From: Roseburia sp. AM59-24XD | Lineage (GTDB): Bacteria > Bacillota > Clostridia > Lachnospirales > Lachnospiraceae | Length of the DNA: 64,000 bases | NCBI RefSeq assembly: GCF_003478445.1 | Contig: NZ_QUET01000022.1 | Location: 1 to 64,000, forward strand | Direction of reading: 5' to 3' | Shown: positions 1-64,000 of the stretch, piece by piece | How positions within the stretch are numbered: position 1 is the stretch's first letter | How the letters are laid out: each line of letters begins with the position of its first letter | Position numbers and translations under genes: made by a program | The notes under the pieces: generated by a model | The model's input: only the letters and a program-made list of their open reading frames with translations | Databases searched by the model: none | Told to the model about the DNA's origin: nothing

Positions 1-345
1 CTGAATCCCACCTCGGAGCGAGTACGGCAGGATGCGTTTATCAAAAATCAAAGCAGCAAAGCAATTAGACTTTTTGAAATCCGTAAGTGACAAGACAATT
101 TTAATACCACCAGCTCACGGTTGTTCAAAAAATCAAGGCAAAAAACCAAATTAGGCTTCGGACATAAGAAATAGTATGGGCGCAATCAACTAATCGGTGT
201 GCGAAGTTTGAGTAAATTATTTTTATTTCCATGCAACATTTCGTGATATAATACCACATATGAATAGAACATCATTTGATGAGCCAATCCTGTGTATTAT
301 CGGAAACGGAATTTCTTTCGAACCAATATCAATATTAGAATCATA
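1..345. other. Non-coding stretch at the window edge
   Basis: I see no convincing gene here on either strand. The only signal is a TATAAT-like hexamer at 247-252, about 110 bp upstream of the small peptide gene at 361, with no good -35 box. It may be that gene's promoter. The region is AT-rich and may contain the end of a feature lying outside the window. Confidence 0.4.
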
Positions 346-360
346 TAGGAGGTGATTGCA

Positions 361-459
361 ATGACAACCGGATTAACTTTAAGTGCTGTATGTATCCTTG
401 GGCTGATCGTGATCGTTGGTGGTATCGTGATTGGTTTCCATTTCTGGGATAAGGATTGA
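361..459 (+). CDS. 32-aa single-span hydrophobic peptide
   Basis: This short gene starts with ATG preceded by a strong TAGGAGGTGA ribosome-binding site 5-6 bases upstream. It encodes 32 residues: a short polar N-terminus (MTTG), about 22 hydrophobic residues rich in Ile, Val, Leu and Gly, and the tail FHFWDKD, so a single membrane helix with a charged end is predicted. A perfect hairpin terminator follows 13 bp after the stop, so the gene is monocistronic. I do not recognise the family. It could be a small membrane regulator or a type I toxin-like peptide. The RBS, length and terminator make it a credible gene, but its function is unknown. Confidence 0.7.
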   Translation: MTTGLTLSAVCILGLIVIVGGIVIGFHFWDKD

Positions 460-472
460 ACCGCAGAAGTCA

Positions 473-504
473 CAAGGGCAAAGCTGATGCTTTGCCCTTG
501 TTTT
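473..504 (+). terminator. Intrinsic terminator after the 32-aa peptide gene
   Basis: There is a perfect 12-bp stem (473-484 with 489-500), a TGAT loop and then TTTT. It lies 13 bp after the stop codon of the peptide gene. Confidence 0.75.
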
Positions 505-536
505 GACTGCGTTACGAACAGCTTTCTAGAACAAAA

Positions 537-753
537 GGGCAAAACCAGCGTTTTGCCCTCCAAGAATTGCTTCGCAATTCTCGTTGGCATTCCACCACGT
601 TACGAGCATTTTCCTATGCCAGAACAAAGTGGACAAGCCCACTTTGTGCGTCACCGCACAATTGCATATGTAATCTTCCTCTGTGCGGTGATCGCATCCT
701 CGCGGAGCTTTTTTACATTAATAGGAAACTCGTTTCCTATAATGTAAAAAAGG
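537..753. repeat. Chain of consecutive perfect hairpins
   Basis: Following the terminator at 473-504 are several more near-perfect inverted repeats in a row. These are GGGCAAAAC/GTTTTGCCC (537-558), GAATTGC/GCAATTC (about 564-580), ACAAAGTGG/CCACTTTGT (about 628-652), TCACCGCACA/TGTGCGGTGA (about 651-691) and a 20-bp stem with one bulged base (about 708-752). None encodes protein. The run fills the convergent gap between the peptide gene and the deacetylase. Confidence 0.65.
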
Positions 754-780
754 AGCGGAGAGACATATTGTTTCTCCGCT
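745..780 (-). terminator. Terminator of the deacetylase/trmO unit
   Basis: Read on the minus strand, AGCGGAGA and TCTCCGCT (780-773 and 761-754) form a stem followed by CCTTTTTT. It lies 25 bp past the deacetylase stop codon. Confidence 0.6.
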
Positions 781-804
781 TTCCAGATTCAGATTGCCCA
801 AAAT

Positions 805-1494
805 TCAGATTGAACCGAACATTTCCAGGCATTCCCGGTTGGTGCCGCGGAAGATGTCATCTTGTCCCTCAAACATCCGGCAAAGCTGTTCGAGACGATC
901 CCAATTATCCTTCACATAATATTCGTAGCTATGTCCCCAGATGTAGAATAACAGCTTCTCGCCCGGTGCAGGCTCCACATCAATAAACTTCTGCGCCAGT
1001 TCAAACAACTGCTCATCGTCGTGATGACAGGTTGCTTTTAAGAGGATCGGCTTCTCCGGTACCGCAAAGCCGTGTGTCGCTTCCACAGTGCGGCCGTAAC
1101 GGATGCCGTGACGCAGCAGGTAATCGACTGTCGCCTCATCGTACGCACCATAGGCATACGCCATGCCTACCGGTCTCTGTCCATAAAGCCTTACAATGTT
1201 GTCAATGTCTGTCTGATACTCCTGATCCATCTGCTCCTCGCTCAGATCAACTGGGGCACAGTGGGTGAGTCCATGAACGGCAATCTCATGCCCCTGATAA
1301 AGATCCCCGATCGTCTCCTGATCCATCCGGTAGATTTCCTTACCGTCAATATCAAAATGGCTTTCTCTGCTCTGGATCCCTGTATTCAGGTTAAACGTAC
1401 ATTTCATGCCGTATCGGTTGAAGATCTCCACCAGCTTCCGGTCAGATTCTATTCCATCATCATAACTAAACGTGATCGCTTTCTGATAATTCAT
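805..1494 (-). CDS. Polysaccharide deacetylase family protein (CE4/NodB-like)
   Basis: The 229-residue protein resembles carbohydrate esterase family 4 (NodB fold), metal-dependent deacetylases of N-acetylated glycans or related amide substrates. The N-terminus carries FSYDDG, equivalent to the TFDDG motif with its metal and catalytic aspartates, followed by HEIAVHGLTH, matching the HxxxH metal site. There is no signal peptide, so a cytoplasmic enzyme is suggested. The start at 1494 is chosen because GAAAGGAG lies 9 bp upstream; a longer form from 1518 lacks this. It overlaps the end of trmO by 29 bp, so the two are translationally coupled. The substrate cannot be read from the sequence. Confidence 0.8.
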   Translation of the reverse strand: MNYQKAITFSYDDGIESDRKLVEIFNRYGMKCTFNLNTGIQSRESHFDIDGKEIYRMDQETIGDLYQGHEIAVHGLTHCAPVDLSEEQMDQEYQTDIDNIVRLYGQRPVGMAYAYGAYDEATVDYLLRHGIRYGRTVEATHGFAVPEKPILLKATCHHDDEQLFELAQKFIDVEPAPGEKLLFYIWGHSYEYYVKDNWDRLEQLCRMFEGQDDIFRGTNRECLEMFGSI

Positions 1495-2188
1495 TACTTT
1501 CTGCTCCTTTCGCATCAATATCCTTCACATATAATATATCTTTCTGTACCACAAACCGCACTTCATGTCCGGCAAAGGTCATGCCATAGACCCGCTCCGG
1601 ATCCTGCTGGTAACGCGGTCTTGGATCCTGCTCCAGCACCTTCGTCAACGCCAGAAGCTTGTCCGCAGGCAGCCCGCTTGCTGCAGCGACCTCCGATGGA
1701 AGTACCACAGAAACCATCCTTGCCTGTGTATGCCCGGTAAAACCCGCCTGAGCGTCCGGAACGCTGTCCGCATATGGAAGATATGGCTTAATATCATAAA
1801 TCGGCGTCCCGTCCATCATATCCACACCTGACACCCATATCACCGGAGCCTCCGGTCCTTCCCTCTCAATCCGCTCGAGCTTCACGCAGGAGAGTGCAAT
1901 CGGATTCGGACGAAACGGAGAACGTGTTGCAAACACCCCCATCCTCCGATTACCTCCCAGACGTGGCGGACGTACCGTCGGCGACCATCCCTTTCGCACC
2001 GCCTCAGAAAACTCCCACACCAACCACAAATGTGAGAAGTCCTCCATGCCGCGAACCGCATCCGCGTTACGGTACTCCGGTTCAAAAACAATCCTGCCTT
2101 GTAGCTGCGGCACAAGACCGCTCTGTCTCGGGACACCAAACTTCGATGCAAAATCCGTATGGATCCTTGCAATCCTTTTCATCTCCAT
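1466..2188 (-). CDS. trmO: tRNA (t6A37) N6-methyltransferase TrmO/TsaA family
   Basis: The 240-residue protein matches TrmO (YaeB/TsaA, formerly VirR-like), which methylates N6-threonylcarbamoyladenosine at position 37 of tRNA-Thr using S-adenosylmethionine. Recognisable family blocks are GVPRQSGLVP near residue 18, FEPEYRNADAVRGMEDFSHLWLVW from residue 35, PPRLGGNRRMGVFATRSPFRPNP around residues 74-96 and GTPIYDIKPYLPYAD near residue 127. Length is typical. AAAGGAG lies 7 bp before the ATG. The gene overlaps the deacetylase downstream. No regulatory site was recognised. Confidence 0.92.
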   Translation of the reverse strand: MEMKRIARIHTDFASKFGVPRQSGLVPQLQGRIVFEPEYRNADAVRGMEDFSHLWLVWEFSEAVRKGWSPTVRPPRLGGNRRMGVFATRSPFRPNPIALSCVKLERIEREGPEAPVIWVSGVDMMDGTPIYDIKPYLPYADSVPDAQAGFTGHTQARMVSVVLPSEVAAASGLPADKLLALTKVLEQDPRPRYQQDPERVYGMTFAGHEVRFVVQKDILYVKDIDAKGAESNELSESDHV

Positions 2189-2297
2189 ACAAGTTCTCCT
2201 TTATCAAATCCCCCTAAATGCGAAAAAGGAGCCCGACACCGCTTACGCGCTTATCGAGCTCATCTCTTCATCAGCTACATCTCCGGACAGCTAATAA

Positions 2298-2534
2298 TCA
2301 GGCACGTACCAGTTCTACCTGCCAAAATCCCTCCGTATGAGATGGTCCCTGTGTAATTTCGACTTTAAACTTATACATTGCCTCCTCCAACTTACGCTGG
2401 AACTGCACCTCGGAAAGATCTGAATCTGGCTCCTGCAAGATGATTGTGTCACCTACCTTTGCATAGCTGTACGCCGAACCTAATGTCTTAAATGTCGCCT
2501 TCCAAGTTTCCTTTTTCTTTAAAAAATCAAACAC
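2298..2534 (-). CDS. Conserved small protein of unknown function (78 aa)
   Basis: This short cytoplasmic protein begins MFDFLKKKETWKATF and has a mixed alpha/beta composition with an acidic middle (EPDSDLSEVQFQRKLEEAMYKF). I do not recognise the family. I take the GTG at 2534, which has GAGGTG 6-8 bp upstream; an in-frame GTG at 2543 lacks a spaced ribosome-binding site. It stands alone between trmO and glucokinase, all on the minus strand. No membrane segment or motif is visible. Confidence 0.6.
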   Translation of the reverse strand: MFDFLKKKETWKATFKTLGSAYSYAKVGDTIILQEPDSDLSEVQFQRKLEEAMYKFKVEITQGPSHTEGFWQVELVRA

Positions 2535-2675
2535 AATAATCACCTCTGCTTTCTATAAATATATGTCAGCTTCAAAATCCCGTGCCACTTATCCGCTATA
2601 TAGATAGATTATAACACATTTTTCTATAAAAATAAAGGGATTCGGCTTATTTTTCACGAAAAACCGTAAAATAAA

Positions 2676-3617
2676 TTACGATAATACCATTCGTACTGCG
2701 CCATACATGCCGGCATCGTTGCCAAGCTCCGCCAGACGGAACTGCTTGCCCTTCAGTGCAAACATAACATCCTGCTCATACTTCTCCTGTACGACATCCA
2801 GCACGATCTGTCCATTCTTGGAAACACCGCCGCCAATGACGAACGCCTGTGGATCAACCACTGCTGCCACATGGGACAATCCCTTTCCAAGATAACTTGA
2901 GAAGGTATCTACGATCTCTTTGGCAAGTGCGTCATCGTTCTTATACGCCTTAAACAGCTCCAGACCGGTGATCGGATGATCATACTGTCTGAGTTCTGAC
3001 GGTGTATCTGTGCTCTCGAGCTTCTCTGCAGACATTCTGGTAATGCCGGTTGCCGAAGAATACTGCTCCAGACATCCTTTCTTGCCACAGCCGCAGGTAC
3101 GTGTCTCGTGTGGATTTACAAAAAGATGACCGATCTCACCTGCCGCGCCGTTACTTCCGGTTAAGATCTTTCCATTCAGAATGATCCCACCGCCGACACC
3201 GGTTCCGAGTGTCACCATAACGATACTGTCAAAGCCTCTGCCGCCACCCTTCCACTGCTCGCCGAGTGCTGCAACATTGGCGTCATTACCGACCTTGATC
3301 TTCTCAACGCCGGTCAGCTTGCGAAGCTCATCTGCAACCGAGAAAATTCCCCAGCCGAGGTTAGCACATTTAAGCACTCTGCCGTCCTCTGTGATCGGTC
3401 CCGGCACACCCATGCCGATACCAAGAATATCTTCCTTCGCAATTGACTTCTCCTCGTTCTTATCTGCAATCGCCTTTGCAATGTCCGGCAGGATCTGCTC
3501 ACCGTTATTCTCCTTACGGGTAACGATCTCCCACTTCTCGAGCATATTGCCCTCACCATCAAAAAGCCCCATTTTCACTGTTGTTCCACCAAGGTCTACC
3601 CCATAAATATACTTCAT
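2676..3617 (-). CDS. glcK: ROK-family glucokinase
   Basis: The 313-residue protein is a ROK sugar kinase, most likely the glucokinase of Firmicutes, which phosphorylates glucose with ATP in the cytoplasm. The N-terminal phosphate motif GVDLGGTTVKMGLFD is present, the middle has VTLGTGVGGGII, and the ROK zinc-binding signature CGCGKKGCLEQ is intact. Length is usual for GlcK. A GGCGGAAAAG ribosome-binding site precedes the ATG. The gene stands alone, about 50 bp downstream of argJ on the same strand. Confidence 0.92.
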   Translation of the reverse strand: MKYIYGVDLGGTTVKMGLFDGEGNMLEKWEIVTRKENNGEQILPDIAKAIADKNEEKSIAKEDILGIGMGVPGPITEDGRVLKCANLGWGIFSVADELRKLTGVEKIKVGNDANVAALGEQWKGGGRGFDSIVMVTLGTGVGGGIILNGKILTGSNGAAGEIGHLFVNPHETRTCGCGKKGCLEQYSSATGITRMSAEKLESTDTPSELRQYDHPITGLELFKAYKNDDALAKEIVDTFSSYLGKGLSHVAAVVDPQAFVIGGGVSKNGQIVLDVVQEKYEQDVMFALKGKQFRLAELGNDAGMYGAVRMVLS

Positions 3618-3667
3618 CTGTTCTTTTCCGCCTTTCCTTTATTGAACGCCAAAGCCTTCTTTGACAT

Positions 3668-4915
3668 TTATGAGCGATAATCACCGTTTATTTTAACATA
3701 ATCATAGGTCAGATCACAACCCCATGCCTTTGCTGAGCCATCACCCTGCTTTAAATCAATGTCGATGTAAATCTCATCCTCTGCCAGTACCTTTGCCGCA
3801 AATTCCTCAGAGAAATCAATACCGGCACCGTTTCTGCATACCTCAAGCGTACCCGCCGTTGACGAAAGATCCACATCCATCGTGTCAATCGCAAAGTCTG
3901 CATCTGCGTAGCCGATCGCACAAAGAACACGTCCCCAGTTTGCATCCTCTCCAAACATCGCACATTTAAAGAGAGGGGAACGAATCACGCTCTTGGCAAC
4001 AATGATCGCTGTCTCCTGATCCGGAGCGCCCTTGCAGGAGCATTCTAAAAGTTTCGTTGCTCCCTCGCCGTCCTTTGCCAGCATCCGTGTCATATTCATC
4101 ATGACAATATAAAGCGCCTGCTTAAATACCGCGAAGCCCTCTGCCTCCTCAGTGCTGATCGTAGCGTTGCCGGCAAGACCATTTGCCATAACACTCACCA
4201 TATCATTGGTAGAGGTATCGCCGTCAATACTCAGACAGTTGTATGTGATCTTAACGATCTCATCCAGTGCCTTCTGGATCATCTGATGGGAAATTGCCAC
4301 ATCCGAGGTGATAAAATTCAGCGTAGTTGCCATATTCGGATGGATCATGCCGCTTCCCTTTGCCATACCACCGAGGCAGCACTTCTTACCGTCAATCTCA
4401 AACTCCACAGCAACCTCTTTCCTGACTGTGTCCGTTGTCATGATCGCTGTGGCAGCTTTCTCATGACCTGACTCACTCAGCCCGTCCACAAGCGCCTTCA
4501 TGTGATCCGCAAACGGAGCAACCGGCATCAGCTGACCGATCACACCGGTCGAAGCAACAACCACCTGCGCCTCATCAATGCCAAGAGCCTCTGCTGCAAG
4601 CTTTGATGTCTCTGCTGCCACCTTCTCGCCATCGGCATTACCGGTGTTGGCATTCTTAGAGTTGACAAGGATCGCATGCGTCACTCCATTGCCAGCTGCC
4701 AGATGCTTCTTCGTCACACGGATTGGAGCACCCTTCACCTTATTCTGTGTATATACGGCCGCCGTCTCACACGGCTCCTTGCTAAACACCATACCAAGAT
4801 CATTTTTATTTTTGTCCGGGTTCAGTCCGCAGTTCAGACCATTCGCCTGAAAGCCCTGTGCGGCACAAACACCGCCGTCTACGTAGCGGTAACCCTCAAA
4901 TTCTGTCATATTCAC
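3668..4915 (-). CDS. argJ: Bifunctional ornithine acetyltransferase / N-acetylglutamate synthase ArgJ
   Basis: ArgJ transfers the acetyl group from N-acetylornithine to glutamate in the cyclic arginine pathway and often also uses acetyl-CoA. The 415-residue protein includes the self-cleavage region GSGMIHPNMATTLNF near residue 188, where the chain splits before Thr to give alpha and beta subunits, and the conserved C-terminal end DYVKINGDYRS. The start used is GTG at 4915, with GGAAG 6 bp upstream; an ATG at 4909 is an alternative. No other arg genes lie nearby, so the gene is isolated from its pathway. Confidence 0.93.
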   Translation of the reverse strand: MNMTEFEGYRYVDGGVCAAQGFQANGLNCGLNPDKNKNDLGMVFSKEPCETAAVYTQNKVKGAPIRVTKKHLAAGNGVTHAILVNSKNANTGNADGEKVAAETSKLAAEALGIDEAQVVVASTGVIGQLMPVAPFADHMKALVDGLSESGHEKAATAIMTTDTVRKEVAVEFEIDGKKCCLGGMAKGSGMIHPNMATTLNFITSDVAISHQMIQKALDEIVKITYNCLSIDGDTSTNDMVSVMANGLAGNATISTEEAEGFAVFKQALYIVMMNMTRMLAKDGEGATKLLECSCKGAPDQETAIIVAKSVIRSPLFKCAMFGEDANWGRVLCAIGYADADFAIDTMDVDLSSTAGTLEVCRNGAGIDFSEEFAAKVLAEDEIYIDIDLKQGDGSAKAWGCDLTYDYVKINGDYRS

Positions 4916-5060
4916 AATAATCTTCCTTTCTTAAGCCCGCCTTTGGTCCAAGCCTCATTGTATTTGCTTTAGGCAGACCCACTTTAAGTTCCCCTATCCT
5001 CTCACTCGTAAGGGGCTTATCACACATTTGCGGCGATCGTGTCTTATATCCATATATCAA

Positions 5061-5930
5061 TTACAGCTTCTCACCGGTCAGCAGCTCATATGCCTGAAGA
5101 TACTTGGAAATGGTCTTCTCCACAATATCCTCTGGAAGAGTCCAGTCGTTGTCCGGATTCGCCTTGAGCCAGTCACGCGCAAACTGCTTATCAAAGGATG
5201 GCTGACCATGTCCCGGCTCATAGCCCTCTGCCGGCCAGAATCTTGAGCTGTCCGGAGTCAGCATCTCGTCACCCAGAACAATGTTACCGTTCTCATCAAG
5301 ACCAAACTCAAACTTTGTATCAGCAATGATGATCCCCTTCTCCAGTGCGTAATCGGCGCACTTCTTATATAATGCGATCGTGTAATCACGAAGCTTCTGT
5401 GCATACTCCTCGCCCTTGCCCGGGAAATACTTCTCGAGATGAGCCACGCTCTGCTCATAAGAAATATTCTCATCATGATCACCGATCTCTGCCTTTGTAG
5501 ATGGTGTGTAGATCGGCTCAGGAAGCTTATCGGACTCCTTCAGTCCCTCCGGCAGCTTAATGCCACAAACCGTGCCATTCTCCTGATAACTTGCCCAGCC
5601 GCTTCCGGTGATATATCCTCGAACGATACACTCGATTGGAAGCATCTCCAGCTTGCGGCACATCATGCTGTTACCGTCAAACTTCGGCTGCTGGAAGAAT
5701 TCCGGCATATCCTTCACATCGACTGAGATCATGTGATTCGGCAAAATATCCTGTGTCAGATCAAACCAGAACTTTGACATCTGAGTCAATACAGTTCCCT
5801 TTTTGGTTACTTCGTTGTGAAGGATCACATCGAAACAACTGATTCGATCCGTTGCAACCATGATCAGGCTGTCTCCATTGTCATAAATCTCGCGTACCTT
5901 TCCTTCTTTCATCGGCTTTAGCTCTTTCAT
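5061..5930 (-). CDS. purC: SAICAR synthetase PurC
   Basis: PurC joins CAIR and aspartate with ATP to make SAICAR in purine biosynthesis. The 289-residue protein opens MKELKPMKEGKVREIYD, the usual nucleotide-binding start, and carries IECIVRGYITGSGW near residue 90 and the LGDEMLTPDSSRFWP block near residue 210. It belongs to the longer PurC form. The start at 5930 follows GGAGGAAAA; an upstream in-frame start at 5978 would add a non-family extension. A promoter is predicted at 6017-6044. It is the only pur gene in the window. Confidence 0.95.
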   Translation of the reverse strand: MKELKPMKEGKVREIYDNGDSLIMVATDRISCFDVILHNEVTKKGTVLTQMSKFWFDLTQDILPNHMISVDVKDMPEFFQQPKFDGNSMMCRKLEMLPIECIVRGYITGSGWASYQENGTVCGIKLPEGLKESDKLPEPIYTPSTKAEIGDHDENISYEQSVAHLEKYFPGKGEEYAQKLRDYTIALYKKCADYALEKGIIIADTKFEFGLDENGNIVLGDEMLTPDSSRFWPAEGYEPGHGQPSFDKQFARDWLKANPDNDWTLPEDIVEKTISKYLQAYELLTGEKL

Positions 5931-6016
5931 TTTTCCTCCAATCCCACACACCGCTCTATGTCGTCTGTGTGCGTGCATTCTGTCATTTTATTGCAGAGTT
6001 TGTCATTATCTCTTTA

Positions 6017-6044
6017 AGTATAATATTTTCTGGCAAAAATGCAA
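6017..6044 (-). promoter_or_regulatory. Predicted promoter of purC
   Basis: On the minus strand, TTGCAT (6044-6039) and TATACT (6022-6017) are separated by 16 bp, giving a leader of about 80 nt before the purC start. No riboswitch structure was recognised. Confidence 0.5.
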
Positions 6045-6084
6045 GTCAGGATTGGGAAAAGACGTCTTTGCGGAAAATATCACT

Positions 6085-6136
6085 CAAAAAAGCAGCTGTA
6101 CCGGCAGACACATAATGATCCGCCGGCACGCTGCTT
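6085..6136 (-). terminator. Terminator of the cotJ operon
   Basis: On the minus strand, AAGCAGC and GCTGCTT arms with inner GCCGGC/GCCGG pairing are followed by TTTTTT. It lies about 110 bp beyond the end of cotJC. Confidence 0.65.
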
Positions 6137-6244
6137 CTCTTTCATGCCATCGCAATATAGCGATACCGATTTTACGTTGCAATGCAAAATTCCGAAAATA
6201 TTTCTCCGGTACAACAAAGATCCGATACGGATCATTCATTTACA

Positions 6245-6850
6245 CTAACATTTCTTCTTATCAATCTGTGGATTGTATGCGTAGAAGTTCTTAGGATTTC
6301 TCTGATCCTGAATGCGGCGCAGACATTCCCCGAAACGCTGGAAATGCACGATCTCACGCATTCGCAGGAAACGGATCGGATCAGCAATTTCAGGATCCTT
6401 GATAATGCGCAGAATGTTATCGTAGGTCAGACGTGCTTTCTGCTCCGCAGCCATATTTTCGTAGAGATCTGTGATCGTGTCACCGGTACTCTGAAACTGG
6501 CTGGCACTGAACGGCTCCCCACTGGCAGCCTGCGGCCAGATTGCAAGCGTATGGTCAATATAATATTTATCAAAGCCTGATGCCTTGATCTCCTCCGGTG
6601 TCAGATCCTTCGTGAGCTGGTGGATGATCGTGGCAACAATCTCAAGGTGACCGAGCTCCTCTGTGCCGATGTCCGTCAGCGCACCGGCAACCTTGCGGTC
6701 TTCCATGGAATAGCGCTGTGAAAGATAACGAAATGCAGCCCCGGCTTCCCCATCCGGACCGCCGTACTGACTGATGATCACCATCGCCGCCTTCGGATCT
6801 GTCCTGGTAATATGAACCGGATATTCCAGTCTTTTTTCATAATTAAACAT
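6245..6850 (-). CDS. cotJC: Spore coat protein CotJC (manganese-catalase-like)
   Basis: The 201-residue protein is the CotJC member of the manganese catalase fold, found in the inner spore coat. Its four-helix di-metal region shows GGPDGEAGAAFRYLSQRY and TEELGHLEIVATIIHQL, supplying the Glu and His ligands, and a second set near residue 135 (NMAAEQKARLTYD) and REIVHFQRFGE. The ATG follows GGAG with a 7-8 bp gap. It is the third gene of a cotJA-cotJB-cotJC operon, so expression in the mother cell during sporulation is inferred. Confidence 0.93.
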   Translation of the reverse strand: MFNYEKRLEYPVHITRTDPKAAMVIISQYGGPDGEAGAAFRYLSQRYSMEDRKVAGALTDIGTEELGHLEIVATIIHQLTKDLTPEEIKASGFDKYYIDHTLAIWPQAASGEPFSASQFQSTGDTITDLYENMAAEQKARLTYDNILRIIKDPEIADPIRFLRMREIVHFQRFGECLRRIQDQRNPKNFYAYNPQIDKKKC

Positions 6851-6916
6851 ATGACAAACTCCATTCTATTTTATTAAATATGAAATTAAAATGTCAGAAA
6901 CGCGAGCCGGTAAATG

Positions 6917-7165
6917 TCACAGCTCCCATGGCCACGGGGTTTCAACCCATGTCCAGTAATCCTTGCAGTTTACCTGATCCGCCTGAAGCGGTCCATACTT
7001 CTCGCTGTATTCCTGCACTGCCTCCTCACGCTGCTTTTTTACCATCTGATAATAACTCAGTGCTACCTTATCGCATGGGTGGGTGTCCAGATAGAGGTTT
7101 GTCTCCGTCAGAGCAAAGCTGACTTGGGAGATATATTTCAGTAATCGCATCTGATCCTTGCTCAT
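6917..7165 (-). CDS. cotJB: Spore coat protein CotJB
   Basis: This 82-residue protein matches CotJB: LLKYISQVSFALTETNLYLD, then LDTHP and a C-terminus ending WTWVETPWPWEL. In Bacillus it assembles with CotJA and CotJC in the coat. The start at 7165 is supported by AAAAGGAGG just upstream and by an ATGA overlap with the end of cotJA, which signals translational coupling. It is followed by cotJC after 66 bp. Confidence 0.92.
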   Translation of the reverse strand: MSKDQMRLLKYISQVSFALTETNLYLDTHPCDKVALSYYQMVKKQREEAVQEYSEKYGPLQADQVNCKDYWTWVETPWPWEL

Positions 7166-7515
7166 AATCTGCCTCCTTTTGCGCAGCCCTGCGGGATGCA
7201 TCCATAAAATTGCAAATTCAATTCCGGAAAGATCGTTCCATTGGCGAGACCGTCTGCCGGATCGTAGATTTTGCGCCACTGCTGCCACGGGACATAGCCG
7301 ATGGCGAGAGGCATGCCGTAAAGAGGATCGGTACAGCTGTCACCGGCAGAATCATTCCGGCATTGTCCCTCTGCCGTGCGGCATGCGGCGTCCTGAGGAG
7401 TCATATTGCAGGATGGGACATTGTCCGGCATGCAGTCGCAGGATTCCGGAACGGCACGACAATTTCTGTTTCCGCGGCATCCCATATTCCCGCGGCATCC
7501 ATTCATTGAGTTCAT
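7162..7515 (-). CDS. cotJA: Spore coat-associated protein CotJA
   Basis: The 117-residue protein has a Cys/Asn/Arg-rich N-terminal half (eight or more Cys before residue 60) and a C-terminal CotJA domain (GYVPWQQWRKIYDPADGLANGTIFPELNLQF). The N-terminal part is longer than in Bacillus CotJA and looks like a low-complexity, metal- or crosslink-prone coat segment. It is the first gene of the cotJABC operon and overlaps cotJB by four bases. Confidence 0.88.
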   Translation of the reverse strand: MNSMNGCRGNMGCRGNRNCRAVPESCDCMPDNVPSCNMTPQDAACRTAEGQCRNDSAGDSCTDPLYGMPLAIGYVPWQQWRKIYDPADGLANGTIFPELNLQFYGCIPQGCAKGGRL

Positions 7516-7680
7516 AGATATACTTCCTTTCTGCTTTTTTGAAATATCAGGAATATTTCCGTGATACTTTTAATATATGCAGGAACGAAAAATCGTTTAC
7601 AGATAATTGGATGACATGAATTGTCTTGACGAAATAATTATCAAAGCGTTCGCTTGAGTAAAAAGGATCAAAATACGAAA

Positions 7681-7717
7681 AAGGTAACACCTCCGCTTTT
7701 ATGCAAGGTGTTACCTT
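7681..7717 (-). terminator. Terminator downstream of the toxin/antitoxin pair
   Basis: A perfect 12-bp stem, AAGGTAACACCT with AGGTGTTACCTT, with T-runs on both sides so it could work both ways. It lies 42 bp after the antitoxin-like gene. Confidence 0.7.
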
Positions 7718-7758
7718 TTATAGCAATATATTATGTCGATTCAGCCTCCTGATACTGC

Positions 7759-7989
7759 CTACAAACCTAATTCTTTCAGTGCAGCCTCACTCGAAACAAA
7801 TTCTTTGCAATCCGGATCATCATGTATTTCCCTCAACATCACTCTGTCCCACTCGTCAGGTGCAACAGTCTCTATATTATCCCAAGAACGTAGCGGAAAA
7901 TTATGGATGATCAAATTCCACACAATCTCAGCCTCATTATCATTCATAACAGCAACCGCTCCCATAATTCGTTCCTTAATTGCTGACAT
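7759..7989 (-). CDS. Putative antitoxin, partner of the RelE-like toxin
   Basis: The 76-residue acidic protein (starting MSAIKERIMGAVAVMNDNEA) resembles the small antitoxins that accompany RelE/ParE toxins: a short N-terminal helix, an NEAEIVWNLI segment and a charged C-terminal tail. I do not recognise a defined DNA-binding fold. GAGGT lies 7 bp before the ATG. It overlaps the 3' end of the toxin gene by 46 bp, an arrangement with the toxin first. The assignment rests mostly on context. Confidence 0.65.
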   Translation of the reverse strand: MSAIKERIMGAVAVMNDNEAEIVWNLIIHNFPLRSWDNIETVAPDEWDRVMLREIHDDPDCKEFVSSEAALKELGL

Positions 7990-8192
7990 ATAAATACCTC
8001 ATATCTTTTATAAACCAGTCCCCGACTATCAATTCTAATTATGTACAAAACAAAACCATCGTTATTAAATACTATACGATAATCTCCTACCCGCAAGCGG
8101 TAATTTTCTTCTCCCTGCAACTTTTTAACATCTCCAGCCGGAAGATGATTGGATTCATGTAAAAAACAATATAAACATTGTTTTATCAACAT
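7944..8192 (-). CDS. RelE/ParE-type toxin, N-terminally short
   Basis: The core GDVKKLQGEENYRLRVGDYRIVF plus LYIIRIDSRGLVYKR is the RelE/ParE mRNA-interferase or gyrase-toxin signature. Family members normally have about 35-40 residues before this core (first strand and two helices); here there are only about 20 (MLIKQCLYCFLHESNHLPA). The C-terminus continues past the usual end into the antitoxin gene. The start at 8192 has a good GAGGGGGAT site 8 bp upstream, so the short form is probably translated. It may be inactive or a remnant. No upstream frame supplies the missing residues. Confidence 0.65.
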   Translation of the reverse strand: MLIKQCLYCFLHESNHLPAGDVKKLQGEENYRLRVGDYRIVFNNDGFVLYIIRIDSRGLVYKRYEVFICQQLRNELWERLLL

Positions 8193-8359
8193 ATAAGTTT
8201 ATCCCCCTCGATGTTAATATGATCAAGAGGATATGTAATCCATGTAAAATTTTCTCATCACCCTCCATTTCCATTGACTTCCCATTTCTTTTCCCATATA
8301 CTTAAATCGAAGCATTTTGACACGAAACACATGAACAAATGAAAGAAATGAGGGCATTT

Positions 8360-9913
8360 ATGAAAAAAAGAAACAAACTTTTCCGAAACATCATCGTCTG
8401 CGCCTTGTCCGCCGCCATGGTGATTACCTCCGGCGATTTCTACGCAGCGAAGCCACAACATGCCGCAGCGGCTGACGTGATTCAGGCACTTGATTATGCC
8501 ATTGTGGAAAACGTAGCGGATTTCCGCAGCTACATTGACAACGACTATCCGGCAAGCTCGCAGGATATCATTGAAACGGACTGGAGCGGAGATACACCTC
8601 TGTATGAGATCAACCTCCCATGTCCGGGTACACTTCTTGTGGCACCGATCAGCCCGGAGGGCTATGCCAAAGGCACCGTCTATATGGACCTTGCCAAAAC
8701 GACTCCTGTGTTTAAGGCGGACGGCTGCGATTCCAGCCGCGACGAGATTTCTTCTTATACGATAGCCGCCGGTACATACTACTATCAGGCATCCCGCTGG
8801 AACGGAACCAATCCCCTGACAATCTCTTCCTTCATCGGCTTTATCCCGGCTAAGTCCGGTGGTCTGCGCTACACCAATGTACGCCCGGACTTTACCATTA
8901 CAACCGATGTGACTGTTCCGGTCATCAGCAAGAAAGAGGATCTGACCTCCGCTGTCAACGCAGAAGCTTCCATTACGACAGACACGATCACGACTGACTG
9001 GAAGGGCTACAGTAATGTACACAGCTTCGTTGTCGAGGAAAGCGGCTGGCTGTTGGCGATGCCTCTTTGCGAAAATGACTATATCACTTGGGAGCTTTTC
9101 TCTGACACGGCGATCACATCCCGTATCTTCAAGGGAAAAACCCTCCAGAGCACGCAGGACACAATGTATAGCTGCTATCTGACACCGGGAACTTACTATT
9201 ACCGTGGCAACCGCTGGAACGGAACCAATTCTCTTTCCTTTACGACATATCTTGGATTCATTCCGGATGCACCACGCTTCTCCGTAACATCCAACACACT
9301 GAATGCCGATGCTTCCGGTGCCAACGTTACCTTCCAGGGAGAAACCGGAACGATCCGTGTTATGGAGGGAGATTATGATCCATCCATTGTGATGAGCGAC
9401 ACATTCTGGAATACCTCCAACCGGGTAAATGTTATCAACGGCACTTCAACAACGATCAAGAAGAACGGTAAATACGTTGCCCGCCTTGAGACGGCCGATG
9501 GACTGTATGTGATGGTTCCATTCACGGTGTCCGGCGTTATCGAAAAGGTTGTTGTGATTCCAACCGCAACACCGGTGCCAACGCAGACACCGGCTTCAAC
9601 ACGGACACCTGTCACGACACCGACTCCGGGCAAGACAACCACCCCTTCCACAACTGCCACACCGGCGAAGAAGGTCTACAAGATCACGGTTGCCAAGAAA
9701 AAGCTGAAGATCAAGGTGAAGAAATCAAAGAAGATCAAATACACGATCACAAAGGGTTATGTCGGTCTGGTTCGTTTAAAGACCTCCAACCCTAAGGTTG
9801 CAACGGTCAACAGCAAGGGCGTTGTTACCGCCAAAAAGAAGGGAAAATGTAAGATTACACTGTCTCTGTCCAACGGTAAGAAGGTCGTTGTTCAGATCAC
9901 TGTAAAAAAATAA
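8360..9913 (+). CDS. Secreted protein with duplicated beta domain and C-terminal Big_2 Ig-like domain
   Basis: The protein (about 517 residues) has a signal peptide (KKRNKLFRNIIVCALSAAMVI...). Two related repeats of about 130 residues follow: each has an ETDWSGD or TTDWKGY start, a TPLYEINL or VHSFVVE strand, and an AAGTYYYQASRWNGTNPL or TPGTYYYRGNRWNGTNSL motif then a SxxGFIP-type end. A Thr/Pro-rich linker (TPVPTQTPASTRTP...) leads to a C-terminal Big_2 domain with SNPKVATVNSKGVVTAKKKG. A secreted or wall-associated role is inferred; the ligand is unknown. I prefer the ATG at 8360 with GAGGG upstream over 8339. Confidence 0.8.
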   Translation: MKKRNKLFRNIIVCALSAAMVITSGDFYAAKPQHAAAADVIQALDYAIVENVADFRSYIDNDYPASSQDIIETDWSGDTPLYEINLPCPGTLLVAPISPEGYAKGTVYMDLAKTTPVFKADGCDSSRDEISSYTIAAGTYYYQASRWNGTNPLTISSFIGFIPAKSGGLRYTNVRPDFTITTDVTVPVISKKEDLTSAVNAEASITTDTITTDWKGYSNVHSFVVEESGWLLAMPLCENDYITWELFSDTAITSRIFKGKTLQSTQDTMYSCYLTPGTYYYRGNRWNGTNSLSFTTYLGFIPDAPRFSVTSNTLNADASGANVTFQGETGTIRVMEGDYDPSIVMSDTFWNTSNRVNVINGTSTTIKKNGKYVARLETADGLYVMVPFTVSGVIEKVVVIPTATPVPTQTPASTRTPVTTPTPGKTTTPSTTATPAKKVYKITVAKKKLKIKVKKSKKIKYTITKGYVGLVRLKTSNPKVATVNSKGVVTAKKKGKCKITLSLSNGKKVVVQITVKK

Positions 9914-9940
9914 TTTCTCATACATCACTAGCACTTCAAA

Positions 9941-9970
9941 GGGGGTGTCCCAATATTGGACACCCCCTTA
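9941..9970 (+). terminator. Intrinsic terminator
   Basis: A perfect 10-bp stem GGGGGTGTCC/GGACACCCCC with a 7-nt loop, 28 bp after the stop of the secreted protein gene and before the convergent 47-aa gene. Confidence 0.75.
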
Positions 9971-10026
9971 TCAGACCATTTGCCGCATGATCGCGCCTTC
10001 CTCTCGCATCATACTTTAAAGCACTT

Positions 10027-10170
10027 CTAATTGTACAGCGAAATATTATAACGAAGCTTGCGGTAAATCTTGTAGAGGATCACACCGATCATACCAACAA
10101 CCGTGCCTCCTACAAGTGCAATACCAAATGTTCCTCCAATTCCTAATAATATCATTCCTAAAATTTTCAT
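10027..10170 (-). CDS. 47-aa Gly-rich single-span membrane peptide
   Basis: An ATG at 10170 with AAAGG about 9 bp upstream opens a 47-residue frame: MKILGMILLGIGG..., about 30 hydrophobic residues with many Gly, then a basic tail YKIYRKLRYN. One membrane helix, or a helical hairpin with a positive cytoplasmic end, is predicted. I do not recognise it. It is separate from the 32-aa peptide at 361-459 but of a similar type. Confidence 0.6.
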   Translation of the reverse strand: MKILGMILLGIGGTFGIALVGGTVVGMIGVILYKIYRKLRYNISLYN

Positions 10171-10512
10171 TGATTATCAACCTTTCTTTCACTGCGTGAC
10201 GCAGCTTAATAAAGGCCTGCAGCCTGTCGTGACCGCAGGCGCATCACCGGCAGCAGCCGCCGGCTTCTCCACTTCCACCGCCTGCTGCCGCATTTATTCC
10301 GTTTATATTAATTCATACCTTTATAAAATTCATACTGAAAGAAGCCCCTTTCTCCCGAAGAAGCAACTCCTCATATAAAACATTGAAATGTCCGATTCCG
10401 GACGGAAAACGGCATACTGCCGTCCTTGAAAACAGAATGATGCCGTGCCTGGCAAAAGGTATCCCTGACGGATGCCTCAGATTGCCCGATTGCATCATAG
10501 ATAGGAATGATA
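10171..10512. other. Intergenic region without a confirmed gene
   Basis: The minus strand has a short frame around 10204-10305 with a Gly/Ala run, and a 61-codon frame at 10313-10498, but neither has a convincing start with a ribosome-binding site. A small hairpin (ACGGCA/TGCCGT) sits near 10407-10424. I make no gene call. Confidence 0.4.
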
Positions 10513-10932
10513 TCAGCCTTTAGAACCGTCCTGCTGATGTATGTATGCGATGATCACTGACTCACACGTCACGATCGCGCCTGCGGCATTCATTGCACGG
10601 CTCCGGAATATATTGTCCGAAGCACCACCGGCAGCCACGCCCAGCTTCACAAAGGAGCTAAGCTTTGAAAAAGTACGGTTCCTCTGACCGGATGCAGTCC
10701 GTCTGAGAACCTCGCCCGTACTGCGCAGCATCGAATCGCCAAGCTGCTCGGACGAACACATATCCTGACTGTCTGTCGGATTCTGCAAACTCTGGAATAC
10801 GCCGGACGTCACAGTTTTGGACACGCCAAATTCAGGATCTGTCTTGACCTTCTCAAAACACATCCCTGAGAGGAATAAAACCACGATCAGGCAGATACTC
10901 ATCCACCGCTTCATCTTATAAGTCTCTCTCAT
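10513..10932 (-). CDS. Small exported or membrane-anchored protein of unknown function
   Basis: The 139-residue protein starts MRETYKMKRWMSICLIVVLF, a signal peptide or membrane anchor, followed by a polar, mostly helical domain (residues 30-139) with SLQNPTDSQDM and an Ala/Gly-rich C-terminal part (SRAMNAAGAIVTCESVI). I do not recognise the family. GAGGTG lies 6 bp before the ATG at 10932. It is the last gene on the minus strand after the ABC exporter genes, 120 bp beyond the permease, so it may belong to that operon. Confidence 0.6.
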   Translation of the reverse strand: MRETYKMKRWMSICLIVVLFLSGMCFEKVKTDPEFGVSKTVTSGVFQSLQNPTDSQDMCSSEQLGDSMLRSTGEVLRRTASGQRNRTFSKLSSFVKLGVAAGGASDNIFRSRAMNAAGAIVTCESVIIAYIHQQDGSKG

Positions 10933-11053
10933 CTGTGACACCTCGTTTCGACTACATTTTATCAAATTTTAAACGTTTTGTCACGTCCCCTTTGTAACCA
11001 CCCGGTTTACGCCCAAATAGATTTACCCCTTCGAAGAATTCCTTAGTTAAATA

Positions 11054-11689
11054 TTATAAATTCCCTCTCTCCTGCATCTCCTTACCCAGGATCAGGAAAA
11101 TCACACCGGTAAGGATCAATGCCGCCGGTCCGAATATATTGCCGGTCTGCAGATCCAGATTATCCACTAAAATATACGAAATCCTTCCGTTCAGGAACAG
11201 ATTAAAGATCAGCATCGCCAAAAAAGAAACCGCCACCGAACGAACAAGGCATGCAATCCCATAGACCAGACACGCCGAAAAGAAGCATTGTATAAATAAA
11301 CCAATAAAATCTTCCGGGTAGATATAATCCGGCCATCGATTCATGATCCACAGACATACCGGTACGATCATAATGTCATACAGCACAAAGTAAATCAGGA
11401 CATCCACCCATTTATTCCTCTCATATAAGCCGAACAGTTCTCCCTCCTGCCCCATGACAGGCTCTACACAAAGCGCCGTCCACCACGCCGCCATGATCGG
11501 ATAGATCAGCGCTATCTGATTCCACATGGTATCCAGCAGATGATACGTTGTCCCCGCAGACTGCAGTATGTAAATCGTAACCGGAACCAGAACATAACAC
11601 ACCAGAAACGGAAGATACTTTAACGGTCCCATTCCTCTCCACTGTAACGCCGTCCTGTCAAAACGGTTCATTATTTTTTCAATAAGCAT
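11054..11689 (-). CDS. ABC-2-type membrane permease subunit
   Basis: The 211-residue, strongly hydrophobic protein has about six predicted membrane spans (for example residues 28-44, 62-80, 95-115, 125-150, 153-172 and 188-203) and no other domain. It overlaps the 3' end of the upstream ATPase gene by 19 bp, so the two form one exporter. The family is only loosely recognisable, as usual for ABC-2 permeases. It may work with the larger permease at 12526-14325. Confidence 0.7.
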   Translation of the reverse strand: MLIEKIMNRFDRTALQWRGMGPLKYLPFLVCYVLVPVTIYILQSAGTTYHLLDTMWNQIALIYPIMAAWWTALCVEPVMGQEGELFGLYERNKWVDVLIYFVLYDIMIVPVCLWIMNRWPDYIYPEDFIGLFIQCFFSACLVYGIACLVRSVAVSFLAMLIFNLFLNGRISYILVDNLDLQTGNIFGPAALILTGVIFLILGKEMQERGNL

Positions 11690-12513
11690 ATATAACCATC
11701 CTCCACTGTCGACTCCAGCGCATTTGAAACAGCTTCTCTCAGAATGACACGATGCATTTTTCTTCCCTTTTTGAGATATGTCTTCTCAATCTCACCATCA
11801 ATTCCCTGTTTCACCTGTTCCTCATCCACCTCGACGATCCTTCCGGCTGCATATCTGCAAAGCTCCAGGGTATCTCCCTGATAAATAAAATTTCCATCTG
11901 CCATTACAATTGTTTTATCGCAGCTCGCCTCAACATCCTCTACGATATGCGTGGACAAGATAACAATCCTTCCGTCAGAAATATTGTCAATGACATTCTT
12001 GAACCGGTTTCGTTCCTCCGGATCCAGTCCTGATGTCGGCTCATCCAAAAGAATCACTTGCGGATCTCCCAGGATTGCCTGCGCAATTCCCACTCTTCGC
12101 ACCATTCCTCCGGACAACGTCCTAATCTTTGCGTCCCTTTTGTCCTCAAGATTCGTATAGGTCAGACTCTGATCAATCTGATCCTTCCACTCTCTTCTCG
12201 AAAGCTTTTTGATATTGCAGAAATATTCCAGCATCTGATATACCGAAAGCTCCGGGTATCCGACAAACTTCTGCGGAAGATATCCGATTTTCCTGAGTCC
12301 CATTTTGCGGACATTGCTTTCATTTAAAATAATATCTCCCTTATATTGATAATACCCCGTCATACATCTCATCAGAGTTGTTTTCCCTGCTCCATTTGTG
12401 CCGAGCAGACCATAAACACCATTCTCCAGATCACAGCTGATCCCATGCAGGATTTCTTTGCGCCGGAATGATTTTCTGACCTCTTTTAACTGCAAGCTAT
12501 TCCTTGTTTCCAT
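11671..12513 (-). CDS. ABC transporter ATP-binding protein (exporter type)
   Basis: The 280-residue ATPase has Walker A GTNGAGKTT, a Q-loop at YLPQKFVGYPEL, signature LSGGMVRR, Walker B VILLDEPTSGLDPEE and a switch His in ILSTHIVED. A C-terminal extension of about 60 residues (VDEEQVKQGIDGE...) is typical of CcmA/BcrA-type exporters. It lies 12 bp after the M1-like permease gene and overlaps the next permease, so an exporter made of these three genes is inferred. Substrate unknown. Confidence 0.88.
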   Translation of the reverse strand: METRNSLQLKEVRKSFRRKEILHGISCDLENGVYGLLGTNGAGKTTLMRCMTGYYQYKGDIILNESNVRKMGLRKIGYLPQKFVGYPELSVYQMLEYFCNIKKLSRREWKDQIDQSLTYTNLEDKRDAKIRTLSGGMVRRVGIAQAILGDPQVILLDEPTSGLDPEERNRFKNVIDNISDGRIVILSTHIVEDVEASCDKTIVMADGNFIYQGDTLELCRYAAGRIVEVDEEQVKQGIDGEIEKTYLKKGRKMHRVILREAVSNALESTVEDGYICLLKK

Positions 12514-12525
12514 AAACTTCCCTCA

Positions 12526-14325
12526 TTATTCTAAAGATTCTATCCGATTATCGATACCCAGTTTAACCTCTGTATCATCCTCTGCCGGATACAGCATTCC
12601 TGTGTTTAATGTCTCAATGATATCACGTTCTCCCAGCAAAGTATCCACAATGTGATCGTTTGCAACGCACCAGTTAATATAATTATAATCCGGCGATACA
12701 ATAAACGTTTTCCCTTTCATGGAATATTTCGTTTCCTGATCAATTTTGCGAAAAAGCTCTTTATATTTTGAAACATTTTCTCCCTCCGGAACATTTTCAC
12801 AATCCAGACGGGAACATATCACCCGCACTCCTTCTATGTTCCTCTCCACAAGATAAGAATTTCCTATCAACGTGATGCCATCACTTCTCCCGGAAAGCTT
12901 CCATACCACAAATCCATGCTCCTTTGTTTGCGCGAGCGTCTTTAGATTCGAGGCAACCGGATATTTTCCTTTGCACCGCAGCGTCACTTTAAAATCCGTC
13001 TCCTCCGAAAATACCTCCCTTGAAAAGCAGTCGTCGCCCACGATCTTTCCTTTCAGCCCCGGATACGGATCGCCACTTTCCAAAAAGATCCTGTGCCATC
13101 CCGGCATCGGATAATATGCATAATTGGCAGGTAGCATCATTCCCTGCGTCGTTGCATAAAAGCCTTTGGTCGTACCATGATAAACAATCCGGATCGAATG
13201 CAGCTTCCCACGGGAATTATGAACCAGAAGATAATCCTCATCCTGCTCAAAAGTCAACTTCTCTCCCCGCTCATCCGTCACCTGATCAACCTGAAAAATA
13301 TACTGCAGCGTGAACGGATACTCCTTTTGCGTCCCATCTGTCGGAACCACACAAGCTTCTGCCTGAAACTGATCCGTCACCGTAACATTCATATCATAAC
13401 TCTCCACCTGAAAAGCCTTCTTATTCTGTCCCTTTTTCGTCAGAGAAATATCGGAATATTCCGCCTGCCGGTATCGTTCCACATACGACACAGAGTCCCA
13501 TGTATTCGGAATATTCATCATAAAATAAACGGCTCCTGTCGGCTGAAAAAACAACGCCAGAAAGGTCACTGCCAACATTCCGGAAACAACACTCCAAGCC
13601 TTTCGTCCCGCCTGCTTCCACAATATGATTGCCAGCATGAAACACGCAAAAAATAACGCTCGGTAAATATGTACGTTTTCTGCCGTCAACAGATAATCCG
13701 CATCCCTGCAGATTCCACGTCTGCTTTGAAAGAAAAAGCTAAATAACGTTGTCAGTTTCCACAGAAATTCATGCTTGTCCGACATACTGCTTAACAGCGA
13801 CAAAAAGCTCATATCGAAAACATAAAATGTAAGAGCGATCAACGCCAGACCATATAACCGGCTGGTAACCAGTGATATTACCCAGCCGATACATATGGCC
13901 ACCAGAATCATCAGAAATATGTATATAAAGATAACCCTCACCGTGTACAGGACAAGTGCTTTACAAAGCACATCCGCCTGACTGTAACACATAATGTGAA
14001 ATGCAAACAGATAAACGGAGCCCAGCAGATCCGCCCCTAATAATACAACAAACTCTTTCCCCTGCGCCCGCAGCAGTTGTCCGTTTCCAAGAAGCAGCTC
14101 CTCCATATGAAAACGTTTGATGTCGTAAAAACACTCGTATGCAATCACCAGATAAACCAGAAAAATATACGGTAAAATCTCCATCATCAGATCAATCGGT
14201 CTATTGACTTCGTTCCAGTATATTTTGGTCGTAAACAGAAAATAAGACACACAGCCCCAGAAGACAAGAAGCACTCCTGCCTTGATGGGACTTTTTAGAA
14301 ATCGGATCACACTGGTTTTTATCAT
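12526..14325 (-). CDS. ABC-2 permease fused to an M1-aminopeptidase-like beta domain
   Basis: The protein has about 599 residues. Residues 1-270 carry six or seven membrane spans as in ABC-2 permeases. The remainder is extracytoplasmic and begins YDMNVTVTD, with FTLQYIFQVDQVTDERGEKLTF, SIRIVYHGTTKGF and MLPANYAYYPMPGW. This pattern resembles the N-terminal beta-saddle domain of M1 aminopeptidases. No HExxH zinc site is present, so peptidase activity is not expected; substrate recognition is a guess. The ATG at 14325 has GGAG 6 bp upstream; the GTG at 14337 overlaps the preceding ATPase gene. Confidence 0.7.
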   Translation of the reverse strand: MIKTSVIRFLKSPIKAGVLLVFWGCVSYFLFTTKIYWNEVNRPIDLMMEILPYIFLVYLVIAYECFYDIKRFHMEELLLGNGQLLRAQGKEFVVLLGADLLGSVYLFAFHIMCYSQADVLCKALVLYTVRVIFIYIFLMILVAICIGWVISLVTSRLYGLALIALTFYVFDMSFLSLLSSMSDKHEFLWKLTTLFSFFFQSRRGICRDADYLLTAENVHIYRALFFACFMLAIILWKQAGRKAWSVVSGMLAVTFLALFFQPTGAVYFMMNIPNTWDSVSYVERYRQAEYSDISLTKKGQNKKAFQVESYDMNVTVTDQFQAEACVVPTDGTQKEYPFTLQYIFQVDQVTDERGEKLTFEQDEDYLLVHNSRGKLHSIRIVYHGTTKGFYATTQGMMLPANYAYYPMPGWHRIFLESGDPYPGLKGKIVGDDCFSREVFSEETDFKVTLRCKGKYPVASNLKTLAQTKEHGFVVWKLSGRSDGITLIGNSYLVERNIEGVRVICSRLDCENVPEGENVSKYKELFRKIDQETKYSMKGKTFIVSPDYNYINWCVANDHIVDTLLGERDIIETLNTGMLYPAEDDTEVKLGIDNRIESLE

Positions 14326-14336
14326 TTCACTCTCCA

Positions 14337-14975
14337 CTATCTATTTGCTAATACACCCTTCTCCATTTCATAGACCGCATCACATAATACTGAGATATCC
14401 TCAGAAGAATGCGAAGCGATCAGTATCGTTTTCCCCTGCTCTCTCAGGTCGATCAGATACCGTCGCATATCCTCAACCCCGTCCTTATCAAGCCCGTTCA
14501 TCGGCTCATCCAGAATCAGAATATCCGGATCCTCCATGATCGCCTGTGCCAGACCCAGCCTCTGCCGCATTCCAAGAGAATACTTTTTCACATGCCGCTT
14601 CAGTTTCGGATCAAGCCCTGTCCTCTCCATCGCCTGAATAATCTCCTCTTTGCCAATCTTGTTCCGAAGCCCCGCCAGCAGCTTAAGATTTTTGTAGCCG
14701 GAATAATACGGAATAAAGCCGGGCGTCTCAATGATGATCCCCATATTTTTCGGAAAATCCACATCCTTTCCAACTCTCTTCCCGTCCACGACCACCACTC
14801 CCCGGGTCGGTCGGATAAATCCGCATATGCATTTCATCAGCATCGTTTTACCGCTGCCGTTTCTGCCGATCAGTCCATGTATCTTTCCGGCTTCCAGAGA
14901 AACCGTCACATCGTTCAATATCGCCGTTTTGCCGATCGTAAGACTGAGCCCTCTGACCTCAATAATATCTTTCAT
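14337..14975 (-). CDS. ABC transporter ATP-binding protein (short exporter type)
   Basis: The 212-residue ATPase has Walker A GRNGSGKTM, signature YSLGMRQRLG (KYSLGMRQR), Walker B ILILDEPMNGLDKDG and the H-loop ASHSSED. The short length and YSLGMRQR signature fit lantibiotic-immunity or bacitracin-type ABC exporters. It lies between a permease gene upstream (15006-15866) and the M1-like permease downstream, which it abuts. AAAGGA lies 10 bp before the start. Confidence 0.87.
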   Translation of the reverse strand: MKDIIEVRGLSLTIGKTAILNDVTVSLEAGKIHGLIGRNGSGKTMLMKCICGFIRPTRGVVVVDGKRVGKDVDFPKNMGIIIETPGFIPYYSGYKNLKLLAGLRNKIGKEEIIQAMERTGLDPKLKRHVKKYSLGMRQRLGLAQAIMEDPDILILDEPMNGLDKDGVEDMRRYLIDLREQGKTILIASHSSEDISVLCDAVYEMEKGVLANR

Positions 14976-15005
14976 AATGATCCATTCCTTTCCGATTACA
15001 GCTCC

Positions 15006-15866
15006 TTATTCCACCTGTTCGACATTAAATAATTCCATCCGATGCACTGCCCGGGCAGTAAGCACCAGCATCACACCGATAGCAATCATAAAATAAGCAA
15101 ACGAACACCACACCGGCATTTTCGGCGCATTCAGAATCGTATCATAATGCAGCCAGATAATCGTATTTGCCATCGGAAACAGCCACATTGTATCCGTTTT
15201 CAATGAACATGTAACAACACCGGCAGCGATCACAAAAACTGCCACAAGAAGTCCAAGTGTCTGAACATGTTTTAATTTAAAGAAATAAATGATCAGGCAG
15301 ATCAGAAACAAATATGCACACATCATACACAATGTCTGTATCACCGTCACACGCAGCGGAATCTGATTATACAGATTGGACGGCAAAAGCCGGGCAGTAA
15401 AGCTGTTTGCTTCATCCGGAAAATTTGCATTGTACTTCGTAACAACATCACTCCATCTTCCGGTAAAATCACCGCCTGTCATCAAAAGACTTCCTCCAAA
15501 TACAACCCCCAGATATGTAAGAATCGTCATCATAAGGAACACAAGCTGCCCTGCAAACCAGTTAAACCGCCCTGTTCTCTGCAAGAAGAATAATGTATTA
15601 CCTGTCACCTTCGGATAATCACTGATCAGTACCAGAAACACACAGGGCATAAGCATGACCAGCATTCCCGAATTGCCGATTGCAACGAACGGCTCCATCC
15701 GTTCCAGCTCCGCTCCCAGCTTTGCCGCCCGGGTCAACAGCGGTTCCACCGCAAGGATCCGCATAAACACCAGCAAAACCGGCACAATGATAACTCTCGG
15801 GTTTGTAATCCATTTGATGTATTCGCTTCTGGCAACTGCCAGAATACACTTTATACTTTTATTCAC
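15006..15866 (-). CDS. ABC-2-type membrane permease
   Basis: The hydrophobic protein (286 residues) has about six membrane spans and a loop near residues 100-170 containing GGDFTGRWSDVVTKYNANF, presumably extracytoplasmic. The GTG start at 15866 is preceded by AGGAGGG and overlaps the upstream permease gene by 8 bp; a longer reading from 15965 would run deep inside that gene. It is paired with the permease at 15859-16752 and the ATPase at 14337-14975. Confidence 0.72.
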   Translation of the reverse strand: MNKSIKCILAVARSEYIKWITNPRVIIVPVLLVFMRILAVEPLLTRAAKLGAELERMEPFVAIGNSGMLVMLMPCVFLVLISDYPKVTGNTLFFLQRTGRFNWFAGQLVFLMMTILTYLGVVFGGSLLMTGGDFTGRWSDVVTKYNANFPDEANSFTARLLPSNLYNQIPLRVTVIQTLCMMCAYLFLICLIIYFFKLKHVQTLGLLVAVFVIAAGVVTCSLKTDTMWLFPMANTIIWLHYDTILNAPKMPVWCSFAYFMIAIGVMLVLTARAVHRMELFNVEQVE

Positions 15867-16752
15867 CGCAATCAACCCTCCTGCTTTGCACCACCAGATA
15901 CACAATATAGAAAAACAGCACCAGCAAACCATGGTATAGCAGTACTTCTCCGATCTGACTTCCACTCCCTGCCAGATCCGTCAACTGATCCGGATCCAGA
16001 AATGCAGTCATACGCCGAAGCCATGTACTTACTTTTTCCGGATCTTCCAACATACGCCATCGTATTTTTTCGCAGGTCTGGTTGATTCCATATTTTATAA
16101 AAAACGGAATGCACATTACCAGATATTTGTTGCGGATCAGAGCTGTCATCATCATAATCGGTGCCGCCCAAAACATACCATACAAAAACATTCCGCCGAC
16201 TTTAACCATAATCGTCTGAATATAATGTGTGCCCGAAATTTGTATATGTATTGCTGCCATCATTTCTTTGTATTGCGTCTGCAACTCGGGACTGTATGCG
16301 TTGATAGATGGAAATAACGCATGAACGACCAGCACAAAAATGATAAATCCAATCATGACTGCAAGTCCTCCGCATAAACAGCCTGTCATAAACCGGGATG
16401 TATAATAACAAAACCGATTCGTCCGAAACACCTCGAAACGTACCGATTTCGCTTCATGTTCATCGCAGACCAGAGGCACAAAGGCAAAGGAAGCAATGAT
16501 CGGGACAAACAAAAACAGCCAGTTTCCCGCACCATTCCGGACAACCTCAAAGGAGCAGAACATTGTATCATCCAACATAAACTGCCGGTCAAAGGTCAGC
16601 AGCGAGCGGAATACAGAATACTTGTTTCCTGTAACGCCATCTTCATAAATGTATGCCGCAAAACACAGCAGACAGGTAAAGATAATACACAGATAAAAAC
16701 CATATCCACTCAGAATTTTCCGAAAATCCGTTTTGATATTCCGCAGTATCAT
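15859..16752 (-). CDS. ABC-2-type membrane permease
   Basis: The 297-residue protein starts MILRNIKTDFRKILSGYGF, a short cytoplasmic lead-in typical of ABC-2 permeases, and has about six predicted spans. CDEHEAKSVRFEVFRTNRF is a conserved cytoplasmic loop of the type that contacts the ATPase. The start at 16752 shares an ATGA overlap with the lipoprotein gene, so translation is coupled. An in-frame ATG at 16773 is less likely. Confidence 0.75.
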   Translation of the reverse strand: MILRNIKTDFRKILSGYGFYLCIIFTCLLCFAAYIYEDGVTGNKYSVFRSLLTFDRQFMLDDTMFCSFEVVRNGAGNWLFLFVPIIASFAFVPLVCDEHEAKSVRFEVFRTNRFCYYTSRFMTGCLCGGLAVMIGFIIFVLVVHALFPSINAYSPELQTQYKEMMAAIHIQISGTHYIQTIMVKVGGMFLYGMFWAAPIMMMTALIRNKYLVMCIPFFIKYGINQTCEKIRWRMLEDPEKVSTWLRRMTAFLDPDQLTDLAGSGSQIGEVLLYHGLLVLFFYIVYLVVQSRRVDCGE

Positions 16753-18095
16753 TTTCCGTTCCCTTTCCACCACTTTGTCGGTATCATGGCATACCGGTAA
16801 TTTTGTCCGTCTGCCGCATCCAGATAACAGACATATGTCATTTCATCGTTTGTATTTTCCAGTGTAATCTTCCATGCCGGCGTAATCTTTGCAGACGAAT
16901 GCTCCGTATCAATATATCCATTCTTTGTTCTGGCAAATTGCTGTGCATAGACAAGTTCAATCTCATTCACCTTAAATTTGATATGCTCTGTCATTTGGCT
17001 GCTGACAGATTTGATCGCACTTTCTAATGATATAATCTCCGACAGATTTGTTCTATTGACCGCATTTTCCTTCAGATAAAAGCCATCTATAATATCGACA
17101 TCTTTACTTTCTACCATAAATGCGTTACCGATCAGCGAAGAATACTTGTCATATCCCAGACGTCCCTCATATTCTCCTGCTCTCATATAATCAAAAGGAA
17201 TCCCCTCATACTCCTTCGTCGTTATCATATTATATCCATAGATATTTTTTGTTACACGGTATACATCCACCTCTGTCACAACTGTTTTCGCCGTCTTGTC
17301 TCCTGCACCTGGAAGACTGTTTATGTACTTTTCCAGAAATTTTACCGCATCGCAGACAGCAATTTTACGATCCTCTAACTGGTACTTCTCGGTGCTGTCC
17401 GGAGAATATGATGCAACATATTCTAAGTAAGCCGATGGATCATATCCATCCAGTCCCGGATACACTTTCTCATGCGTATCATCATTTTCAACTTTACTGC
17501 CATTGAGGGCAACTGTTTTCCCTTTATTAACCGTTCCGTACCCATACCCGATCGGATTACCAAGCTCCAGACAAACAGAGGGCTTCCACTCCGTCATGTT
17601 TTCATTCCATGTATCATCATAAATATAATAAACTCGTCCTTCTTTCCCGGAAAGAATCTGATCCTTCCAGTCCTTCACCTTATTATAATCCTGAACAAGT
17701 TCTCCCGTCTCGTCATCATACTCCAGCTTCGAACTTCCGCCACTATACAGCAGGTGATTCTCATTCATAGAATGATCCGGGAATAAATATCGAAACATTT
17801 CTCGAAACTCACTGTCATAATCTTTCATATCCACATCAAAGTTATAATCGGCAGTATATTGATATACACTCGTCTTCTTTGATGGAAGCTTCACGGAAAG
17901 TTCCTTTGAGGCCTGAAGATTCGAACAGGAATTGATCGTATCTATCACCTTGTCATCGCTGATATGCAAATCTACTGCGGATGTCTTATCTACTTGCCTC
18001 CTGCTCTCTGTTCCATGATTCTTTCCTCCACCGCAGCCGGTAAAGCAAAGGAGCACGATTACTGACAATGTCAGGTATATTGTTGTCTTCTTCAT
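16749..18095 (-). CDS. Lipoprotein of unknown function in the exporter operon
   Basis: The 448-residue protein has a lipoprotein signal (KKTTIYLTLSVIVLL, lipobox CFTGC) with Cys as the lipidated residue, followed by a large, mostly beta, Lys/Asp/Tyr-rich extracellular region. I do not recognise a family with certainty; similar lipoproteins accompany ABC exporters in Lachnospiraceae. GGGGGAAG precedes the ATG. It sits between the small secreted protein and four exporter genes, suggesting a surface partner of the exporter or an immunity-type protein. That role is inferred from context only. Confidence 0.65.
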   Translation of the reverse strand: MKKTTIYLTLSVIVLLCFTGCGGGKNHGTESRRQVDKTSAVDLHISDDKVIDTINSCSNLQASKELSVKLPSKKTSVYQYTADYNFDVDMKDYDSEFREMFRYLFPDHSMNENHLLYSGGSSKLEYDDETGELVQDYNKVKDWKDQILSGKEGRVYYIYDDTWNENMTEWKPSVCLELGNPIGYGYGTVNKGKTVALNGSKVENDDTHEKVYPGLDGYDPSAYLEYVASYSPDSTEKYQLEDRKIAVCDAVKFLEKYINSLPGAGDKTAKTVVTEVDVYRVTKNIYGYNMITTKEYEGIPFDYMRAGEYEGRLGYDKYSSLIGNAFMVESKDVDIIDGFYLKENAVNRTNLSEIISLESAIKSVSSQMTEHIKFKVNEIELVYAQQFARTKNGYIDTEHSSAKITPAWKITLENTNDEMTYVCYLDAADGQNYRYAMIPTKWWKGNGK

Positions 18096-18202
18096 AAGCT
18101 TCCCCCTAATAATACCTATATAATTTTGTCCACCAGATCCTCATAACAATGTGAATCTGGTGGATCTTGTTATTATAAAAACTTATCCTTTATTACTTGC
18201 TA

Positions 18203-18622
18203 TTAATTTATTGCCACAATGTTTCCTTGAGAATTGTATGTATCATTTGTTGTCGGAGTATAAGCAGACACTTTATACTGTACCGAAATGTTAGCAATCG
18301 GACTTCCCACACTTGGGTTGCAAGTAGCTTTACCTGTATTCGTTATTGTTTTCTTAGTCATAGTATAATTTTCACAGCGAATATATGTATAACCCGTTGT
18401 AGCCTTGCTATTCGTGTGAGTGCTATAATTACACGTTGCAGTTGCACCTTTTGCTCGCTGCTTAACAATAATGCTTTTTGCAACACCTTCAGAACTAGGT
18501 GCACCCGAATAATTTGCATGAGAAACCGCCCAGCTTGTCGCTCCTACATTGGCACCTCCGATCCCTAATGCTGCAATTAATGCTACCGCCAAAACACTCA
18601 TAGTTTTTTTAAATTTTTTCAT
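18203..18622 (-). CDS. Small secreted protein, first gene of the exporter operon
   Basis: The 139-residue product has a Sec signal peptide (KKFKKTMSVLAVALIAAL) with predicted cleavage after GANVGA. The mature part of about 112 residues starts TSWAVSHANYSGAPSSEG, is rich in Thr, Ser, Asn and Tyr, contains three Cys and few acidic residues, and looks all-beta. I do not recognise the family. GAAGGGAG lies upstream of the ATG. About 107 bp downstream is the lipoprotein gene. Position and size would fit a secreted bacteriocin-like or signalling protein, but this is a guess. Confidence 0.65.
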   Translation of the reverse strand: MKKFKKTMSVLAVALIAALGIGGANVGATSWAVSHANYSGAPSSEGVAKSIIVKQRAKGATATCNYSTHTNSKATTGYTYIRCENYTMTKKTITNTGKATCNPSVGSPIANISVQYKVSAYTPTTNDTYNSQGNIVAIN

Positions 18623-19178
18623 AATACATATCTCCCTTCAAAATAAATAACTTTAATTATAAATAAGTTGCTGTCAAATATTTTCTGGCATGAGCTGTCA
18701 TATAACATCAAAACTGTCATTTTACCAGATTTAAATCTTCTTTTTACATCCCTCCATTTCTCTTTGCTCTTTTTAACTAAGCTTTTGTTTCTTCTGTGAT
18801 ACTTTTTGAAGCTGTTAGGAACATTCATTTCCAAAAACAAAACATAGATACCGATATTATATTGTTAATCGTTTGTTTTTCTAAACATTTACTATTCTTT
18901 CAACAGCCTTATTGATATTCTATTCCTCCTTTCTGTTTTTATGTTAACACATTTCTATTCATAAATGTCATACATCGTCTATTAGGTATCTTTTATTGAC
19001 TAACTGGTTATTTTATTTTGATTTTTAGAACAATCCGTAATATAAATTTAAAGATAGAAGAAGCGCCCGAACCAGTATTTTACCGGAACGGGCGTTTCTT
19101 GGTAAGAGACTTATTTACAATCTTTTATTAAATATTTCATTCTTTGATTTTTCTGCTATGCACAATAATTCTCTGCAT
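18623..19178. other. AT-rich leader and intergenic region
   Basis: A minus-strand TATAAT at 18861-18856 could start a leader of about 225 nt ahead of the small secreted protein gene. The frame at 18619-18840 in this leader is very basic, lacks a good ribosome-binding site and is not called. A hairpin at 19064-19094 terminates the surface protein gene upstream on the minus strand's opposite side (see the next entry). Confidence 0.45.
19064..19094 (-). terminator. Terminator of the Big_2 surface protein gene
   Basis: CGCCCG (19064-19069) pairs with CGGGCG (19089-19094), with further inner C-G pairs, followed on the minus strand by CTTCTTC. It lies 85 bp after the gene at 19179-20111. Confidence 0.5.
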
Positions 19179-20111
19179 TTAATTCTCCGGCCAAACCAGC
19201 GATTCTACCTTAATCTTACAAACCTCTACCGTTTTTCCGTCCATTGCTGAACTCATGTCATTATGATATGTCAACTGTGTCGTTACAGTATCAATCCCCG
19301 GAAGTCTCCACGGAAGCTCCACCAAAACATACTGCGTTTCTATTACAGTTGTGACAATCCCATCTTTCGCTGTCCAATCTGCCTGCAGATTGATGACCAT
19401 GTCCTGATCCTTCTGCTCTGTGGAAGTTAATGTTACATCATAACCATCGGTAACCGGCACTCCTACCAATGCAACCGTATTCTTCTGGAAATACTCATCA
19501 TCCAGACTCTTTAACTTCTCTGCAACTGCCGCTACCTTATTGTTCTTTGATGCTTTGGCTTCGAGTTTCTTTGCTGCATATGCTGCTTCTGCAGTCGTAT
19601 AGATCAGATCAATCGATTCCTTTGAAATATCCAGATCCGCATTCGGTGACTGTGTCGGTGTTGTCGTTGGTGCCGGTGTCTGTGTTACCTGCGGTGCTGC
19701 CGACTGTGTTGTAACCGGTGCCTGCGTTGCAACCGGCGTCTGTGTTACCTGCGGTGCCGTTGTCGTTGCCGGAGCTGTCGTTGCTTCTACCTTTTTCTTT
19801 GTCACCTTGATCACAAATTTAGCGGCAAGCTGACCCTTTTTCCCGGTTGTTCTTGCTGTGACATTGGCTTTTCCAACAGATACTGCCTTGATTTTGCCGG
19901 ATTTGTTCACGGTGACAACCGATTTGTTACTGCTTTTCCATTTCACATTTTTCTTTGCGAATGATTTGCTGACCTGCAGTTTCTTCACTGCTCCAACCGT
20001 CAGTGAAATTGTCTGCTTTTTCACTTTTGCCTGTGTGGAAACCACATTAGCAGGCACGATCAGTGTTGCGATCAACGCTCCTGCGGTTACCATTGATACG
20101 ATTCTTTTCAT
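19179..20111 (-). CDS. Secreted Big_2 (Ig-like) surface protein with Thr/Pro linker
   Basis: The 310-residue protein has a signal peptide (KRIVSMVTAGALIATLIVP), an N-terminal Big_2 Ig-like domain (WKSSNKSVVTVNKSGKIKAVSVGKANVTA), a Thr/Pro/Ala/Gln linker at about residues 105-165, and a C-terminal domain of about 140 residues beginning NADLDISKESIDLIY. The C-terminal domain is unrecognised. AAGGAGG lies just upstream of 20111; a longer frame from 20198 would add a non-secretory N-terminus. Surface location is inferred. It shares the domain set with the protein at 8360-9913 in reversed order. Confidence 0.78.
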   Translation of the reverse strand: MKRIVSMVTAGALIATLIVPANVVSTQAKVKKQTISLTVGAVKKLQVSKSFAKKNVKWKSSNKSVVTVNKSGKIKAVSVGKANVTARTTGKKGQLAAKFVIKVTKKKVEATTAPATTTAPQVTQTPVATQAPVTTQSAAPQVTQTPAPTTTPTQSPNADLDISKESIDLIYTTAEAAYAAKKLEAKASKNNKVAAVAEKLKSLDDEYFQKNTVALVGVPVTDGYDVTLTSTEQKDQDMVINLQADWTAKDGIVTTVIETQYVLVELPWRLPGIDTVTTQLTYHNDMSSAMDGKTVEVCKIKVESLVWPEN

Positions 20112-20310
20112 AAAGCTACCTCCTTGTTTTTCTTGTGAATGTTTCTTGCGTAAATTGTTGTTTATTTTAACACATATTTTATTACAAATGTCATACATTA
20201 TCTATTCGGTCATTCTGATTGTCATATTGGTTATTTAAGCTTTTCTTAATACTGCATACTACAAAACCTCATCAAACCAAATAGACGTTTCATGATATAC
20301 TTATTTCCCA

Positions 20311-21042
20311 CTATTTATGCTTATTCCAATATTCAACCATTGTCTCCTCAACGACTTTCTTTTTTCTTCTACTGATGGACAACTCAATGTTATTGTCAAG
20401 AACCAGTTTATTCTCATTTTTCCAAACCTTTTTTATATGTTTTTTATTCACCATACATCCTCTGTATATCTCTATGAATAACTGAACCTCTTCCCCCAAT
20501 TCGTTTTTTAACTGTGTTATATTCTTCCATGCTTCTATCCGTTCCTCTCTGGTATAAATAATACATTTTCTGTTTTCTAATTCAAAATACATAATATCAC
20601 TGCTCTTTACTTTTTGAATTCCCTGGGTATTCTTAATAATGATATATGTTCGTCTGGAAACTGCAAGTTTTTCACACGCTGCTTGTAATGCCGGCAGCAA
20701 TTCCTCATTCATATGATCCTTTCGAATATAACGAAACACTGCATACTCAAAAGATTGATACACATACTTCGTATAGGAAGTCATAAATATCACTATTGCA
20801 TTCTTCTGCTCATCCCTAATTTTTTGGGCAATATCTATGCCCGATAAATTCCGCATTTTTATATCTGTCACAAATATATCGTATGGAGAGGTTTTTGCAT
20901 TTAAAATTTGAAACATCTGACTTTCTTCATGACAATATTTTATATTAACATCATATTTTATCTCGCTCTGTACAGACTCAAGATATTCCTTTGTTCTCTG
21001 TAAATCTTGCAGATTATTATCCAAAAAAATTATATTAAACAT
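20311..21042 (-). CDS. LytTR-family response regulator
   Basis: The 243-residue protein has a receiver domain (FLDNN near the start, DIFVTDIKMRNLSG with the phospho-acceptor Asp, FMTSYTKYVYQ) and a LytTR DNA-binding domain from about residue 140 (DIMYFELENRKCIIYTR, FIEIYRGCMVNKKHIKKV). This is the AgrA/ComE type. GAGGAC precedes the ATG. On the minus strand it lies directly downstream of the damaged agrB copy, so an agrD-agrB-regulator order is likely ancestral. It probably controls a nearby locus in response to the cyclic peptide. No cognate kinase is adjacent; a kinase lies at 28187. Confidence 0.85.
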   Translation of the reverse strand: MFNIIFLDNNLQDLQRTKEYLESVQSEIKYDVNIKYCHEESQMFQILNAKTSPYDIFVTDIKMRNLSGIDIAQKIRDEQKNAIVIFMTSYTKYVYQSFEYAVFRYIRKDHMNEELLPALQAACEKLAVSRRTYIIIKNTQGIQKVKSSDIMYFELENRKCIIYTREERIEAWKNITQLKNELGEEVQLFIEIYRGCMVNKKHIKKVWKNENKLVLDNNIELSISRRKKKVVEETMVEYWNKHK

Positions 21043-21955
21043 TTTGTCCTCTTTAACCCTGCTGAATTATAATAATTTTGTATCTTTATAAATGATCTTT
21101 TAATTTTTCAAATCATGCCACTTTCCGAACCCCTCCCGGAAAACGGCACCTGATATTTTACATACTCAAATGTGCTGTTGTTACTATAATTTTGTATCGT
21201 TAAAACCCTTCTACTCCACCCTGTAGATTACGGTTCATACAATCCGTGTAAGACACGCTTCCGATCCTCTGTGTATAATGCACGGCACGATATCATCGCA
21301 TTATCTTCCTGATAATCACCGGCAGCTGCAGCACACCGGTCAATATCACTCCGAGCGCCACACAGGACGAATAACGGTTGTATCCCATTACATTCATAAC
21401 GACAGAAACAAAACAGGCAGCAAGAACCAAAACGATCGTTGTGCGCTGATAACGCATCTTTTCCTGTTCCGTTAATCTCTTATTTTCATGATCAATAGGA
21501 CTGTTTATCGCAATACTTATTCCGCTGACGAGTAAGAATAACGGTATCAAACGGCTTACTGAGAAATGGGACACGGCATACAGACACCCTGCCAGAAGTC
21601 CGGTCGACATGATCATACAGATATACGCATGCTTTGCATGATACCCGCCGCCAAATTTCCGGATCGCCATAAACGGCATGATGATCAGAAAGCCCTCCGG
21701 AAACATACCAATAATACCGCTGATGACCAGAAAGATCACCAACGGTACAGTAGAGATTTGTCCGAAATCTGCTCCGGACAATTAAATTTTACTACTTTTT
21801 CAAGAACAAATCGATGGGGTTTGCACGAAACGACACAAAAACGCCATTTTTGGTCATTTTGGGGTGTTTTTGGCGATTTTGACCATGTATTTTAGAACTA
21901 TTCCGTGAAATCGTTACCCGTTTTTCCAACTGTGACGGAACTATTCCGTGAGACA
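21025..21955. repeat. Duplicated agr block, copy 1 (with internal deletion)
   Basis: This block is nearly identical to 25796-27020. It starts inside the first codons of the LytTR gene, runs through the regulator leader and agrB, and ends in the operator region upstream of agrD. Relative to copy 2 it lacks 297 bp between two gtagagat octamers, leaving one octamer at 21750-21757. The AgrB N-terminus and all of agrD are missing. Confidence 0.85.
21293..21781 (-). pseudogene. agrB: agrB remnant (5' end deleted)
   Basis: The sequence is almost identical to the intact AgrB at 26065-26631 from residue 37 on (STVPLVIFLVISG), but the first 36 codons, the GTG start and the preceding agrD gene are gone. 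The frame now continues by chance into operator DNA (MSGADFGQI...). Without the N-terminus and a ribosome-binding site it is unlikely to work. Confidence 0.85.
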
Positions 21956-21968
21956 AACTTTTCCCGTG

Positions 21969-23195
21969 TTAAAGAGCTACCACCTTACACTTTGTATATT
22001 TCCGGTACTTTGCCATCACCTTTCTCGGGACATGCACCGTCAGATCCTTACAATTCCTCCATTTGCTGACGGATGCAGCGTGGAACTTCTCGCTGTGTAT
22101 ATAAAGATCCCTTTTAATTCCATTAGCATTCCAATCTATGCCCTGATACTTTCCATCCTTTTTCCATCCCCATTTAATTTTCTTTTTGGTCATACAATAA
22201 ATTTTTTTAGTATGACCGGAATACCATTCGCCGATTGGAATCTTACTGACCTTCTTACCAAAAATGATCTTTTTCGCTTCACAATCACTAAAAGCATATT
22301 CACTCCACTCTACCTCATCCTCCACTCGGATCGTACTTTCCAGACTGTATTCAAATGCATCTGCCAATACCTTTTTTACCCGGTTCCTCCGAATAACAAT
22401 CGTGCTGCCTTCCCCTTCGGCATCCACAAGACCTTTTTGGTAAATGACCATTCCGTTTTTCTGTGTATGCTTCTCCATCCACCATGGCAAATCTTTTAAT
22501 GCACCCACATAATCCAGATTTGTAAACTTATCAAATTTAATGTTTTTCAAGTTCACACAATCCTTAAAGGCTTCTGACTCTATCGTCCTCATTCCCTTAG
22601 GGATCACGATCGTTTTTAACGACTTACATCCCATCAGATCCACCCACTCCAAGGAGTCTGTATCATCTGCCATCTCATAATACTCCATGTTGCTGCATCC
22701 ACATACACGGCAGAACATAATGTCCTCTTCGTCTGATTGGGTGGAATATTCACTCCATCCGCTATATGCCGCCTTAATCCGCAGGCTTTTTATCTCATAG
22801 TGATCAATAAAGCTGTTGCAGTCTTTTACCGGAATCCCATCGATCTCCTTAGGTACTACGATATCCGTATATTTCGCGTTTCCATTCGCATCAAACTCCT
22901 GTTCAAAGGCGATCAGTTCATAAACCGGATCTGACACATCAAATCCATGTTTCTTCGGATAATACCACGATTCTCCCGCCGTTGTCTTATGATAGCAGAG
23001 TCCGTTCTGCTTCAGAGATATCGCTTCTTTCTGAAGCGGGGACAGCGTCGCTGCCGGTCCCCGTATCTCCTCTGCCTGCGCCTTGGGTGCGTCTAAACTG
23101 GAAATCAGTTTGTTTTCCCCGCTGTCCAGCCCACTGCCGGCTGTTATAAAAATGACAGCTGTAGCGAGAAACGTTCCAAGTAGTATCTTTCTCAT
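21969..23195 (-). CDS. Secreted BspA-like leucine-rich repeat protein A
   Basis: The 408-residue protein has a signal peptide (RKILLGTFLATAVIFITA) and irregular LRR_5 (BspA/TpLRR) repeats, such as CKSLKTIVIPKGMRTIESEAFKDCVNLKNIKF. Each repeat has an ISxxAF(x)CxxLKxIxF shape. The C-terminus VHVPRKVMAKYRKYTKCKVVAL has no LPxTG. Such proteins are secreted adhesins or receptors in gut Firmicutes; the ligand is unknown. It is a tandem paralogue of the gene at 23264-24499 with very similar N- and C-termini. A promoter was not identified. Confidence 0.82.
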   Translation of the reverse strand: MRKILLGTFLATAVIFITAGSGLDSGENKLISSLDAPKAQAEEIRGPAATLSPLQKEAISLKQNGLCYHKTTAGESWYYPKKHGFDVSDPVYELIAFEQEFDANGNAKYTDIVVPKEIDGIPVKDCNSFIDHYEIKSLRIKAAYSGWSEYSTQSDEEDIMFCRVCGCSNMEYYEMADDTDSLEWVDLMGCKSLKTIVIPKGMRTIESEAFKDCVNLKNIKFDKFTNLDYVGALKDLPWWMEKHTQKNGMVIYQKGLVDAEGEGSTIVIRRNRVKKVLADAFEYSLESTIRVEDEVEWSEYAFSDCEAKKIIFGKKVSKIPIGEWYSGHTKKIYCMTKKKIKWGWKKDGKYQGIDWNANGIKRDLYIHSEKFHAASVSKWRNCKDLTVHVPRKVMAKYRKYTKCKVVAL

Positions 23196-23263
23196 AATAC
23201 GACCTCCCTCTTCCTATAGTCTTTCTCTCTTTGAATTATCATCTATCATACAATGCTGATGTT

Positions 23264-24499
23264 TTAAAGCGCTACCACCTTACATTTCGTATATTTGCGA
23301 TACTTTGCCATTACCTTTTTCGGGACATGTACGGTTACGTTCTTGCCGCAACCCCATTTCTTTACCGATCCCGTATGAAACTTATCACTATGTATATAAA
23401 TATCGAGGTTTTGGGACTTTGGGGTATACATATCCAATCCTTGATAATTCCCATACAAGTCCACTCCCCATATAATTTTCCCTTTTGAAAGAATATGTAC
23501 TTCTTTCAAATTATCATTGCCCCCAAAACACTGGTACGGAATCACATTTATTTTCTTTCCAAGAATTATTTTTTTTGCATTACAATCATCAAATGTCCAC
23601 ATACACAATTTCGGTGCACCGGTCACCTTGATTGTTTCTGCCTTGCTGTTTGCAAATGCATTCCCCATTATCTTTTTTATCTTATTTCCATGAATAGTCA
23701 ATGTTCCTTCACGTTTTCCAGCATCAATCAGGCAATTTTTATAGATAACCATTCCGTTTTTCTTCGTATGTTGTTTCCGCCACCATGGTATTTTTTTCAC
23801 TCCCCCTATGATTTCCAGATTAGAAAATTTTTTAAATATAACTTTCTCCGGTTTTTTGCATCTACTAAATGTATTGGCAAAAATCTTCTTCATACCTTTC
23901 GGAATAACGATCGTCTTCAATGAATTGCATCCCTCTAACTGCCACTTATCCAAATACACTGTATCCTCCGCCATTTCATAATACTCAAGGTTGGTACAGC
24001 CTAAAACACGAGATTCCACATAATCTTCTTCATACGATTGGGTGGAATAAACGCGCCAGCTACTATATGCTGCTTTAACCCGCAGGCTTTTTATCTCGTA
24101 ATGATTATAAAAGCTGTTACAGTCTATTACCGTACCCCCATCAATCTCCCTGGGTACAACAATATCTGTATATTTCGGATTGCCGTTCGCATCAAATTCC
24201 TGCTCAAATGCAAACAACTCATAAATCGTATCTGTCGCTTCAAATCCATATTTTTCCGGATGAATCCACTCATCTCCTGCCGTTGTCTTATAATAGCATA
24301 GTCCATCCTGCTTCAAAGATAGCATCTCTTTCTGAAGCGGAGACAGCGTCGATGTCGGTCCATGTGGCTCTTCCTCAGCCTGTACCTTGGGTGCATCCAG
24401 ACCGGAAATCGGCTTATTCCCCGTGCTGTCAAATCCACTGCCTGCCGCCACGAAAATAGCGGCAGCCGCAAGAAACATCCCAAGCAATATCTTTTTCAT
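23264..24499 (-). CDS. Secreted BspA-like leucine-rich repeat protein B
   Basis: The 411-residue protein is a paralogue of the adjacent protein A, sharing the signal region (KKILLGMFLAAAAIFVAA), the PHGPTSTLSPLQKE block, the LRR_5 core and the end VHVPKKVMAKYRKYTKCKVVAL. The middle repeats diverge (for example KKIPWWRKQHTKKNGMVIY). The ATG at 24499 has GGAGGAG 5 bp upstream; a GTG two codons earlier is too close to it. The two genes are in tandem 68 bp apart, suggesting local duplication. Confidence 0.82.
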   Translation of the reverse strand: MKKILLGMFLAAAAIFVAAGSGFDSTGNKPISGLDAPKVQAEEEPHGPTSTLSPLQKEMLSLKQDGLCYYKTTAGDEWIHPEKYGFEATDTIYELFAFEQEFDANGNPKYTDIVVPREIDGGTVIDCNSFYNHYEIKSLRVKAAYSSWRVYSTQSYEEDYVESRVLGCTNLEYYEMAEDTVYLDKWQLEGCNSLKTIVIPKGMKKIFANTFSRCKKPEKVIFKKFSNLEIIGGVKKIPWWRKQHTKKNGMVIYKNCLIDAGKREGTLTIHGNKIKKIMGNAFANSKAETIKVTGAPKLCMWTFDDCNAKKIILGKKINVIPYQCFGGNDNLKEVHILSKGKIIWGVDLYGNYQGLDMYTPKSQNLDIYIHSDKFHTGSVKKWGCGKNVTVHVPKKVMAKYRKYTKCKVVAL

Positions 24500-24514
24500 G
24501 TGCACTCCTCCTTC

Positions 24515-24989
24515 TTAACATATAAAATAATCATAATATACGTAATCTGTCTCATTATTAAATACCCGTAAAGACGGATCCTTATGATTGTAATTCACGC
24601 GATATACATCTGTACTGATCGACTCCAGTCCCTCATTTGTATATCCATTGCTTTCTCCATAGGCTCTAAGATTGTTTAACTTCAGAGTATATCCTACACC
24701 TGCAATAAAAATCGTATATGGCGAAAATGCACTATGATATAGGAAGCAGAAGCCCTGCCATATCATGATGATCTATCTCAAGCGACTGTATGATCGCCTC
24801 CGCATTTTTCCTTAGATTGTCATAAGATAATGCCACAACTTTTCCATTACCAACACTTCCTGATGTTGTTATAAGTAATGCCGTATTATCATCCAAATTG
24901 CTCCACACATCATTGTATCTTCTTTGATATCTCGTATATTGATGATATCCGGATACTCTTCGATAGTTTCTGCTTTTCAGTTCTCTCAC
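24515..24989 (-). pseudogene. Broken adenylate-forming enzyme fragment plus unknown tail
   Basis: The frame at 24732-24989 contains ALLITTSGSVGNGKVVALSYDNL, the phosphate-binding motif of AMP-dependent synthetases, followed by AEAIIQSLEIDHHDMAGLLLP. It stops where such enzymes would continue, and nothing before the motif is present. A second overlapping frame (24515-24766) encodes LKLNNLRAYGESNGYTNEGLES... and ends at Cys; I do not recognise it. Both look like leftovers of larger genes. Confidence 0.55.
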
Positions 24990-25007
24990 TTGTTCTTCGT
25001 GTCGAAA

Positions 25008-25730
25008 CTATTTAATTAAAATGTTTTTATGAAATCCTTTTTTTAAATTATCCGTCACATTCTCTACTTCTATTTCATCCTCATTAACCACATTACTCTG
25101 CTTTCCTCCCACATTTGCAATTATGTTCTGTTTTTGAGTACATACAATACTAATCTCTTTATTTGCACATTTTAACAATATGTGGTCTTTTTCAACCTGC
25201 CCTTCCGAAATCCATATTTTATTATTTTGAAGTTTTCTCACATTGTACATAAGATGAATCCTATTACTGATTCGAAGATCATCCTTACTTATTTTCAGCA
25301 CATTGATGCATAACGTTACCATGCCATAGCCCTGGGTCGAGACAACAATAATCTCATCTTCCCCATCACCGTCAAAATCTCCACCAAAAACATCGCTCGT
25401 TATCTCCTCCAGTAAAAGCCCTTTTTCCCTATTAAAAATAATATATTGCTGATGCATATTGTCTTTTCCATTCCACGTCTTTATTCGATTTATTTGAAAT
25501 CGCGTTTGAAGCCACACGGCATCGCTTACTTCACTGTTGACAGGATACACTTCGTATCTGTTCCATTCCGTCACTTCCGAGGAGATATCTTCTTTATCAT
25601 TACTTTCATTTGTAAAATATTTCAAATGAATTCTACTGGAATCTATTTTTTTATCAATAGCTGATTTATAATATAAAAATATCAATCCTAAAATTGTCGC
25701 TACACAAATTACATATATGTTTTTTTTCAT
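25008..25730 (-). CDS. Membrane-anchored protein with a Ca-binding-type FG-GAP motif
   Basis: The 240-residue protein begins KKNIYVICVATILGLIFLYY, an uncleaved membrane anchor or signal, followed by an extracellular domain. The segment VFGGDFDGDGEDEIIVVS matches the DxDxDG-type loop of FG-GAP/VCBS repeats, which bind calcium. The rest (beta strands, Asn/Lys/Ile-rich) is unrecognised. Base composition is more AT-rich than in neighbouring metabolic genes, which suggests acquisition. It lies between gene fragments and the duplicated agr block. Confidence 0.6.
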   Translation of the reverse strand: MKKNIYVICVATILGLIFLYYKSAIDKKIDSSRIHLKYFTNESNDKEDISSEVTEWNRYEVYPVNSEVSDAVWLQTRFQINRIKTWNGKDNMHQQYIIFNREKGLLLEEITSDVFGGDFDGDGEDEIIVVSTQGYGMVTLCINVLKISKDDLRISNRIHLMYNVRKLQNNKIWISEGQVEKDHILLKCANKEISIVCTQKQNIIANVGGKQSNVVNEDEIEVENVTDNLKKGFHKNILIK

Positions 25731-25789
25731 TTCATTTTCTCCACTCTTTTAACATACATATGCAATCAAAACAGTACTACTAACATGTT

Positions 25790-25813
25790 TTATTTAAAAA
25801 TTATATTAAACAT
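25790..25813 (-). pseudogene. Seven-codon remnant of the LytTR regulator gene start
   Basis: In copy 2 of the agr block, the start ATG and the first six codons (MFNIIF) of the regulator gene at 20311-21042 are kept with their ribosome-binding site, and are then followed by Lys and a stop. This marks the edge of the duplicated block. Confidence 0.75.
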
Positions 25814-26064
25814 TTTGTCCTCTTTAACCCTGCTGAATTATAATAAATTTGTATCTTTATAAATGATCTTTTAAATTTTTAAATTATGCCACTTTCCGAA
25901 CCCATCCCCGGAAAGCGGCACCTGATATTTTACATACTCAAATGTGCTGTTGTTACCATGATTTTGCATCGTTAAAACCCTTCTACTCCACCCTGTAGAT
26001 TACGGTTCATACAATCCGTGTAAGACACGCTTCCAATCCTCTGTGTATAATGCACGGCACGATA

Positions 26065-26631
26065 TCATCGCATTATCTTCCGGATAATCACCGGCAGCTG
26101 CAGCACACCGGTCAATATCACTCCGAGCGCCACACAGGACGAATAACGGTTGTATCCCATTACATTCATAACGACAGAAACAAAACAGGCAGCAAGAACC
26201 AAAACGATCGTTGTGCGCTGATAACGCATCTTTTCCTGTTCCGTTAATCTCTTATTTTCATGGTCAATAGGACTGTTTATCGCAATACTTATTCCGCTGA
26301 CGAGTAAGAATAACGGTATCAAACGGCTTCCTGAGAAATGGGACACGACATACAGACACCCTGCCAGAAGTCCGGTCGACATGATCATACAGATATACGC
26401 ATGCTTTGCATGATACCCGCCGCCAAATTTCCGGATCACCATAAACGGCATGATGATCAGAAAGCCCTCCGGAAACATACCAATAATACCGCTGATGACC
26501 AGAAAGATCACCAACGGTACAGTAGAGATGATAAAACTATAAATTGCGTATTCGTACAATTCTTTATCGTCAGACGAAATGGCACGGTTGTGAATCAGCC
26601 AGTCCGTTAATTCTGACAATAGACGATCCAC
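26065..26631 (-). CDS. agrB: AgrB-type peptide-processing membrane protease
   Basis: AgrB removes the C-terminal part of the AgrD precursor and forms the thiolactone ring of the signalling peptide. The 188-residue protein has four to six membrane spans. FGGGYHAKHAYIC carries the conserved His of the AgrB active site, followed by the Cys at position HAYIC. Length is typical. It starts at a GTG that shares its G with the agrD stop codon, so the two are coupled. This is the functional copy; the copy at 21293-21781 is truncated. Confidence 0.9.
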   Translation of the reverse strand: MDRLLSELTDWLIHNRAISSDDKELYEYAIYSFIISTVPLVIFLVISGIIGMFPEGFLIIMPFMVIRKFGGGYHAKHAYICMIMSTGLLAGCLYVVSHFSGSRLIPLFLLVSGISIAINSPIDHENKRLTEQEKMRYQRTTIVLVLAACFVSVVMNVMGYNRYSSCVALGVILTGVLQLPVIIRKIMR

Positions 26632-26786
26632 TATTTTTCTCTCCGGAAACGTCCCAGCTCTTTTGGTGCTTTGGGCTGATAAACCACGAAGCAGGCTGTA
26701 GAATTAGCCTCTGTACGCAAAACGTGAGTGAGTGTTCTGGCTGTAAGTTCAGCCGCCTTGCTTTCAACTTTCTTCTTAAGATTCAT
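26631..26786 (-). CDS. agrD: AgrD-type cyclic lactone autoinducer precursor
   Basis: The 51-residue peptide has an amphipathic basic leader (MNLKKKVESKAAELTA), a core region NSTACFVVY and a C-terminal recognition tail with PKELGRF, matching the conserved PKEL of AgrD precursors. By comparison with staphylococcal AgrD, the signal would be a thiolactone ring CFVVY with a short N-terminal tail from EANSTA; its exact end is not visible. AAGGAGG lies 9 bp before the ATG. Its only operon partner is agrB. Confidence 0.88.
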   Translation of the reverse strand: MNLKKKVESKAAELTARTLTHVLRTEANSTACFVVYQPKAPKELGRFRREK

Positions 26787-26960
26787 AGTTGTATACCTCC
26801 TTGTATAAAATTGAGTATGTAGAGATTTGTCCGAAATCTGCTCCAGACAATTAAATTTTACTACTTTTTCAAGAACAAATCGATGGGGTTTGCACGAAAC
26901 GACACAAAAACGCCATTTTGGGTCATTTGGGGGTGTTTTGGGCGATTTTGACCATGTCAT

Positions 26961-27020
26961 ACGGAACTGTTCTGCGAAATCGTTACCTGTTTTTCCAACT
27001 TTGACGGAATTATTCTGTGA
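26961..27020. promoter_or_regulatory. Paired operator-like repeats between agrD and the XRE regulator
   Basis: Two 17-bp direct repeats, ACGGAA-YTR-TTCTGYGA (26961-26977 and 27004-27020), lie 43 bp apart, about four helical turns, each imperfectly palindromic. In copy 1 the second is the perfect palindrome CGGAA-CTA-TTCCG (21936-21948) and the spacing is also 43 bp. They are likely binding sites for the XRE or LytTR regulators. Confidence 0.6.
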
Positions 27021-27078
27021 TACAGACTTTTTTTGCGGTCGAAGTTGTGATATACTGGAAAGAAGAGGAGGTATCCCC

Positions 27079-27435
27079 ATGCAGGACATTCAACAGGAGA
27101 CGATTGGACACCGCATCCGGCTCAGGCGCCGGGAACTGGGCTACAGCCAGCGAGAGATTGCCGGGCTGCTTGGCTTTTCCAAGAATCATCTTTCTTCCAT
27201 TGAGAATGGGCGAACCGGACTAAGCCTTGATAAGTTCGTGGAACTATGCAGCATTCTTCGTGTGTTTCCCGATTATCTTTTACTGGGGGCATTGCATTCC
27301 GATCATATCCCTCAGAATATCATCGACAAGCTGCAGCTGTGCAGTGAGGAGGATGTGAAGCTATTGGAGCAGATCGTTGAGCTGATGGTAACACGCAATC
27401 AATCTGCCTGGACCAGGGATCCGGACAATCCGTAG
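27079..27435 (+). CDS. XRE-family transcriptional regulator
   Basis: The 118-residue protein has an N-terminal Cro/C1-type helix-turn-helix: IGHRIRLRRRELGYSQREIAGLLGFSKNHLSSIENGRTGLSLDKFVELC. The C-terminal 55 residues (PQNIIDKLQLCSEEDVKLLEQIVELM) are helical and probably mediate dimerisation. AGGAGG precedes the ATG at 27079. It is transcribed away from agrDB and heads an operon with the regulator and kinase that follow, so control of the agr locus is likely. Confidence 0.85.
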   Translation: MQDIQQETIGHRIRLRRRELGYSQREIAGLLGFSKNHLSSIENGRTGLSLDKFVELCSILRVFPDYLLLGALHSDHIPQNIIDKLQLCSEEDVKLLEQIVELMVTRNQSAWTRDPDNP

Positions 27436-27474
27436 GCTTCATATAATGTTTCATTTCGGACAGGAGGTGTTTTT

Positions 27475-28182
27475 TTGCGAATTGTGATCTGTGATGACGA
27501 CAGGGAGCAGATTGAGCAGCTTACCCGTCAACTGAGACAGTTTTTCACCAGCTTGCACAGCAAGCTTCCGGATATTGTCAGCTTTGAAAGCGGAGAGGCA
27601 CTTCTTGCCGATACCGGTTCTAAGGATATCGTATTTCTTGATATCGAGATGGCCGGACTAAACGGCATCTATGTTGGCAAGGCATTAAAGGAACAGAATA
27701 AAAACACCATTATATTTATCATCACTTCATATGTGGAATATCTCGATGATGCGATGCGTTTTCATGTGTTCCGTTATCTGACGAAGCCTCTGAATCCCCA
27801 GAGACTCTATGACAACCTGAAGGAAGCACTCCACCTGTACAACACCTTAAGTACCACGATCGCGATCGAGACAAAGGATGGGCTGTACACCTACAATGCG
27901 TATGAGATCATCTGTGTAGAGGCGCAGGCACGAAAAGTGATTCTATACACGCTGCAGCGCGAGTTGGAATCCATTAATAGTATTGATTATTGGGATGAAG
28001 AATTGTCCCTCCCCTGCTTTTTCCGCTGCCACCGGAGCTTTATCGTCAACATGAAATACATTGACCATTTTGATCACTCGCTGATCCATTTATGCAGTGA
28101 CCGGTACACGGCATATCTGACCAGACGCAAATATTCCGAATTAAGGGAAAAGTATTTGCTTTATTTAGAAAGTACGAGGTAG
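27475..28182 (+). CDS. LytTR response regulator (AgrA-like)
   Basis: The 235-residue protein has a receiver domain (IVICDDD; IVFLDIEMAGLNG with the phosphorylated Asp; ITSYVEYLDDAM) and a LytTR domain (EIICVEAQARKVILYTL, FRCHRSFIVNMKYIDHF). It starts with TTG at 27475 with AGGAGG 6-8 bp upstream. It lies five bases before the sensor kinase gene. Together with agrBD it forms a complete quorum-sensing circuit; which promoter it binds cannot be read. Confidence 0.88.
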   Translation: MRIVICDDDREQIEQLTRQLRQFFTSLHSKLPDIVSFESGEALLADTGSKDIVFLDIEMAGLNGIYVGKALKEQNKNTIIFIITSYVEYLDDAMRFHVFRYLTKPLNPQRLYDNLKEALHLYNTLSTTIAIETKDGLYTYNAYEIICVEAQARKVILYTLQRELESINSIDYWDEELSLPCFFRCHRSFIVNMKYIDHFDHSLIHLCSDRYTAYLTRRKYSELREKYLLYLESTR

Positions 28183-28186
28183 AAGG

Positions 28187-29518
28187 ATGTCGATTACTAT
28201 TTGCTACGCAGTTATTTATTTTTTGGAGGCATGCATTTTATTGCAGTATTGCAGGAATCTTTTTACCGGGAAACGCTCTGCTGCTTTCCGGATCACGGCA
28301 TTGACGGTCGGATATTTCATTTTATTTGCGGGCTCTTTTCAGGAGAATTTCACGCTGAATCTGATCCTGTTTCTGTCCGTGCATGTGATCTTTCTGTATC
28401 TGGCATATGACCTGAAACCGCTGACAGCATTGTTTCACTCTCTGTTTATCACGATCACCATGGTGCTCAGCGAGCTTGTCATCATCAGTCTTCTCTCTTA
28501 TTTTGCGCCGGACTTTTATAATGAACGCACCTATTTCCGCAATGTTGTGATCCTGTCTGTGATCAGCAAATTGATTTATTTCTTCATTCTGCAGTTTACT
28601 TCGTATTATATCCAGAAGAGGTTTTCGCGAAAGCTGGTTTATGACAAAAGCTCTCTGGTCTTAAATGTTGTCCCTCTGATGTCGTGTGGGATCGCCATTG
28701 TTTTTACAAACGTCTGCATGAATATCGGTCTGAGCTTTTATTTGGACGTGCTGATCTCCGTATGCACGCTTCTGCTGCTGGTCATGAATATTTTCCTTGC
28801 CTGGTATCAGACCATGGTTCAGGAAAAGAACCGGCAGTTTCTGGAATTACAGCTCCTGCTGCAGAAGGAGCACGACACCACGCAGTATTTTCATTCCCTG
28901 TATGCGCAGGATGAGAAGCAGAAGATCCTGATCCATGACATCCGCAGGCATCTGCTGACAATCTCCAACCTCGCCAGGAATAAGGAGTACGATAAGATCA
29001 CGGCATATATTGACCAGATCGTGCAGTCCTCGGATCTGCAGGAATCTGTCCGCTTCTGCGATAATAAGCTGTTAAATGCGATTCTTTACCGCGCAAAGCA
29101 GCAAGCCCGTAGCAGCGATACGACTCTGATCACCGATATCCGTTCCGGCTGTGCCGATCTTTTGTCCGAGCATGATATTACTGCGCTGTTTGGCAATCTT
29201 CTGGATAATGCGCTGGAGGCAACGCAGAACATTCCCCGCGCCTCCATTGAACTTGATATCCGGCATCATAATGCAAATATGATCGTGATCACACTGATCA
29301 ACAGCTGCCGCAGCAATCCGTTCACGGCGAATAAACAGTTGTTTACGACCAAGCCGAATAAGCTCCGGCACGGCTATGGGTTAAAAAGCGTGCAGCGTGT
29401 TGTCGAGAAATATCATGGCGAATCGCAGTTTTATTTTGATTCCGATAATTTTACCTTCCACTCCATCATTATGTTGAAAAGTGATGTCCCTATAGCAGAC
29501 GCAAAAATAGGGGGATAA
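28187..29518 (+). CDS. AgrC-like GHKL sensor histidine kinase
   Basis: The 443-residue protein has six or seven membrane spans in residues 1-200, a linker helix, a phospho-acceptor site LIHDIRRHLLTISN around residue 250 and a GHKL ATPase domain with the N-box LLDNALEATQ and G-box HGYGLKSVQRVVEKYHG. This architecture is that of AgrC/ComD receptors for cyclic or linear peptides. The ATG follows GGTAGAAGG. It ends inside a convergent terminator. The peptide from agrD at 26631 is the obvious ligand candidate. Confidence 0.88.
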   Translation: MSITICYAVIYFLEACILLQYCRNLFTGKRSAAFRITALTVGYFILFAGSFQENFTLNLILFLSVHVIFLYLAYDLKPLTALFHSLFITITMVLSELVIISLLSYFAPDFYNERTYFRNVVILSVISKLIYFFILQFTSYYIQKRFSRKLVYDKSSLVLNVVPLMSCGIAIVFTNVCMNIGLSFYLDVLISVCTLLLLVMNIFLAWYQTMVQEKNRQFLELQLLLQKEHDTTQYFHSLYAQDEKQKILIHDIRRHLLTISNLARNKEYDKITAYIDQIVQSSDLQESVRFCDNKLLNAILYRAKQQARSSDTTLITDIRSGCADLLSEHDITALFGNLLDNALEATQNIPRASIELDIRHHNANMIVITLINSCRSNPFTANKQLFTTKPNKLRHGYGLKSVQRVVEKYHGESQFYFDSDNFTFHSIIMLKSDVPIADAKIGG

Positions 29519-29548
29519 CCGGACCATTTCTTCATCCGGTTATCCCCC
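29510..29548. terminator. Convergent bidirectional terminator
   Basis: A perfect 14-bp stem (29510-29523 with 29535-29548) overlaps the kinase stop codon and separates it from the 4-hydroxybutyrate dehydrogenase gene on the other strand. Confidence 0.8.
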
Positions 29549-29562
29549 ATGACTTAACAATC

Positions 29563-30675
29563 TTAATACAGTTCGCGGTAGATCTTGATCATACGCTCCC
29601 TGTCCAGAGGTACAAAGTTGTTGGCAAGCAGGCGCTGCTGGTTTTCGATGACGGAATCCGTAAACTCCTCGATCTCTTCCTCACGCATGCCATACTCATG
29701 CAACGGCTTCTTCTGGATCAGATGATTCAAAAGCTTCTCTAACTCCTCGTACACATTCTCTGTGGAGCAGCCCAGAATGTCCGCAATGAAACGGTTGAGC
29801 GTTGCAATCTCGCCGTCCGTCCTGATCTCCATGTAGTTCTTCATGACTCCGGTAAACATCGCATAATTGGACTCTCCGTGAGGCACATGATAGGTTGCCC
29901 CAAGCGGGTAGCTCATGGCATGCACTGCGGCACAGCCGGCGTTGCCAAAGGCGATACCGGCATAGTTGCTCGCCATCAGAAACTGAGGCAGAAGCGGCTT
30001 TCTCGCCTCCGGACCATGTGCGGCAATCTCTTTATAACCGTTTAAGATCATGTCGATCGCTTTGTAACCGAACATGCGGGTTGTCTGATTGCCCTTCGGG
30101 GACAGACTTGACTCGACCGCATGCACAAGTGCGTCAATGGAGCTTGTGGCAAATACGCCGAACGGCAGGCTTTCTAACAACTCCGGCACAAGCACTGCGC
30201 TGTCACCGTACATCTCGTCAACGGCAAGTCCCTTCTTGGTGCCGCGGCTGTTGAGTGCAAGGATCGCAATGTTCGTTACCTCGCTTCCGGTTCCGCAGGT
30301 GGTTGGCACAAGCACAAGCTCTTTGTCCTTGACCGGAGGGATCTTTCCATCGTACAGATCCAGTACCGGCGAAACGTCCTTCAATGCAAACAGCTTGGAA
30401 ATATCGATCACGGTACCGCCGCCCACAGCGATCACACGCTTGTGCAGTCCCTTAATATCCTTGTACATTGCCTCAACCATGTCGTCGGAGGGTTCGCCCT
30501 GTCCGTATTTCTCCTGGAAGATCACATCGCATTTCAGATCCAGATCTCCGAAAAACGGCTTGTAAATATATTCGTTTGTGACCATCAGATCTCCTTCGCC
30601 GATCTGAAATTCCTCCGCAAATTCCCGCACCTTGTCAAAATGATAGATTTCCGGTTTTATCATTAATTCTTTCAT
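29563..30675 (-). CDS. 4hbD: 4-hydroxybutyrate dehydrogenase (iron-containing alcohol dehydrogenase)
   Basis: This 370-residue protein resembles the 4-hydroxybutyrate dehydrogenase of Clostridium kluyveri over its whole length; that enzyme reduces succinate semialdehyde with NAD(P)H. Family marks are the nucleotide motif AVGGGTVIDISKLF, PTTCGTGSEVTN and the metal-binding Asp/His set around SSIDALVHAVES, GCAAVHAMSYPLG and HVPHGESN. It lies 20 bp after the aminotransferase gene in the same operon. The pair would turn GABA into 4-hydroxybutyrate. The later pathway genes are not in the window. Confidence 0.85.
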   Translation of the reverse strand: MKELMIKPEIYHFDKVREFAEEFQIGEGDLMVTNEYIYKPFFGDLDLKCDVIFQEKYGQGEPSDDMVEAMYKDIKGLHKRVIAVGGGTVIDISKLFALKDVSPVLDLYDGKIPPVKDKELVLVPTTCGTGSEVTNIAILALNSRGTKKGLAVDEMYGDSAVLVPELLESLPFGVFATSSIDALVHAVESSLSPKGNQTTRMFGYKAIDMILNGYKEIAAHGPEARKPLLPQFLMASNYAGIAFGNAGCAAVHAMSYPLGATYHVPHGESNYAMFTGVMKNYMEIRTDGEIATLNRFIADILGCSTENVYEELEKLLNHLIQKKPLHEYGMREEEIEEFTDSVIENQQRLLANNFVPLDRERMIKIYRELY

Positions 30676-30695
30676 ATTCGTTTTCGTTCCTTTCT

Positions 30696-32051
30696 CTATG
30701 CAGTCAGCTTCGCAATGGCAGCCTCCATAATATCAAGACCTGCTTCAAGCTGCTCATCGGTGATCACAAGCGGAGCAAGGAAACGGATGACATTTCCGTA
30801 GATTCCGGCGCTCTCAACGATCAGTCCGTTGGCAGCGCATTCCTGTACGAGATCCTTGACGAGTGCCGGGTTTGGCTCCTTGGATGCCTGATCCTTGACA
30901 AACTCCAGACCGATCATGGCACCAAGTCCACGGACATCGCCGATCACACCGTATTTCTCCTTCATTGCCTTATAGCGTGCTGTGACCTTCTTGCCGATCT
31001 CCATCGCACGTCCGGCGAGATCGTCCTTCTCCATGATCTCGATCGCCTTGAGCGCGGATGCACAGGAAACGGCATTACCGCAGTAGGTTCCGCCGATCGT
31101 GCCTGCTGGAACTGCCTGCATGATCTCTTCTCTTGCCACAATGGCACTCAGCGGCATACCACCGGCAATGGACTTGGCGGTTGCCAGAATATCCGGTGCG
31201 CAGCCTGCCTCTTTCCAGTATTCGGAAGCAAACATGCGGCCTGTTCTGCAGAAGCCTGCCTGTACTTCATCGGCTACGAGAAGGATTCCGTTGTCATCAC
31301 AGATCTTACGCACTGCCTTGACCCACTCGATCGGTGCCGGGATGAAACCGCCCTCACCCTGAAGCGGCTCTACGACGATTGCTGCGATCGTGTCTGCAGC
31401 ACCGCACTCCTCAAAGACATCGTAAATGGAGCTGATGTAATAATCAATTGCCGCATCATCCGGCATTCCTGCCGGTTTCCGGTAGAGATATGGAAATCTC
31501 GCACGGAATACGCCGTGGGAAAGAGGTCCCATGCTTGTGGCATATGCTTTCTTGGAGGTCATCGTCATGGTCAGCTCGGTACGGCCATGGAAGGCACCGG
31601 AAAATACAATGATGTTCGGGCGCTTTGTGTAACCTCTGGCGATCTTGACGGCATTTTCATCTGCCTCGGCACCGCTGTTGGCGAAGAAGGTACGCTTCTT
31701 ACCGCCCTTGACCGGAACGATCTCATTGAGCTTTTCTGCCAGTGCAACGTAGCCCTCATGTGTCACAATGTTAAACATACCGTGGAAGAATCTCTCTGCC
31801 TGCTCCTTGACAGCTTCTACCATAGCCGGCTGGCTGTATCCGACATTCAGGACACCGACGCCTCCGACCCAGTCAAGGAAATAGTTGCCATCCAGATCTT
31901 CCACCATGGCTCCCTCACCACGCTTGATCGCAACCGGATAAGCACAGCCGATGGCATCTGGAACTGCTGCATGTCTTCTGTCGATCAGGGCCTTTGACTT
32001 TGGGCCCGGTACACTCTCCGTAATAATCTTAGGTAACGCTTCTCTTAACAT
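30696..32051 (-). CDS. gabT: 4-aminobutyrate aminotransferase (class III PLP enzyme)
   Basis: The 451-residue protein matches GabT: an N-terminal ESVPGPKSKALIDRRHAAVPD, AFHGRTELTMTMTSK, and the PLP-binding region VADEVQAGFCRTGRMFA followed by DILATAKSIAGGMPLSA, with Lys as the Schiff-base residue. It transfers the amino group of GABA to 2-oxoglutarate, yielding succinate semialdehyde. The start at 32051 has AAGGAGG upstream; a longer frame from 32108 is not needed. It is probably transcribed from the divergent region containing the palindrome at 32157. Confidence 0.9.
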   Translation of the reverse strand: MLREALPKIITESVPGPKSKALIDRRHAAVPDAIGCAYPVAIKRGEGAMVEDLDGNYFLDWVGGVGVLNVGYSQPAMVEAVKEQAERFFHGMFNIVTHEGYVALAEKLNEIVPVKGGKKRTFFANSGAEADENAVKIARGYTKRPNIIVFSGAFHGRTELTMTMTSKKAYATSMGPLSHGVFRARFPYLYRKPAGMPDDAAIDYYISSIYDVFEECGAADTIAAIVVEPLQGEGGFIPAPIEWVKAVRKICDDNGILLVADEVQAGFCRTGRMFASEYWKEAGCAPDILATAKSIAGGMPLSAIVAREEIMQAVPAGTIGGTYCGNAVSCASALKAIEIMEKDDLAGRAMEIGKKVTARYKAMKEKYGVIGDVRGLGAMIGLEFVKDQASKEPNPALVKDLVQECAANGLIVESAGIYGNVIRFLAPLVITDEQLEAGLDIMEAAIAKLTA

Positions 32052-32156
32052 ATCAGATTCCTCCTTGCATGTAATTTGCTTTTCTTTTGATATCAGAAAT
32101 CTTAGCACAATATTTTGGCGTATTCTATGTGTTTTAGCATAATCATCCGGGAAGTT

Positions 32157-32175
32157 ATTGTGCTGTCAGCACAAT
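32157..32175. promoter_or_regulatory. Perfect palindrome in the gabT-pucR divergent region
   Basis: ATTGTGCT-GTC-AGCACAAT is a perfect 19-bp inverted repeat between the divergent gabT and pucR genes. Additional half-sites occur at 32104-32111 (AGCACAAT) and about 32135-32142. This is the expected type of site for the PucR-family regulator encoded next to it. Confidence 0.65.
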
Positions 32176-32289
32176 TCATGTATACTGATCCTTAGAAGCA
32201 GAAATTATCCGGAATCTCATGAAAATTTACAGGAATGTTATCTGAGTAGTCGAAATATCACGAATATTTACGGAAACGGGGGAAGCACT

Positions 32290-33303
32290 ATGGCATTAAC
32301 TCTAGAATATTTTTATCATCACACCCAGTCAAAGTATCAGCTCTGTCTGCTGACGCCGACCGCGAATCTGGACCGTCTGATCTCCTGGGTGCATCTCGTG
32401 GAGGACCGCAGCAACTGCAGCTTCCTGCGCGGCAATGAGCTGATCATCACGACCGGTATGGAGACCGCCAAGCCCGGCGAGCTTCTCCCTTTCGTGCAGC
32501 AGCTTGCCGATCAGCACGCCTGTGGGCTTGTCCTGAATATGGGACCGTATATCAGCTCTGTCCCGCAGGAGGTCAATGACTGGTGTCTTGCGCACCGTTT
32601 CCCGCTGTTTGCAATGCCATGGGAGGTTCATATTGCGGATATCATGCAGGACTACTGCAACGAGATCATCTCGGAGAAGCGGACGCAGGATCTGCGCACG
32701 GAGGCGCTGGAGCATGCCCTGCATATGAATATTTCCGAAAAGGACATTCCCGTGCTGGAGGGCTTCCGCGGCTGCTTTCTGCTGGTGAGCGATCAGGAGC
32801 TTTCCTTCCCGTGGTACGCCCATGTGCGGATGGGAGAACTGTTTTATTATGCTTCTGTCACACTTCCGTCCGTTCCGAAGGAGGCGCACTGCGGGGTGAG
32901 TGAACCTGTTTCTTCGCCGTATTCCCTGCCGGTGCAGGCAAAGCATGCCGGACGTGCGCTGACGGTCAGCCGGATCCGTAGCGAATCCCTGACGCATTTT
33001 CGCAATATCGGTCTTTACAATACGGTACTTGCCATCGATGATCCGGAGGTGTTTGCGCAGGCAGAGAAGCTTCTGTCACCGCTGACGGATCCCACGCTAC
33101 GCCAGACACTTCGAAGCTGGCTTGAGCATGACGGCAGCATCCAGGCGGTGGCACAGGAGCTGTTCATGCACCGCAATACCGTGAATTTCCGGATCAAACG
33201 GCTGCGCCGGATCTTTGCGCTGGACACGGCTCTCCAGAAAACAGAGCTTTTACTGGCGTTTTACATGGAGGATGTGCGCCGTATTATGGCTTCGGACGAA
33301 TAG
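32290..33303 (+). CDS. PucR-family transcriptional regulator (GABA locus)
   Basis: The 337-residue protein has an N-terminal PucR ligand-sensing domain (RLISWVHLVEDRSNCSFLRGNELIITTGM; NDWCLAHRFPLFAMPWEV) and a C-terminal HTH_30 domain (LEHDGSIQAVAQELFMHRNTVNFRIKRLRRIF). It is transcribed away from gabT, and a PucR-type palindrome lies between them. GGGGGAAG precedes the ATG at 32290; an earlier start at 32158 would overlap the palindrome and lacks a site. It likely activates gabT-4hbD in response to GABA or a related amine. Confidence 0.85.
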   Translation: MALTLEYFYHHTQSKYQLCLLTPTANLDRLISWVHLVEDRSNCSFLRGNELIITTGMETAKPGELLPFVQQLADQHACGLVLNMGPYISSVPQEVNDWCLAHRFPLFAMPWEVHIADIMQDYCNEIISEKRTQDLRTEALEHALHMNISEKDIPVLEGFRGCFLLVSDQELSFPWYAHVRMGELFYYASVTLPSVPKEAHCGVSEPVSSPYSLPVQAKHAGRALTVSRIRSESLTHFRNIGLYNTVLAIDDPEVFAQAEKLLSPLTDPTLRQTLRSWLEHDGSIQAVAQELFMHRNTVNFRIKRLRRIFALDTALQKTELLLAFYMEDVRRIMASDE

Positions 33304-34717
33304 CCTCGAATGCCCCGTACAGATCAAGCGTGCCATACCCCCACTCTTCGTTTGGGAAGCGGCGTCCGTCCCGGTTTGCTCCGCGGATCAGGTATTTCTG
33401 TACGCCGACCGTGTCCATGTTGATGTCGTTGCCCTTGACGATCCCCCACTCCACCAGAAGAATGGCAGCCCCCGCTGTCACAGCCGCCGCAGCACTGGAA
33501 CCGCTGCGGCTCACATAGCGCACCGGTCTGTCGGGCTCCGCCGCCACATTGCCGGGCTCCGGTGCCGGACCGTAGATATTGATGCCGGGTGCCGCAATGT
33601 CCGGTGCAATCTCCCCTCGCACATTAAAGCCCCTGCTTGCCTGCGCAGCCACACTCCGGTTCGCACCATCGTAGTAGGAAACGGTGATGATCTGCAAATT
33701 GTTAGACGGATCGCACAAGGTCGTATTGGGATCCGGGCGCAGAAAATAAGTCCCGTTATTAATAAATTCACGGATCGGCAGCCACATGTCAAACTGCGCC
33801 GGAATGTCCGTCTCATTGTACACACGGAACCGCCAGATCCCCTCCTCGGGACCAAAGAAGCGGAGACGGATGCATTCATCCCCACTCTCAAAGGAAACCA
33901 GCAGATAATCAATATAGACAACGGTCTTTTCCAACAGAAAACGGATCATCTGCCGTTCGCCGACACGGGCATAGATTCTGCCACTGAACTCCCCGCCGGG
34001 CGAGATCAAAGCCACGGAGCAAAGTCCGGGCGCCTTGCACCAAAGCTCTGTTGTGAAGTCGGTCTCAGCAGGATCGACCCGAAGCTCCACCTCCGTCTCT
34101 CCCCGGGCGGCAAGCTGCTCCTGATGATAGTGGTGTGATTCGTTTCCCTCATTGCCGCCTGCTGCCACGACAACAAAGCCCCTCAGATCGCCATAGGACT
34201 GCGCAATATGACCGAGTGCCCCTCCCCGGTAATGGCTTCCGAGACTTGTTCCCATGCCGATACACACGACCATCGGCTTTCTGCGCCGATAGGCGATCCT
34301 TGCCAGATAGCGGATCCCCAGCATAATATCATTTTCCATAAAGCACGGCACATCCGGGTCGATCCCGTAATAATCACGGATGTTTCTTTTGGCAGCTTTG
34401 CATTTCACAACGACAAGCTCCGCCAACGGAGCGATTCCCGAAAATTCCTGTGCCGCATCTTCGTTGCCGCATGCCACGCCCGCCATAAAGGTTCCATGTC
34501 CCTCGGTATCTCTGCTCGGTACGATATCGTAAGGATTTGCCGACTGCAGCGCGCGGTTGATGGCTTCTCTTCCGTATTCCGTGCCATAGGAAAGCTCCTC
34601 CGGCAGTCCGCCCTCCTGTCCCGAATTCGGGACATACGGAATGCTCTGATCCCAAATGGAATAGATCCTTGTCGTTCCATCAGCATTCAAAAAAGAGGGG
34701 ATCGTGTAATCAATCCC
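33284..34717 (-). pseudogene. Subtilisin-like protease, C-terminal part of a split Csp-type gene
   Basis: This fragment holds the peptidase S8 core except its first catalytic residue. It begins (G)IDYTIPSFLNADGTTRI, continues with the catalytic His in DTEGHGTFMAGVAC, and ends with the Ser region YVSRSGSSAAAAVTAG. The missing N-terminus with Asp-Thr-Gly is encoded at 39760-40086. The two parts join without loss of a residue. No ribosome-binding site precedes the first usable codon (TTG, 34690), and a hairpin with a T-run lies just before it, so expression as it stands is unlikely. It overlaps the pucR end by 20 bp. Confidence 0.88.
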
Positions 34718-34720
34718 CTC
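34694..34720 (-). terminator. Hairpin with T-run at the insertion junction
   Basis: On the minus strand GAGGGGAT (34720-34713) pairs with ATCCCCTC (34702-34695), with a 10-nt loop, followed by TTTTTT. Part comes from the original subtilase gene. It could terminate the transglutaminase operon. Confidence 0.6.
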
Positions 34721-34816
34721 TGGTGTGCGATAAAATTTTATTTATATAATTGCTTCGCAATAGTGCAATCCATCATTTAGTGGTAAATATCTTTTCGTAT
34801 GTCCATACACTATTTA

Positions 34817-37581
34817 TCACTTCCATGCACGAAGTCCGGCGTAGAATTTCCGCCCGGTTCCTGCCGATGCAAGTGCTGCCCGCTTCACGCCCCTGACAAA
34901 GCGGACACAGTCTCTGATCTCTTCCTTTGAACCGCACTCTCTGTCAAACCGCGCTCTCTCAAGCTGACGGAAATACCTCCCTGTCATGCCGCTCTCCACG
35001 CCCTTCGGATCAAGCCCGCTAAGAAGCGTAAGATATTCCTGATCGGTCATGTGCTCCGGCTTGCCAAAGCCACAGCAGCGAAGCACCTGCTCGAGCTGAT
35101 GGTTCAACTCCAGAAGATATGCACCGCCTCCATGACATTTTCGCAGACGGTATCTTCTGCGCAGACGCTGGCTGTACCAGATCAGCCACAGAAGCAGTAA
35201 GACTGCCACCGTTCCTGTCACGGCAAGCAGGATTTTCTTCTGCTTCGGAGAAAGTGCTTTCCTGCCTGCATCGCTTCCGGCGGATGTACCGGAACTGCTT
35301 CCGTCTGAGGATGCGTCCATCTGATCGCTGCTTCCGCCATTCTGTCCGTCGGCATGCTCAGTCGCAGCCGGTTCCTCGGTGATCTCAGGTTCTTCCGTTT
35401 CAGAAGGATCCTGCGCTGCCTTTTCGCTGCTCTGCGGATCATTCTCAAGGAGGTGTCATCGCCGTAATCCGGCTCCTCGGTCGGTGCGGTCTGGGTAAAT
35501 CCGGATCCGTTGTTGTTGATCTGACCGGTCGCATCCTGTGCGCTTGGTGTCATATCCGCCACGGTCCAGCCGCTGCTCAGACTGTAGACCTCCGTCCACG
35601 CATGCGCTTCCTGATCCAGCACCTTCGCCGTGTAGGTTCCATCCCCGTTGTCGACAAAGTCTGATGCCGGTACACGGTAACCGGACACATAGCGGGATGG
35701 GATTCCCATCGCACGAAACAGCACAGCTCCTGCTGTCGCATAATGCTCACAGTAACCAAGCTTCTGCACGAAAAGGAAATTCTCCACATAATCGGTACCG
35801 ACTTCCTTTGCCTTCAGCGTCTGACTGTACTTTGTATTTTCATTCAGATAGATTCGCAGCGATTTGATCGTCTGATCCGGAGATACGAAAATGGTTCTTC
35901 CGCTTCCGGTGGTCTTCGTGATCGGAACATAATTGACCAGAAGATCCTTTGCAAGCTGCTTCGTCTGTGTCAGACCACCCGGCAGCCACAGATCCTCACT
36001 TAACACATACTGGAAATACCTGCCGAGATTCGGATCCGATACGGCAACATAGTACTTTCCGTCCTCTAACGACGGCATATCTTCCCCATCCGTGATCTGC
36101 TGCTTATTCGAGCCGAAATTGTCATCGTCTGTCTCATATATCGTAACGGATTCCTGATTTCCCAATCGTTCCCCGGCATAATACGGAACGCATTCCTTCT
36201 GCAGAAGTCCCGCCGAGCTTGCCTGAAAACGAAGACCCATTCTTGTTTTCTGGGTAAGCACCTCGTATTCGCTGACGTCATCGCTGCGCCGGAAGCCCTT
36301 GTCGTAATCAAGCATCAGCGTTCCCATGGAGCTTTCATCCAGCTTGGAGAAATATGGAAAGTACGCAAACGTTGTCGGGTTGCCCTTCTCATATTTGATC
36401 TTCATATGCATGGCGTTCTTTTGCCCCATCGAATCCGGATCTGCCAGATATTCCTGATACGATACTGATCGGTTGTCCGAAGCAAGCTTTCTTGCCTGAT
36501 ATACGTTATAATCCTGCGTCAGAAGCTGATAGCAGGTCTCGGTTCCAAACAGACCGGATATTTTCTTTTTCTTGGAATTGCTCCATCTGCCGTTTTCGTA
36601 TCTTGTGCCGATAAAACCGCGCAGATAAATATCTTCCGTCGGTTTCTTGTCTACGGTCAGCGTAAGCACGGTCTCCCCGGTAAATTTCGGGGAAGTATTG
36701 GTAAGCACACCCGGCTGCTCAATGCCAAGAAGTGCCTGAATCTTCTGCACGGTCCGCACCCCAAAGTTCACAATCTGCTTTTCCATGGTGTGCTGCGTCT
36801 TAAGGAGCTTCTCCTCTCCCTGCAACGCCTGATCCTTCGTTGCTACCGACAGTCTGGCTCCTGCTCCAAACAGCACCAGAATACATACTAACATGATCGG
36901 ATAGAATAAACGGTGACGCACAATGGAAACACTGATCTGGCGGAAATGTCTGGAACCGCCTACATGAAATTCATCGTAGCACATCTGTGTTCCCAGAATA
37001 CCGGCGATCAGAAGGATCATTGCCGGTATGGTCGGCGCCTTTCCCCAGAGAAGACCACAGGCTACAAGAAGTGCCGCAGGCAGTGTCCCCCAGAACATGC
37101 CGTGACGGTGTGCATACACCCGTGACATAAACAGTCCGGCAAGAAGCTCCAGATCCAGAACGATCCATGTTCCAACGGCTCCGTGATACCGGTCCGCATA
37201 CGGCTGAAATGCACCGGATACACCGTAATTATACTGTCTCTGACGATGCGCGACCGCATCCGTCAGTGTCGTCATATCTGCTTTGATGTGTCCCAGATAT
37301 CGGACTGTCAAAATCCCCCATATTATTAGAGTAAAAAGCAGAAACAGATCCGCCACCGGATACTTCACAAACGGAATCTTATACCGGCTCTTTACCTTAT
37401 GCTCCAGACGCCGGAGCGGTGCCGCTGCAAGCACGGTAAACCAGATCGACGCCACCGCAAGTGCAATGGCAAATTTATATAAGCTTCCTGCTTTCAGAAA
37501 GATGGAATACACACACAGATGCATTCCGAAAAGCTGCATGAAAAGACAGATTCCCTGCATAACGAACGGCTTTCTTTTCAT
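34817..37581 (-). pseudogene. Transglutaminase-like membrane protein (TgpA type), frameshifted
   Basis: The long frame from 37581 has five or six N-terminal membrane spans and a transglutaminase core with YCEHYATAGAVLFRAMGIPSRYVSGYRV, HAWTEVYS and VADMTPS, giving the Cys-His-Asp triad. At about 35447 one base is missing: the frame would continue ENDPQSSEKAAQDP into the frame at 34817-35320, which has a membrane span (ILLAVTGTVAVLLLLWLIWY) and a C-terminal DUF4129-like domain. As written, the product ends in unrelated basic sequence (LRMIRRAAKRQRR). It is last in the moxR-DUF58 operon. The frameshift may be a sequencing error. Confidence 0.8.
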
Positions 37582-37620
37582 GATATTCCCCCTTTATTTA
37601 CAAGCGGCCTGTCCCCTCCG

Positions 37621-38753
37621 CTAAACAACTAATTTCTTCGCGCCAAGCTGCCTCTCGATATCGGAAACATCCCCGCTGTATCTTGCCTGTGTCTCGCCAT
37701 TCAGCTTGAGCACCAGCTCTGTGTCAAGCTCCAATGTCGTAATACCCGGCATCTCATGATATTTCTGCCGATAAAGTTCAGTAAGCTCCTTCCGGCTGTG
37801 ATACACCGGAAGCTGCCCCAGACGAAACAGCATTTCGTATATATTTTCCTCTTTCTCGATCCGGTATCTGCAGATATCATTTCTCTGACTGTCAAACCAG
37901 ATGACATGATGACGGCATCCTTCTAACACCAGCGAATGGCTGATCGAAGCGATGATCTGCAGATAACTGTCGCGCTTTGTCTCATGCTTTCTGCCATGAT
38001 GCCCCGCCGGCTGATACAGATCCAGATAGAAATCGACCGGACAGCCCAGCGGCAGTGACTGCTCGCGAACCATCATTTCGTCCGTCTTGGCTGTCAGCTT
38101 CCAGTGAATGCTGCGAAGCTTGTCTCCCGGCTGATAATCACGGATCTTGAACACCTCGGACGGATCATCTCCGCCGCGTTCTTTGGAATAATCCTCGCTC
38201 TCCCCCGCAAAATCACGGCTCTGGCGGCTGACCATCACCGGAACCTCGCAGATTCTCGGCAAAACGAGCATCGTCTCCGGCTTCAGTGCCTTCCAGTACT
38301 TCGCAGAAAGCGGCACTGCGACAAGTCCGAGAAAATCATAGCACCAGACCTTCCCGATCTCCATATGGATATTACCGACGCAGCGGGCATGATATTCTGT
38401 CTTGATGACGGCTTCCTTTTTGCTGCCCGTCAGATGTGAATAGAACCAGGTTTTCTCTGTTTTCTGTCCCATCGGCAGCGTTCCTTTCACCTGCACCGCA
38501 ATCCTTCCTCCGATTGGAAAGCTTCCGTTGCGCACCCGCAGTAATACCGGCACCTTCTGTCCCTGCTCTACCACGGGAATCGGCAGCTCCATTGTAAGTC
38601 TCAGACTGCGCATTGCCGGCAGGAGAGTAAGCATCAGAAAGAACGGCAGGGCAAGCTCCACATAAAACAGCATCAGAAAACTGGTGCTCCATAAAGCACC
38701 GCTGTATAAAATGTCAACGCGATCACGATCAAATATGTGATGAGTCTTTTCAT
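37621..38753 (-). pseudogene. DUF58 protein, frameshifted near the N-terminus
   Basis: The frame 37621-38673 carries the DUF58 domain with KERGGDDPSEVFKIRDYQPGD and IHWKLTAKTDEMMVRE. In these operons DUF58 proteins have two N-terminal membrane helices; here the first, MKRLITYLIVIALTFYTAVLYG, begins at 38753 with GGAGAGG upstream, but is in another frame. Loss of one A at about 38688 explains this. The likely intact product has about 378 residues. It acts with the MoxR ATPase and the transglutaminase in an envelope-related module. Restored or not, I treat it as one gene. Confidence 0.75.
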
Positions 38754-38773
38754 GGAATCACACGCCTCTCCGA

Positions 38774-39763
38774 TTATTTTCTGACCTTCGGTTTCTGAAC
38801 GCTGGAAAGAATCTGCTCCAGCACGGTATCTGTGGATACATGTCCAACACGTGCCTTGGAATTTAATACGAGACGATGTGCCACCACAGCACTAAATACT
38901 TCGGTGACATCGTTTGGCACAACAAAGTCACGGTCTGACAGGAATGCAGCCGCCTTTGCCATCTTTGCAAGTGCGATGGTTCCACGCGGACTCATACCAA
39001 GCTCCACAAGCGAATGCTCTCTGGTGGCTCTTGCAAGATCTACAATATAAGAATAGATCTCATCGTGCAGATAAATATTCTCAACCTCTGCCCGGATCAG
39101 GATAAGCTCCTGTGCCGGAATAACTCCCTGTACATCGTCAAGCTGTATGCCGTTGCTTCTTCCCTTTGCGATCGCAATCTCGTTCTCGGCATCCGGATAT
39201 CCCATGGTCATACAGATCATGAAACGGTCAAGCTGTGACTCCGGCAGAAGCTGGGTTCCGACGCTTCCGACCGGATTCTCCGTCGCAATTACCACAAACG
39301 GCTCCGGAACACGTCTTGTCACACCGTCCACTGTGACATTGCCTTCCTCCATAACCTCAAGCAGTGCCGACTGTGTTTTCGGCGAGGTGCGGTTGATCTC
39401 ATCTGCCAGAAACAGGTTACACATGATCGCACCCGGCTGATACACAAAAGCTCCCTGTGCCTTTTCGTACATGGAAAATCCGAGGATGTCCGCCGGGAGT
39501 ACATCCGGCGTGAACTGCATACGGTGACTGTCCATCTCCATAGCTCCCGCAAATGCCATCGCAAGTGTTGTTTTACCGACACCCGGTATATCGTCGATCA
39601 GGATATGACCGCCTGCAAGGATCGCCGCCATCGCGAGACGGACACACTCATCCTTACCGATCACTACCTTTTTGACCTCGTTCATTACTGCACATGCTTC
39701 CTGATAATATCTTTCATTCATTTTGTTTAACACCAAACCTTTCCCCATTGCTCTGTTTATCAA
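38774..39763 (-). CDS. MoxR-family AAA+ ATPase
   Basis: The protein has up to 329 residues and is a MoxR ATPase, a chaperone-like AAA+ protein that usually works with DUF58/VWA proteins. Walker A is GVGKTTLA, Walker B is LFLADEINR, sensor and arginine-finger blocks include TENPVGSVGTQLLPESQLDRF. The start is uncertain: TTG at 39763 overlaps the stop of the split subtilase fragment; an ATG at 39721 gives the family-like start MNERYYQEA but has no clear ribosome-binding site. No promoter is visible inside the inserted segment before it. Confidence 0.85.
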   Translation of the reverse strand: MINRAMGKGLVLNKMNERYYQEACAVMNEVKKVVIGKDECVRLAMAAILAGGHILIDDIPGVGKTTLAMAFAGAMEMDSHRMQFTPDVLPADILGFSMYEKAQGAFVYQPGAIMCNLFLADEINRTSPKTQSALLEVMEEGNVTVDGVTRRVPEPFVVIATENPVGSVGTQLLPESQLDRFMICMTMGYPDAENEIAIAKGRSNGIQLDDVQGVIPAQELILIRAEVENIYLHDEIYSYIVDLARATREHSLVELGMSPRGTIALAKMAKAAAFLSDRDFVVPNDVTEVFSAVVAHRLVLNSKARVGHVSTDTVLEQILSSVQKPKVRK

Positions 39764-40086
39764 ACTCCATCCCCCGTATCAACAATCCCGAACATTACAC
39801 CCTGTCCGAAAAGCTCTAACTGCGACTGTCTCCTGACTCTCGCCGCCCCTGTCTCCTCTAACGTCTGTGTTGAACTCAGAAGACCAAAGCATCGTGGTAT
39901 CACAAGCTCTGCATTTCTGCGGCTCTCATCGACCGCACTGCCCTCCAGATAAACAACGGCAAACCGGAAATCTGCCAGCTGGTAACAGTCCGTCTGATAC
40001 TGCTCCGACACCAGCTCCGACCAGCTGCCGTACTCCACGATATAATCTTCATATTCTTCGGAATATATTTTGTCCTGACAATCCAC
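39760..40086 (-). pseudogene. Subtilisin-like protease, N-terminal part of the split gene
   Basis: The 108-codon frame has the Csp-type prodomain (FAVVYLEGSAVDESRRN, PRCFGLLSSTQTLEETG, LELFGQGVMFGIVDTG) and stops a few codons after the catalytic Asp-Thr-Gly (DTGDGV). In intact family members DTG is followed directly by IDY, which is found at 34714 at the start of the C-terminal part. Together the two pieces give an ordinary-length protease of about 580 residues. Alone it is only a prodomain with one triad residue. Confidence 0.87.
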
Positions 40087-40208
40087 AACAGTGCTCCTTA
40101 TACTAAGATGCTACGTGAAAGCAAAGGGTTCGAAAAAGCTGTGCTTTTTCTCACTCGCAGGCGCATTCACATAGCGTCCGCCTTCACGCATATAGATAAT
40201 ATATGCAC

Positions 40209-41634
40209 TTAATCGTTGCGCTGTGTCAGAAGCGTTGCCTCACCGCTTTCCCTCATCTCAATCTTCGGCGAACCGTGATTTTCGATGTAGTCCTTTGTGA
40301 TCGTTACACGACCGATCATATCATCCTTCGGGATCTCATACATAATATCCAGCATGAAATCCTCGATGATCGCACGCAACGCTCTTGCACCTGTCTTTTT
40401 CTCGGCTGCCTTCACGGCAACTGCCTGAATGGCATCCGCATCAAACTGCAGATCGACCTCATCGAGCAGCAAAAGCTTCTGATACTGCTTTAAGATCGCA
40501 TTCTTCGGCTCTGTCATAACGCGGGCGAGCATCTCCTCTGTCATTGCCTGCAGTGAAAAGATAACCGGCAGACGTCCGAGAAACTCCGGAATCATACCAA
40601 ACTCCCGCAGATCCTCACGGTGACCTTGGATAAAATATTCTCATCCTTATCATAGGCATCGGAAAGCTCCGCCTGAAAGCCAATGGATGCCTGACTGGTA
40701 AGACGCTTCTTGATGATCTTGTCCAGCTCCGGAAATGCTCCGCCACAGATAAATAAGATATTTCTTGTATCGATCGTTGTCATCGGCACCATGGCGTTTT
40801 TATTCGTGGCACCAACCGGTACCTCAACCTCGCTGCCCTCCAGAAGCTTTAACATGCCCTGCTGTACGGACTCGCCGCTGACATCACGGCTGTTGGTATT
40901 GCGCTTCTTGGCGATCTTATCAATCTCATCGATAAAGATAATGCCGTGCTCTGCTTTCTCGACATCATTGTCCGCAGCGGCAAGCAGCTTGGAAAGCACG
41001 CTCTCGACATCGTCACCGATGTAGCCTGCCTCTGTAAGACTTGTGGCATCCGTGATCGCAAGCGGTACCTGCAGGATCTTCGCCAGCGTCTTGACCAGAT
41101 AGGTCTTACCACAGCCGGTCGGACCCACCATGAGAATGTTGGATTTCTCAATCTCGATCTCATCCATCGTGTCCGTCAGAACACGCTTGTAATGATTGTA
41201 CACCGCCACGGACATTACCTTTTTGGCATAGTCCTGACCGATGACATATTCATCCAGATGCTTCTTAATGACATGTGGTGCCGGAAGGTGGTGGATATCA
41301 ACGATACCCTTCGTTTCTTCCGGCTTCTCTGTCTTCTCCTCCGCCTTCGGCTCTTCATGCTTTTTCTTTTTGAGTTTCTGATTGTTCGGAATCTCCTCGA
41401 ACATGTTCTGATTGCCGTTAAACATGTCCATATACGGCGCATGCCGCTCATCATTCCCGGAAAGCCGCTCATGCTTCCCATGGAATCAAAGGTCTTCTGC
41501 ATGCAGTCCGGGCAAATGCAGATATTGTTCGGAATATGGATCATCTTTCCTGCCTTGCTCTCGGGACGTCTGCACAGATAGCAGATTTCCTCGTAATCGG
41601 AGTTGTCTGTCGTGGTATTGTTATCTTCTGCCAT
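40209..41634 (-). pseudogene. clpX: ClpX ATPase, disrupted by two single-base frameshifts
   Basis: ClpX is the AAA+ unfoldase of the ClpXP protease. Three frames together spell a complete ClpX: the zinc-binding domain (EEICYLCRRPESKAGKM, NNICICPDCMQ) at 41634-41440; the AAA core ([13 protein letters not shown], Walker A GPTGCGKT, Walker [22 protein letters not shown] block) to about 40615; and the C-terminal domain (IPEFLGRLPVIF...) to 40209. The breaks at about 41439 (CC to C) and 40615 (GG to G) are single-base losses. As clpX is normally conserved, sequencing error is as likely as real damage. Confidence 0.85.
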
Positions 41635-41661
41635 TTTGTAACCATGCCTTTCTATTTTCTA

Positions 41662-43311
41662 TCAAAAGTCATAAAAGCTCTTTCCGAAGCTTTCTTTTGT
41701 TTTCTTGCGGTTTTTCTTCATTTTCCTTGTACTCAGGCTGCTTCCGCTGTCTGACATGCTGCTTCTTGACGTTCTGCGGCTGCTTGTAAAATCTGCCCCG
41801 CGGCGACGACGTCCCTTACGCTTGCTTGCCGAGAAGGACTTGCGGCTGTTCAGGGACATTGCCCCGTAGGAGCGTCTCGTTCTGATACGGCTTCTGCGCT
41901 TTCTGCGGGAGTTCATCCGGTAATTTACCACCAGAAGAACAATGAGTAAAAGGATCAGCCCTGCAACGATCACCAGAATCACTCTGTCCTTAAAAAAGGA
42001 CACCATATTGTAAAAGCTGTACTTGATTCCGGACAACTTTGTCAGGATCACGGCATGCTTTTTGTTGGTTTTGATCTGTTTGATCTCGGAATCAACGATC
42101 TGTCTGGATGCCTCGTCCAGATGAGAGGCTGACTTGGAGCTATCGTAAATAATATCGGTGGAGCCGACCATGCGCCCATCGTAGGTATATTTCACGGTTC
42201 CGATGACATTTTCGCCGTCTTGGATCTTAACGGAATCATCGTATTTGATCTGCTGCTTTGCTTTCTTTATGCCCACGCCCTTCGGAAGGACAACAGCTGA
42301 TTCTGCAGACAGACGAAGCGGTGACTGCTCCGCATTAAAATAGCTGTCAAAGGTATTAAAAAGGTTCTCGTTCACATCGCTGTTCTCACCGTTGACTTCA
42401 TGTTTGGAGAACTTTTCAAAGGCAAAGTCAAGAATCCTTGTCGTGTCTGTATATTCATTCGGCTCGCCCTGCTTCGGACTGTTGCCCTTCATAATAACGG
42501 AGACAACCTGCATGCCGTCCTTCTCCGCGAAGGTAACGAGCGTCGAGTGCGCCATGGATGTATATCCGGTCTTACCGCCGATCACGTAATCCTTCTCGTA
42601 ACGGCTGCTTGTCTCATATCCGTTGATCATCTGATGATGGTTGAGAAGCTGTCCGCCAAGGATCTCGCCGGCTTTACGCTTGTTGGTCGACTTGACCTGA
42701 TAGGTTCTGGTGCCACAGATCTTCTGGAAGGATGGATTCTTCCACGCCTCTCTGGCAATGCATGCCATATCGTATGCGGATGTATAGTGATCGTCGTTGT
42801 GAAGACCATTCGGATTCATAAAATGCGTGTCCTTGAGCCCAAGCTGCGCCACGCGCTCATTCATCATGTCCACAAAAGCACTGACGCTGCCCGCCACATG
42901 ATCGGCTGCCACAAGACACATCTCGTTGGCAGACTGCAGCATAATGCCGTACAATACCTGCTCGATCGTAAACTTCTCGCCCGGCACGCAGTACATGGAG
43001 GAGCTTCCGGTCTCAATGCCGTGCGCCTCTGCCTCGGTAAACGTGACAACGTCACTCGGCGAACTGTTCTCCAGCGTCAGCAGCGATGTCATGATCTTGG
43101 TGATACTCGCCGGATAATGCTTCTGGTGCACGTTCTTGGAATAAAGCACGGTTCCCGTGGAGAGCTCCATCACGATCGCCGATGCACAGCTTAAGCTTTT
43201 CTTGTCCGGTCCCTTCGGCCACTTGGACGCCGCCTGTGCGGTCTGGCTGCATATACTTCCTACCATAAGAATCCCCGCCATCACAGCAGCGATAAACCTT
43301 TTCTTTTTCAT
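41662..43311 (-). CDS. D-alanyl-D-alanine carboxypeptidase (DacF/penicillin-binding protein 5 type)
   Basis: The 549-residue protein has a signal peptide (KKKRFIAAVMAGILMVGS) and peptidase S11 motifs: SITK (SxxK), SAN (SxN) and GGKTGYT (KTG). Class-5-type sequence follows, then a membrane span (ILVIVAGLILLLIVLLVVNY) and a highly basic Arg/Ser-rich cytoplasmic or anchor tail of about 85 residues, longer than usual. It trims the terminal D-Ala of peptidoglycan stem peptides. The ATG at 43311 with GAGG 9 bp upstream is chosen over 43326. Confidence 0.88.
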   Translation of the reverse strand: MKKKRFIAAVMAGILMVGSICSQTAQAASKWPKGPDKKSLSCASAIVMELSTGTVLYSKNVHQKHYPASITKIMTSLLTLENSSPSDVVTFTEAEAHGIETGSSSMYCVPGEKFTIEQVLYGIMLQSANEMCLVAADHVAGSVSAFVDMMNERVAQLGLKDTHFMNPNGLHNDDHYTSAYDMACIAREAWKNPSFQKICGTRTYQVKSTNKRKAGEILGGQLLNHHQMINGYETSSRYEKDYVIGGKTGYTSMAHSTLVTFAEKDGMQVVSVIMKGNSPKQGEPNEYTDTTRILDFAFEKFSKHEVNGENSDVNENLFNTFDSYFNAEQSPLRLSAESAVVLPKGVGIKKAKQQIKYDDSVKIQDGENVIGTVKYTYDGRMVGSTDIIYDSSKSASHLDEASRQIVDSEIKQIKTNKKHAVILTKLSGIKYSFYNMVSFFKDRVILVIVAGLILLLIVLLVVNYRMNSRRKRRSRIRTRRSYGAMSLNSRKSFSASKRKGRRRRGADFTSSRRTSRSSMSDSGSSLSTRKMKKNRKKTKESFGKSFYDF

Positions 43312-43386
43312 ATGACTAATCCTCATTTCAATCTATAAAACTGCGTTATCTGCACAACTACACATTCTATACAAGTATAATATTAT

Positions 43387-43415
43387 TTGCATAAAAAGGC
43401 AAATCATGCTATACT
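43387..43415 (+). promoter_or_regulatory. Promoter of tRNA-Arg
   Basis: TTGCAT (43387-43392) and TATACT (43410-43415) are 17 bp apart, with the tRNA 16 bp further on. Confidence 0.65.
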
Positions 43416-43430
43416 TGACAGCGAGCTTGT

Positions 43431-43502
43431 GTTCTCGTAGTTAAATGGATATAACGGCCCCCTCCTAAGGGGCAGTTGGGGGTTCGATTCCCTCCGGGAA
43501 CG
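43431..43502 (+). tRNA. tRNA-Arg (CCT anticodon)
   Basis: The 72-nt sequence folds into a cloverleaf: acceptor GTTCTCG with CGGGAAC and G discriminator, anticodon stem GCCCC/GGGGC with loop CTCCTAA (anticodon CCT, reading AGG), and a T-arm with GGTTCGATTCC. CCA is not encoded. It stands alone with its own promoter. Confidence 0.92.
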
Positions 43503-43779
43503 CTGAAATATAGGATTTGAGACGATATTTGAGAATGGATGTTGTTTCGGATCCTTTTTCTTTACCGGTGTTTCTTATATTTTTCTTAAAATCCGATGAA
43601 GCCATAGCATTCTGACCGCGAAAAATATATCATCAAATTGGTTTCTATGTCATAATTTTTGTATTGTCACAATTTTTCAAATTTTCCTGCATAAGATCCA
43701 TTGACATGAAAACAATAGAAGAATATAATAAAAGTACGAAAAAACATACGATTTTTTGTACAGAAACGAGGTGTTAAGC

Positions 43780-44034
43780 ATGTTAGCAGTAAAGAGCATG
43801 GATGTAAGAGAAAATTTCAAGGCATTATGTGATAAGGTTTTCCGAGGGGAAACATTGATTGTTTCAAGACCTAAAAACGAAAATATAGTGATGATGTCAG
43901 AATCTGAATACAATGCGCTTATGAAAGCGAAAAGAAACGCGGAATACCTCGCTATGCTGGATAAATCCATGGCGGAAGCAAAAGCTGGTGGTTTTATCAC
44001 AAAGACAATTGATGAGTTAGGAGAATACGAATAA
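43780..44034 (+). CDS. yefM: YefM/Phd-type antitoxin
   Basis: The 84-residue protein has the Phd/YefM N-terminal fold (MLAVKSMDVRENFKALCDKVFRGETLIVSRPKNENIVMMSE) and a C-terminal acidic toxin-binding tail. It binds and neutralises the YoeB toxin and represses the operon. The start at 43780 has GAGGTG 6 bp upstream. The stop TAA overlaps the ATG of the toxin gene by one base. Confidence 0.9.
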   Translation: MLAVKSMDVRENFKALCDKVFRGETLIVSRPKNENIVMMSESEYNALMKAKRNAEYLAMLDKSMAEAKAGGFITKTIDELGEYE

Positions 44035-44294
44035 TGAATGTAGTATTTACTCCGACTGCATGGCAGCAATACACGGACTGGCAGAAGGAAGATAAAAAGA
44101 TTGTAAAACGGATCAACGAGCTTATAAAGAGCATAGACCGCGATGGCTTATTAGAGGGAATCGGTAAGCCTGAACCGTTAAAGCACAGGAAAGTATGTAG
44201 CAGACGAATAACGGACGAACACAGACTTACATATAACTTTGACAGCAACAAAAATCTCATAATATATTCTTGTAAATTTCACTATGAAGATTAG
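44034..44294 (+). CDS. yoeB: YoeB/Txe-type ribosome-dependent mRNA interferase
   Basis: The 86-residue protein is a Txe/YoeB toxin: FTPTAWQQYTDWQKEDKKIVKRINELI, EGIGKPEPLK, CSRRITDEHRLTY and the C-terminal CKFHYED. The catalytic Glu, Arg and His of YoeB are all present. It cleaves mRNA at the ribosome when freed from its antitoxin. The module is intact, with a terminator after it. Confidence 0.92.
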   Translation: MNVVFTPTAWQQYTDWQKEDKKIVKRINELIKSIDRDGLLEGIGKPEPLKHRKVCSRRITDEHRLTYNFDSNKNLIIYSCKFHYED

Positions 44295-44315
44295 CACCGT
44301 TCAGGTGCTTTTCTT
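44293..44315 (+). terminator. Terminator of the yefM-yoeB operon
   Basis: AGCACC/GGTGCT stem with a 5-nt loop, then TTTTCTTT. It starts in the toxin stop codon. Confidence 0.7.
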
Positions 44316-44374
44316 TATTGTCTGCATTAGTGCTTCTTCACATACAATTTATCATGTTTTTTAACAGAAATCTC

Positions 44375-44998
44375 CTAATCAATTCCAAGCAGCTCCAGCA
44401 GTGCGCTTTCTGCTGCCCCGGGCTCCTTCCGGAAAACATCGATCAACCGCCCGTCCCCGCTTCGATTTTTAAATGCGGGATAGAGGAATCCGCATTCCGG
44501 CTCTCCCGGCTCATAATCGTCCTCCAGCGGGCAGAATATTCCGATCAGAAAATCATAAACCTCCTCGGATTCCCATTGGCTTTCCCCGTCCGTTCCTTTC
44601 CGCGGGATATCGTAACCGCCGTGAAATACATACACCGCAAAACCGCCGCTTCTCTGGTAATGACGTCCGACCTCCTCGTAAAACATCTCCAGCAGAGCAT
44701 CGTTTTTCAGCTCACTCTCATTCAGAGCGCAGAGAAGCTTTCGCATGCTGTCATCGGAAAGGTCCCTTGTCCGGTAAGCGTACTCCTTCAGCTGCACATT
44801 CGTCTCCGCAAACGGAACTGCCTTCGCCAGCTTCAAATTCTTGTCCCGCTCCGGTGCGGTCAGATTCAGAAAATGCTGATTAAAGGTTCCATCAATAAAA
44901 CCTTCTTCATCCATATATGCGCCCGCAATGCGGTCAAAGCAGTTTCTTTTGACAGTCATGCGCCTTGTCAGTTCTAACATGTCATCCCGATTGATCAT
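44375..44998 (-). CDS. Short DUF4317-family protein
   Basis: The 207-residue protein matches the first half of the DUF4317 family: INRDDMLELTRRMTVKRNCFDRIAGAYMDEEG, SELKNDALLEMFYEEV, VYVFHGGYDIPRKG, and GFLYPAFKNRS. Family members are usually about 400 residues, and here the region after PAFKNRSGD ends early, with a clean stop and a C-terminal GID. I chose 44998 because AGGACA lies at a usable distance. Function is unknown. It may be a compact version or a truncated copy. Confidence 0.7.
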   Translation of the reverse strand: MINRDDMLELTRRMTVKRNCFDRIAGAYMDEEGFIDGTFNQHFLNLTAPERDKNLKLAKAVPFAETNVQLKEYAYRTRDLSDDSMRKLLCALNESELKNDALLEMFYEEVGRHYQRSGGFAVYVFHGGYDIPRKGTDGESQWESEEVYDFLIGIFCPLEDDYEPGEPECGFLYPAFKNRSGDGRLIDVFRKEPGAAESALLELLGID

Positions 44999-45164
44999 TC
45001 CCATTGTCCTAACGTACCTTTCCATTGTCCGGGAGCCGTGAAACAAGCTCCCACAGACTGTATTTTTATGCTATACTCTAAATGTACAGCTTTTGCCGAA
45101 GCTGTTAATTTACATAATATATTCCTTTACACATAAACGCAAGCACAAGAAAGGACAAACAACT

Positions 45165-45794
45165 ATGATCGATATGACAAACATTAAAAATATAATCTTC
45201 GACATCGGAAGCGTTCTGCTCGAATACCGCTGGGAGGACATGCTGATGGATCACGGTCTTTCCCGCGAGGACGCCATCAAGATCGGCACTGCTATGTTTA
45301 CAGATCCACTCTGGTCCGGCATGGATCTTTCCTCCACCGGAGAAGAGCAGGCTATCATCGAAAGCTACCACCGGAAATATCCGGAGTACGGCGATACGAT
45401 CGAGTGGTTCATTAATCACTGCGAATACATGCATGTTCCAAGAGAGGATGTCTGGGAGCGCGTGCATCAGTTGAAGGGGCTTGGCTACACGCTGTATCTG
45501 CTGTCCAATTATCCGGAAACAATGTTTCACAAGCACACCGACAATGCTCCGTTTATCGCAGATATGTCCGGTGGCATCATTTCCTTTCAGGTAAAACAGA
45601 TCAAGCCAAATGCCGAGATCTACCAGTCACTTCTTCGCAAATATGATCTTGTTGCCGATGAATGTCTCTTCTTCGATGACCGCGCCGACAATACAGAAGG
45701 CGCCAGAAAGCAGGGGATCCACGCCATCACAGTAACCTCAAGACAATTCCTTGTCGATGAGCTGGACAAAATAATAGCAGCAAAGAACTCCTGA
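45165..45794 (+). CDS. HAD-superfamily hydrolase (subfamily IA)
   Basis: The 209-residue protein is a HAD phosphatase with motif I IIFDIGSVLLEYRW, motif II LLSNYPE, a Lys in FQVKQIKPNAEIY (motif III), and motif IV FFDDRADNTEGA. The YihX-type variant has Gly two residues after the nucleophile Asp, as here. Sugar phosphates are likely substrates, but the specific one cannot be read. AAAGGA lies 9 bp before the ATG at 45165. It ends in a convergent terminator. Confidence 0.88.
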   Translation: MIDMTNIKNIIFDIGSVLLEYRWEDMLMDHGLSREDAIKIGTAMFTDPLWSGMDLSSTGEEQAIIESYHRKYPEYGDTIEWFINHCEYMHVPREDVWERVHQLKGLGYTLYLLSNYPETMFHKHTDNAPFIADMSGGIISFQVKQIKPNAEIYQSLLRKYDLVADECLFFDDRADNTEGARKQGIHAITVTSRQFLVDELDKIIAAKNS

Positions 45795-45806
45795 TTCTTT
45801 GCTGCT
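45776..45806. terminator. Convergent terminator-like hairpin
   Basis: A perfect 12-bp stem (45776-45787 with 45795-45806) spans the HAD gene stop and lies next to the metallophosphatase stop. No clear T-run is present. Confidence 0.55.
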
Positions 45807-46556
45807 CTACATTAACTTACCGATTTCATCAAAAATACAGTGACACTTCTCTTCCTCGAAGCTGACGTTCACATGCATGTGACCGAACATCCACGCCTCG
45901 AACTCTGTCGTGTTCTTGATCTGATCCAGATAATCCGTCAGATAATCCTTCTGATAGAAATCCGGGTATCCATCCATCTGCTCCAGAATAGAGGAGCATG
46001 GACTGTGCGTGATAATATAATCAACCTTATTGCCATGTGCCGCAAGGTTATCTAAACCCTCCTGCATCTCCTCCTCAGACGGAAGCTCACGCTCCCACCA
46101 GGACAGATGGTTGATCCGGAACATCTTACGCATCTTGTACCAGCTCTCGATCCGCTCATCATCCGGCTCCAGCACGCCGTCCGGAATATCATGGCAGCTC
46201 GCACCGCCAAACGTAAAGATACTGCGGTCGTCAATATCAAAAACCTGCCCTCTCATCAGATGGATCACGGATGGACGGATAAAGTTCACCTTACCGCCAT
46301 GCCATTCCTCCACCGGAAGATTGTCCAATATATCATAGTTGCTGTGATTACCTGCAACAAACAATGTCGTAAATTTCCTATTCTCCAGCCAGTCGAGATT
46401 GCCATTCTCTCTCGGACTGTCATCCCAGATTCCAAAATCACCGCAGATGATCACATAGTCATCCTTTGTCAGCTCTACCCCTTCCGGAAAAACATACTTG
46501 TTCAGTCTGCTCTTCCAATCGCCGTGGGTATCGCCCGTTACAAATACCATCTCCAT
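45807..46556 (-). CDS. Calcineurin-like metallophosphoesterase
   Basis: The 249-residue protein has the five metallophosphatase motifs: GDTHGD near the start, ICGDFGIWD, VAGNHSNYD, ITHSPC and MFGHMHV. These bind two metal ions. There is no signal peptide or membrane span, so it is cytosolic. Substrate unknown; it could act on nucleotides or proteins. It is alone on the minus strand. Confidence 0.87.
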   Translation of the reverse strand: MEMVFVTGDTHGDWKSRLNKYVFPEGVELTKDDYVIICGDFGIWDDSPRENGNLDWLENRKFTTLFVAGNHSNYDILDNLPVEEWHGGKVNFIRPSVIHLMRGQVFDIDDRSIFTFGGASCHDIPDGVLEPDDERIESWYKMRKMFRINHLSWWERELPSEEEMQEGLDNLAAHGNKVDYIITHSPCSSILEQMDGYPDFYQKDYLTDYLDQIKNTTEFEAWMFGHMHVNVSFEEEKCHCIFDEIGKLM

Positions 46557-46758
46557 CAGCTCCCAATTTTATTTGCGCGTGCGCACGAAATTTGAGTCAT
46601 ATATTTTATTATACATGTATTCGGGGCAAAATGCTACCAAAAAAATAATTTGGTAAATTTCATCAACTACTTTCACACCGGGAGCCTGATTTTCAGCATT
46701 TATGCCGTCTGCACCGTCATCCGCAGCACGTCCGGTCACCTACAGGGAATATTTACCT

Positions 46759-47121
46759 CTACTCCGTCTGATCCGCCGCCCACACGGCCTTCGGTCCGTG
46801 TTCCCCGGTACGGATGCGGACAACGTCCATCAGCTCGTAAACGAAGATCTTACCGTCGCCGTGTTCTCCGGTGTGTGCCGTGCGGCAGATCGCGTCCACC
46901 GTGCGCTCCGCCCACTCCTGGCTGGAGACAACAATCTCGAATTTCACCTTCGGAAGAAGGTTGATATCCACATCATAGCCCCGGACCTTCTCCTTATATC
47001 CCATCTGCGTACCGCAGCCCATCACCTGAGAGATCGTCATTCCATGCACCTGCAGCTCCTGCAGGGCATCCTTTACATCCTCCATCTTATCTTCGTTAAT
47101 GATCGCATCTATTTTAATCAT
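46759..47121 (-). CDS. glnK: PII-type nitrogen regulator (GlnK/GlnB)
   Basis: The 120-residue protein is a PII signal protein: MIKIDAIINEDKMEDVKDAL at the start, the T-loop segment GYKEKVRGYDVDINLLPKVKFEIVV, and the C-terminal signature TGEHGDGKIFVYELMDVVRIRTGE. It is next to amtB, the classical GlnK arrangement, so it probably gates the ammonium channel according to 2-oxoglutarate and ATP/ADP. The T-loop lacks the usual uridylylated tyrosine context. The start at 47121 follows GGAGG. Confidence 0.9.
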   Translation of the reverse strand: MIKIDAIINEDKMEDVKDALQELQVHGMTISQVMGCGTQMGYKEKVRGYDVDINLLPKVKFEIVVSSQEWAERTVDAICRTAHTGEHGDGKIFVYELMDVVRIRTGEHGPKAVWAADQTE

Positions 47122-47188
47122 GATTCCTACCTCCATTTCAATCAATATGTTTCACTGCACAAATCCAAGCCATTCGCTGTTCACCGCA

Positions 47189-48433
47189 TTAGTCCAGACC
47201 GTTAAAGGAAGGATATGCACTCTCTCCATGCTGGCTCTCATCAAGACCCATGCGCTCATCATACTCTGTGACACGAAGCGGTGTGAACAGCTTGACAATG
47301 GATGCACAGATCAGTGTTCCGACAATCGCCACGGCGATCGTTGCGACAATGCTGATCACCTGCGCCAGAAATAAACGATAATCGCCGTAAATCAATCCAT
47401 CCCAGCGGGCAACACCATTGATCGACTTCTGTGCAAATATTCCGGTTGCGATACCTCCCCAGATACCACCGACGCCATGACATCCAAATGCATCGAGCGC
47501 ATCATCGTAACCAAAACGCTTCTTTACAACAGACATCATGAAATAGCAGATCGGACTGACGACGATACCGATGATAATTGCAGACCAGAGCGGTACGAAG
47601 CCGGCTCCCGGAGTGATCGCCACAAGTCCGAGCACCGCACCGGTACAGGCACCGATCACGGTTGGCTTTCCATCACGGATCATATCGATCGCCATCCAGG
47701 AAAGCATTGCACAGGCTGCCGAAGTGTTCGTTGTCATAAAAGCGTGTACGGCAAGACCGTTGGCGCCCAGAGCACTTCCTGCATTAAACCCGAACCATCC
47801 AAACCAGAGGATGGAAGCTCCCAGCAGAACAAACGGAATATTGTGTGTGCGGTATGCTGTTTTCTCGTAACCGCGGCGCTTGCCAAGCATCAAAGAAAGC
47901 ACAAGACCGCTGACACCGGAGCTGATATGTACGACATTGCCGCCGGCGAAATCGACAGAGCCGAGCACCTCTCCGAGAAGTCCTCCCTTGCCCCATACCA
48001 TATGTGCCATCGGGAAATACACAATCAGAAGCCACAGTGCGATAAATGCGAACAGTGCTTTGAAACGCATTCTTCCTGCCACGGAACCGGTGATCAGTGC
48101 CGGCGTAATGATTGCAAACATCATCTGAAATGCTGCAAACAGCAATGCCGGTATTCCGTCTGCATATGCACCCGGCTCCCAGCCTACATTTGCCATACAG
48201 AAGCTTTTCAGGTTACCGATCACGCCGCCACAGTTGCCGCTGAAGGAAAGGGAATATCCCACAAGCACCCACATCATTGAGGCAAGCCCCATAATAAAAA
48301 ACGAAGAGAGCATCGTGTTCAACACGTTCTTCCGGCGGACAAGTCCACCATAGAAAAATGCAAGCCCCGGCGTCATAAAGAACACAAATGCCGTTGCTAT
48401 CATCATAAATCCAGTATCTCCAGAATTTAACAT
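47189..48433 (-). CDS. amtB: Ammonium transporter AmtB
   Basis: The 414-residue protein has eleven membrane spans typical of Amt channels. It includes the N-terminal FMTPGLAFFYGGLVRRKNVLN and the twin-His pore residues in GGNVVHISSGVSGL and DAFGCHGVGGIWGG. It imports ammonia/ammonium across the cytoplasmic membrane. Its partner glnK lies 67 bp downstream in the same operon. It follows a strong terminator. Confidence 0.95.
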   Translation of the reverse strand: MLNSGDTGFMMIATAFVFFMTPGLAFFYGGLVRRKNVLNTMLSSFFIMGLASMMWVLVGYSLSFSGNCGGVIGNLKSFCMANVGWEPGAYADGIPALLFAAFQMMFAIITPALITGSVAGRMRFKALFAFIALWLLIVYFPMAHMVWGKGGLLGEVLGSVDFAGGNVVHISSGVSGLVLSLMLGKRRGYEKTAYRTHNIPFVLLGASILWFGWFGFNAGSALGANGLAVHAFMTTNTSAACAMLSWMAIDMIRDGKPTVIGACTGAVLGLVAITPGAGFVPLWSAIIIGIVVSPICYFMMSVVKKRFGYDDALDAFGCHGVGGIWGGIATGIFAQKSINGVARWDGLIYGDYRLFLAQVISIVATIAVAIVGTLICASIVKLFTPLRVTEYDERMGLDESQHGESAYPSFNGLD

Positions 48434-48513
48434 ATCCGTACCACCTTTCTGTCCATAACCATTCTCCTGCCTTCCAAAAATAACATATCTTCGTATTTGC
48501 CTTTTTCAGAAAA

Positions 48514-48548
48514 CAAAAAAGGCGCTTCTATCTTGAGATAGAAGCACC
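48514..48548 (-). terminator. Terminator after the prd operon
   Basis: On the minus strand a 12-13-bp stem (48548-48536 with 48533-48521, one wobble pair) and TTTTTT follow prdB by about 170 bp and precede amtB. Confidence 0.75.
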
Positions 48549-48716
48549 TTCGCTCTTTACGAAAGTCATCATAGCACAATCAAAAATCATTTTCAATAGT
48601 TTTTTCAAAATAAACTTGATTTTTCTTGGTACGGTTTCGGCAAAGACTTTTCAAAGCAAAGCGGACGCTTAATTTTAAAAAGCTTATAATCTTAGCATTG
48701 TACGTTTTCCATCTCG

Positions 48717-49442
48717 TTATACGTTGTGACGGTACTCGTATGGCAGCACCTTCATTCCGTTGTAGCTTGGACAGTCACGCACCCACTCCAGAGATTCTTT
48801 GACGATGGCGGTCTGCTGTGGAATGTTGTTTGGCTCACCGGCGTTGGAACCGATCGGCACATGCGGTGCGGTGATACGCGGTGCTCCCTGCTGTCTTGCG
48901 ATCGGCGGAAGTGCGGCGATGACAACACAGCTCATGCCGGCTTCCTCGCAGCAGCGTGTTACGATGGTTGCGGAGCGGTGACAGGTGCCGCAGCCGCCGG
49001 TACAGAGAACGATATCAACACCCTGCTCCTTGAGCTTTCTGGCAATCTCCGGTCCTGTCTCCTCACGGAACTTCTCAACATTTCCGCCGCCTCCCATGAA
49101 GGTGTATGTCTCATCTGCCAGCGATCCGATGAATCCGGCGTCGACAAGCTCATGGAGACGGTCGATCGGGAACATTGCATTGACGTCCTTGTTGATATCT
49201 GAATTATCAAAGCCTCCGTGTGTTACCATCAGCTGGTCAGACGGCGTATCGAACGGAATGGTCCGGTAAGAAAAGTCGCCGGAGGTGTTAAACGGTGTCT
49301 GATCCTTTTTGTGGATACCTCCCGCTGTGATAAATGCGACCTTGCACTCGCTGAGCGGTTTCTTAAGCTCGGTAAATACAGGCTTTGATGTGATCGGTAC
49401 AAATATTTCTGACTGCATTCCTTCTACTGTCGTTAAATTCAT
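48717..49442 (-). CDS. prdB: D-proline reductase subunit PrdB, cysteine form
   Basis: PrdB is the subunit that bears the active-site selenocysteine in D-proline reductase and reduces D-proline to 5-aminovalerate with PrdA. The 241-residue length equals that of the clostridial PrdB. The blocks GGFDNSDINKDVNAMFPIDRL and LADETYTFMGGGGN are typical. At the site where Sec is expected, the protein reads CTGGCGTCHRS, with TGC codons and no in-frame TGA. The start at 49442 has AAGGAGG. It follows the small protein gene in the prd operon. Confidence 0.85.
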   Translation of the reverse strand: MNLTTVEGMQSEIFVPITSKPVFTELKKPLSECKVAFITAGGIHKKDQTPFNTSGDFSYRTIPFDTPSDQLMVTHGGFDNSDINKDVNAMFPIDRLHELVDAGFIGSLADETYTFMGGGGNVEKFREETGPEIARKLKEQGVDIVLCTGGCGTCHRSATIVTRCCEEAGMSCVVIAALPPIARQQGAPRITAPHVPIGSNAGEPNNIPQQTAIVKESLEWVRDCPSYNGMKVLPYEYRHNV

Positions 49443-49581
49443 AATTGCCTCCTTATCTGTGCATTCTCCCGGAATGGATGTCATCCCGCAGGCACTGAAT
49501 ACTGTTATTATTCTTCAATCGTAGCTGTTTGTGTCATCAAAACTATTTCTTTAATACTTCAAACATTATTGCTTCCCTGTG

Positions 49582-50022
49582 CTAGATGGATTCCACCGGG
49601 ATATCCCGTTTCCCGACAACCTTCATACAGCTAAAATAAAATTCCGTTTCCTGTCCGTTTTTCAGGACAACAGGGGTAAATATCCATCTTCTCGGAACGG
49701 CAATACAGCCGAGATCATTCATGATATTTACCTTGACCGCCGTGTCGTTGACCTCCACGATGCGGCCTCCCAGCAGACAGGGTTCGATCTCATGGTCCGT
49801 CACCATATCGGAGCTGTCATAATCGTATGGATTTTCTACAACCTGAATGTAGCTGAAATAAAATTCCATCTCATGACCCGGCTCCAGAGGTTCGGAAGTG
49901 ATGACCAGACGCTTCGGGATCGTGATGACCCCGAGACGACCGTGCAGATGGACTTTGATCCGGTCATCCTGTACTTCCTTGATGAGTCCTCCCATTTTGA
50001 TCGGATTGATCATATAATCCAT
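49582..50022 (-). CDS. Small prd-operon protein with internal duplication
   Basis: The 146-residue protein consists of two similar halves: residues 10-62 (GGLIKEVQDDRIKVHLHGRLG, then IPKRLVIT and EMEFYFSYIQVV) and residues 85-138 (GGRIVEVNDTAVKVN, then VPRRWIFT and ETEFYFSCMKVV). Each is a small beta domain. Proteins of this kind occur in Stickland reductase clusters, but I know no function. It starts in the stop codon of prdA (TAATG) and lies between prdA and prdB, so it probably helps assembly or maturation of the reductase. That role is a guess. Confidence 0.7.
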   Translation of the reverse strand: MDYMINPIKMGGLIKEVQDDRIKVHLHGRLGVITIPKRLVITSEPLEPGHEMEFYFSYIQVVENPYDYDSSDMVTDHEIEPCLLGGRIVEVNDTAVKVNIMNDLGCIAVPRRWIFTPVVLKNGQETEFYFSCMKVVGKRDIPVESI

Positions 50023-51818
50023 TAGTGTAATGTCCCGTTATCAAGCAATTTTGTTTCCGGAAGTCCTAACAGCTTGTTATTCGCATTGATAACATCGTTG
50101 TTCCATTTCTTTGGTGCAGGCTTGATCTCTACACCAGCCATCTTATTCTTCAACATCTGAATTGCACGGGTTGCGACTTCCTTCGTTACACAGGAGCAGC
50201 CGGCCACATTATTTTCAAAGCCGCCCTTGTCCATATTCTCCTCAACCATTGCTGAGGCATATTCATTTCCAACAACAAGCTGTCCCTGATAAGCACAGAA
50301 GGAAACGCCCACAACAGGGATTCCGCGCTTACCTGCCTGACCGATATGCTGGATAAAATCAATATGGTTATTTCCAAAGCCCTCTGTCGTGATGATGCAG
50401 CCGTCAATATCGAGCGCTTCGAGCAGAGATCCGAGCCGTTCGGAAACCCACATCTTCTCATCGTTGACCTGCGGTGAACCGACGCAGACAACGCCGATCA
50501 GATCCAGCTCCTGATCTGCCGCAAGTCCTTCTACCAGCGGCTCACGGATGTAATGTCTTGTCATTTCCTTTGTTGCCGGTCCGATACATGTCAATGCATG
50601 GATGGAACCGTCACGCACCTGGTTCGGTGTCAGCATGATCGGCACGTTGCCGCAGTCTACGTTTTTCTGACCGCCGAGAATACCACACGGCTCTGTCGGG
50701 CAGATAACATTGTCATGCATTGCGCCCTGTCCCATGATCTCCTTTACCAGTACGACACGCGGGTTTCCGCTGCGGCGGATGTCCTCGCAGGTCTCCTCAC
50801 GGATCACTTCACCGTCATATTTCTTCAGCTCATTCCGGATCGCCTGAATAATGTAATCCTGACATTTATGTGCGGCAAACGGACCCGGACGGCTCATACC
50901 GGTCTTCCTCTCGATCACGGCATGGCAGCGGATGATAATATCATTTTCATCGGCACAGCCCGGATGACCAAAGTACATTTTCTCATCAAGATATCCCTCG
51001 GATGAACCAAACTCATGAACCTGTACGCCATCCTCATCGACACCGGTCAGCATAAATACAACGCCGTCTGCGACCTTGGTAACGCCCTCGCCAAGCTCAC
51101 CCTCTACCTTGGTTGCGATTGGGCAGACGTCCATGATCGTCTCGGTGTAAACATGACGTTTGTCCGGATAGATCACATCGAGTGCAAGGCTCTTGCAAAG
51201 AGGATCCTCCTTGACCGCCTTATCCACGATCGAACCGTCGATCGTAATCTTTCCATCCTTGATCGATGTCGTATCTCCAATCTCCACATCGGTGATCTTA
51301 ATGTGCTTTTTGATCAGGGTGCGGATCACCTTTTTGATGCTCTCGTCAGATGCCGGTGCCTCCGGCGCTTCCACAACAGCAGGTGCTGCCACGCCGCCTC
51401 CTACCGGTACGTCCAGCTTAAAGCCCTCCAGGTTTGATGCCTTATCAATTTCAATATGTATCATGCCATTCCCTCCTGTCGTGGTGCGAATAACCGGGGT
51501 CTGTGCTGCCTCAACCGGCTCCGGTGCTGCCGGTGTTTCCGGTTCTGCGGCTGCCTCCTCACAGTCATTCACTTTATCTACTACTTCTTTCGTGATCGGT
51601 GTCAGTGCCTCGACATCCGTAAGCAGGGTGCTTCCAAGCACCTGCTCGATGCGAAGGCCTTCCGGGCTTAAGGTAAGAAGTCCTGCCTCTTCCATGTCAT
51701 CAAACAGTCCCGGATCCTCCAGATCTGCTTCACTGATGACAAGTCCCTTTTCCCTGCGGCAACAAAAGATTGCCGGATCCTTTAAATGCTGCTGTAATGT
51801 TTCCTTTGTAATTGACAT
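50022..51818 (-). CDS. prdA: D-proline reductase proprotein PrdA
   Basis: PrdA is a proprotein that cleaves itself; the new N-terminal residue becomes a pyruvoyl group that binds D-proline. The 598-residue protein has a Pro/Ala-rich linker near residues 90-110 and the conserved GSSEGYLDEKMYFGHPGC region. The likely cleavage site is Thr410-Cys411 (HALTCIGPATKEMTRHY), by analogy with the clostridial enzyme. It is the third step-one gene of prdC-prdA-prdB, 12 bp after prdC. AGGAGG is upstream. Confidence 0.92.
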   Translation of the reverse strand: MSITKETLQQHLKDPAIFCCRREKGLVISEADLEDPGLFDDMEEAGLLTLSPEGLRIEQVLGSTLLTDVEALTPITKEVVDKVNDCEEAAAEPETPAAPEPVEAAQTPVIRTTTGGNGMIHIEIDKASNLEGFKLDVPVGGGVAAPAVVEAPEAPASDESIKKVIRTLIKKHIKITDVEIGDTTSIKDGKITIDGSIVDKAVKEDPLCKSLALDVIYPDKRHVYTETIMDVCPIATKVEGELGEGVTKVADGVVFMLTGVDEDGVQVHEFGSSEGYLDEKMYFGHPGCADENDIIIRCHAVIERKTGMSRPGPFAAHKCQDYIIQAIRNELKKYDGEVIREETCEDIRRSGNPRVVLVKEIMGQGAMHDNVICPTEPCGILGGQKNVDCGNVPIMLTPNQVRDGSIHALTCIGPATKEMTRHYIREPLVEGLAADQELDLIGVVCVGSPQVNDEKMWVSERLGSLLEALDIDGCIITTEGFGNNHIDFIQHIGQAGKRGIPVVGVSFCAYQGQLVVGNEYASAMVEENMDKGGFENNVAGCSCVTKEVATRAIQMLKNKMAGVEIKPAPKKWNNDVINANNKLLGLPETKLLDNGTLH

Positions 51819-51830
51819 AGTGCTTCCTCC

Positions 51831-53137
51831 TTATCTATTTTTGATCTTTCTAATAAGATGAAAATTAACTGCCCGAAGGGCTGCGTCGGTTGAATGATAC
51901 ACCGGAAGCCCAAGCTGCGGCGCACACGACATTACCGTGTTGGAGCAGTCGGTACAATTGCCGATCAGCACCGCCTGTGCGCCGGCCTTCTTTAATGCCA
52001 TGACCTTCTGCACCTGCCCCGGACATCTGCCCGGATTCTCGCATTTGAGACTGCCCTTCACCTCTTTCGCCTGCTTGCATTTCTCTACTCCCACAACCTC
52101 CGAGCCAAGACTGGCTGCAATCTGCTCCATTCTCTCCTGACAGGCACTGCAGGCACATACAAGAACGCCGATCTTTTCCGGTCCCTTCGGAAAACATTCC
52201 GTGGCGATCAGTCCGCCGGTTGTCTTGATGACAGGTGCATCAGGCGATGTCCGTTTCCCGGTAAACGGTCCTCCCATGATCAGCTCGCCATAGGAATCCC
52301 CCAGCCCGCCTGCCTTCTCAAACATGGCGGAAACCTTTGTGCCGAGCGGCACATCGAGGAATACCTGAATCAGCTTATCCTGCTCGTTGCCTGCAATCTT
52401 TCCTGCCACCGTCATGTCCTTGTCGATAAACGGTTTATGTTCATCCACTGCCTCCTGAATCCTGCAGGCGGTCTCAGCATTGGTAACAATAGCATCCGCC
52501 GCCAGCGGAAGATCGGTCACCTTCAAAAGCTTTCCAAGCACCTCTCTGATAATGGCTCTTTCTTCGCCCATCGGATACATGTCCTCCAGCAGTGTCAGCG
52601 AAATGTCCGGATCCTTATTGGCTTCCCTCAATGCCTTCACCGCCTCAGTATGTTTCTCCTTGATCGCGATCACTCCTTTTGTGGCATGAACCACATCCAT
52701 CGCGATCCGAAGCCCCCGCAGGAGCTGTTCGGGCTTTTGCCTGATCCTCTCTATATTATGGGAAAGGATCGGTTCGCATTCTGCCGCATTGATGATCACT
52801 GTGCCGCCGTGTTCAAACGGTTTGGAAAGTTTTGCGTAGGTTGGAAATCCGGCTCCGCCCAGTCCAACCAGTCCCGCTTCCCGGATCAGCTCTAACGGCT
52901 CGCTCCCCTTTAACGCTCGTAGTCCGCTGTCTGCTCTCCGACAGCTTTAATGAAAATGCTTTGCTCTGTCACCTTCGTGACGACTCCCTTTACACTGGAA
53001 TACAGGTTTGCTCCCAGAGTGTTTTCCCTCTGAAACGCAACAAGTTGCCCCCGGTTTACGCTGTCGCCATCGACAACCACGGGAACAACTTGCTCTCCAA
53101 GATGTTGTTTCAAAGGATATTCATAAATATCTTCCAT
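51831..53137 (-). pseudogene. prdC: PrdC, RnfC-like electron carrier, frameshifted
   Basis: PrdC is the RnfC-like protein thought to bring electrons from the Rnf complex or NADH to proline reductase. The frame from 53137 gives MEDIYEYPLKQHLGEQVVPVV and ends at TAA after ADYER (52912). One missing T (CGTTAAAG instead of CGTTTAAAG) restores the family sequence LKGSEPLELIREAGLVGLGG AGFPTYAKLSKPFEHGGTVIINAAECEPIL. The rest (52799-51831) has the Cys motifs CACSACQ, CENPGRCPG and GNCTDC. It is the first gene of the operon; either a sequencing error or a real loss of function. Confidence 0.82.
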
Positions 53138-53192
53138 ACGAATATCACCTCTGCTCTATTTCATTTTGCTTGACTTCCTTGCTATGGCACTT

Positions 53193-53221
53193 AGTATACG
53201 GTAGGTCTGACCATAAGTAAA
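53193..53221 (-). promoter_or_regulatory. Predicted prd operon promoter
   Basis: On the minus strand TTTACT (53221-53216) and TATACT (53198-53193) are 17 bp apart, and prdC begins about 55 bp further on. The -35 box is imperfect, as is usual for activated promoters. Confidence 0.65.
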
Positions 53222-53242
53222 GAAGCAATCCTGCATCCATCC

Positions 53243-53259
53243 CATAACAAACTGTTATG
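53243..53259. promoter_or_regulatory. LysR operator of the prd operon
   Basis: CATAACA-AAC-TGTTATG is a perfect 17-bp palindrome of LysR T-N11-A form. Its centre (53251) is 55.5 bp upstream of the centre of the prd -10 box, or about -65 from the predicted start. Confidence 0.75.
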
Positions 53260-53268
53260 AGAAGAGCG

Positions 53269-53308
53269 AAAAACCGGCAGACTGCCATATCACAATCTGC
53301 CGGTTTTT
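53269..53308 (-). terminator. Terminator of the lysR gene
   Basis: A 13-bp perfect stem (53269-53281 with 53296-53308) ends in TTTTT on the minus strand, 12 bp past the LysR gene. Confidence 0.75.
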
Positions 53309-53319
53309 CGCATCTTTAT

Positions 53320-54192
53320 TTACGATATTTGTAATGTCTCCTTGATCGTCTGCGCAAATTTTCTCGCCGCCGGCGACAACCCGGAATCCGCACGCGCACC
53401 GATTCCAAGCTCTCTGGAAAAATACGGTTCCAGCGGCAGCGCAAGGATCTTGCTTTGCGCCGTGCCAATCACAAGATTCGGAAGAATACTGACGCCGAGA
53501 TTATTGGATACCATGGAGATAACGGTATGATCATCTGTCGAGGTGTAGCGGATGTCGGGCGTGATCCCCGCCTTCTGGATGGCGTTGTGAACATCATAAT
53601 CCACGCCCTCCGCCGAAATGATAAACGGCCACTTCTCAATCTCCTTCATCGGGATCGCCTCCCTGCCATTGACCGGATAATCCTTTGGCAGAATCGCCAT
53701 AAGTGCATCCTCGTAAAGCGGCGTCCAGCGCAGAGAACTGGCACGCTTTTTGCTGAGCAGTCCGAGATCCGCCTGACTGTTCTCGACCCACCCGACAATA
53801 TCATCCGTGCCGCCCTCCAGCAGCTCGATCTCAATACCCGGATATTTCTGTTTGAACGCAAAGATGACCTGTGGCAGCCAGCTTCTGGAAATACTGGCAA
53901 ATGTAGCAATACAGAGATGACCGGTTTCAAGTCCGTTAATGTTGCTGACCGTCTGCGTGAGCTGCTCATTAACTGCCAGCAGTTCGCGCACAAGCGGCAG
54001 GATCGTCTCCGCATTGGAGGTCAGCGTAACCCCCTTCGGCGTGCGCAGGAACAGAGGAAAGCCAAGCTCCCGCTCCATCGCCTTTAACACATGGCTGACA
54101 CCGGGCTGCGTGTAGCCCATACGCTCCCCGCTTTTCGTGAAATTCTTTGTCGCCGCCACGTCAGCAAAAAGAATGTATTTGTTGATGTCCAT
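53320..54192 (-). CDS. LysR-family regulator of proline metabolism
   Basis: The 290-residue protein has a LysR helix-turn-helix (INKYILFADVAATKNFTKSGERMGYTQPGVSHVLKAMERELGFPLFLRTPKG) and a C-terminal ligand-binding domain (from about residue 85). The ATG at 54192 follows AAGGAG by 7 bp; a longer start at 54222 is not needed. It stands between the prd operon and the racemase locus. Palindromes with LysR geometry occur upstream of prd, the racemase fusion, the ABC transporter and lysR itself. It probably senses proline or a derivative; this is inferred. Confidence 0.9.
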   Translation of the reverse strand: MDINKYILFADVAATKNFTKSGERMGYTQPGVSHVLKAMERELGFPLFLRTPKGVTLTSNAETILPLVRELLAVNEQLTQTVSNINGLETGHLCIATFASISRSWLPQVIFAFKQKYPGIEIELLEGGTDDIVGWVENSQADLGLLSKKRASSLRWTPLYEDALMAILPKDYPVNGREAIPMKEIEKWPFIISAEGVDYDVHNAIQKAGITPDIRYTSTDDHTVISMVSNNLGVSILPNLVIGTAQSKILALPLEPYFSRELGIGARADSGLSPAARKFAQTIKETLQIS

Positions 54193-54257
54193 CCAACCAC
54201 TCCTTCCCATAATTGACACCACGTTATGAGCATTTTCCTATATCCACAATTTAAAAA

Positions 54258-54291
54258 ACGGGGACATCCTGTGTTCAGGACATCCCCGTTG
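54258..54291 (-). terminator. Hairpin in the lysR leader
   Basis: A 14-bp stem with two central mismatches and T6 lies between the predicted lysR promoter (54306-54335) and the lysR start (54192). It could terminate the ATPase gene upstream or attenuate lysR. Confidence 0.55.
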
Positions 54292-54305
54292 ATATCGTTT
54301 CGTGT

Positions 54306-54335
54306 ATCATAACACTATGTTATGGGAGTCGTCAA
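54306..54335 (-). promoter_or_regulatory. Predicted lysR promoter overlapped by the operator
   Basis: On the minus strand TTGACG (54335-54330) and TATGAT (54311-54306) are 18 bp apart. The perfect palindrome CATAACA-CTA-TGTTATG (54308-54324) lies across the spacer and -10 box. Binding here would repress, so autorepression is predicted. Confidence 0.65.
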
Positions 54336-54356
54336 ATGGAAATGATGTAATCACTT

Positions 54357-55391
54357 TTAATTTGTCCAAAACCCCAATTCAATATTTCGACAGGCAATCT
54401 CTTTAAATCTTGGCAACGTAAAATCGATCTTTCCGTATCCCTTATCAATCAGTATGTCTTTCGAAATAAGAATTCTACGATATTCATTGTAAGTATTCTT
54501 ATTCATTTGTGAAACACGCAATATTTCCCGGGTCGTCAGTTCCTTCGCCTGAAACATTGCCTGTAAAACCTCTTTTTCTTTTTGTGACATATCTTCCCAG
54601 ATAATATCATAAACATTATTCGTCATCTTTTCATCAAATTGATCAATGATTTCTTTGTAATTTTTCTTTGTCCGAAAACACAGATAACCCAGCACCTGAA
54701 ACGCATAAGAATAGCCCTTCGTAAATAATGCCATGTCACCGGCTTCCCTATCTGTCAGCTGCAAGTTCTTTTGGTAATCCAACATAATCGAATTTAAGCT
54801 TAACTGTTTTAAATCTTTCTTCTCTGCCCGTTTCAAAAAACTGATACGATCATCTTTCTGCAAAGACAAAATATTTTTCTTCAATCCTGCCATTAATATT
54901 ACAATGTCATAATCTTTTCTTAACCAGATATTAAATGATTGAAAAAAGGCTTTGATATTCTGCGTATTGGAAATCTCATCTATTGTAAATAAAATGCGTT
55001 TCTTTTTCTTTGTGATACATTCCAAATATTGTTCGATCTTATGATTTGCACTTTCAATCGACTGCGTCTTTTCCAAAGTGATACCCACCACAGAAACACT
55101 GATCTTTAATTCGTCTAAAAGTTTCTTCTGCGACAAATGTTCCAATGTCTGTTCAAACATATCGAGATCTCTGTTCAAAGAAATAACAATGAAATCTTCC
55201 CGCTTCCGAAAATATTTTTCCACAAATGACAGCGCAACTGTTTTCCCGCAGCCACGAAGACCTGTAAGAGCATATGCCCGGATACTTGGTTCTTGTTCCA
55301 GATAAGTCTCTATAATTTCATTTAACTCTAATTCACGATCAATATAATTTCCCGGCATTTTCCCAAATACCAGGGAATAAGGATTCTCCAT
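54357..55391 (-). CDS. AAA+ ATPase with C-terminal winged-helix-like domain
   Basis: The 344-residue protein has Walker A GLRGCGKTV, Walker B ILFTIDEIS, and an archaeal-ATPase/STAND-type core (FIVISLNRD, VVILMAGLKK). The C-terminal part, residues about 270-340 (LTTREILRVSQMNKNTYNEYRRIL), looks like a winged helix. Similar proteins act as DNA-linked or signalling ATPases in Firmicutes; the function is unknown. The chosen ATG (55391) has GGAG 10 bp upstream. Three 29-bp repeats lie just before the gene. Confidence 0.75.
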   Translation of the reverse strand: MENPYSLVFGKMPGNYIDRELELNEIIETYLEQEPSIRAYALTGLRGCGKTVALSFVEKYFRKREDFIVISLNRDLDMFEQTLEHLSQKKLLDELKISVSVVGITLEKTQSIESANHKIEQYLECITKKKKRILFTIDEISNTQNIKAFFQSFNIWLRKDYDIVILMAGLKKNILSLQKDDRISFLKRAEKKDLKQLSLNSIMLDYQKNLQLTDREAGDMALFTKGYSYAFQVLGYLCFRTKKNYKEIIDQFDEKMTNNVYDIIWEDMSQKEKEVLQAMFQAKELTTREILRVSQMNKNTYNEYRRILISKDILIDKGYGKIDFTLPRFKEIACRNIELGFWTN

Positions 55392-55405
55392 GGACGCCAC
55401 ACTCC

Positions 55406-55488
55406 TTTATACATTTTTATATACTTCATATCTTTTTATACATTTCTATATACTTCAATATTTATTATATATTTCTATATACTTTATG
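55406..55488. repeat. Three 29-bp direct repeats upstream of the ATPase gene
   Basis: TTTATACATTTYTATATACTTCA-like units start at about 55406, 55435 and 55464, a spacing of 29 bp. They begin 15 bp upstream of the ATPase start codon and may be its autoregulatory sites. Confidence 0.6.
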
Positions 55489-55668
55489 TCAAACAAAAGA
55501 AATGCAAAGTCCGATGGATCATCCCTGTTATTCCCGATCAGAAAACTTCTCCTCAAGAGTGTCTAATCGTGATTTACTAAATCGTGATTTGGCAGTTGTT
55601 ATACCCGGATTTACGCGAAAAAGGAGGGGGAGATAAGTCACACTGTTCTTTCGTATGTTCTCTATTCC

Positions 55669-55685
55669 CATAACAAACCGTTATA
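55669..55685. promoter_or_regulatory. LysR operator of the racemase-TetR gene
   Basis: CATAACA-AAC-CGTTATA matches the other operators except for two end bases. The centre (55677) is 55.5 bp upstream of the TATAAT box centre. Confidence 0.7.
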
Positions 55686-55729
55686 CCATTCATTAAAAAA
55701 TGTCGTTTCCCCTATGTCACCGTCTGTTT

Positions 55730-55735
55730 TATAAT
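55730..55735 (+). promoter_or_regulatory. -10 box of the racemase promoter
   Basis: TATAAT lies about 100 bp before the gene start. No good -35 box is present at 17 bp (TTCCCC), in line with dependence on an activator. Confidence 0.55.
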
Positions 55736-55838
55736 GATTATAAAGTCAGGCAAGGGTGCAGCTTCTATGCATCTTTGCCTTTTATTTTACAAAAAACTGT
55801 CGAATTGAAACATGATATACAGAAAGAAGGGGATTTGC

Positions 55839-57443
55839 ATGAATTGTACCTATAATGAGAATCTTTATGAGCATTCCTTTCGCACGATCGATTCCCACAC
55901 GATGGGAGAAGCAACACGCATCATATACGATGGATTTCCGGAGCTGCCGGGACAGACTATGATGGAGAAGAAGGAATATCTGATCAGCCATTACGATCAC
56001 TACCGCAAGGCGTTGATGCTGGAGCCGCGCGGTCACCGCGATATGTTTGGCGCACTGCTGACACCGCCGGTGCATGAGGAAGCGGACTACGGCGTAATCT
56101 TTATGGATTCGGGCGGATGTCTGAACATGTGCGGACACGGCAGTATCGGCACCGCCTCCATGCTGGTGGAAACCGGCATGGTCGATGTTTCCGAGCCTTA
56201 CACCGATGTTGTGCTGGATGCCCCTTCCGGGCTGATCCGCACACGCGTCAAAGTACAGAACGGTAAAGCGAAGCAGGTCAGCATTCTGAATGTTCCCGCC
56301 TTTCTCTATAAGGAAAACCAGACGATCGACATTCAGGGCTACGGCATGATCCAGTATGATATTTCCTTTGGCGGTTCGTTTTTTGCCCTGGTTGACGCAG
56401 AGCAGATCGGTATTGACATCACGATGGAAAACGTTGACATTCTGTCGGAGCTCGGCATGCTGCTTCTGAAAAAGATCAATGAAACCGTGCCGATCAAGCA
56501 TCCGTATCTGGACATCACAACCGTGGATCTGGTGGAGTTTTACAGCCATACCGACAAGCCGGAGGCGGACATGAAAAACTGCGTGATCTTCGGCATGGCG
56601 CAGGCAGACCGCTCTCCGTGCGGTACCGGAACAAGTGCGAAAATGGCGGCTCTTTACGCGAAGGGCGAGCTTGCCCTGCGCACACCATTTGTCTACGAGA
56701 GTGTTACCGGCTCGCTTTTCACCGGGGAAGCTACGAAGGAGGTCGATGTCGGCGGATACCGCGGCATCATCCCTCAGATTACCGGAAGTGCCTATATGAC
56801 CGGCATGAACACATGGCTTCTTGATCCGGAGGATCCGCTGGAGCTTGGATTTCTTCTGGGTACACAGAAAAAGGCACCGAAAGAGAGTGACCGCAGCCGC
56901 ATCGTGCGCGCCGCATGGCAATTATTTCATGAGAAAGGATATGATTCTACATCTGTAGAAGATGTTGTGGAGCTTGCCGGCGTGACATCCGAAATCTTCC
57001 ACCGGTATTTTCAGGAAAAGGATGATCTGGAATACACGCTCGGCGATCTGTTTGACCGCAAATACGCAGACCTGATGGTGCAGATCAACCCACGGCTCAG
57101 CCGCTACGAGACACTGCTTTATCTGAACCGTGAGCTTTTCCATCTGATCGAGACGGAGGTTCCTCTTCCTCTTGTGAAACATTTGTATATGGAAGACATC
57201 GATACGAAACACAATCTCCTGAATAAAAAGCGATTCTATTATTCTCTGATCCCGCAGATCATTGAAGAGGGACAGGACAAGGGAGAGTTCCGCCGTTCCG
57301 AAAATGCCAGAGAACTCGCCGATAATTATTTCTCGCTGGAGCGCGGCATCATTTACGACTGGTGCGTTAAGGACGGAAAAGACAGCCTCGTCCACAAGGG
57401 ACAGCGGTTACTGCAGATCTTCCTGAAGGAGCTGCTGGCATAA
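55839..57443 (+). CDS. prdF: Proline racemase fused to a TetR-type C-terminal domain
   Basis: Residues 1-335 are a proline racemase (PrdF): HSFRTIDSHTMGEATRI, MDSGGCLNMCGHGSIG with catalytic Cys98, and RSPCGTGTSAKMAALY with Cys261. They interconvert L- and D-proline. Residues about 350-534 look like a TetR/AcrR regulator, with the helix-turn-helix RIVRAAWQLFHEKGYDSTSVEDVVELAGVTSEIFHRYFQEKDDL and a helical C-terminus. The linker is GTQKKAPKES. The two parts are in one frame with no stop. GAAGGGG precedes 55839; 55812 is less likely. The gene lies downstream of a LysR operator. Confidence 0.88.
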   Translation: MNCTYNENLYEHSFRTIDSHTMGEATRIIYDGFPELPGQTMMEKKEYLISHYDHYRKALMLEPRGHRDMFGALLTPPVHEEADYGVIFMDSGGCLNMCGHGSIGTASMLVETGMVDVSEPYTDVVLDAPSGLIRTRVKVQNGKAKQVSILNVPAFLYKENQTIDIQGYGMIQYDISFGGSFFALVDAEQIGIDITMENVDILSELGMLLLKKINETVPIKHPYLDITTVDLVEFYSHTDKPEADMKNCVIFGMAQADRSPCGTGTSAKMAALYAKGELALRTPFVYESVTGSLFTGEATKEVDVGGYRGIIPQITGSAYMTGMNTWLLDPEDPLELGFLLGTQKKAPKESDRSRIVRAAWQLFHEKGYDSTSVEDVVELAGVTSEIFHRYFQEKDDLEYTLGDLFDRKYADLMVQINPRLSRYETLLYLNRELFHLIETEVPLPLVKHLYMEDIDTKHNLLNKKRFYYSLIPQIIEEGQDKGEFRRSENARELADNYFSLERGIIYDWCVKDGKDSLVHKGQRLLQIFLKELLA

Positions 57444-57449
57444 ATTTTC

Positions 57450-58346
57450 TTATTTCTCTGCCGGCTTCATATTGCAAAGCACCAGTGCGCCCAGGATCAG
57501 AACCATTCCCGCCACGCCTCCGAGACTCATTTTCTCGTGGAATATCACAATTCCAAGAAGCGTTGCCACAAGCGGTTCAACCGATGCAATGATCGAAGCA
57601 CGGCCATTTTCCATCGTATTTAAACCATAATTATATAATGTGTACGGAAGCACGGTGCTGATCACGCCGAATACCAGAAAAAATGCGATCATGCCACCGC
57701 TGCTGACCGTCACACTCCAGATGCCCGCTCCGTTGATAAACGGAAGCGTGGTCACTGCCGCCACCAGAAAGGTATAAAAAGAGATCGTCAGAGAATGATA
57801 TCCCCGGTCGATCGCATACCTGGAAAAGATCGAATAAAGTGCATATCCAAGGCCCGAACCAAGTCCGGTCAGAATCCCCGCCGCATTTAATGAGACGGCA
57901 TCTCCGATGATCCCCGTCACGAAAATACAGCCGACAAATGTCATGACAAGTGCCGTCACCTTCCGAACCGTAAAGCGCTCGCCAAAAAGGATGCGCGACA
58001 GAACCATGACAATCGCAGGTGCCGTATAAAGAAGTACGGCTGCCACCGACATGGAGGTCAGGGAAATCGTCTTGAAATAGCAGTAATTAAAGAAAACAAT
58101 ACTGCCTATCCCTGTTCCGAGAAAACACCACAGATCCCGCAAACGGATCCGAAGCAGTTCCCTGCGAAAAAATATCATAAACACAAACATGGCGATCACC
58201 GTTGCCATTGCACGTATCGCCACAATATCCATACTCTGCAGCCCTCTTGCGTTATAAACGCGAACAAAGAGTCCCATGGATCCCCAGAGACTCCCTGCCG
58301 CCAGAATAGCGGGTACTGCAAATGTTCTTTTTTTCTGTTTTGCCAC
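57450..58346 (-). CDS. DMT-superfamily (EamA) transporter
   Basis: The 298-residue protein has ten predicted spans and two EamA repeats (IFFRRELLRIRLRDLWCFLG near the middle; GVISTVLPYTLYNYGLNTMENGRASIIASVEPLVATLLGIVIFHEKMSLGG near the C-terminus). These export or import small metabolites or amino acids. The start is GTG at 58346, eight bases after GGGAGG; ATG at 58352 is closer to the site. It is convergent with the racemase gene. Confidence 0.8.
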   Translation of the reverse strand: MAKQKKRTFAVPAILAAGSLWGSMGLFVRVYNARGLQSMDIVAIRAMATVIAMFVFMIFFRRELLRIRLRDLWCFLGTGIGSIVFFNYCYFKTISLTSMSVAAVLLYTAPAIVMVLSRILFGERFTVRKVTALVMTFVGCIFVTGIIGDAVSLNAAGILTGLGSGLGYALYSIFSRYAIDRGYHSLTISFYTFLVAAVTTLPFINGAGIWSVTVSSGGMIAFFLVFGVISTVLPYTLYNYGLNTMENGRASIIASVEPLVATLLGIVIFHEKMSLGGVAGMVLILGALVLCNMKPAEK

Positions 58347-58362
58347 AAGCATCGCCTCCCTG

Positions 58363-58974
58363 CTATGCGTCCGGTTCATCATCCTTAAACCGCATCTGTA
58401 CGATCTCCGCAAGAATCTGCGCAGTCTGTTCCACTCCCAGCAGTCCGCTGTTGATGATCAAATGCTTGTGCGCCGGATCGGACGAACTAAACTTCGCATA
58501 TCTTTTGTGATAACGGTTTCTCGCTTTATCGACCTCCGTGATCATCTTCTTGGCTTCCTCTTCCTTCATACCGAGAGGTCCTGTACAGTTGGCAAGACGG
58601 TCCTTATAAGATGCGTAGACAAACACATGAAATGCATTCGGCTCATCGCGCAGGACATAATCGGAACAGCGTCCTACGATAATACAGGATTCCTTCGCCG
58701 CAAGTGCCGTGATGATGCCACTCTGTGCCTGAAAGATCCTTGTCTGACGGTCTGCAGATTCTGTTCCGAGCGGAAACAGCATTTCAAAAAATCCGGAAGT
58801 GTCCTTTTCCTCCTCATTACTAATGACGGAAACCGGCAGATCCAGCTTCTGTGATGCCGCCTCGACAATATCTCTATCATAATACTCCACATGAAGCAGC
58901 TCTGACAACCGTTTTGCGATCGGACGTCCCATGCTTCCAAATTCTCTTGTGATCGTTACGACAAATTTCTTCAT
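58363..58974 (-). CDS. Cytidylate kinase-like protein
   Basis: The 203-residue protein belongs to the cytidylate-kinase-like family: VTITREFGSMGRPIAKRLSELLHVEYYDRDIVEAAS, with a modified P-loop, VGRCSDYVLRD, and the C-terminal YHKRYAKF. Nucleotide kinase activity is expected, but the substrate is not clear since the usual Walker A is replaced by EFGSMGRPI. The start at 58974 follows GAGGGAG. The gene is 16 bp upstream of the transporter gene. Confidence 0.8.
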   Translation of the reverse strand: MKKFVVTITREFGSMGRPIAKRLSELLHVEYYDRDIVEAASQKLDLPVSVISNEEEKDTSGFFEMLFPLGTESADRQTRIFQAQSGIITALAAKESCIIVGRCSDYVLRDEPNAFHVFVYASYKDRLANCTGPLGMKEEEAKKMITEVDKARNRYHKRYAKFSSSDPAHKHLIINSGLLGVEQTAQILAEIVQMRFKDDEPDA

Positions 58975-59061
58975 AGTCTCCCTCGATTCTGTGCCGCCGA
59001 ATCCGGCTTCTTTTCTGTCTGCACCGCGGCACTGGTGCAAACGCCCTGGTTTCGTATTATC

Positions 59062-59237
59062 GTGTCTGTCCTATTTATCGGACATATGGCATTATTGGTG
59101 TCTCTGTCCTATTTATTGGACATATGGCATTATCGGTGTCTCTATCCTGTTTACCGGACATATGGCATTATCGGTGTCTCTATCCTGTTTATCGGACATA
59201 TGGCATTATCGGTGTCACTGTCCTTTTTATCGGACAC
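59062..59237. repeat. 38-bp tandem repeat, 4.5 units
   Basis: Units of GTGTCTCTRTCCTRTTTATYGGACATATGGCATTATYG begin at 59062, 59098, 59136, 59174 and 59212 (the first is 36 bp, the last a 26-bp half unit). Each has a TGTCC/GGACA mini hairpin. It fills the gap between the ABC ATPase stop codon and the cytidylate kinase gene. Confidence 0.9.
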
Positions 59238-59977
59238 TACTGATTTAAGAATCTGGACAGGAATGCTTTCGTACGCTCTTCCTTCGGATTCTCCATAACC
59301 TCCTTCGCCGGACCTTCCTCCACGACATATCCGTCTGCCATAAAGATGACGCGGTCTGCCACATCCCTTGCAAATGCCATCTCATGCGTAACGACGATCA
59401 TAGTCATTCCTTCCTTTGCCAGATCCTTCATAACATTTAACACTTCTCCGACAAGCTCCGGATCCAGTGCCGATGTCGGCTCATCAAATAACAGCGCTGC
59501 CGGCTCCATAGCTAGTGCTCTGGCGATCGCCACACGCTGCTGCTGACCACCGGATAAGGTTGACGGCATCACATGTGCCTTGCTCTCAAGACCAACTTTT
59601 TTCAGAAGCTCCATACCGATTTCCTTTGCCTCGGCTTTGTTGCGATGCTTTGTCAGAACCGGAGCCATCGTCACGTTTCCGAGTACCGTCTTGAGCGGAA
59701 ACAGATTAAACCGCTGAAACACCATTCCCACTTCCTCCCGGAACTTCCGGATATCTGCCTTTGAATCGCAGATATTTTCCCCTTTATAAAGAACTTCTCC
59801 CGAGGTGGGTGTTTCTAACTGATTGATGCAGCGCAGGAATGTACTTTTTCCTGAGCCGGACGGTCCGATGATACAGACAACCTCTCCCTCGCTGACCTCC
59901 ATATTAATGTCCCGCAGGACCTCCAGATCACCAAATGCCTTCGACAGATGGTTTACCTTTATCATTGTATTTCCCAT
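59237..59977 (-). CDS. Polar amino-acid ABC transporter ATP-binding protein
   Basis: The 246-residue ATPase is of the GlnQ/HisP type: Walker [10 protein letters not shown], signature [16 protein letters not shown], Walker [14 protein letters not shown] and switch [12 protein letters not shown]. It drives the permease at 59988-60662 with the binding protein at 60890-61750. The ATG at 59977 follows GGAGGT by about 5 bp. The gene ends at the first unit of the tandem repeat. Given the LysR site upstream of the operon, proline or a related substrate is likely. Confidence 0.92.
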
Positions 59978-59987
59978 ATGGCACCTC

Positions 59988-60662
59988 CTATTTATTGGCA
60001 ATCCGCTTTTCAACCATCTTCTGTACGATCATCAGGACAGACAAAAGTACCAGATAGAAAATGGCACACACGGTATATCCCGGAATCGTTTTGTAGGTTC
60101 TCATAACATAATTCTGCGTCTGTCTTGTAATTTCATTGACCGAAATCATGGACAGAAGTGCCGTGTCCTTTACGGAAATAATAAACTGGTTAAACAAACT
60201 CGGGATAATAGAACGAAATGCCGGTGGAATTATAATATGTATCATAATCTGCATCGGATTTAAGCCAAGCGACGCTCCCGCTTCCTTCTGTCCAATATCC
60301 ACGCTGTCCAGTGCTCCCCGCACAAGCTGTGATATAAATGCACCTGCATTTAATGTGATAACAAGGATACCGGCCAATGTCGGATCCAGCACCACTCTCT
60401 CCCCCTTGATCAGTCCGATGATCTCCGGCACCACAAAATATACATACAATGCCTGCACCACGATCGGGGTACCACGCATGATCCATACATAAATATTGGC
60501 AATTCCTTTTGCAATCTTATTGCGGCTCTGCAGAGCATATCCGCAAAGAGAACCAAGGACAAAGCCAAACAGTATACCGATCACCGCAATCTCCATGGTG
60601 ACCTTCAAACCACGAAACAGCATCGGACCAATGGCCTGTAATAATTCAAGATCAATCCCCAT
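59988..60662 (-). CDS. Polar amino-acid ABC transporter permease
   Basis: The 224-residue protein is a HisM/GlnP-type permease with five membrane spans and the EAA loop [36 protein letters not shown] lies 6 bp before the ATG. It is separated from the binding protein gene by 227 bp containing two tandem repeats and a large hairpin, so its expression is probably lower than that of the binding protein. Confidence 0.92.
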
Positions 60663-60740
60663 GTCCTGCCTCCTTATGAAATCCGGGGCACCTTCAAGCG
60701 CCCCGGCAATGTGTATTTACGAAAAAGATAATATATTGGT

Positions 60741-60862
60741 CTATGCAAAAAAGCGAAGCTTTTTCAAAGGTGAAACTGTAGTACTTCCTGACTGCAAATT
60801 TCTATGCGAAAAAGCGAAGCTTTTTCAAAAGTGAAACTGTAGTACTTCTTGACTGCAAATTT
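60741..60862. repeat. Two 61-bp tandem direct repeats with hairpins
   Basis: Copies at 60741-60801 and 60802-60862 are about 93 percent identical and directly adjacent. Each contains AAAAAGC-GAA-GCTTTTT, a small hairpin with its own T-run, and then a segment that can pair with the DNA up to 60888. Confidence 0.85.
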
Positions 60863-60888
60863 TTTGCAGTCTTAGAAGTACTTTTCAC
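60831..60888 (-). terminator. Long hairpin between binding protein and permease genes
   Basis: The second repeat unit pairs with 60861-60888 (stem segments GACTGCAAA/TTTGCAGTC and AAGTACTTCT/AGAAGTACT). It starts one base from the binding-protein stop codon. A polar terminator or mRNA-stabilising structure is likely. Confidence 0.65.
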
Positions 60889-60889
60889 C

Positions 60890-61750
60890 TTATTCGCACC
60901 AATCCTTCTTCAGCTTATCGATCGTACCGTCATCCTGCAGCTCCTTAATTGCCTTATTGAACTGCTCAATGATATCCGGATATTTCTTGCAGATATCAAA
61001 GGAGAATGCAAGTGCGTATGGTGCCTGACCATTGTAGAACTCATCACCGACAATCTTAAGCTTTACCTCACCGGTCTTAATTGAATAAGAGGTACCCGGT
61101 GCATCGTAGATCGTCGCATCTGCCTGACCACCCTCGACTGCCTTATATGCTAACGCCTGAGAATCAAAGTTCTGCAGACATTTCTCCGGAAGCTTTGATG
61201 TTGCATATTCGTAAGCGATCGTTCCGGTCTGGACTGCTACCTTATACTTGCCATCTGTCAGGTCATCCACAGACTTGATGTCGTTGTTATCCTTACCAAC
61301 TGCAACAATGATACCTGCGTCATAATAAATATCCGAGAAGTTCATGACTTCTTTTCGTTCATCAGTCGCACAGAGTGCTGCGGCACCGAGATCGATCTGT
61401 CCCTGCGTCAGTGACGTTGTCAGCGGACCATAATCCATATCCTGAATCGTATCATTTTTAATTTTAAATCCAAGCTTATCCTGCAATGCTTTCAACAATT
61501 CCACATCAAAACCCTGCAGTGTCTTTCCATCCTCCTTAAAATAAGAAAACGGTGCGTATGTTCCTGATGTTCCAACGGTTAATTCAACCTTACTCAGATC
61601 AGTTGTACCTCCCGCCTCAGAACTGCTGCCTGCCCCGGATGAACTTCCTGCATCTGAACTACTTCCGCATCCGGTAAGCATTGTCGCTACCAGTGCACCT
61701 GTCATCAATACCGAAATTGCTCTTCTCTTTACTCTTTTTAATGTTTTCAT
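60890..61750 (-). CDS. Amino-acid ABC transporter substrate-binding lipoprotein
   Basis: The 286-residue protein has a lipoprotein signal (KRRAISVLMTGALVATMLTGC with Cys as lipid site), a Ser/Gly-rich spacer and an SBP_bac_3 domain (YAPFSYFKEDGKTLQGFDVELLKALQDKLG, YGPLTTSLTQGQIDLGAAAL). It binds an amino acid outside the cell. The ATG at 61750 has GGGAG 8 bp upstream; 61756 is alternative. It is the first gene of the transporter operon, with a promoter at 61887-61915 and a LysR operator. Proline is the predicted ligand from regulation only. Confidence 0.9.
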   Translation of the reverse strand: MKTLKRVKRRAISVLMTGALVATMLTGCGSSSDAGSSSGAGSSSEAGGTTDLSKVELTVGTSGTYAPFSYFKEDGKTLQGFDVELLKALQDKLGFKIKNDTIQDMDYGPLTTSLTQGQIDLGAAALCATDERKEVMNFSDIYYDAGIIVAVGKDNNDIKSVDDLTDGKYKVAVQTGTIAYEYATSKLPEKCLQNFDSQALAYKAVEGGQADATIYDAPGTSYSIKTGEVKLKIVGDEFYNGQAPYALAFSFDICKKYPDIIEQFNKAIKELQDDGTIDKLKKDWCE

Positions 61751-61886
61751 AGTCATGTCTCCCTTCTATACGATGTCTTCTCCTCCGGCTACGATTAATT
61801 TCAATGTATGTAAAGAAAAAAACAGACGACGTGCTTACTTTTATAAGCTCCATCGCCTGTTTCAATCCAATTGAAATTATGCACCT

Positions 61887-61915
61887 ATTATAGACAAGGT
61901 TTTATCATTTGTAAA
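61887..61915 (-). promoter_or_regulatory. Promoter of the amino-acid transporter operon
   Basis: On the minus strand TTTACA (61915-61910) and TATAAT (61892-61887) are 17 bp apart, about 130 bp before the binding protein start. Confidence 0.7.
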
Positions 61916-61936
61916 GATATACTTTTTTATTACTTC

Positions 61937-61953
61937 CATAACACTTTGTAATG
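61937..61953. promoter_or_regulatory. LysR operator of the transporter operon
   Basis: CATAACA-CTT-TGTAATG matches the other operators but for one base. Its centre (61945) is 55.5 bp upstream of the centre of the -10 box, the same spacing as at prd and the racemase gene. Confidence 0.7.
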
Positions 61954-61967
61954 ACATCCCGAAAATG

Positions 61968-64000
61968 TTATTGCACTTTTCCGGTCGTCACGGACGTCTG
62001 CTTGCTTAATCCTTTCTCGCGGAACAGCTCCTTATACTCCTTCATTTTCGCCTTTGGGACGGAAATCTTAACCCTTTTATTGATGCCCTTAAATGCGTTC
62101 TCTCCAATATCTGATGCTTTCAGTCTTGGAGAATAAATATAAAGAACTTTGATATTTCTGCAGTTTGCAAATGCTTCTTTTCCAATCTTATCAACTCTGG
62201 AACCCAGAGATACCTTTTTCACTCTCTTGTTGCTGCGGAATGCCCGCTCGCAAACCGAAGTAACGGAATAACTAATTCCATTAATCGTTACCTTCGTACC
62301 AATCTTTACTTCCTTACGTCCGGAACCCGGACGATACAGTGCAACCTCTGGATTTTTCACTTTGCTGCTTGTCACCTTGAAACGGTAGCCTGCAGAAGAG
62401 GTAATGATCTTGCCAACCCTTGCCGGCTTCTTCCGATTCGTCTTCGGAGTTGAAACAGGGGTCGGTGCCGGTGTCGCAGGAGTTTGTGTTGCCTGTACCG
62501 TCTGTGTCGGAACAGGTGTCCGGACAGGTGGTACAACCGTCGGAACTGCCGGGACTGTCGGCTCCGGTGTGATCTCCGGCACTTCCGGTTTCTGCGTTGG
62601 CACTTCGGTCGGTACCGGCGCATCTGTCGGTACCGGCTCCTTCGTTGGCTCTATCGGTGCAGCGGTTTTCGCTGGCTCACGGGTCGGCTCCATTGTTGGC
62701 GCCTCGGTCGGTGCCGGTGCCACCGTTGGGTCTACCGGATTCGGTGTGATTTCCGGTTCACGGGTCGGCTCTGCTGTTGGCGCCTCTGTCGGTGCCGGCG
62801 CCATGGTCGGCTCTTCGCTCGGCATGGTTGTCGGCTCCTCCGTTGGTACCGGGGTTGGCTCTTCGGTTGGCATCGGTGTCTCACTTACTCCCGGCGTTGG
62901 CAGGGGTGCCTCAGTTGGCTTCGGCTCCTCCGTTGGTTCTGCGGTTGGTGCCACTGTCGGATCCTCACTTGGCATCGGTGCTGTCGTTGGCTCTTCACTT
63001 GGCATCGGTGTCGTCGTTGGTTCCTCCGATGGTGCCGGGGCTGTCGTCGGCTCCGGCGTAATCTCCGGTTCACGGGTCGGCTCTGCACTCGGTGCTGTCG
63101 TTGGCTCTTCCGTTGGCACCGGGGTTGGTTCCTCGGTTGGCACCGGTGTCTCACTTACTCCCGGCGTTGGCAGGGGCGCCTCCGTCGGATTCGGCTCCTT
63201 CGTTGGTTCTGCGGTTGGATCCTCACTCGGAGCCGGCACCGGCTCATCGGTCGGATCCGGTTCCAGAACAGGGATTGTCACATCCTCTATCCCCACCTCA
63301 TGATATCCGTCCTCATCTAAGAAAAGCTTTCCACAGGCAGAGCAGACAAAATACTGTATATTGCCCGGCTCAGTCTGAGTGGCTTCCTTCTCTTCGACCA
63401 GTTCAAGCCGGTGCTGTATCGGAATATACTCACCTTTATACAGAAGATTCCCGCACACACCGCAGTAATAATCTCCGGTATATCCAGACTGCGTGCAGTC
63501 TGCCTTCTGCTCATCCTTAAGCTCCCGCATATCATTAGGATGCTGACAGTAATCTTTCCATATCTCTACATCCTGATATATGTTCGCATAATACTCTGCA
63601 TTGTCACCCACATATTCTGCGGTGGCTTCATACCAGTTTCCAAACGGAAGTACAAGATCTGCATCTTCATCCTTCCATTTCCATCCTTCCGGAAGTGGTA
63701 CTTCTCCCACAGTGCTGACGGTGTACTCAACATATTGTATTCCATCCGGTCTGTTCGGAGGAAACATCTCCTCAGAATATCCGACACGCACGGTAAAATC
63801 AAAGCTCATACCTATTCCACAGTCATAGGTATAAATGATCCGATCCCCAAGCTGCAGATCCGTCAGCTTATAATCGGAGCCTTTCAACTCATCAAAAATA
63901 TCCGTTCCGCTCTTTCCGGCTTCTGCCTGTTCTTTTGTCAGCTTCACGACCTTCTGAATCTTTCCGGTATCAAAATCCGGAAACATTTCCGGATCCAGAA
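61968..64000 (-). CDS. Large Pro/Thr-rich surface protein with C-terminal LRR_5 domain, partial
   Basis: The gene continues beyond the window edge, so its N-terminus and signal peptide are not seen. The visible 677 codons have an N-terminal beta region with two CxxC pairs (YYCGVCGNLL and YFVCSACGKLF), which could bind zinc. A repetitive Pro/Thr/Glu stretch of about 280 residues follows (63250-62450, units such as TEEPTPVPTEEPTTAP, with GVSETPVPTEEP three times). Last comes a BspA-like LRR_5 domain (VTSVCERAFRSNKRVKKVSLGSRVDKIGKEAFANC). A cell-surface adhesin-like role is inferred. Confidence 0.8.
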   Translation of the reverse strand, partial: LDPEMFPDFDTGKIQKVVKLTKEQAEAGKSGTDIFDELKGSDYKLTDLQLGDRIIYTYDCGIGMSFDFTVRVGYSEEMFPPNRPDGIQYVEYTVSTVGEVPLPEGWKWKDEDADLVLPFGNWYEATAEYVGDNAEYYANIYQDVEIWKDYCQHPNDMRELKDEQKADCTQSGYTGDYYCGVCGNLLYKGEYIPIQHRLELVEEKEATQTEPGNIQYFVCSACGKLFLDEDGYHEVGIEDVTIPVLEPDPTDEPVPAPSEDPTAEPTKEPNPTEAPLPTPGVSETPVPTEEPTPVPTEEPTTAPSAEPTREPEITPEPTTAPAPSEEPTTTPMPSEEPTTAPMPSEDPTVAPTAEPTEEPKPTEAPLPTPGVSETPMPTEEPTPVPTEEPTTMPSEEPTMAPAPTEAPTAEPTREPEITPNPVDPTVAPAPTEAPTMEPTREPAKTAAPIEPTKEPVPTDAPVPTEVPTQKPEVPEITPEPTVPAVPTVVPPVRTPVPTQTVQATQTPATPAPTPVSTPKTNRKKPARVGKIITSSAGYRFKVTSSKVKNPEVALYRPGSGRKEVKIGTKVTINGISYSVTSVCERAFRSNKRVKKVSLGSRVDKIGKEAFANCRNIKVLYIYSPRLKASDIGENAFKGINKRVKISVPKAKMKEYKELFREKGLSKQTSVTTGKVQ

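Follow-up and report, generated by a model that had tools for sequence, protein, structure and literature searches.

In B. subtilis and C. difficile, the sigK gene is interrupted by the skin element, and excision by a serine recombinase in sporulating cells rebuilds the gene (PMC5025042). Spore genes are also interrupted by the SPbeta prophage, which resides in spsM, and by the yin element, which resides in yabG (PMC4191935, PMC10747680), and the gerE gene of Bacillus cereus ATCC10987 contains gin, an element of 28.6 kb with its own recombinases, girA-C, and a factor, GirX (PMC5595907). Programmed excision in a terminal cell is likewise described for the heterocyst interruption elements, for example fdxN/XisF (PMC4874684). 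Among the titles and opening lines of abstracts that we searched, a body of literature that mostly excludes subscription papers, there was no interruption of csp or sleC and no excision by an element-external enzyme. Here we analyse a split csp-family gene in a 64,000-nt stretch of DNA from Roseburia sp. AM59-24XD (GCF_003478445.1, NZ_QUET01000022.1, positions 1 to 64,000), referred to below as the window.

Split csp gene and its intervening element

The clpX-linked csp gene of the window is interrupted after Asp-Thr-Gly by 5,057 bp (34715-39771; all features given here lie on the minus strand). The N-terminal piece (39763..40086) comprises the pro-region and the first strand, on which the catalytic Asp lies (GIVDTG), followed by three element-coded residues and a stop codon at 39760-39762, and the C-terminal piece runs from IDYTIPSFL to the end of the gene (33284..34714). 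The original prediction had read both pieces correctly: the former ends in GIVDTGDGV before its stop, and the latter reads TPEG/IDYTIPSFL across the boundary. From the upstream stop to IDYT, the window contains no ATG, GTG or TTG in front of the C-terminal piece; an in-frame start codon is absent from this position at five of six split loci, the exception being genome G001, which has an in-frame GTG. The upstream neighbour, clpX (40209..41634), is conserved and is frameshifted in the window.

By similarity only, the interrupted gene appears to be of the sporulation/germination type, in the csp family: L116, an intact homologue of the C-terminal piece, matches the CspBA model at 1e-93 and the CspC model at 8e-85, both below the model cut-offs. 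Both pieces are under purifying selection, with dN/dS values of 0.05-0.27 for the N-terminal piece and, where dS is finite, 0.06-0.23 for the C-terminal piece (six pairs drawn from four genomes, with dS near saturation). DTG-xGV is retained in 38 of 60 matches to the N-terminal piece, although those residues fall outside the joined protein. Scanning this part of the window for the sigma-70 consensus returned three promoter-like sites, compared with a mean of 5.5 in shuffled sequences. By eye, a CATANNNTA-like box is present upstream of csp in G001 and G002 and absent in the window and G004; the alignment of these four sequences was too poor to reveal a conserved sporulation promoter at this position.

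The insert carries genes for a moxR (AAA_3) ATPase (38774..39721), a DUF58 protein (37621..38753; frameshift near 38674) and a transglutaminase-core membrane protein (34817..37581; frameshift near 35440). As predicted originally, all three point in the same direction and no recombinase is found among the insert open reading frames of the window; a transposase domain is likewise absent from the insert. Because the DUF58, transglutaminase and clpX frames that are broken in the window are open in L001 and L002, the frameshifts are probably sequence errors.

The GGGGAT direct repeat reported earlier is present at 39774-39769 and 34718-34713, as are the imperfect inverted repeats at the ends (GGAGTTTGATAAA against GGTGTGCGATAAA, 10 of 13 matching). 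The insert boundaries drawn with them (34719-39774, 5,056 bp) had to be revised: removal of that interval yields DTGD followed by a stop, that is, a frameshift and premature termination. Placing the crossover in GGG (left copy, 39772..39774; right copy, 34715..34717), removal of the 5,057-bp element, which includes one core copy, gives back the csp frame and yields DTGIDYTIPSFL, as in the intact protein P0066. The left element arm, GATGGAGTTTGATAA (39757..39771), has an imperfect inverted repeat in the right arm, TTATCGCACACCAGAG (34718..34733); in the window alone this symmetry is weak, with 9 of 14 positions matching, and 1.3% of random pairs (2,634 of 200,000) score at least as well.

The short hairpin that had been proposed as the target (GGGGAT...ATCCCC) does exist in the window, where it has 11 pairs and comes first among terminator-like sites, but G004 has none. 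The terminator-like structure (AGAGGGG...CCCCTCT plus a T run) lies over the right junction (34694..34721), with a folding energy that changes on joining from -18.5 to -13.2 kcal/mol. The idea that excision acts as a terminator switch was rejected: of the three loci folded, the window and G001 do show a weaker stem after joining, but G004 is without the hairpin.

The same split in other genomes

The moxR-DUF58-transglutaminase split occurs at the identical codon in the window and in G001, G002, G004 and G251, with protein identity among these loci as low as 52%. Because these four sister genomes carry the same split, an assembly join, which the original prediction had named as a possible refutation, is ruled out, and the observation in the window is real and not an assembly artefact. 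In G013, an unrelated insert of 1.6 kb sits three codons further along, and its 12-bp arms form a perfect inverted repeat around TA. All six loci compared have inverted arms around a short shared core at both ends; in the moxR-type loci, this core is GGG. The observed arm symmetry was reached by 427 to 976 of 200,000 random pairs at the other moxR-type loci and by 6 of 200,000 at G013. In silico joining restored one open frame reading D(T/S)GIDY at six of six loci, and PF00239 had no match on the insert-bearing contigs G001:C18, G002:C86, G004:C4, G251:C171 and G013:C19.

Spo0A was found in all five split genomes tested and SpoIVA in four of the five; G001 had neither a SpoIVA nor a SleC-like match, reflecting gaps or loss. 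The SleC-like gene is a partner in the germination pathway.

A rejoined protein in the same species

P0066, a protein of 581 aa from the same species, contains the rejoined csp gene product: it is 99% identical to the C-terminal piece of the window, its N-terminal part equals that of the window and its junction is the predicted junction. Its cluster holds one member sequence from one contig, the rejoined state being known here from the protein alone, compared with 68 and 270 member sequences for the split proteins P0065 and P0067; P0066 may come from a strain in which the block was permanently lost or from an assembly mis-join. On a tree of 92 C-terminal parts we counted 12 changes between intact and split states, at least 11 of them on well-supported branches, and the clade of the window unites 14 split proteins with one intact protein, P0066, which is 99% identical to the split copies.

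Candidate recombinase

Outside the element, near a penicillin-binding-protein-like gene, lies the gene for P0001, a short serine recombinase of 389 aa that carries PF00239 (Resolvase) and PF07508 (Recombinase). Residues R20, S22, R94, C308, C311 and C327 are invariant across 52 aligned rows of its relatives; we take the first three to be conserved catalytic residues and the last three to be those of the zinc ribbon. The best PDB matches of P0001 are serine integrases, and XisF is its second-best NCBIfam model, at 75.7 of 375 bits and thus far under the cut-off. Most of the aligned relatives (46 of 52) are short: 60-98 aa follow the final Cys of the zinc ribbon, versus 163-284 aa in five of the long rows. 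A sixth, P0225, which has 15 aa after this Cys (misaligned or cut), was left aside. In the structural model of P0001, the C-terminal region contains short helices only and appears too short for the coiled-coil motif, which presumably occupies this region in serine recombinases of this type.

Among 145 genomes, counting that of the query, an orthologue-grade recombinase (E<1e-80) was present in 3, and these three are the moxR-type split genomes known within the 145; the three are close kin, so the co-occurrence is confounded by descent. In G001, PF07508 matches the P0001-type recombinase and no other protein. G251, with a moxR-type split, had no orthologue-grade recombinase among the 4 of 18 candidates scored, a 458-aa frame lying outside the scoring. 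None of 368 phage recombinase records reached 60%, and the eight of them that were listed matched at 29-33%; phage carriers were dropped, the viral contigs containing no relatives of the N- or C-terminal piece.

Proposed mechanism and alternatives

The 5-kb block is probably a gene-intervening element, skin- or gin-like, that resides in a csp-family gene and is excised in trans. Skin-like excision had been offered alongside a mobile passenger segment and a rearrangement, and is the one of the three that gained support, from the single split codon in five genomes, the preserved symmetry of the ends and the predicted junction in P0066. A freely mobile passenger is not supported: insert content varies between genomes while the ends stay in place, and in the relatives G029, G013, G040 and G033, moxR-DUF58-transglutaminase operons occupy other gene neighbourhoods.

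In the proposed mechanism, a large serine recombinase would recognize the element ends, with their inverted arms around a central GG, as attL/attR-like sites, and recombination between the GGG cores would remove the block, presumably as a circle, leaving a single open csp frame (DTG-IDYT). The predicted products are the csp junction GATACGGGGATTGATTAC and the circle junction CCAGAGGGGGATGGAG. Because the block is without a recombinase, the enzyme would have to act in trans, the best candidate being the stand-alone 389-aa protein, in which the missing C-terminal segment could make a directionality factor dispensable for excision. As with skin, SPbeta/spsM and gin, sporulation is the likely occasion, putatively in the terminal mother cell, where loss of the moxR operon would cost nothing.

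An old disruption, with the two pieces as relics and the intact copies marking lineages that lost or never gained the insert, would fit the 12 state changes on the tree and the varying cargo; but both pieces are open and under purifying selection, the arms are preserved at both ends and the clade of the window sets 14 split proteins beside a nearly identical intact one, and we regard this history as unlikely. Phase variation or bet-hedging, with the block leaving and re-entering in growing cells of a mixed population free of sporulation control, also seems improbable: split records (68 + 270 member sequences) exceed the intact record, germination-protein models match an intact homologue and the precedents, as far as the consulted sources describe them, are developmental, even though both states occur in the same species and a recombinase lacking the usual long C-terminal segment might act both ways.

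Little credence can be given to a split protease, in which the N- and C-terminal polypeptides would assemble into a working enzyme from unchanged DNA. Conservation of both pieces would suit it, but five of six loci lack a start codon for the C-terminal piece, a terminator-like hairpin covers the start of that piece in the window, the joined protein exists as P0066 and the best csp copy forms a single frame of at least 510 aa in 36 of the 40 relatives with a match. Least credible of all, to the point of near dismissal, is a transposon-like passenger mobilized by a transposase encoded elsewhere, with GGGGAT as the target duplication: the window does have a direct repeat and terminal inverted repeats, but removal in the GGGGAT register causes a frameshift, the ends share only GGGG in G001 and G002 and only GGG in G251, and the unit is fixed at one site while its content changes. 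Split inteins or introns were dropped, since inspection of the junctions by eye showed neither a long stretch of additional coding sequence nor anything resembling an intron.

Returning to excision in trans, a broader and more speculative possibility is that the locus represents host-domesticated programmed DNA elimination, in which a chromosomal recombinase, acting in trans and deprived of its directionality-control segment, would delete the moxR-DUF58-transglutaminase operon and simultaneously turn on a germination protease; the SleC-like gene may be subject to a parallel system, and dozens of species could be involved. If true, DNA deletion would act as a coupled off/on switch, a selfish insertion would have been tamed into a developmental switch, and assembled Lachnospiraceae genomes would conceal functional germination genes that look broken. 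The small recombinase is named as a candidate for directionality-factor-free excision.

Comparison with known systems

The csp element resembles gin in being a non-phage block in a sporulation-related gene with a short core in an imperfect inverted repeat, and would also share with it precise rejoining and a serine recombinase, both predicted for the csp element (PMC5595907); it differs in having no internal recombinase, in its cargo of a host-type operon and in its target gene. Rebuilding of a gene by serine-recombinase excision, proposed here, would be common to skin, whereas skin is prophage-like, contains its recombinase (in C. difficile, also an RDF) and targets a sigma factor (PMC5025042). 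SPbeta and yin are likewise inserted in spore genes, but with prophage or prophage-like content in place of a host-type operon. The heterocyst elements share the terminal-cell excision proposed for csp and differ in their internal recombinase and cyanobacterial genes (PMC4874684). In the literature consulted, sporulation-gene rearrangements are phage- or mobile-element-based, with their own enzyme aboard; the csp element, by contrast, consists of ends and ordinary host-type genes only, its enzyme is apparently external and it persists across diverged species.

A csp gene split by a moxR-type insert

On the minus strand of the window, clpX is followed by a 108-codon frame ending GIVDTGDGV* (the N-piece), then by moxR, DUF58 and transglutaminase genes and by a subtilase C-piece, whose frame reads TPEGIDYTIPSFL and runs on to the subtilase end. 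Pfam named Peptidase_S8 on the C-piece, AAA_3 (MoxR), DUF58 and Transglut_core on the insert genes and no domain on the N-piece; the catalytic Asp lies in the N-piece and the His and Ser regions in the C-piece. When species genomes were scanned with the C-piece, three loci matched, one of which is distant. The other two, in the Lachnospiraceae MAGs RUG13384 and SUG799 (83% and 75% identical, respectively), keep the window's order (clpX, an N-piece ending DTGAGVR*, moxR, DUF58, transglutaminase, C-piece), and so do the relatives' genomes G004 (57–59% identity) and G251 (52%). The window reading and this shared gene order bear out the original prediction of a csp gene split after Asp-Thr-Gly by a moxR–DUF58–transglutaminase segment, and the comparison with sister genomes that it proposed returned the same arrangement in these four. 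Frameshifts in the window near 38674 (DUF58), 35440 (transglutaminase) and 40592 (clpX) are probably sequence errors, because the related loci L001 and L002 have none of them.

A profile of the csp N-terminus matched in 40 of 50 relatives. The best copy was split in G001, G002, G004 and G013 and in frame over at least 510 aa in the other 36; among these 36, the G005 copy is cut by a contig end, and G031 and G041 each have a second copy in a shorter frame. clpX adjoins csp or is one gene off in 10 of the 13 intact loci compared (L115, L117, L119–L124, L126, L127) and stands in neither position in three (L116, L118, L125), and moxR matched at none of the 13; we take this intact arrangement without the insert, the one that the original prediction suggested looking for, as the ancestral state. 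A draw of 397 family genomes gave matches in 169, with short csp frames in G001, G002, G013, G251 and G190 among the matches listed. Because moxR–DUF58–transglutaminase operons stand amid other genes in G029, G013, G040 and G033, and G001 has a second one, the cargo reads as an ordinary kind of chromosomal operon. Insert content varies between genomes while the ends stay constant: before the C-piece, G002 has an extra leucine-rich-repeat-type gene and a LytR-type gene, and the G004 insert has an extra YfhO-like gene and a glycosyltransferase-type gene (all named by eye). Counting one core copy, the insert measures 5,057 bp in the window and 5,097, 8,145, 8,362 and 4,707 bp at the other four moxR-type loci.

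The rejoined gene

We compared the window C-piece with 5.8 billion proteins (7,996 candidates scored, 1,264 at E ≤ 1e-60, 120 listed). Among the matches listed, P0065 (466 aa) and P0067 (468 aa) are split and stand for 68 and 270 member sequences. An intact protein, P0066 (581 aa, one member, 106,702-bp contig), is 99% identical to the window C-piece and has the window's N-piece as its N-part. Its junction reads GVMFGIVDTGIDYTIPSFL, the product predicted by taking out 34715–39771 (5,057 bp); removal of the 5,056 bp originally proposed would give DTGD*, and the boundaries are corrected here.

With 28 truncated or unclear proteins removed from the 120 listed, a tree of the remaining 92 C-parts, from 58 intact and 34 split proteins, placed the window in a clade of 14 split proteins and one intact, P0066. 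Across the tree as a whole there are 12 changes of state, at least 11 of them on well-supported branches; changes this frequent would be expected either from snapshots of both states or from gain and loss that recurred. Further close intact/split pairs (P0104/P0093, P0102/P0113, P0178/P0167) are 85–91% identical; two of their split proteins have TGEG instead of TPEG, and P0167 reads TPAG at this place, a hint that the elements belong to more than one family.

On their own, the pieces should not work, as far as their sequences tell. In the window, G002, G004, G251 and G013, the stretch from the upstream stop to the conserved C-part lacks ATG, GTG and TTG; that of G001 has a GTG. In the window, a terminator-like hairpin (34694–34721; 11 pairs and a T run, partly coding IDYTIPSF) spans the C-piece start and right junction, and its stem becomes shorter on joining. 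Yet both pieces are under purifying selection across the window, G001, G002 and G004 (dN/dS 0.05–0.27 for the N-piece and, where dS is finite, 0.06–0.23 for the C-piece, with one C pair saturated and dS high throughout).

Element ends

Following the GGG that both ends share, the left-arm sequences are GATGGAGTTTGATAA (window), GCTGGAGTGAGATAA (G001), GCTGGAGTTAGATAA (G002), GATGGTGTGCGATAT (G004) and TCTGGTGTTTGTTAT (G251), and the right arms, as reverse complements, CTCTGGTGTGCGATAA, CTCTGGAGTTCGAAAA, CTCTGGTGTGTGATAT, CTCTGGCGTGCGAAAT and CGCTGCTGTTAGATAC. They align best at one common one-base offset in all five loci, matching at 9 of 14 positions in the window and 10 of 14 in each of the others; random place pairs in the same sequence scored as well in 2,634, 473, 427, 448 and 976 of 200,000 draws, five numbers that are not independent, as the loci are homologous. 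The imperfect inverted repeats of the original prediction are weak in the window taken alone (2,634 of 200,000). By hand count, this offset centres the symmetry on GG inside the core, a likeness to serine-recombinase attP sites, whose symmetry is centred likewise according to PMC5595907. DTG-xGV is retained in 38 of 60 N-piece matches though the residues after DTG are absent from the joined protein, which points to selection at the DNA level.

A candidate recombinase

The sole PF07508 match in G001 is P0001, a 389-aa protein. Its gene is one gene away from that of a large protein, which we take to be a penicillin-binding protein, and the same holds for its relatives in G002 (47%) and G004 (42–43%), both also of 389 aa. 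Among 145 relatives, E < 1e-80 to P0001 was reached in three only, G001 (the query's own genome), G002 and G004 (next, 1.4e-43). In the 397-genome scan, with at most four candidates scored per genome, E < 1e-200 was reached only in G001 and G002, followed by G251 (5.6e-70, in a 550-aa frame). No orthologue-grade copy was found among the candidates, at most four, scored in the split genome G251; this counts against a simple one-to-one link between split and recombinase. G251 also has a separate 458-aa frame with a resolvase domain.

After the last zinc-ribbon cysteine, 46 of 52 aligned relatives have 60–98 residues, versus 163–284 in five long ones (a sixth was left aside). The predicted P0001 model (mean pLDDT 83, pTM 0.50) has only short helices in this C-terminal part, and its best solved-structure matches are serine integrases of ~535 aa (TM-score by query 0.43–0.58, first five). 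The part absent from the short recombinase is the expected site of the coiled coil. According to PMC5025042, alterations within or near this motif enable phiC31 integrase to recombine attL and attR without its directionality factor, and we therefore propose that the short recombinase could excise without such a factor. A 303-aa relative, P0255 from Clostridium sp. OM07-10AC (67% over 47% of the query), has a divergent C-part, perhaps through a frameshift; this strain, if a cultured isolate, may offer a bench system.

Other breaks in probable germination genes

In G013 the clpX-linked csp is split after VVDSGID, three codons further on than at moxR-type loci, by a 1,577-bp insert that holds two response-regulator-like ORFs and makes this a second, unrelated case. 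The two arms have TTGAGTGTAACA in common, a 12-bp stretch without mismatch (12 of 14, reached by 6 of 200,000 random pairs), and flank a shared TA, and joining gives DSGIDYLNPLF in frame; no resolvase-domain match was found on the insert's contig. In G190 (L199:3000–3353), a 117-aa N-piece runs into unrelated sequence up to the contig end, which may represent a further, third type of insert.

Spo0A was present in five of five split genomes tested and SpoIVA in four, not being found in G001; an intact csp homologue matches both CspBA and CspC, models of germination proteins, with scores below the cut-offs. A spore cortex gene that we call SleC-like, whose C-part has a SpoIID-like and a peptidoglycan-binding domain, is interrupted as well. 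In G002 and G004 a block that includes two serine recombinases breaks it near residue 170, and in G020, G028, G032 and G051 the break is at residue 298–299 (L110:1878–8294, L112:1282–7745, L202:234–7487; also L201, L203, L205). These two break codons in six relatives, with both halves seen only in G002, G004 and G020, have serine recombinase genes alongside in four (G002, G004, G020, G028). Such elements may prefer germination genes as their targets. The break in G036 (L204:5120–9401) is of another kind: the gene stops at residue 232, and a gene pair that by eye is IS21-like lies ~1.4 kb further on.

Comparison with known elements

Among the papers listed, our literature search found no report of the csp element, nor of excision by an enzyme encoded outside the element. 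The csp element would resemble skin and gin in its working; unlike in theirs, no recombinase gene was found inside the element, and for this reason we regard it as a variant of skin/gin-type elements and not as a member.
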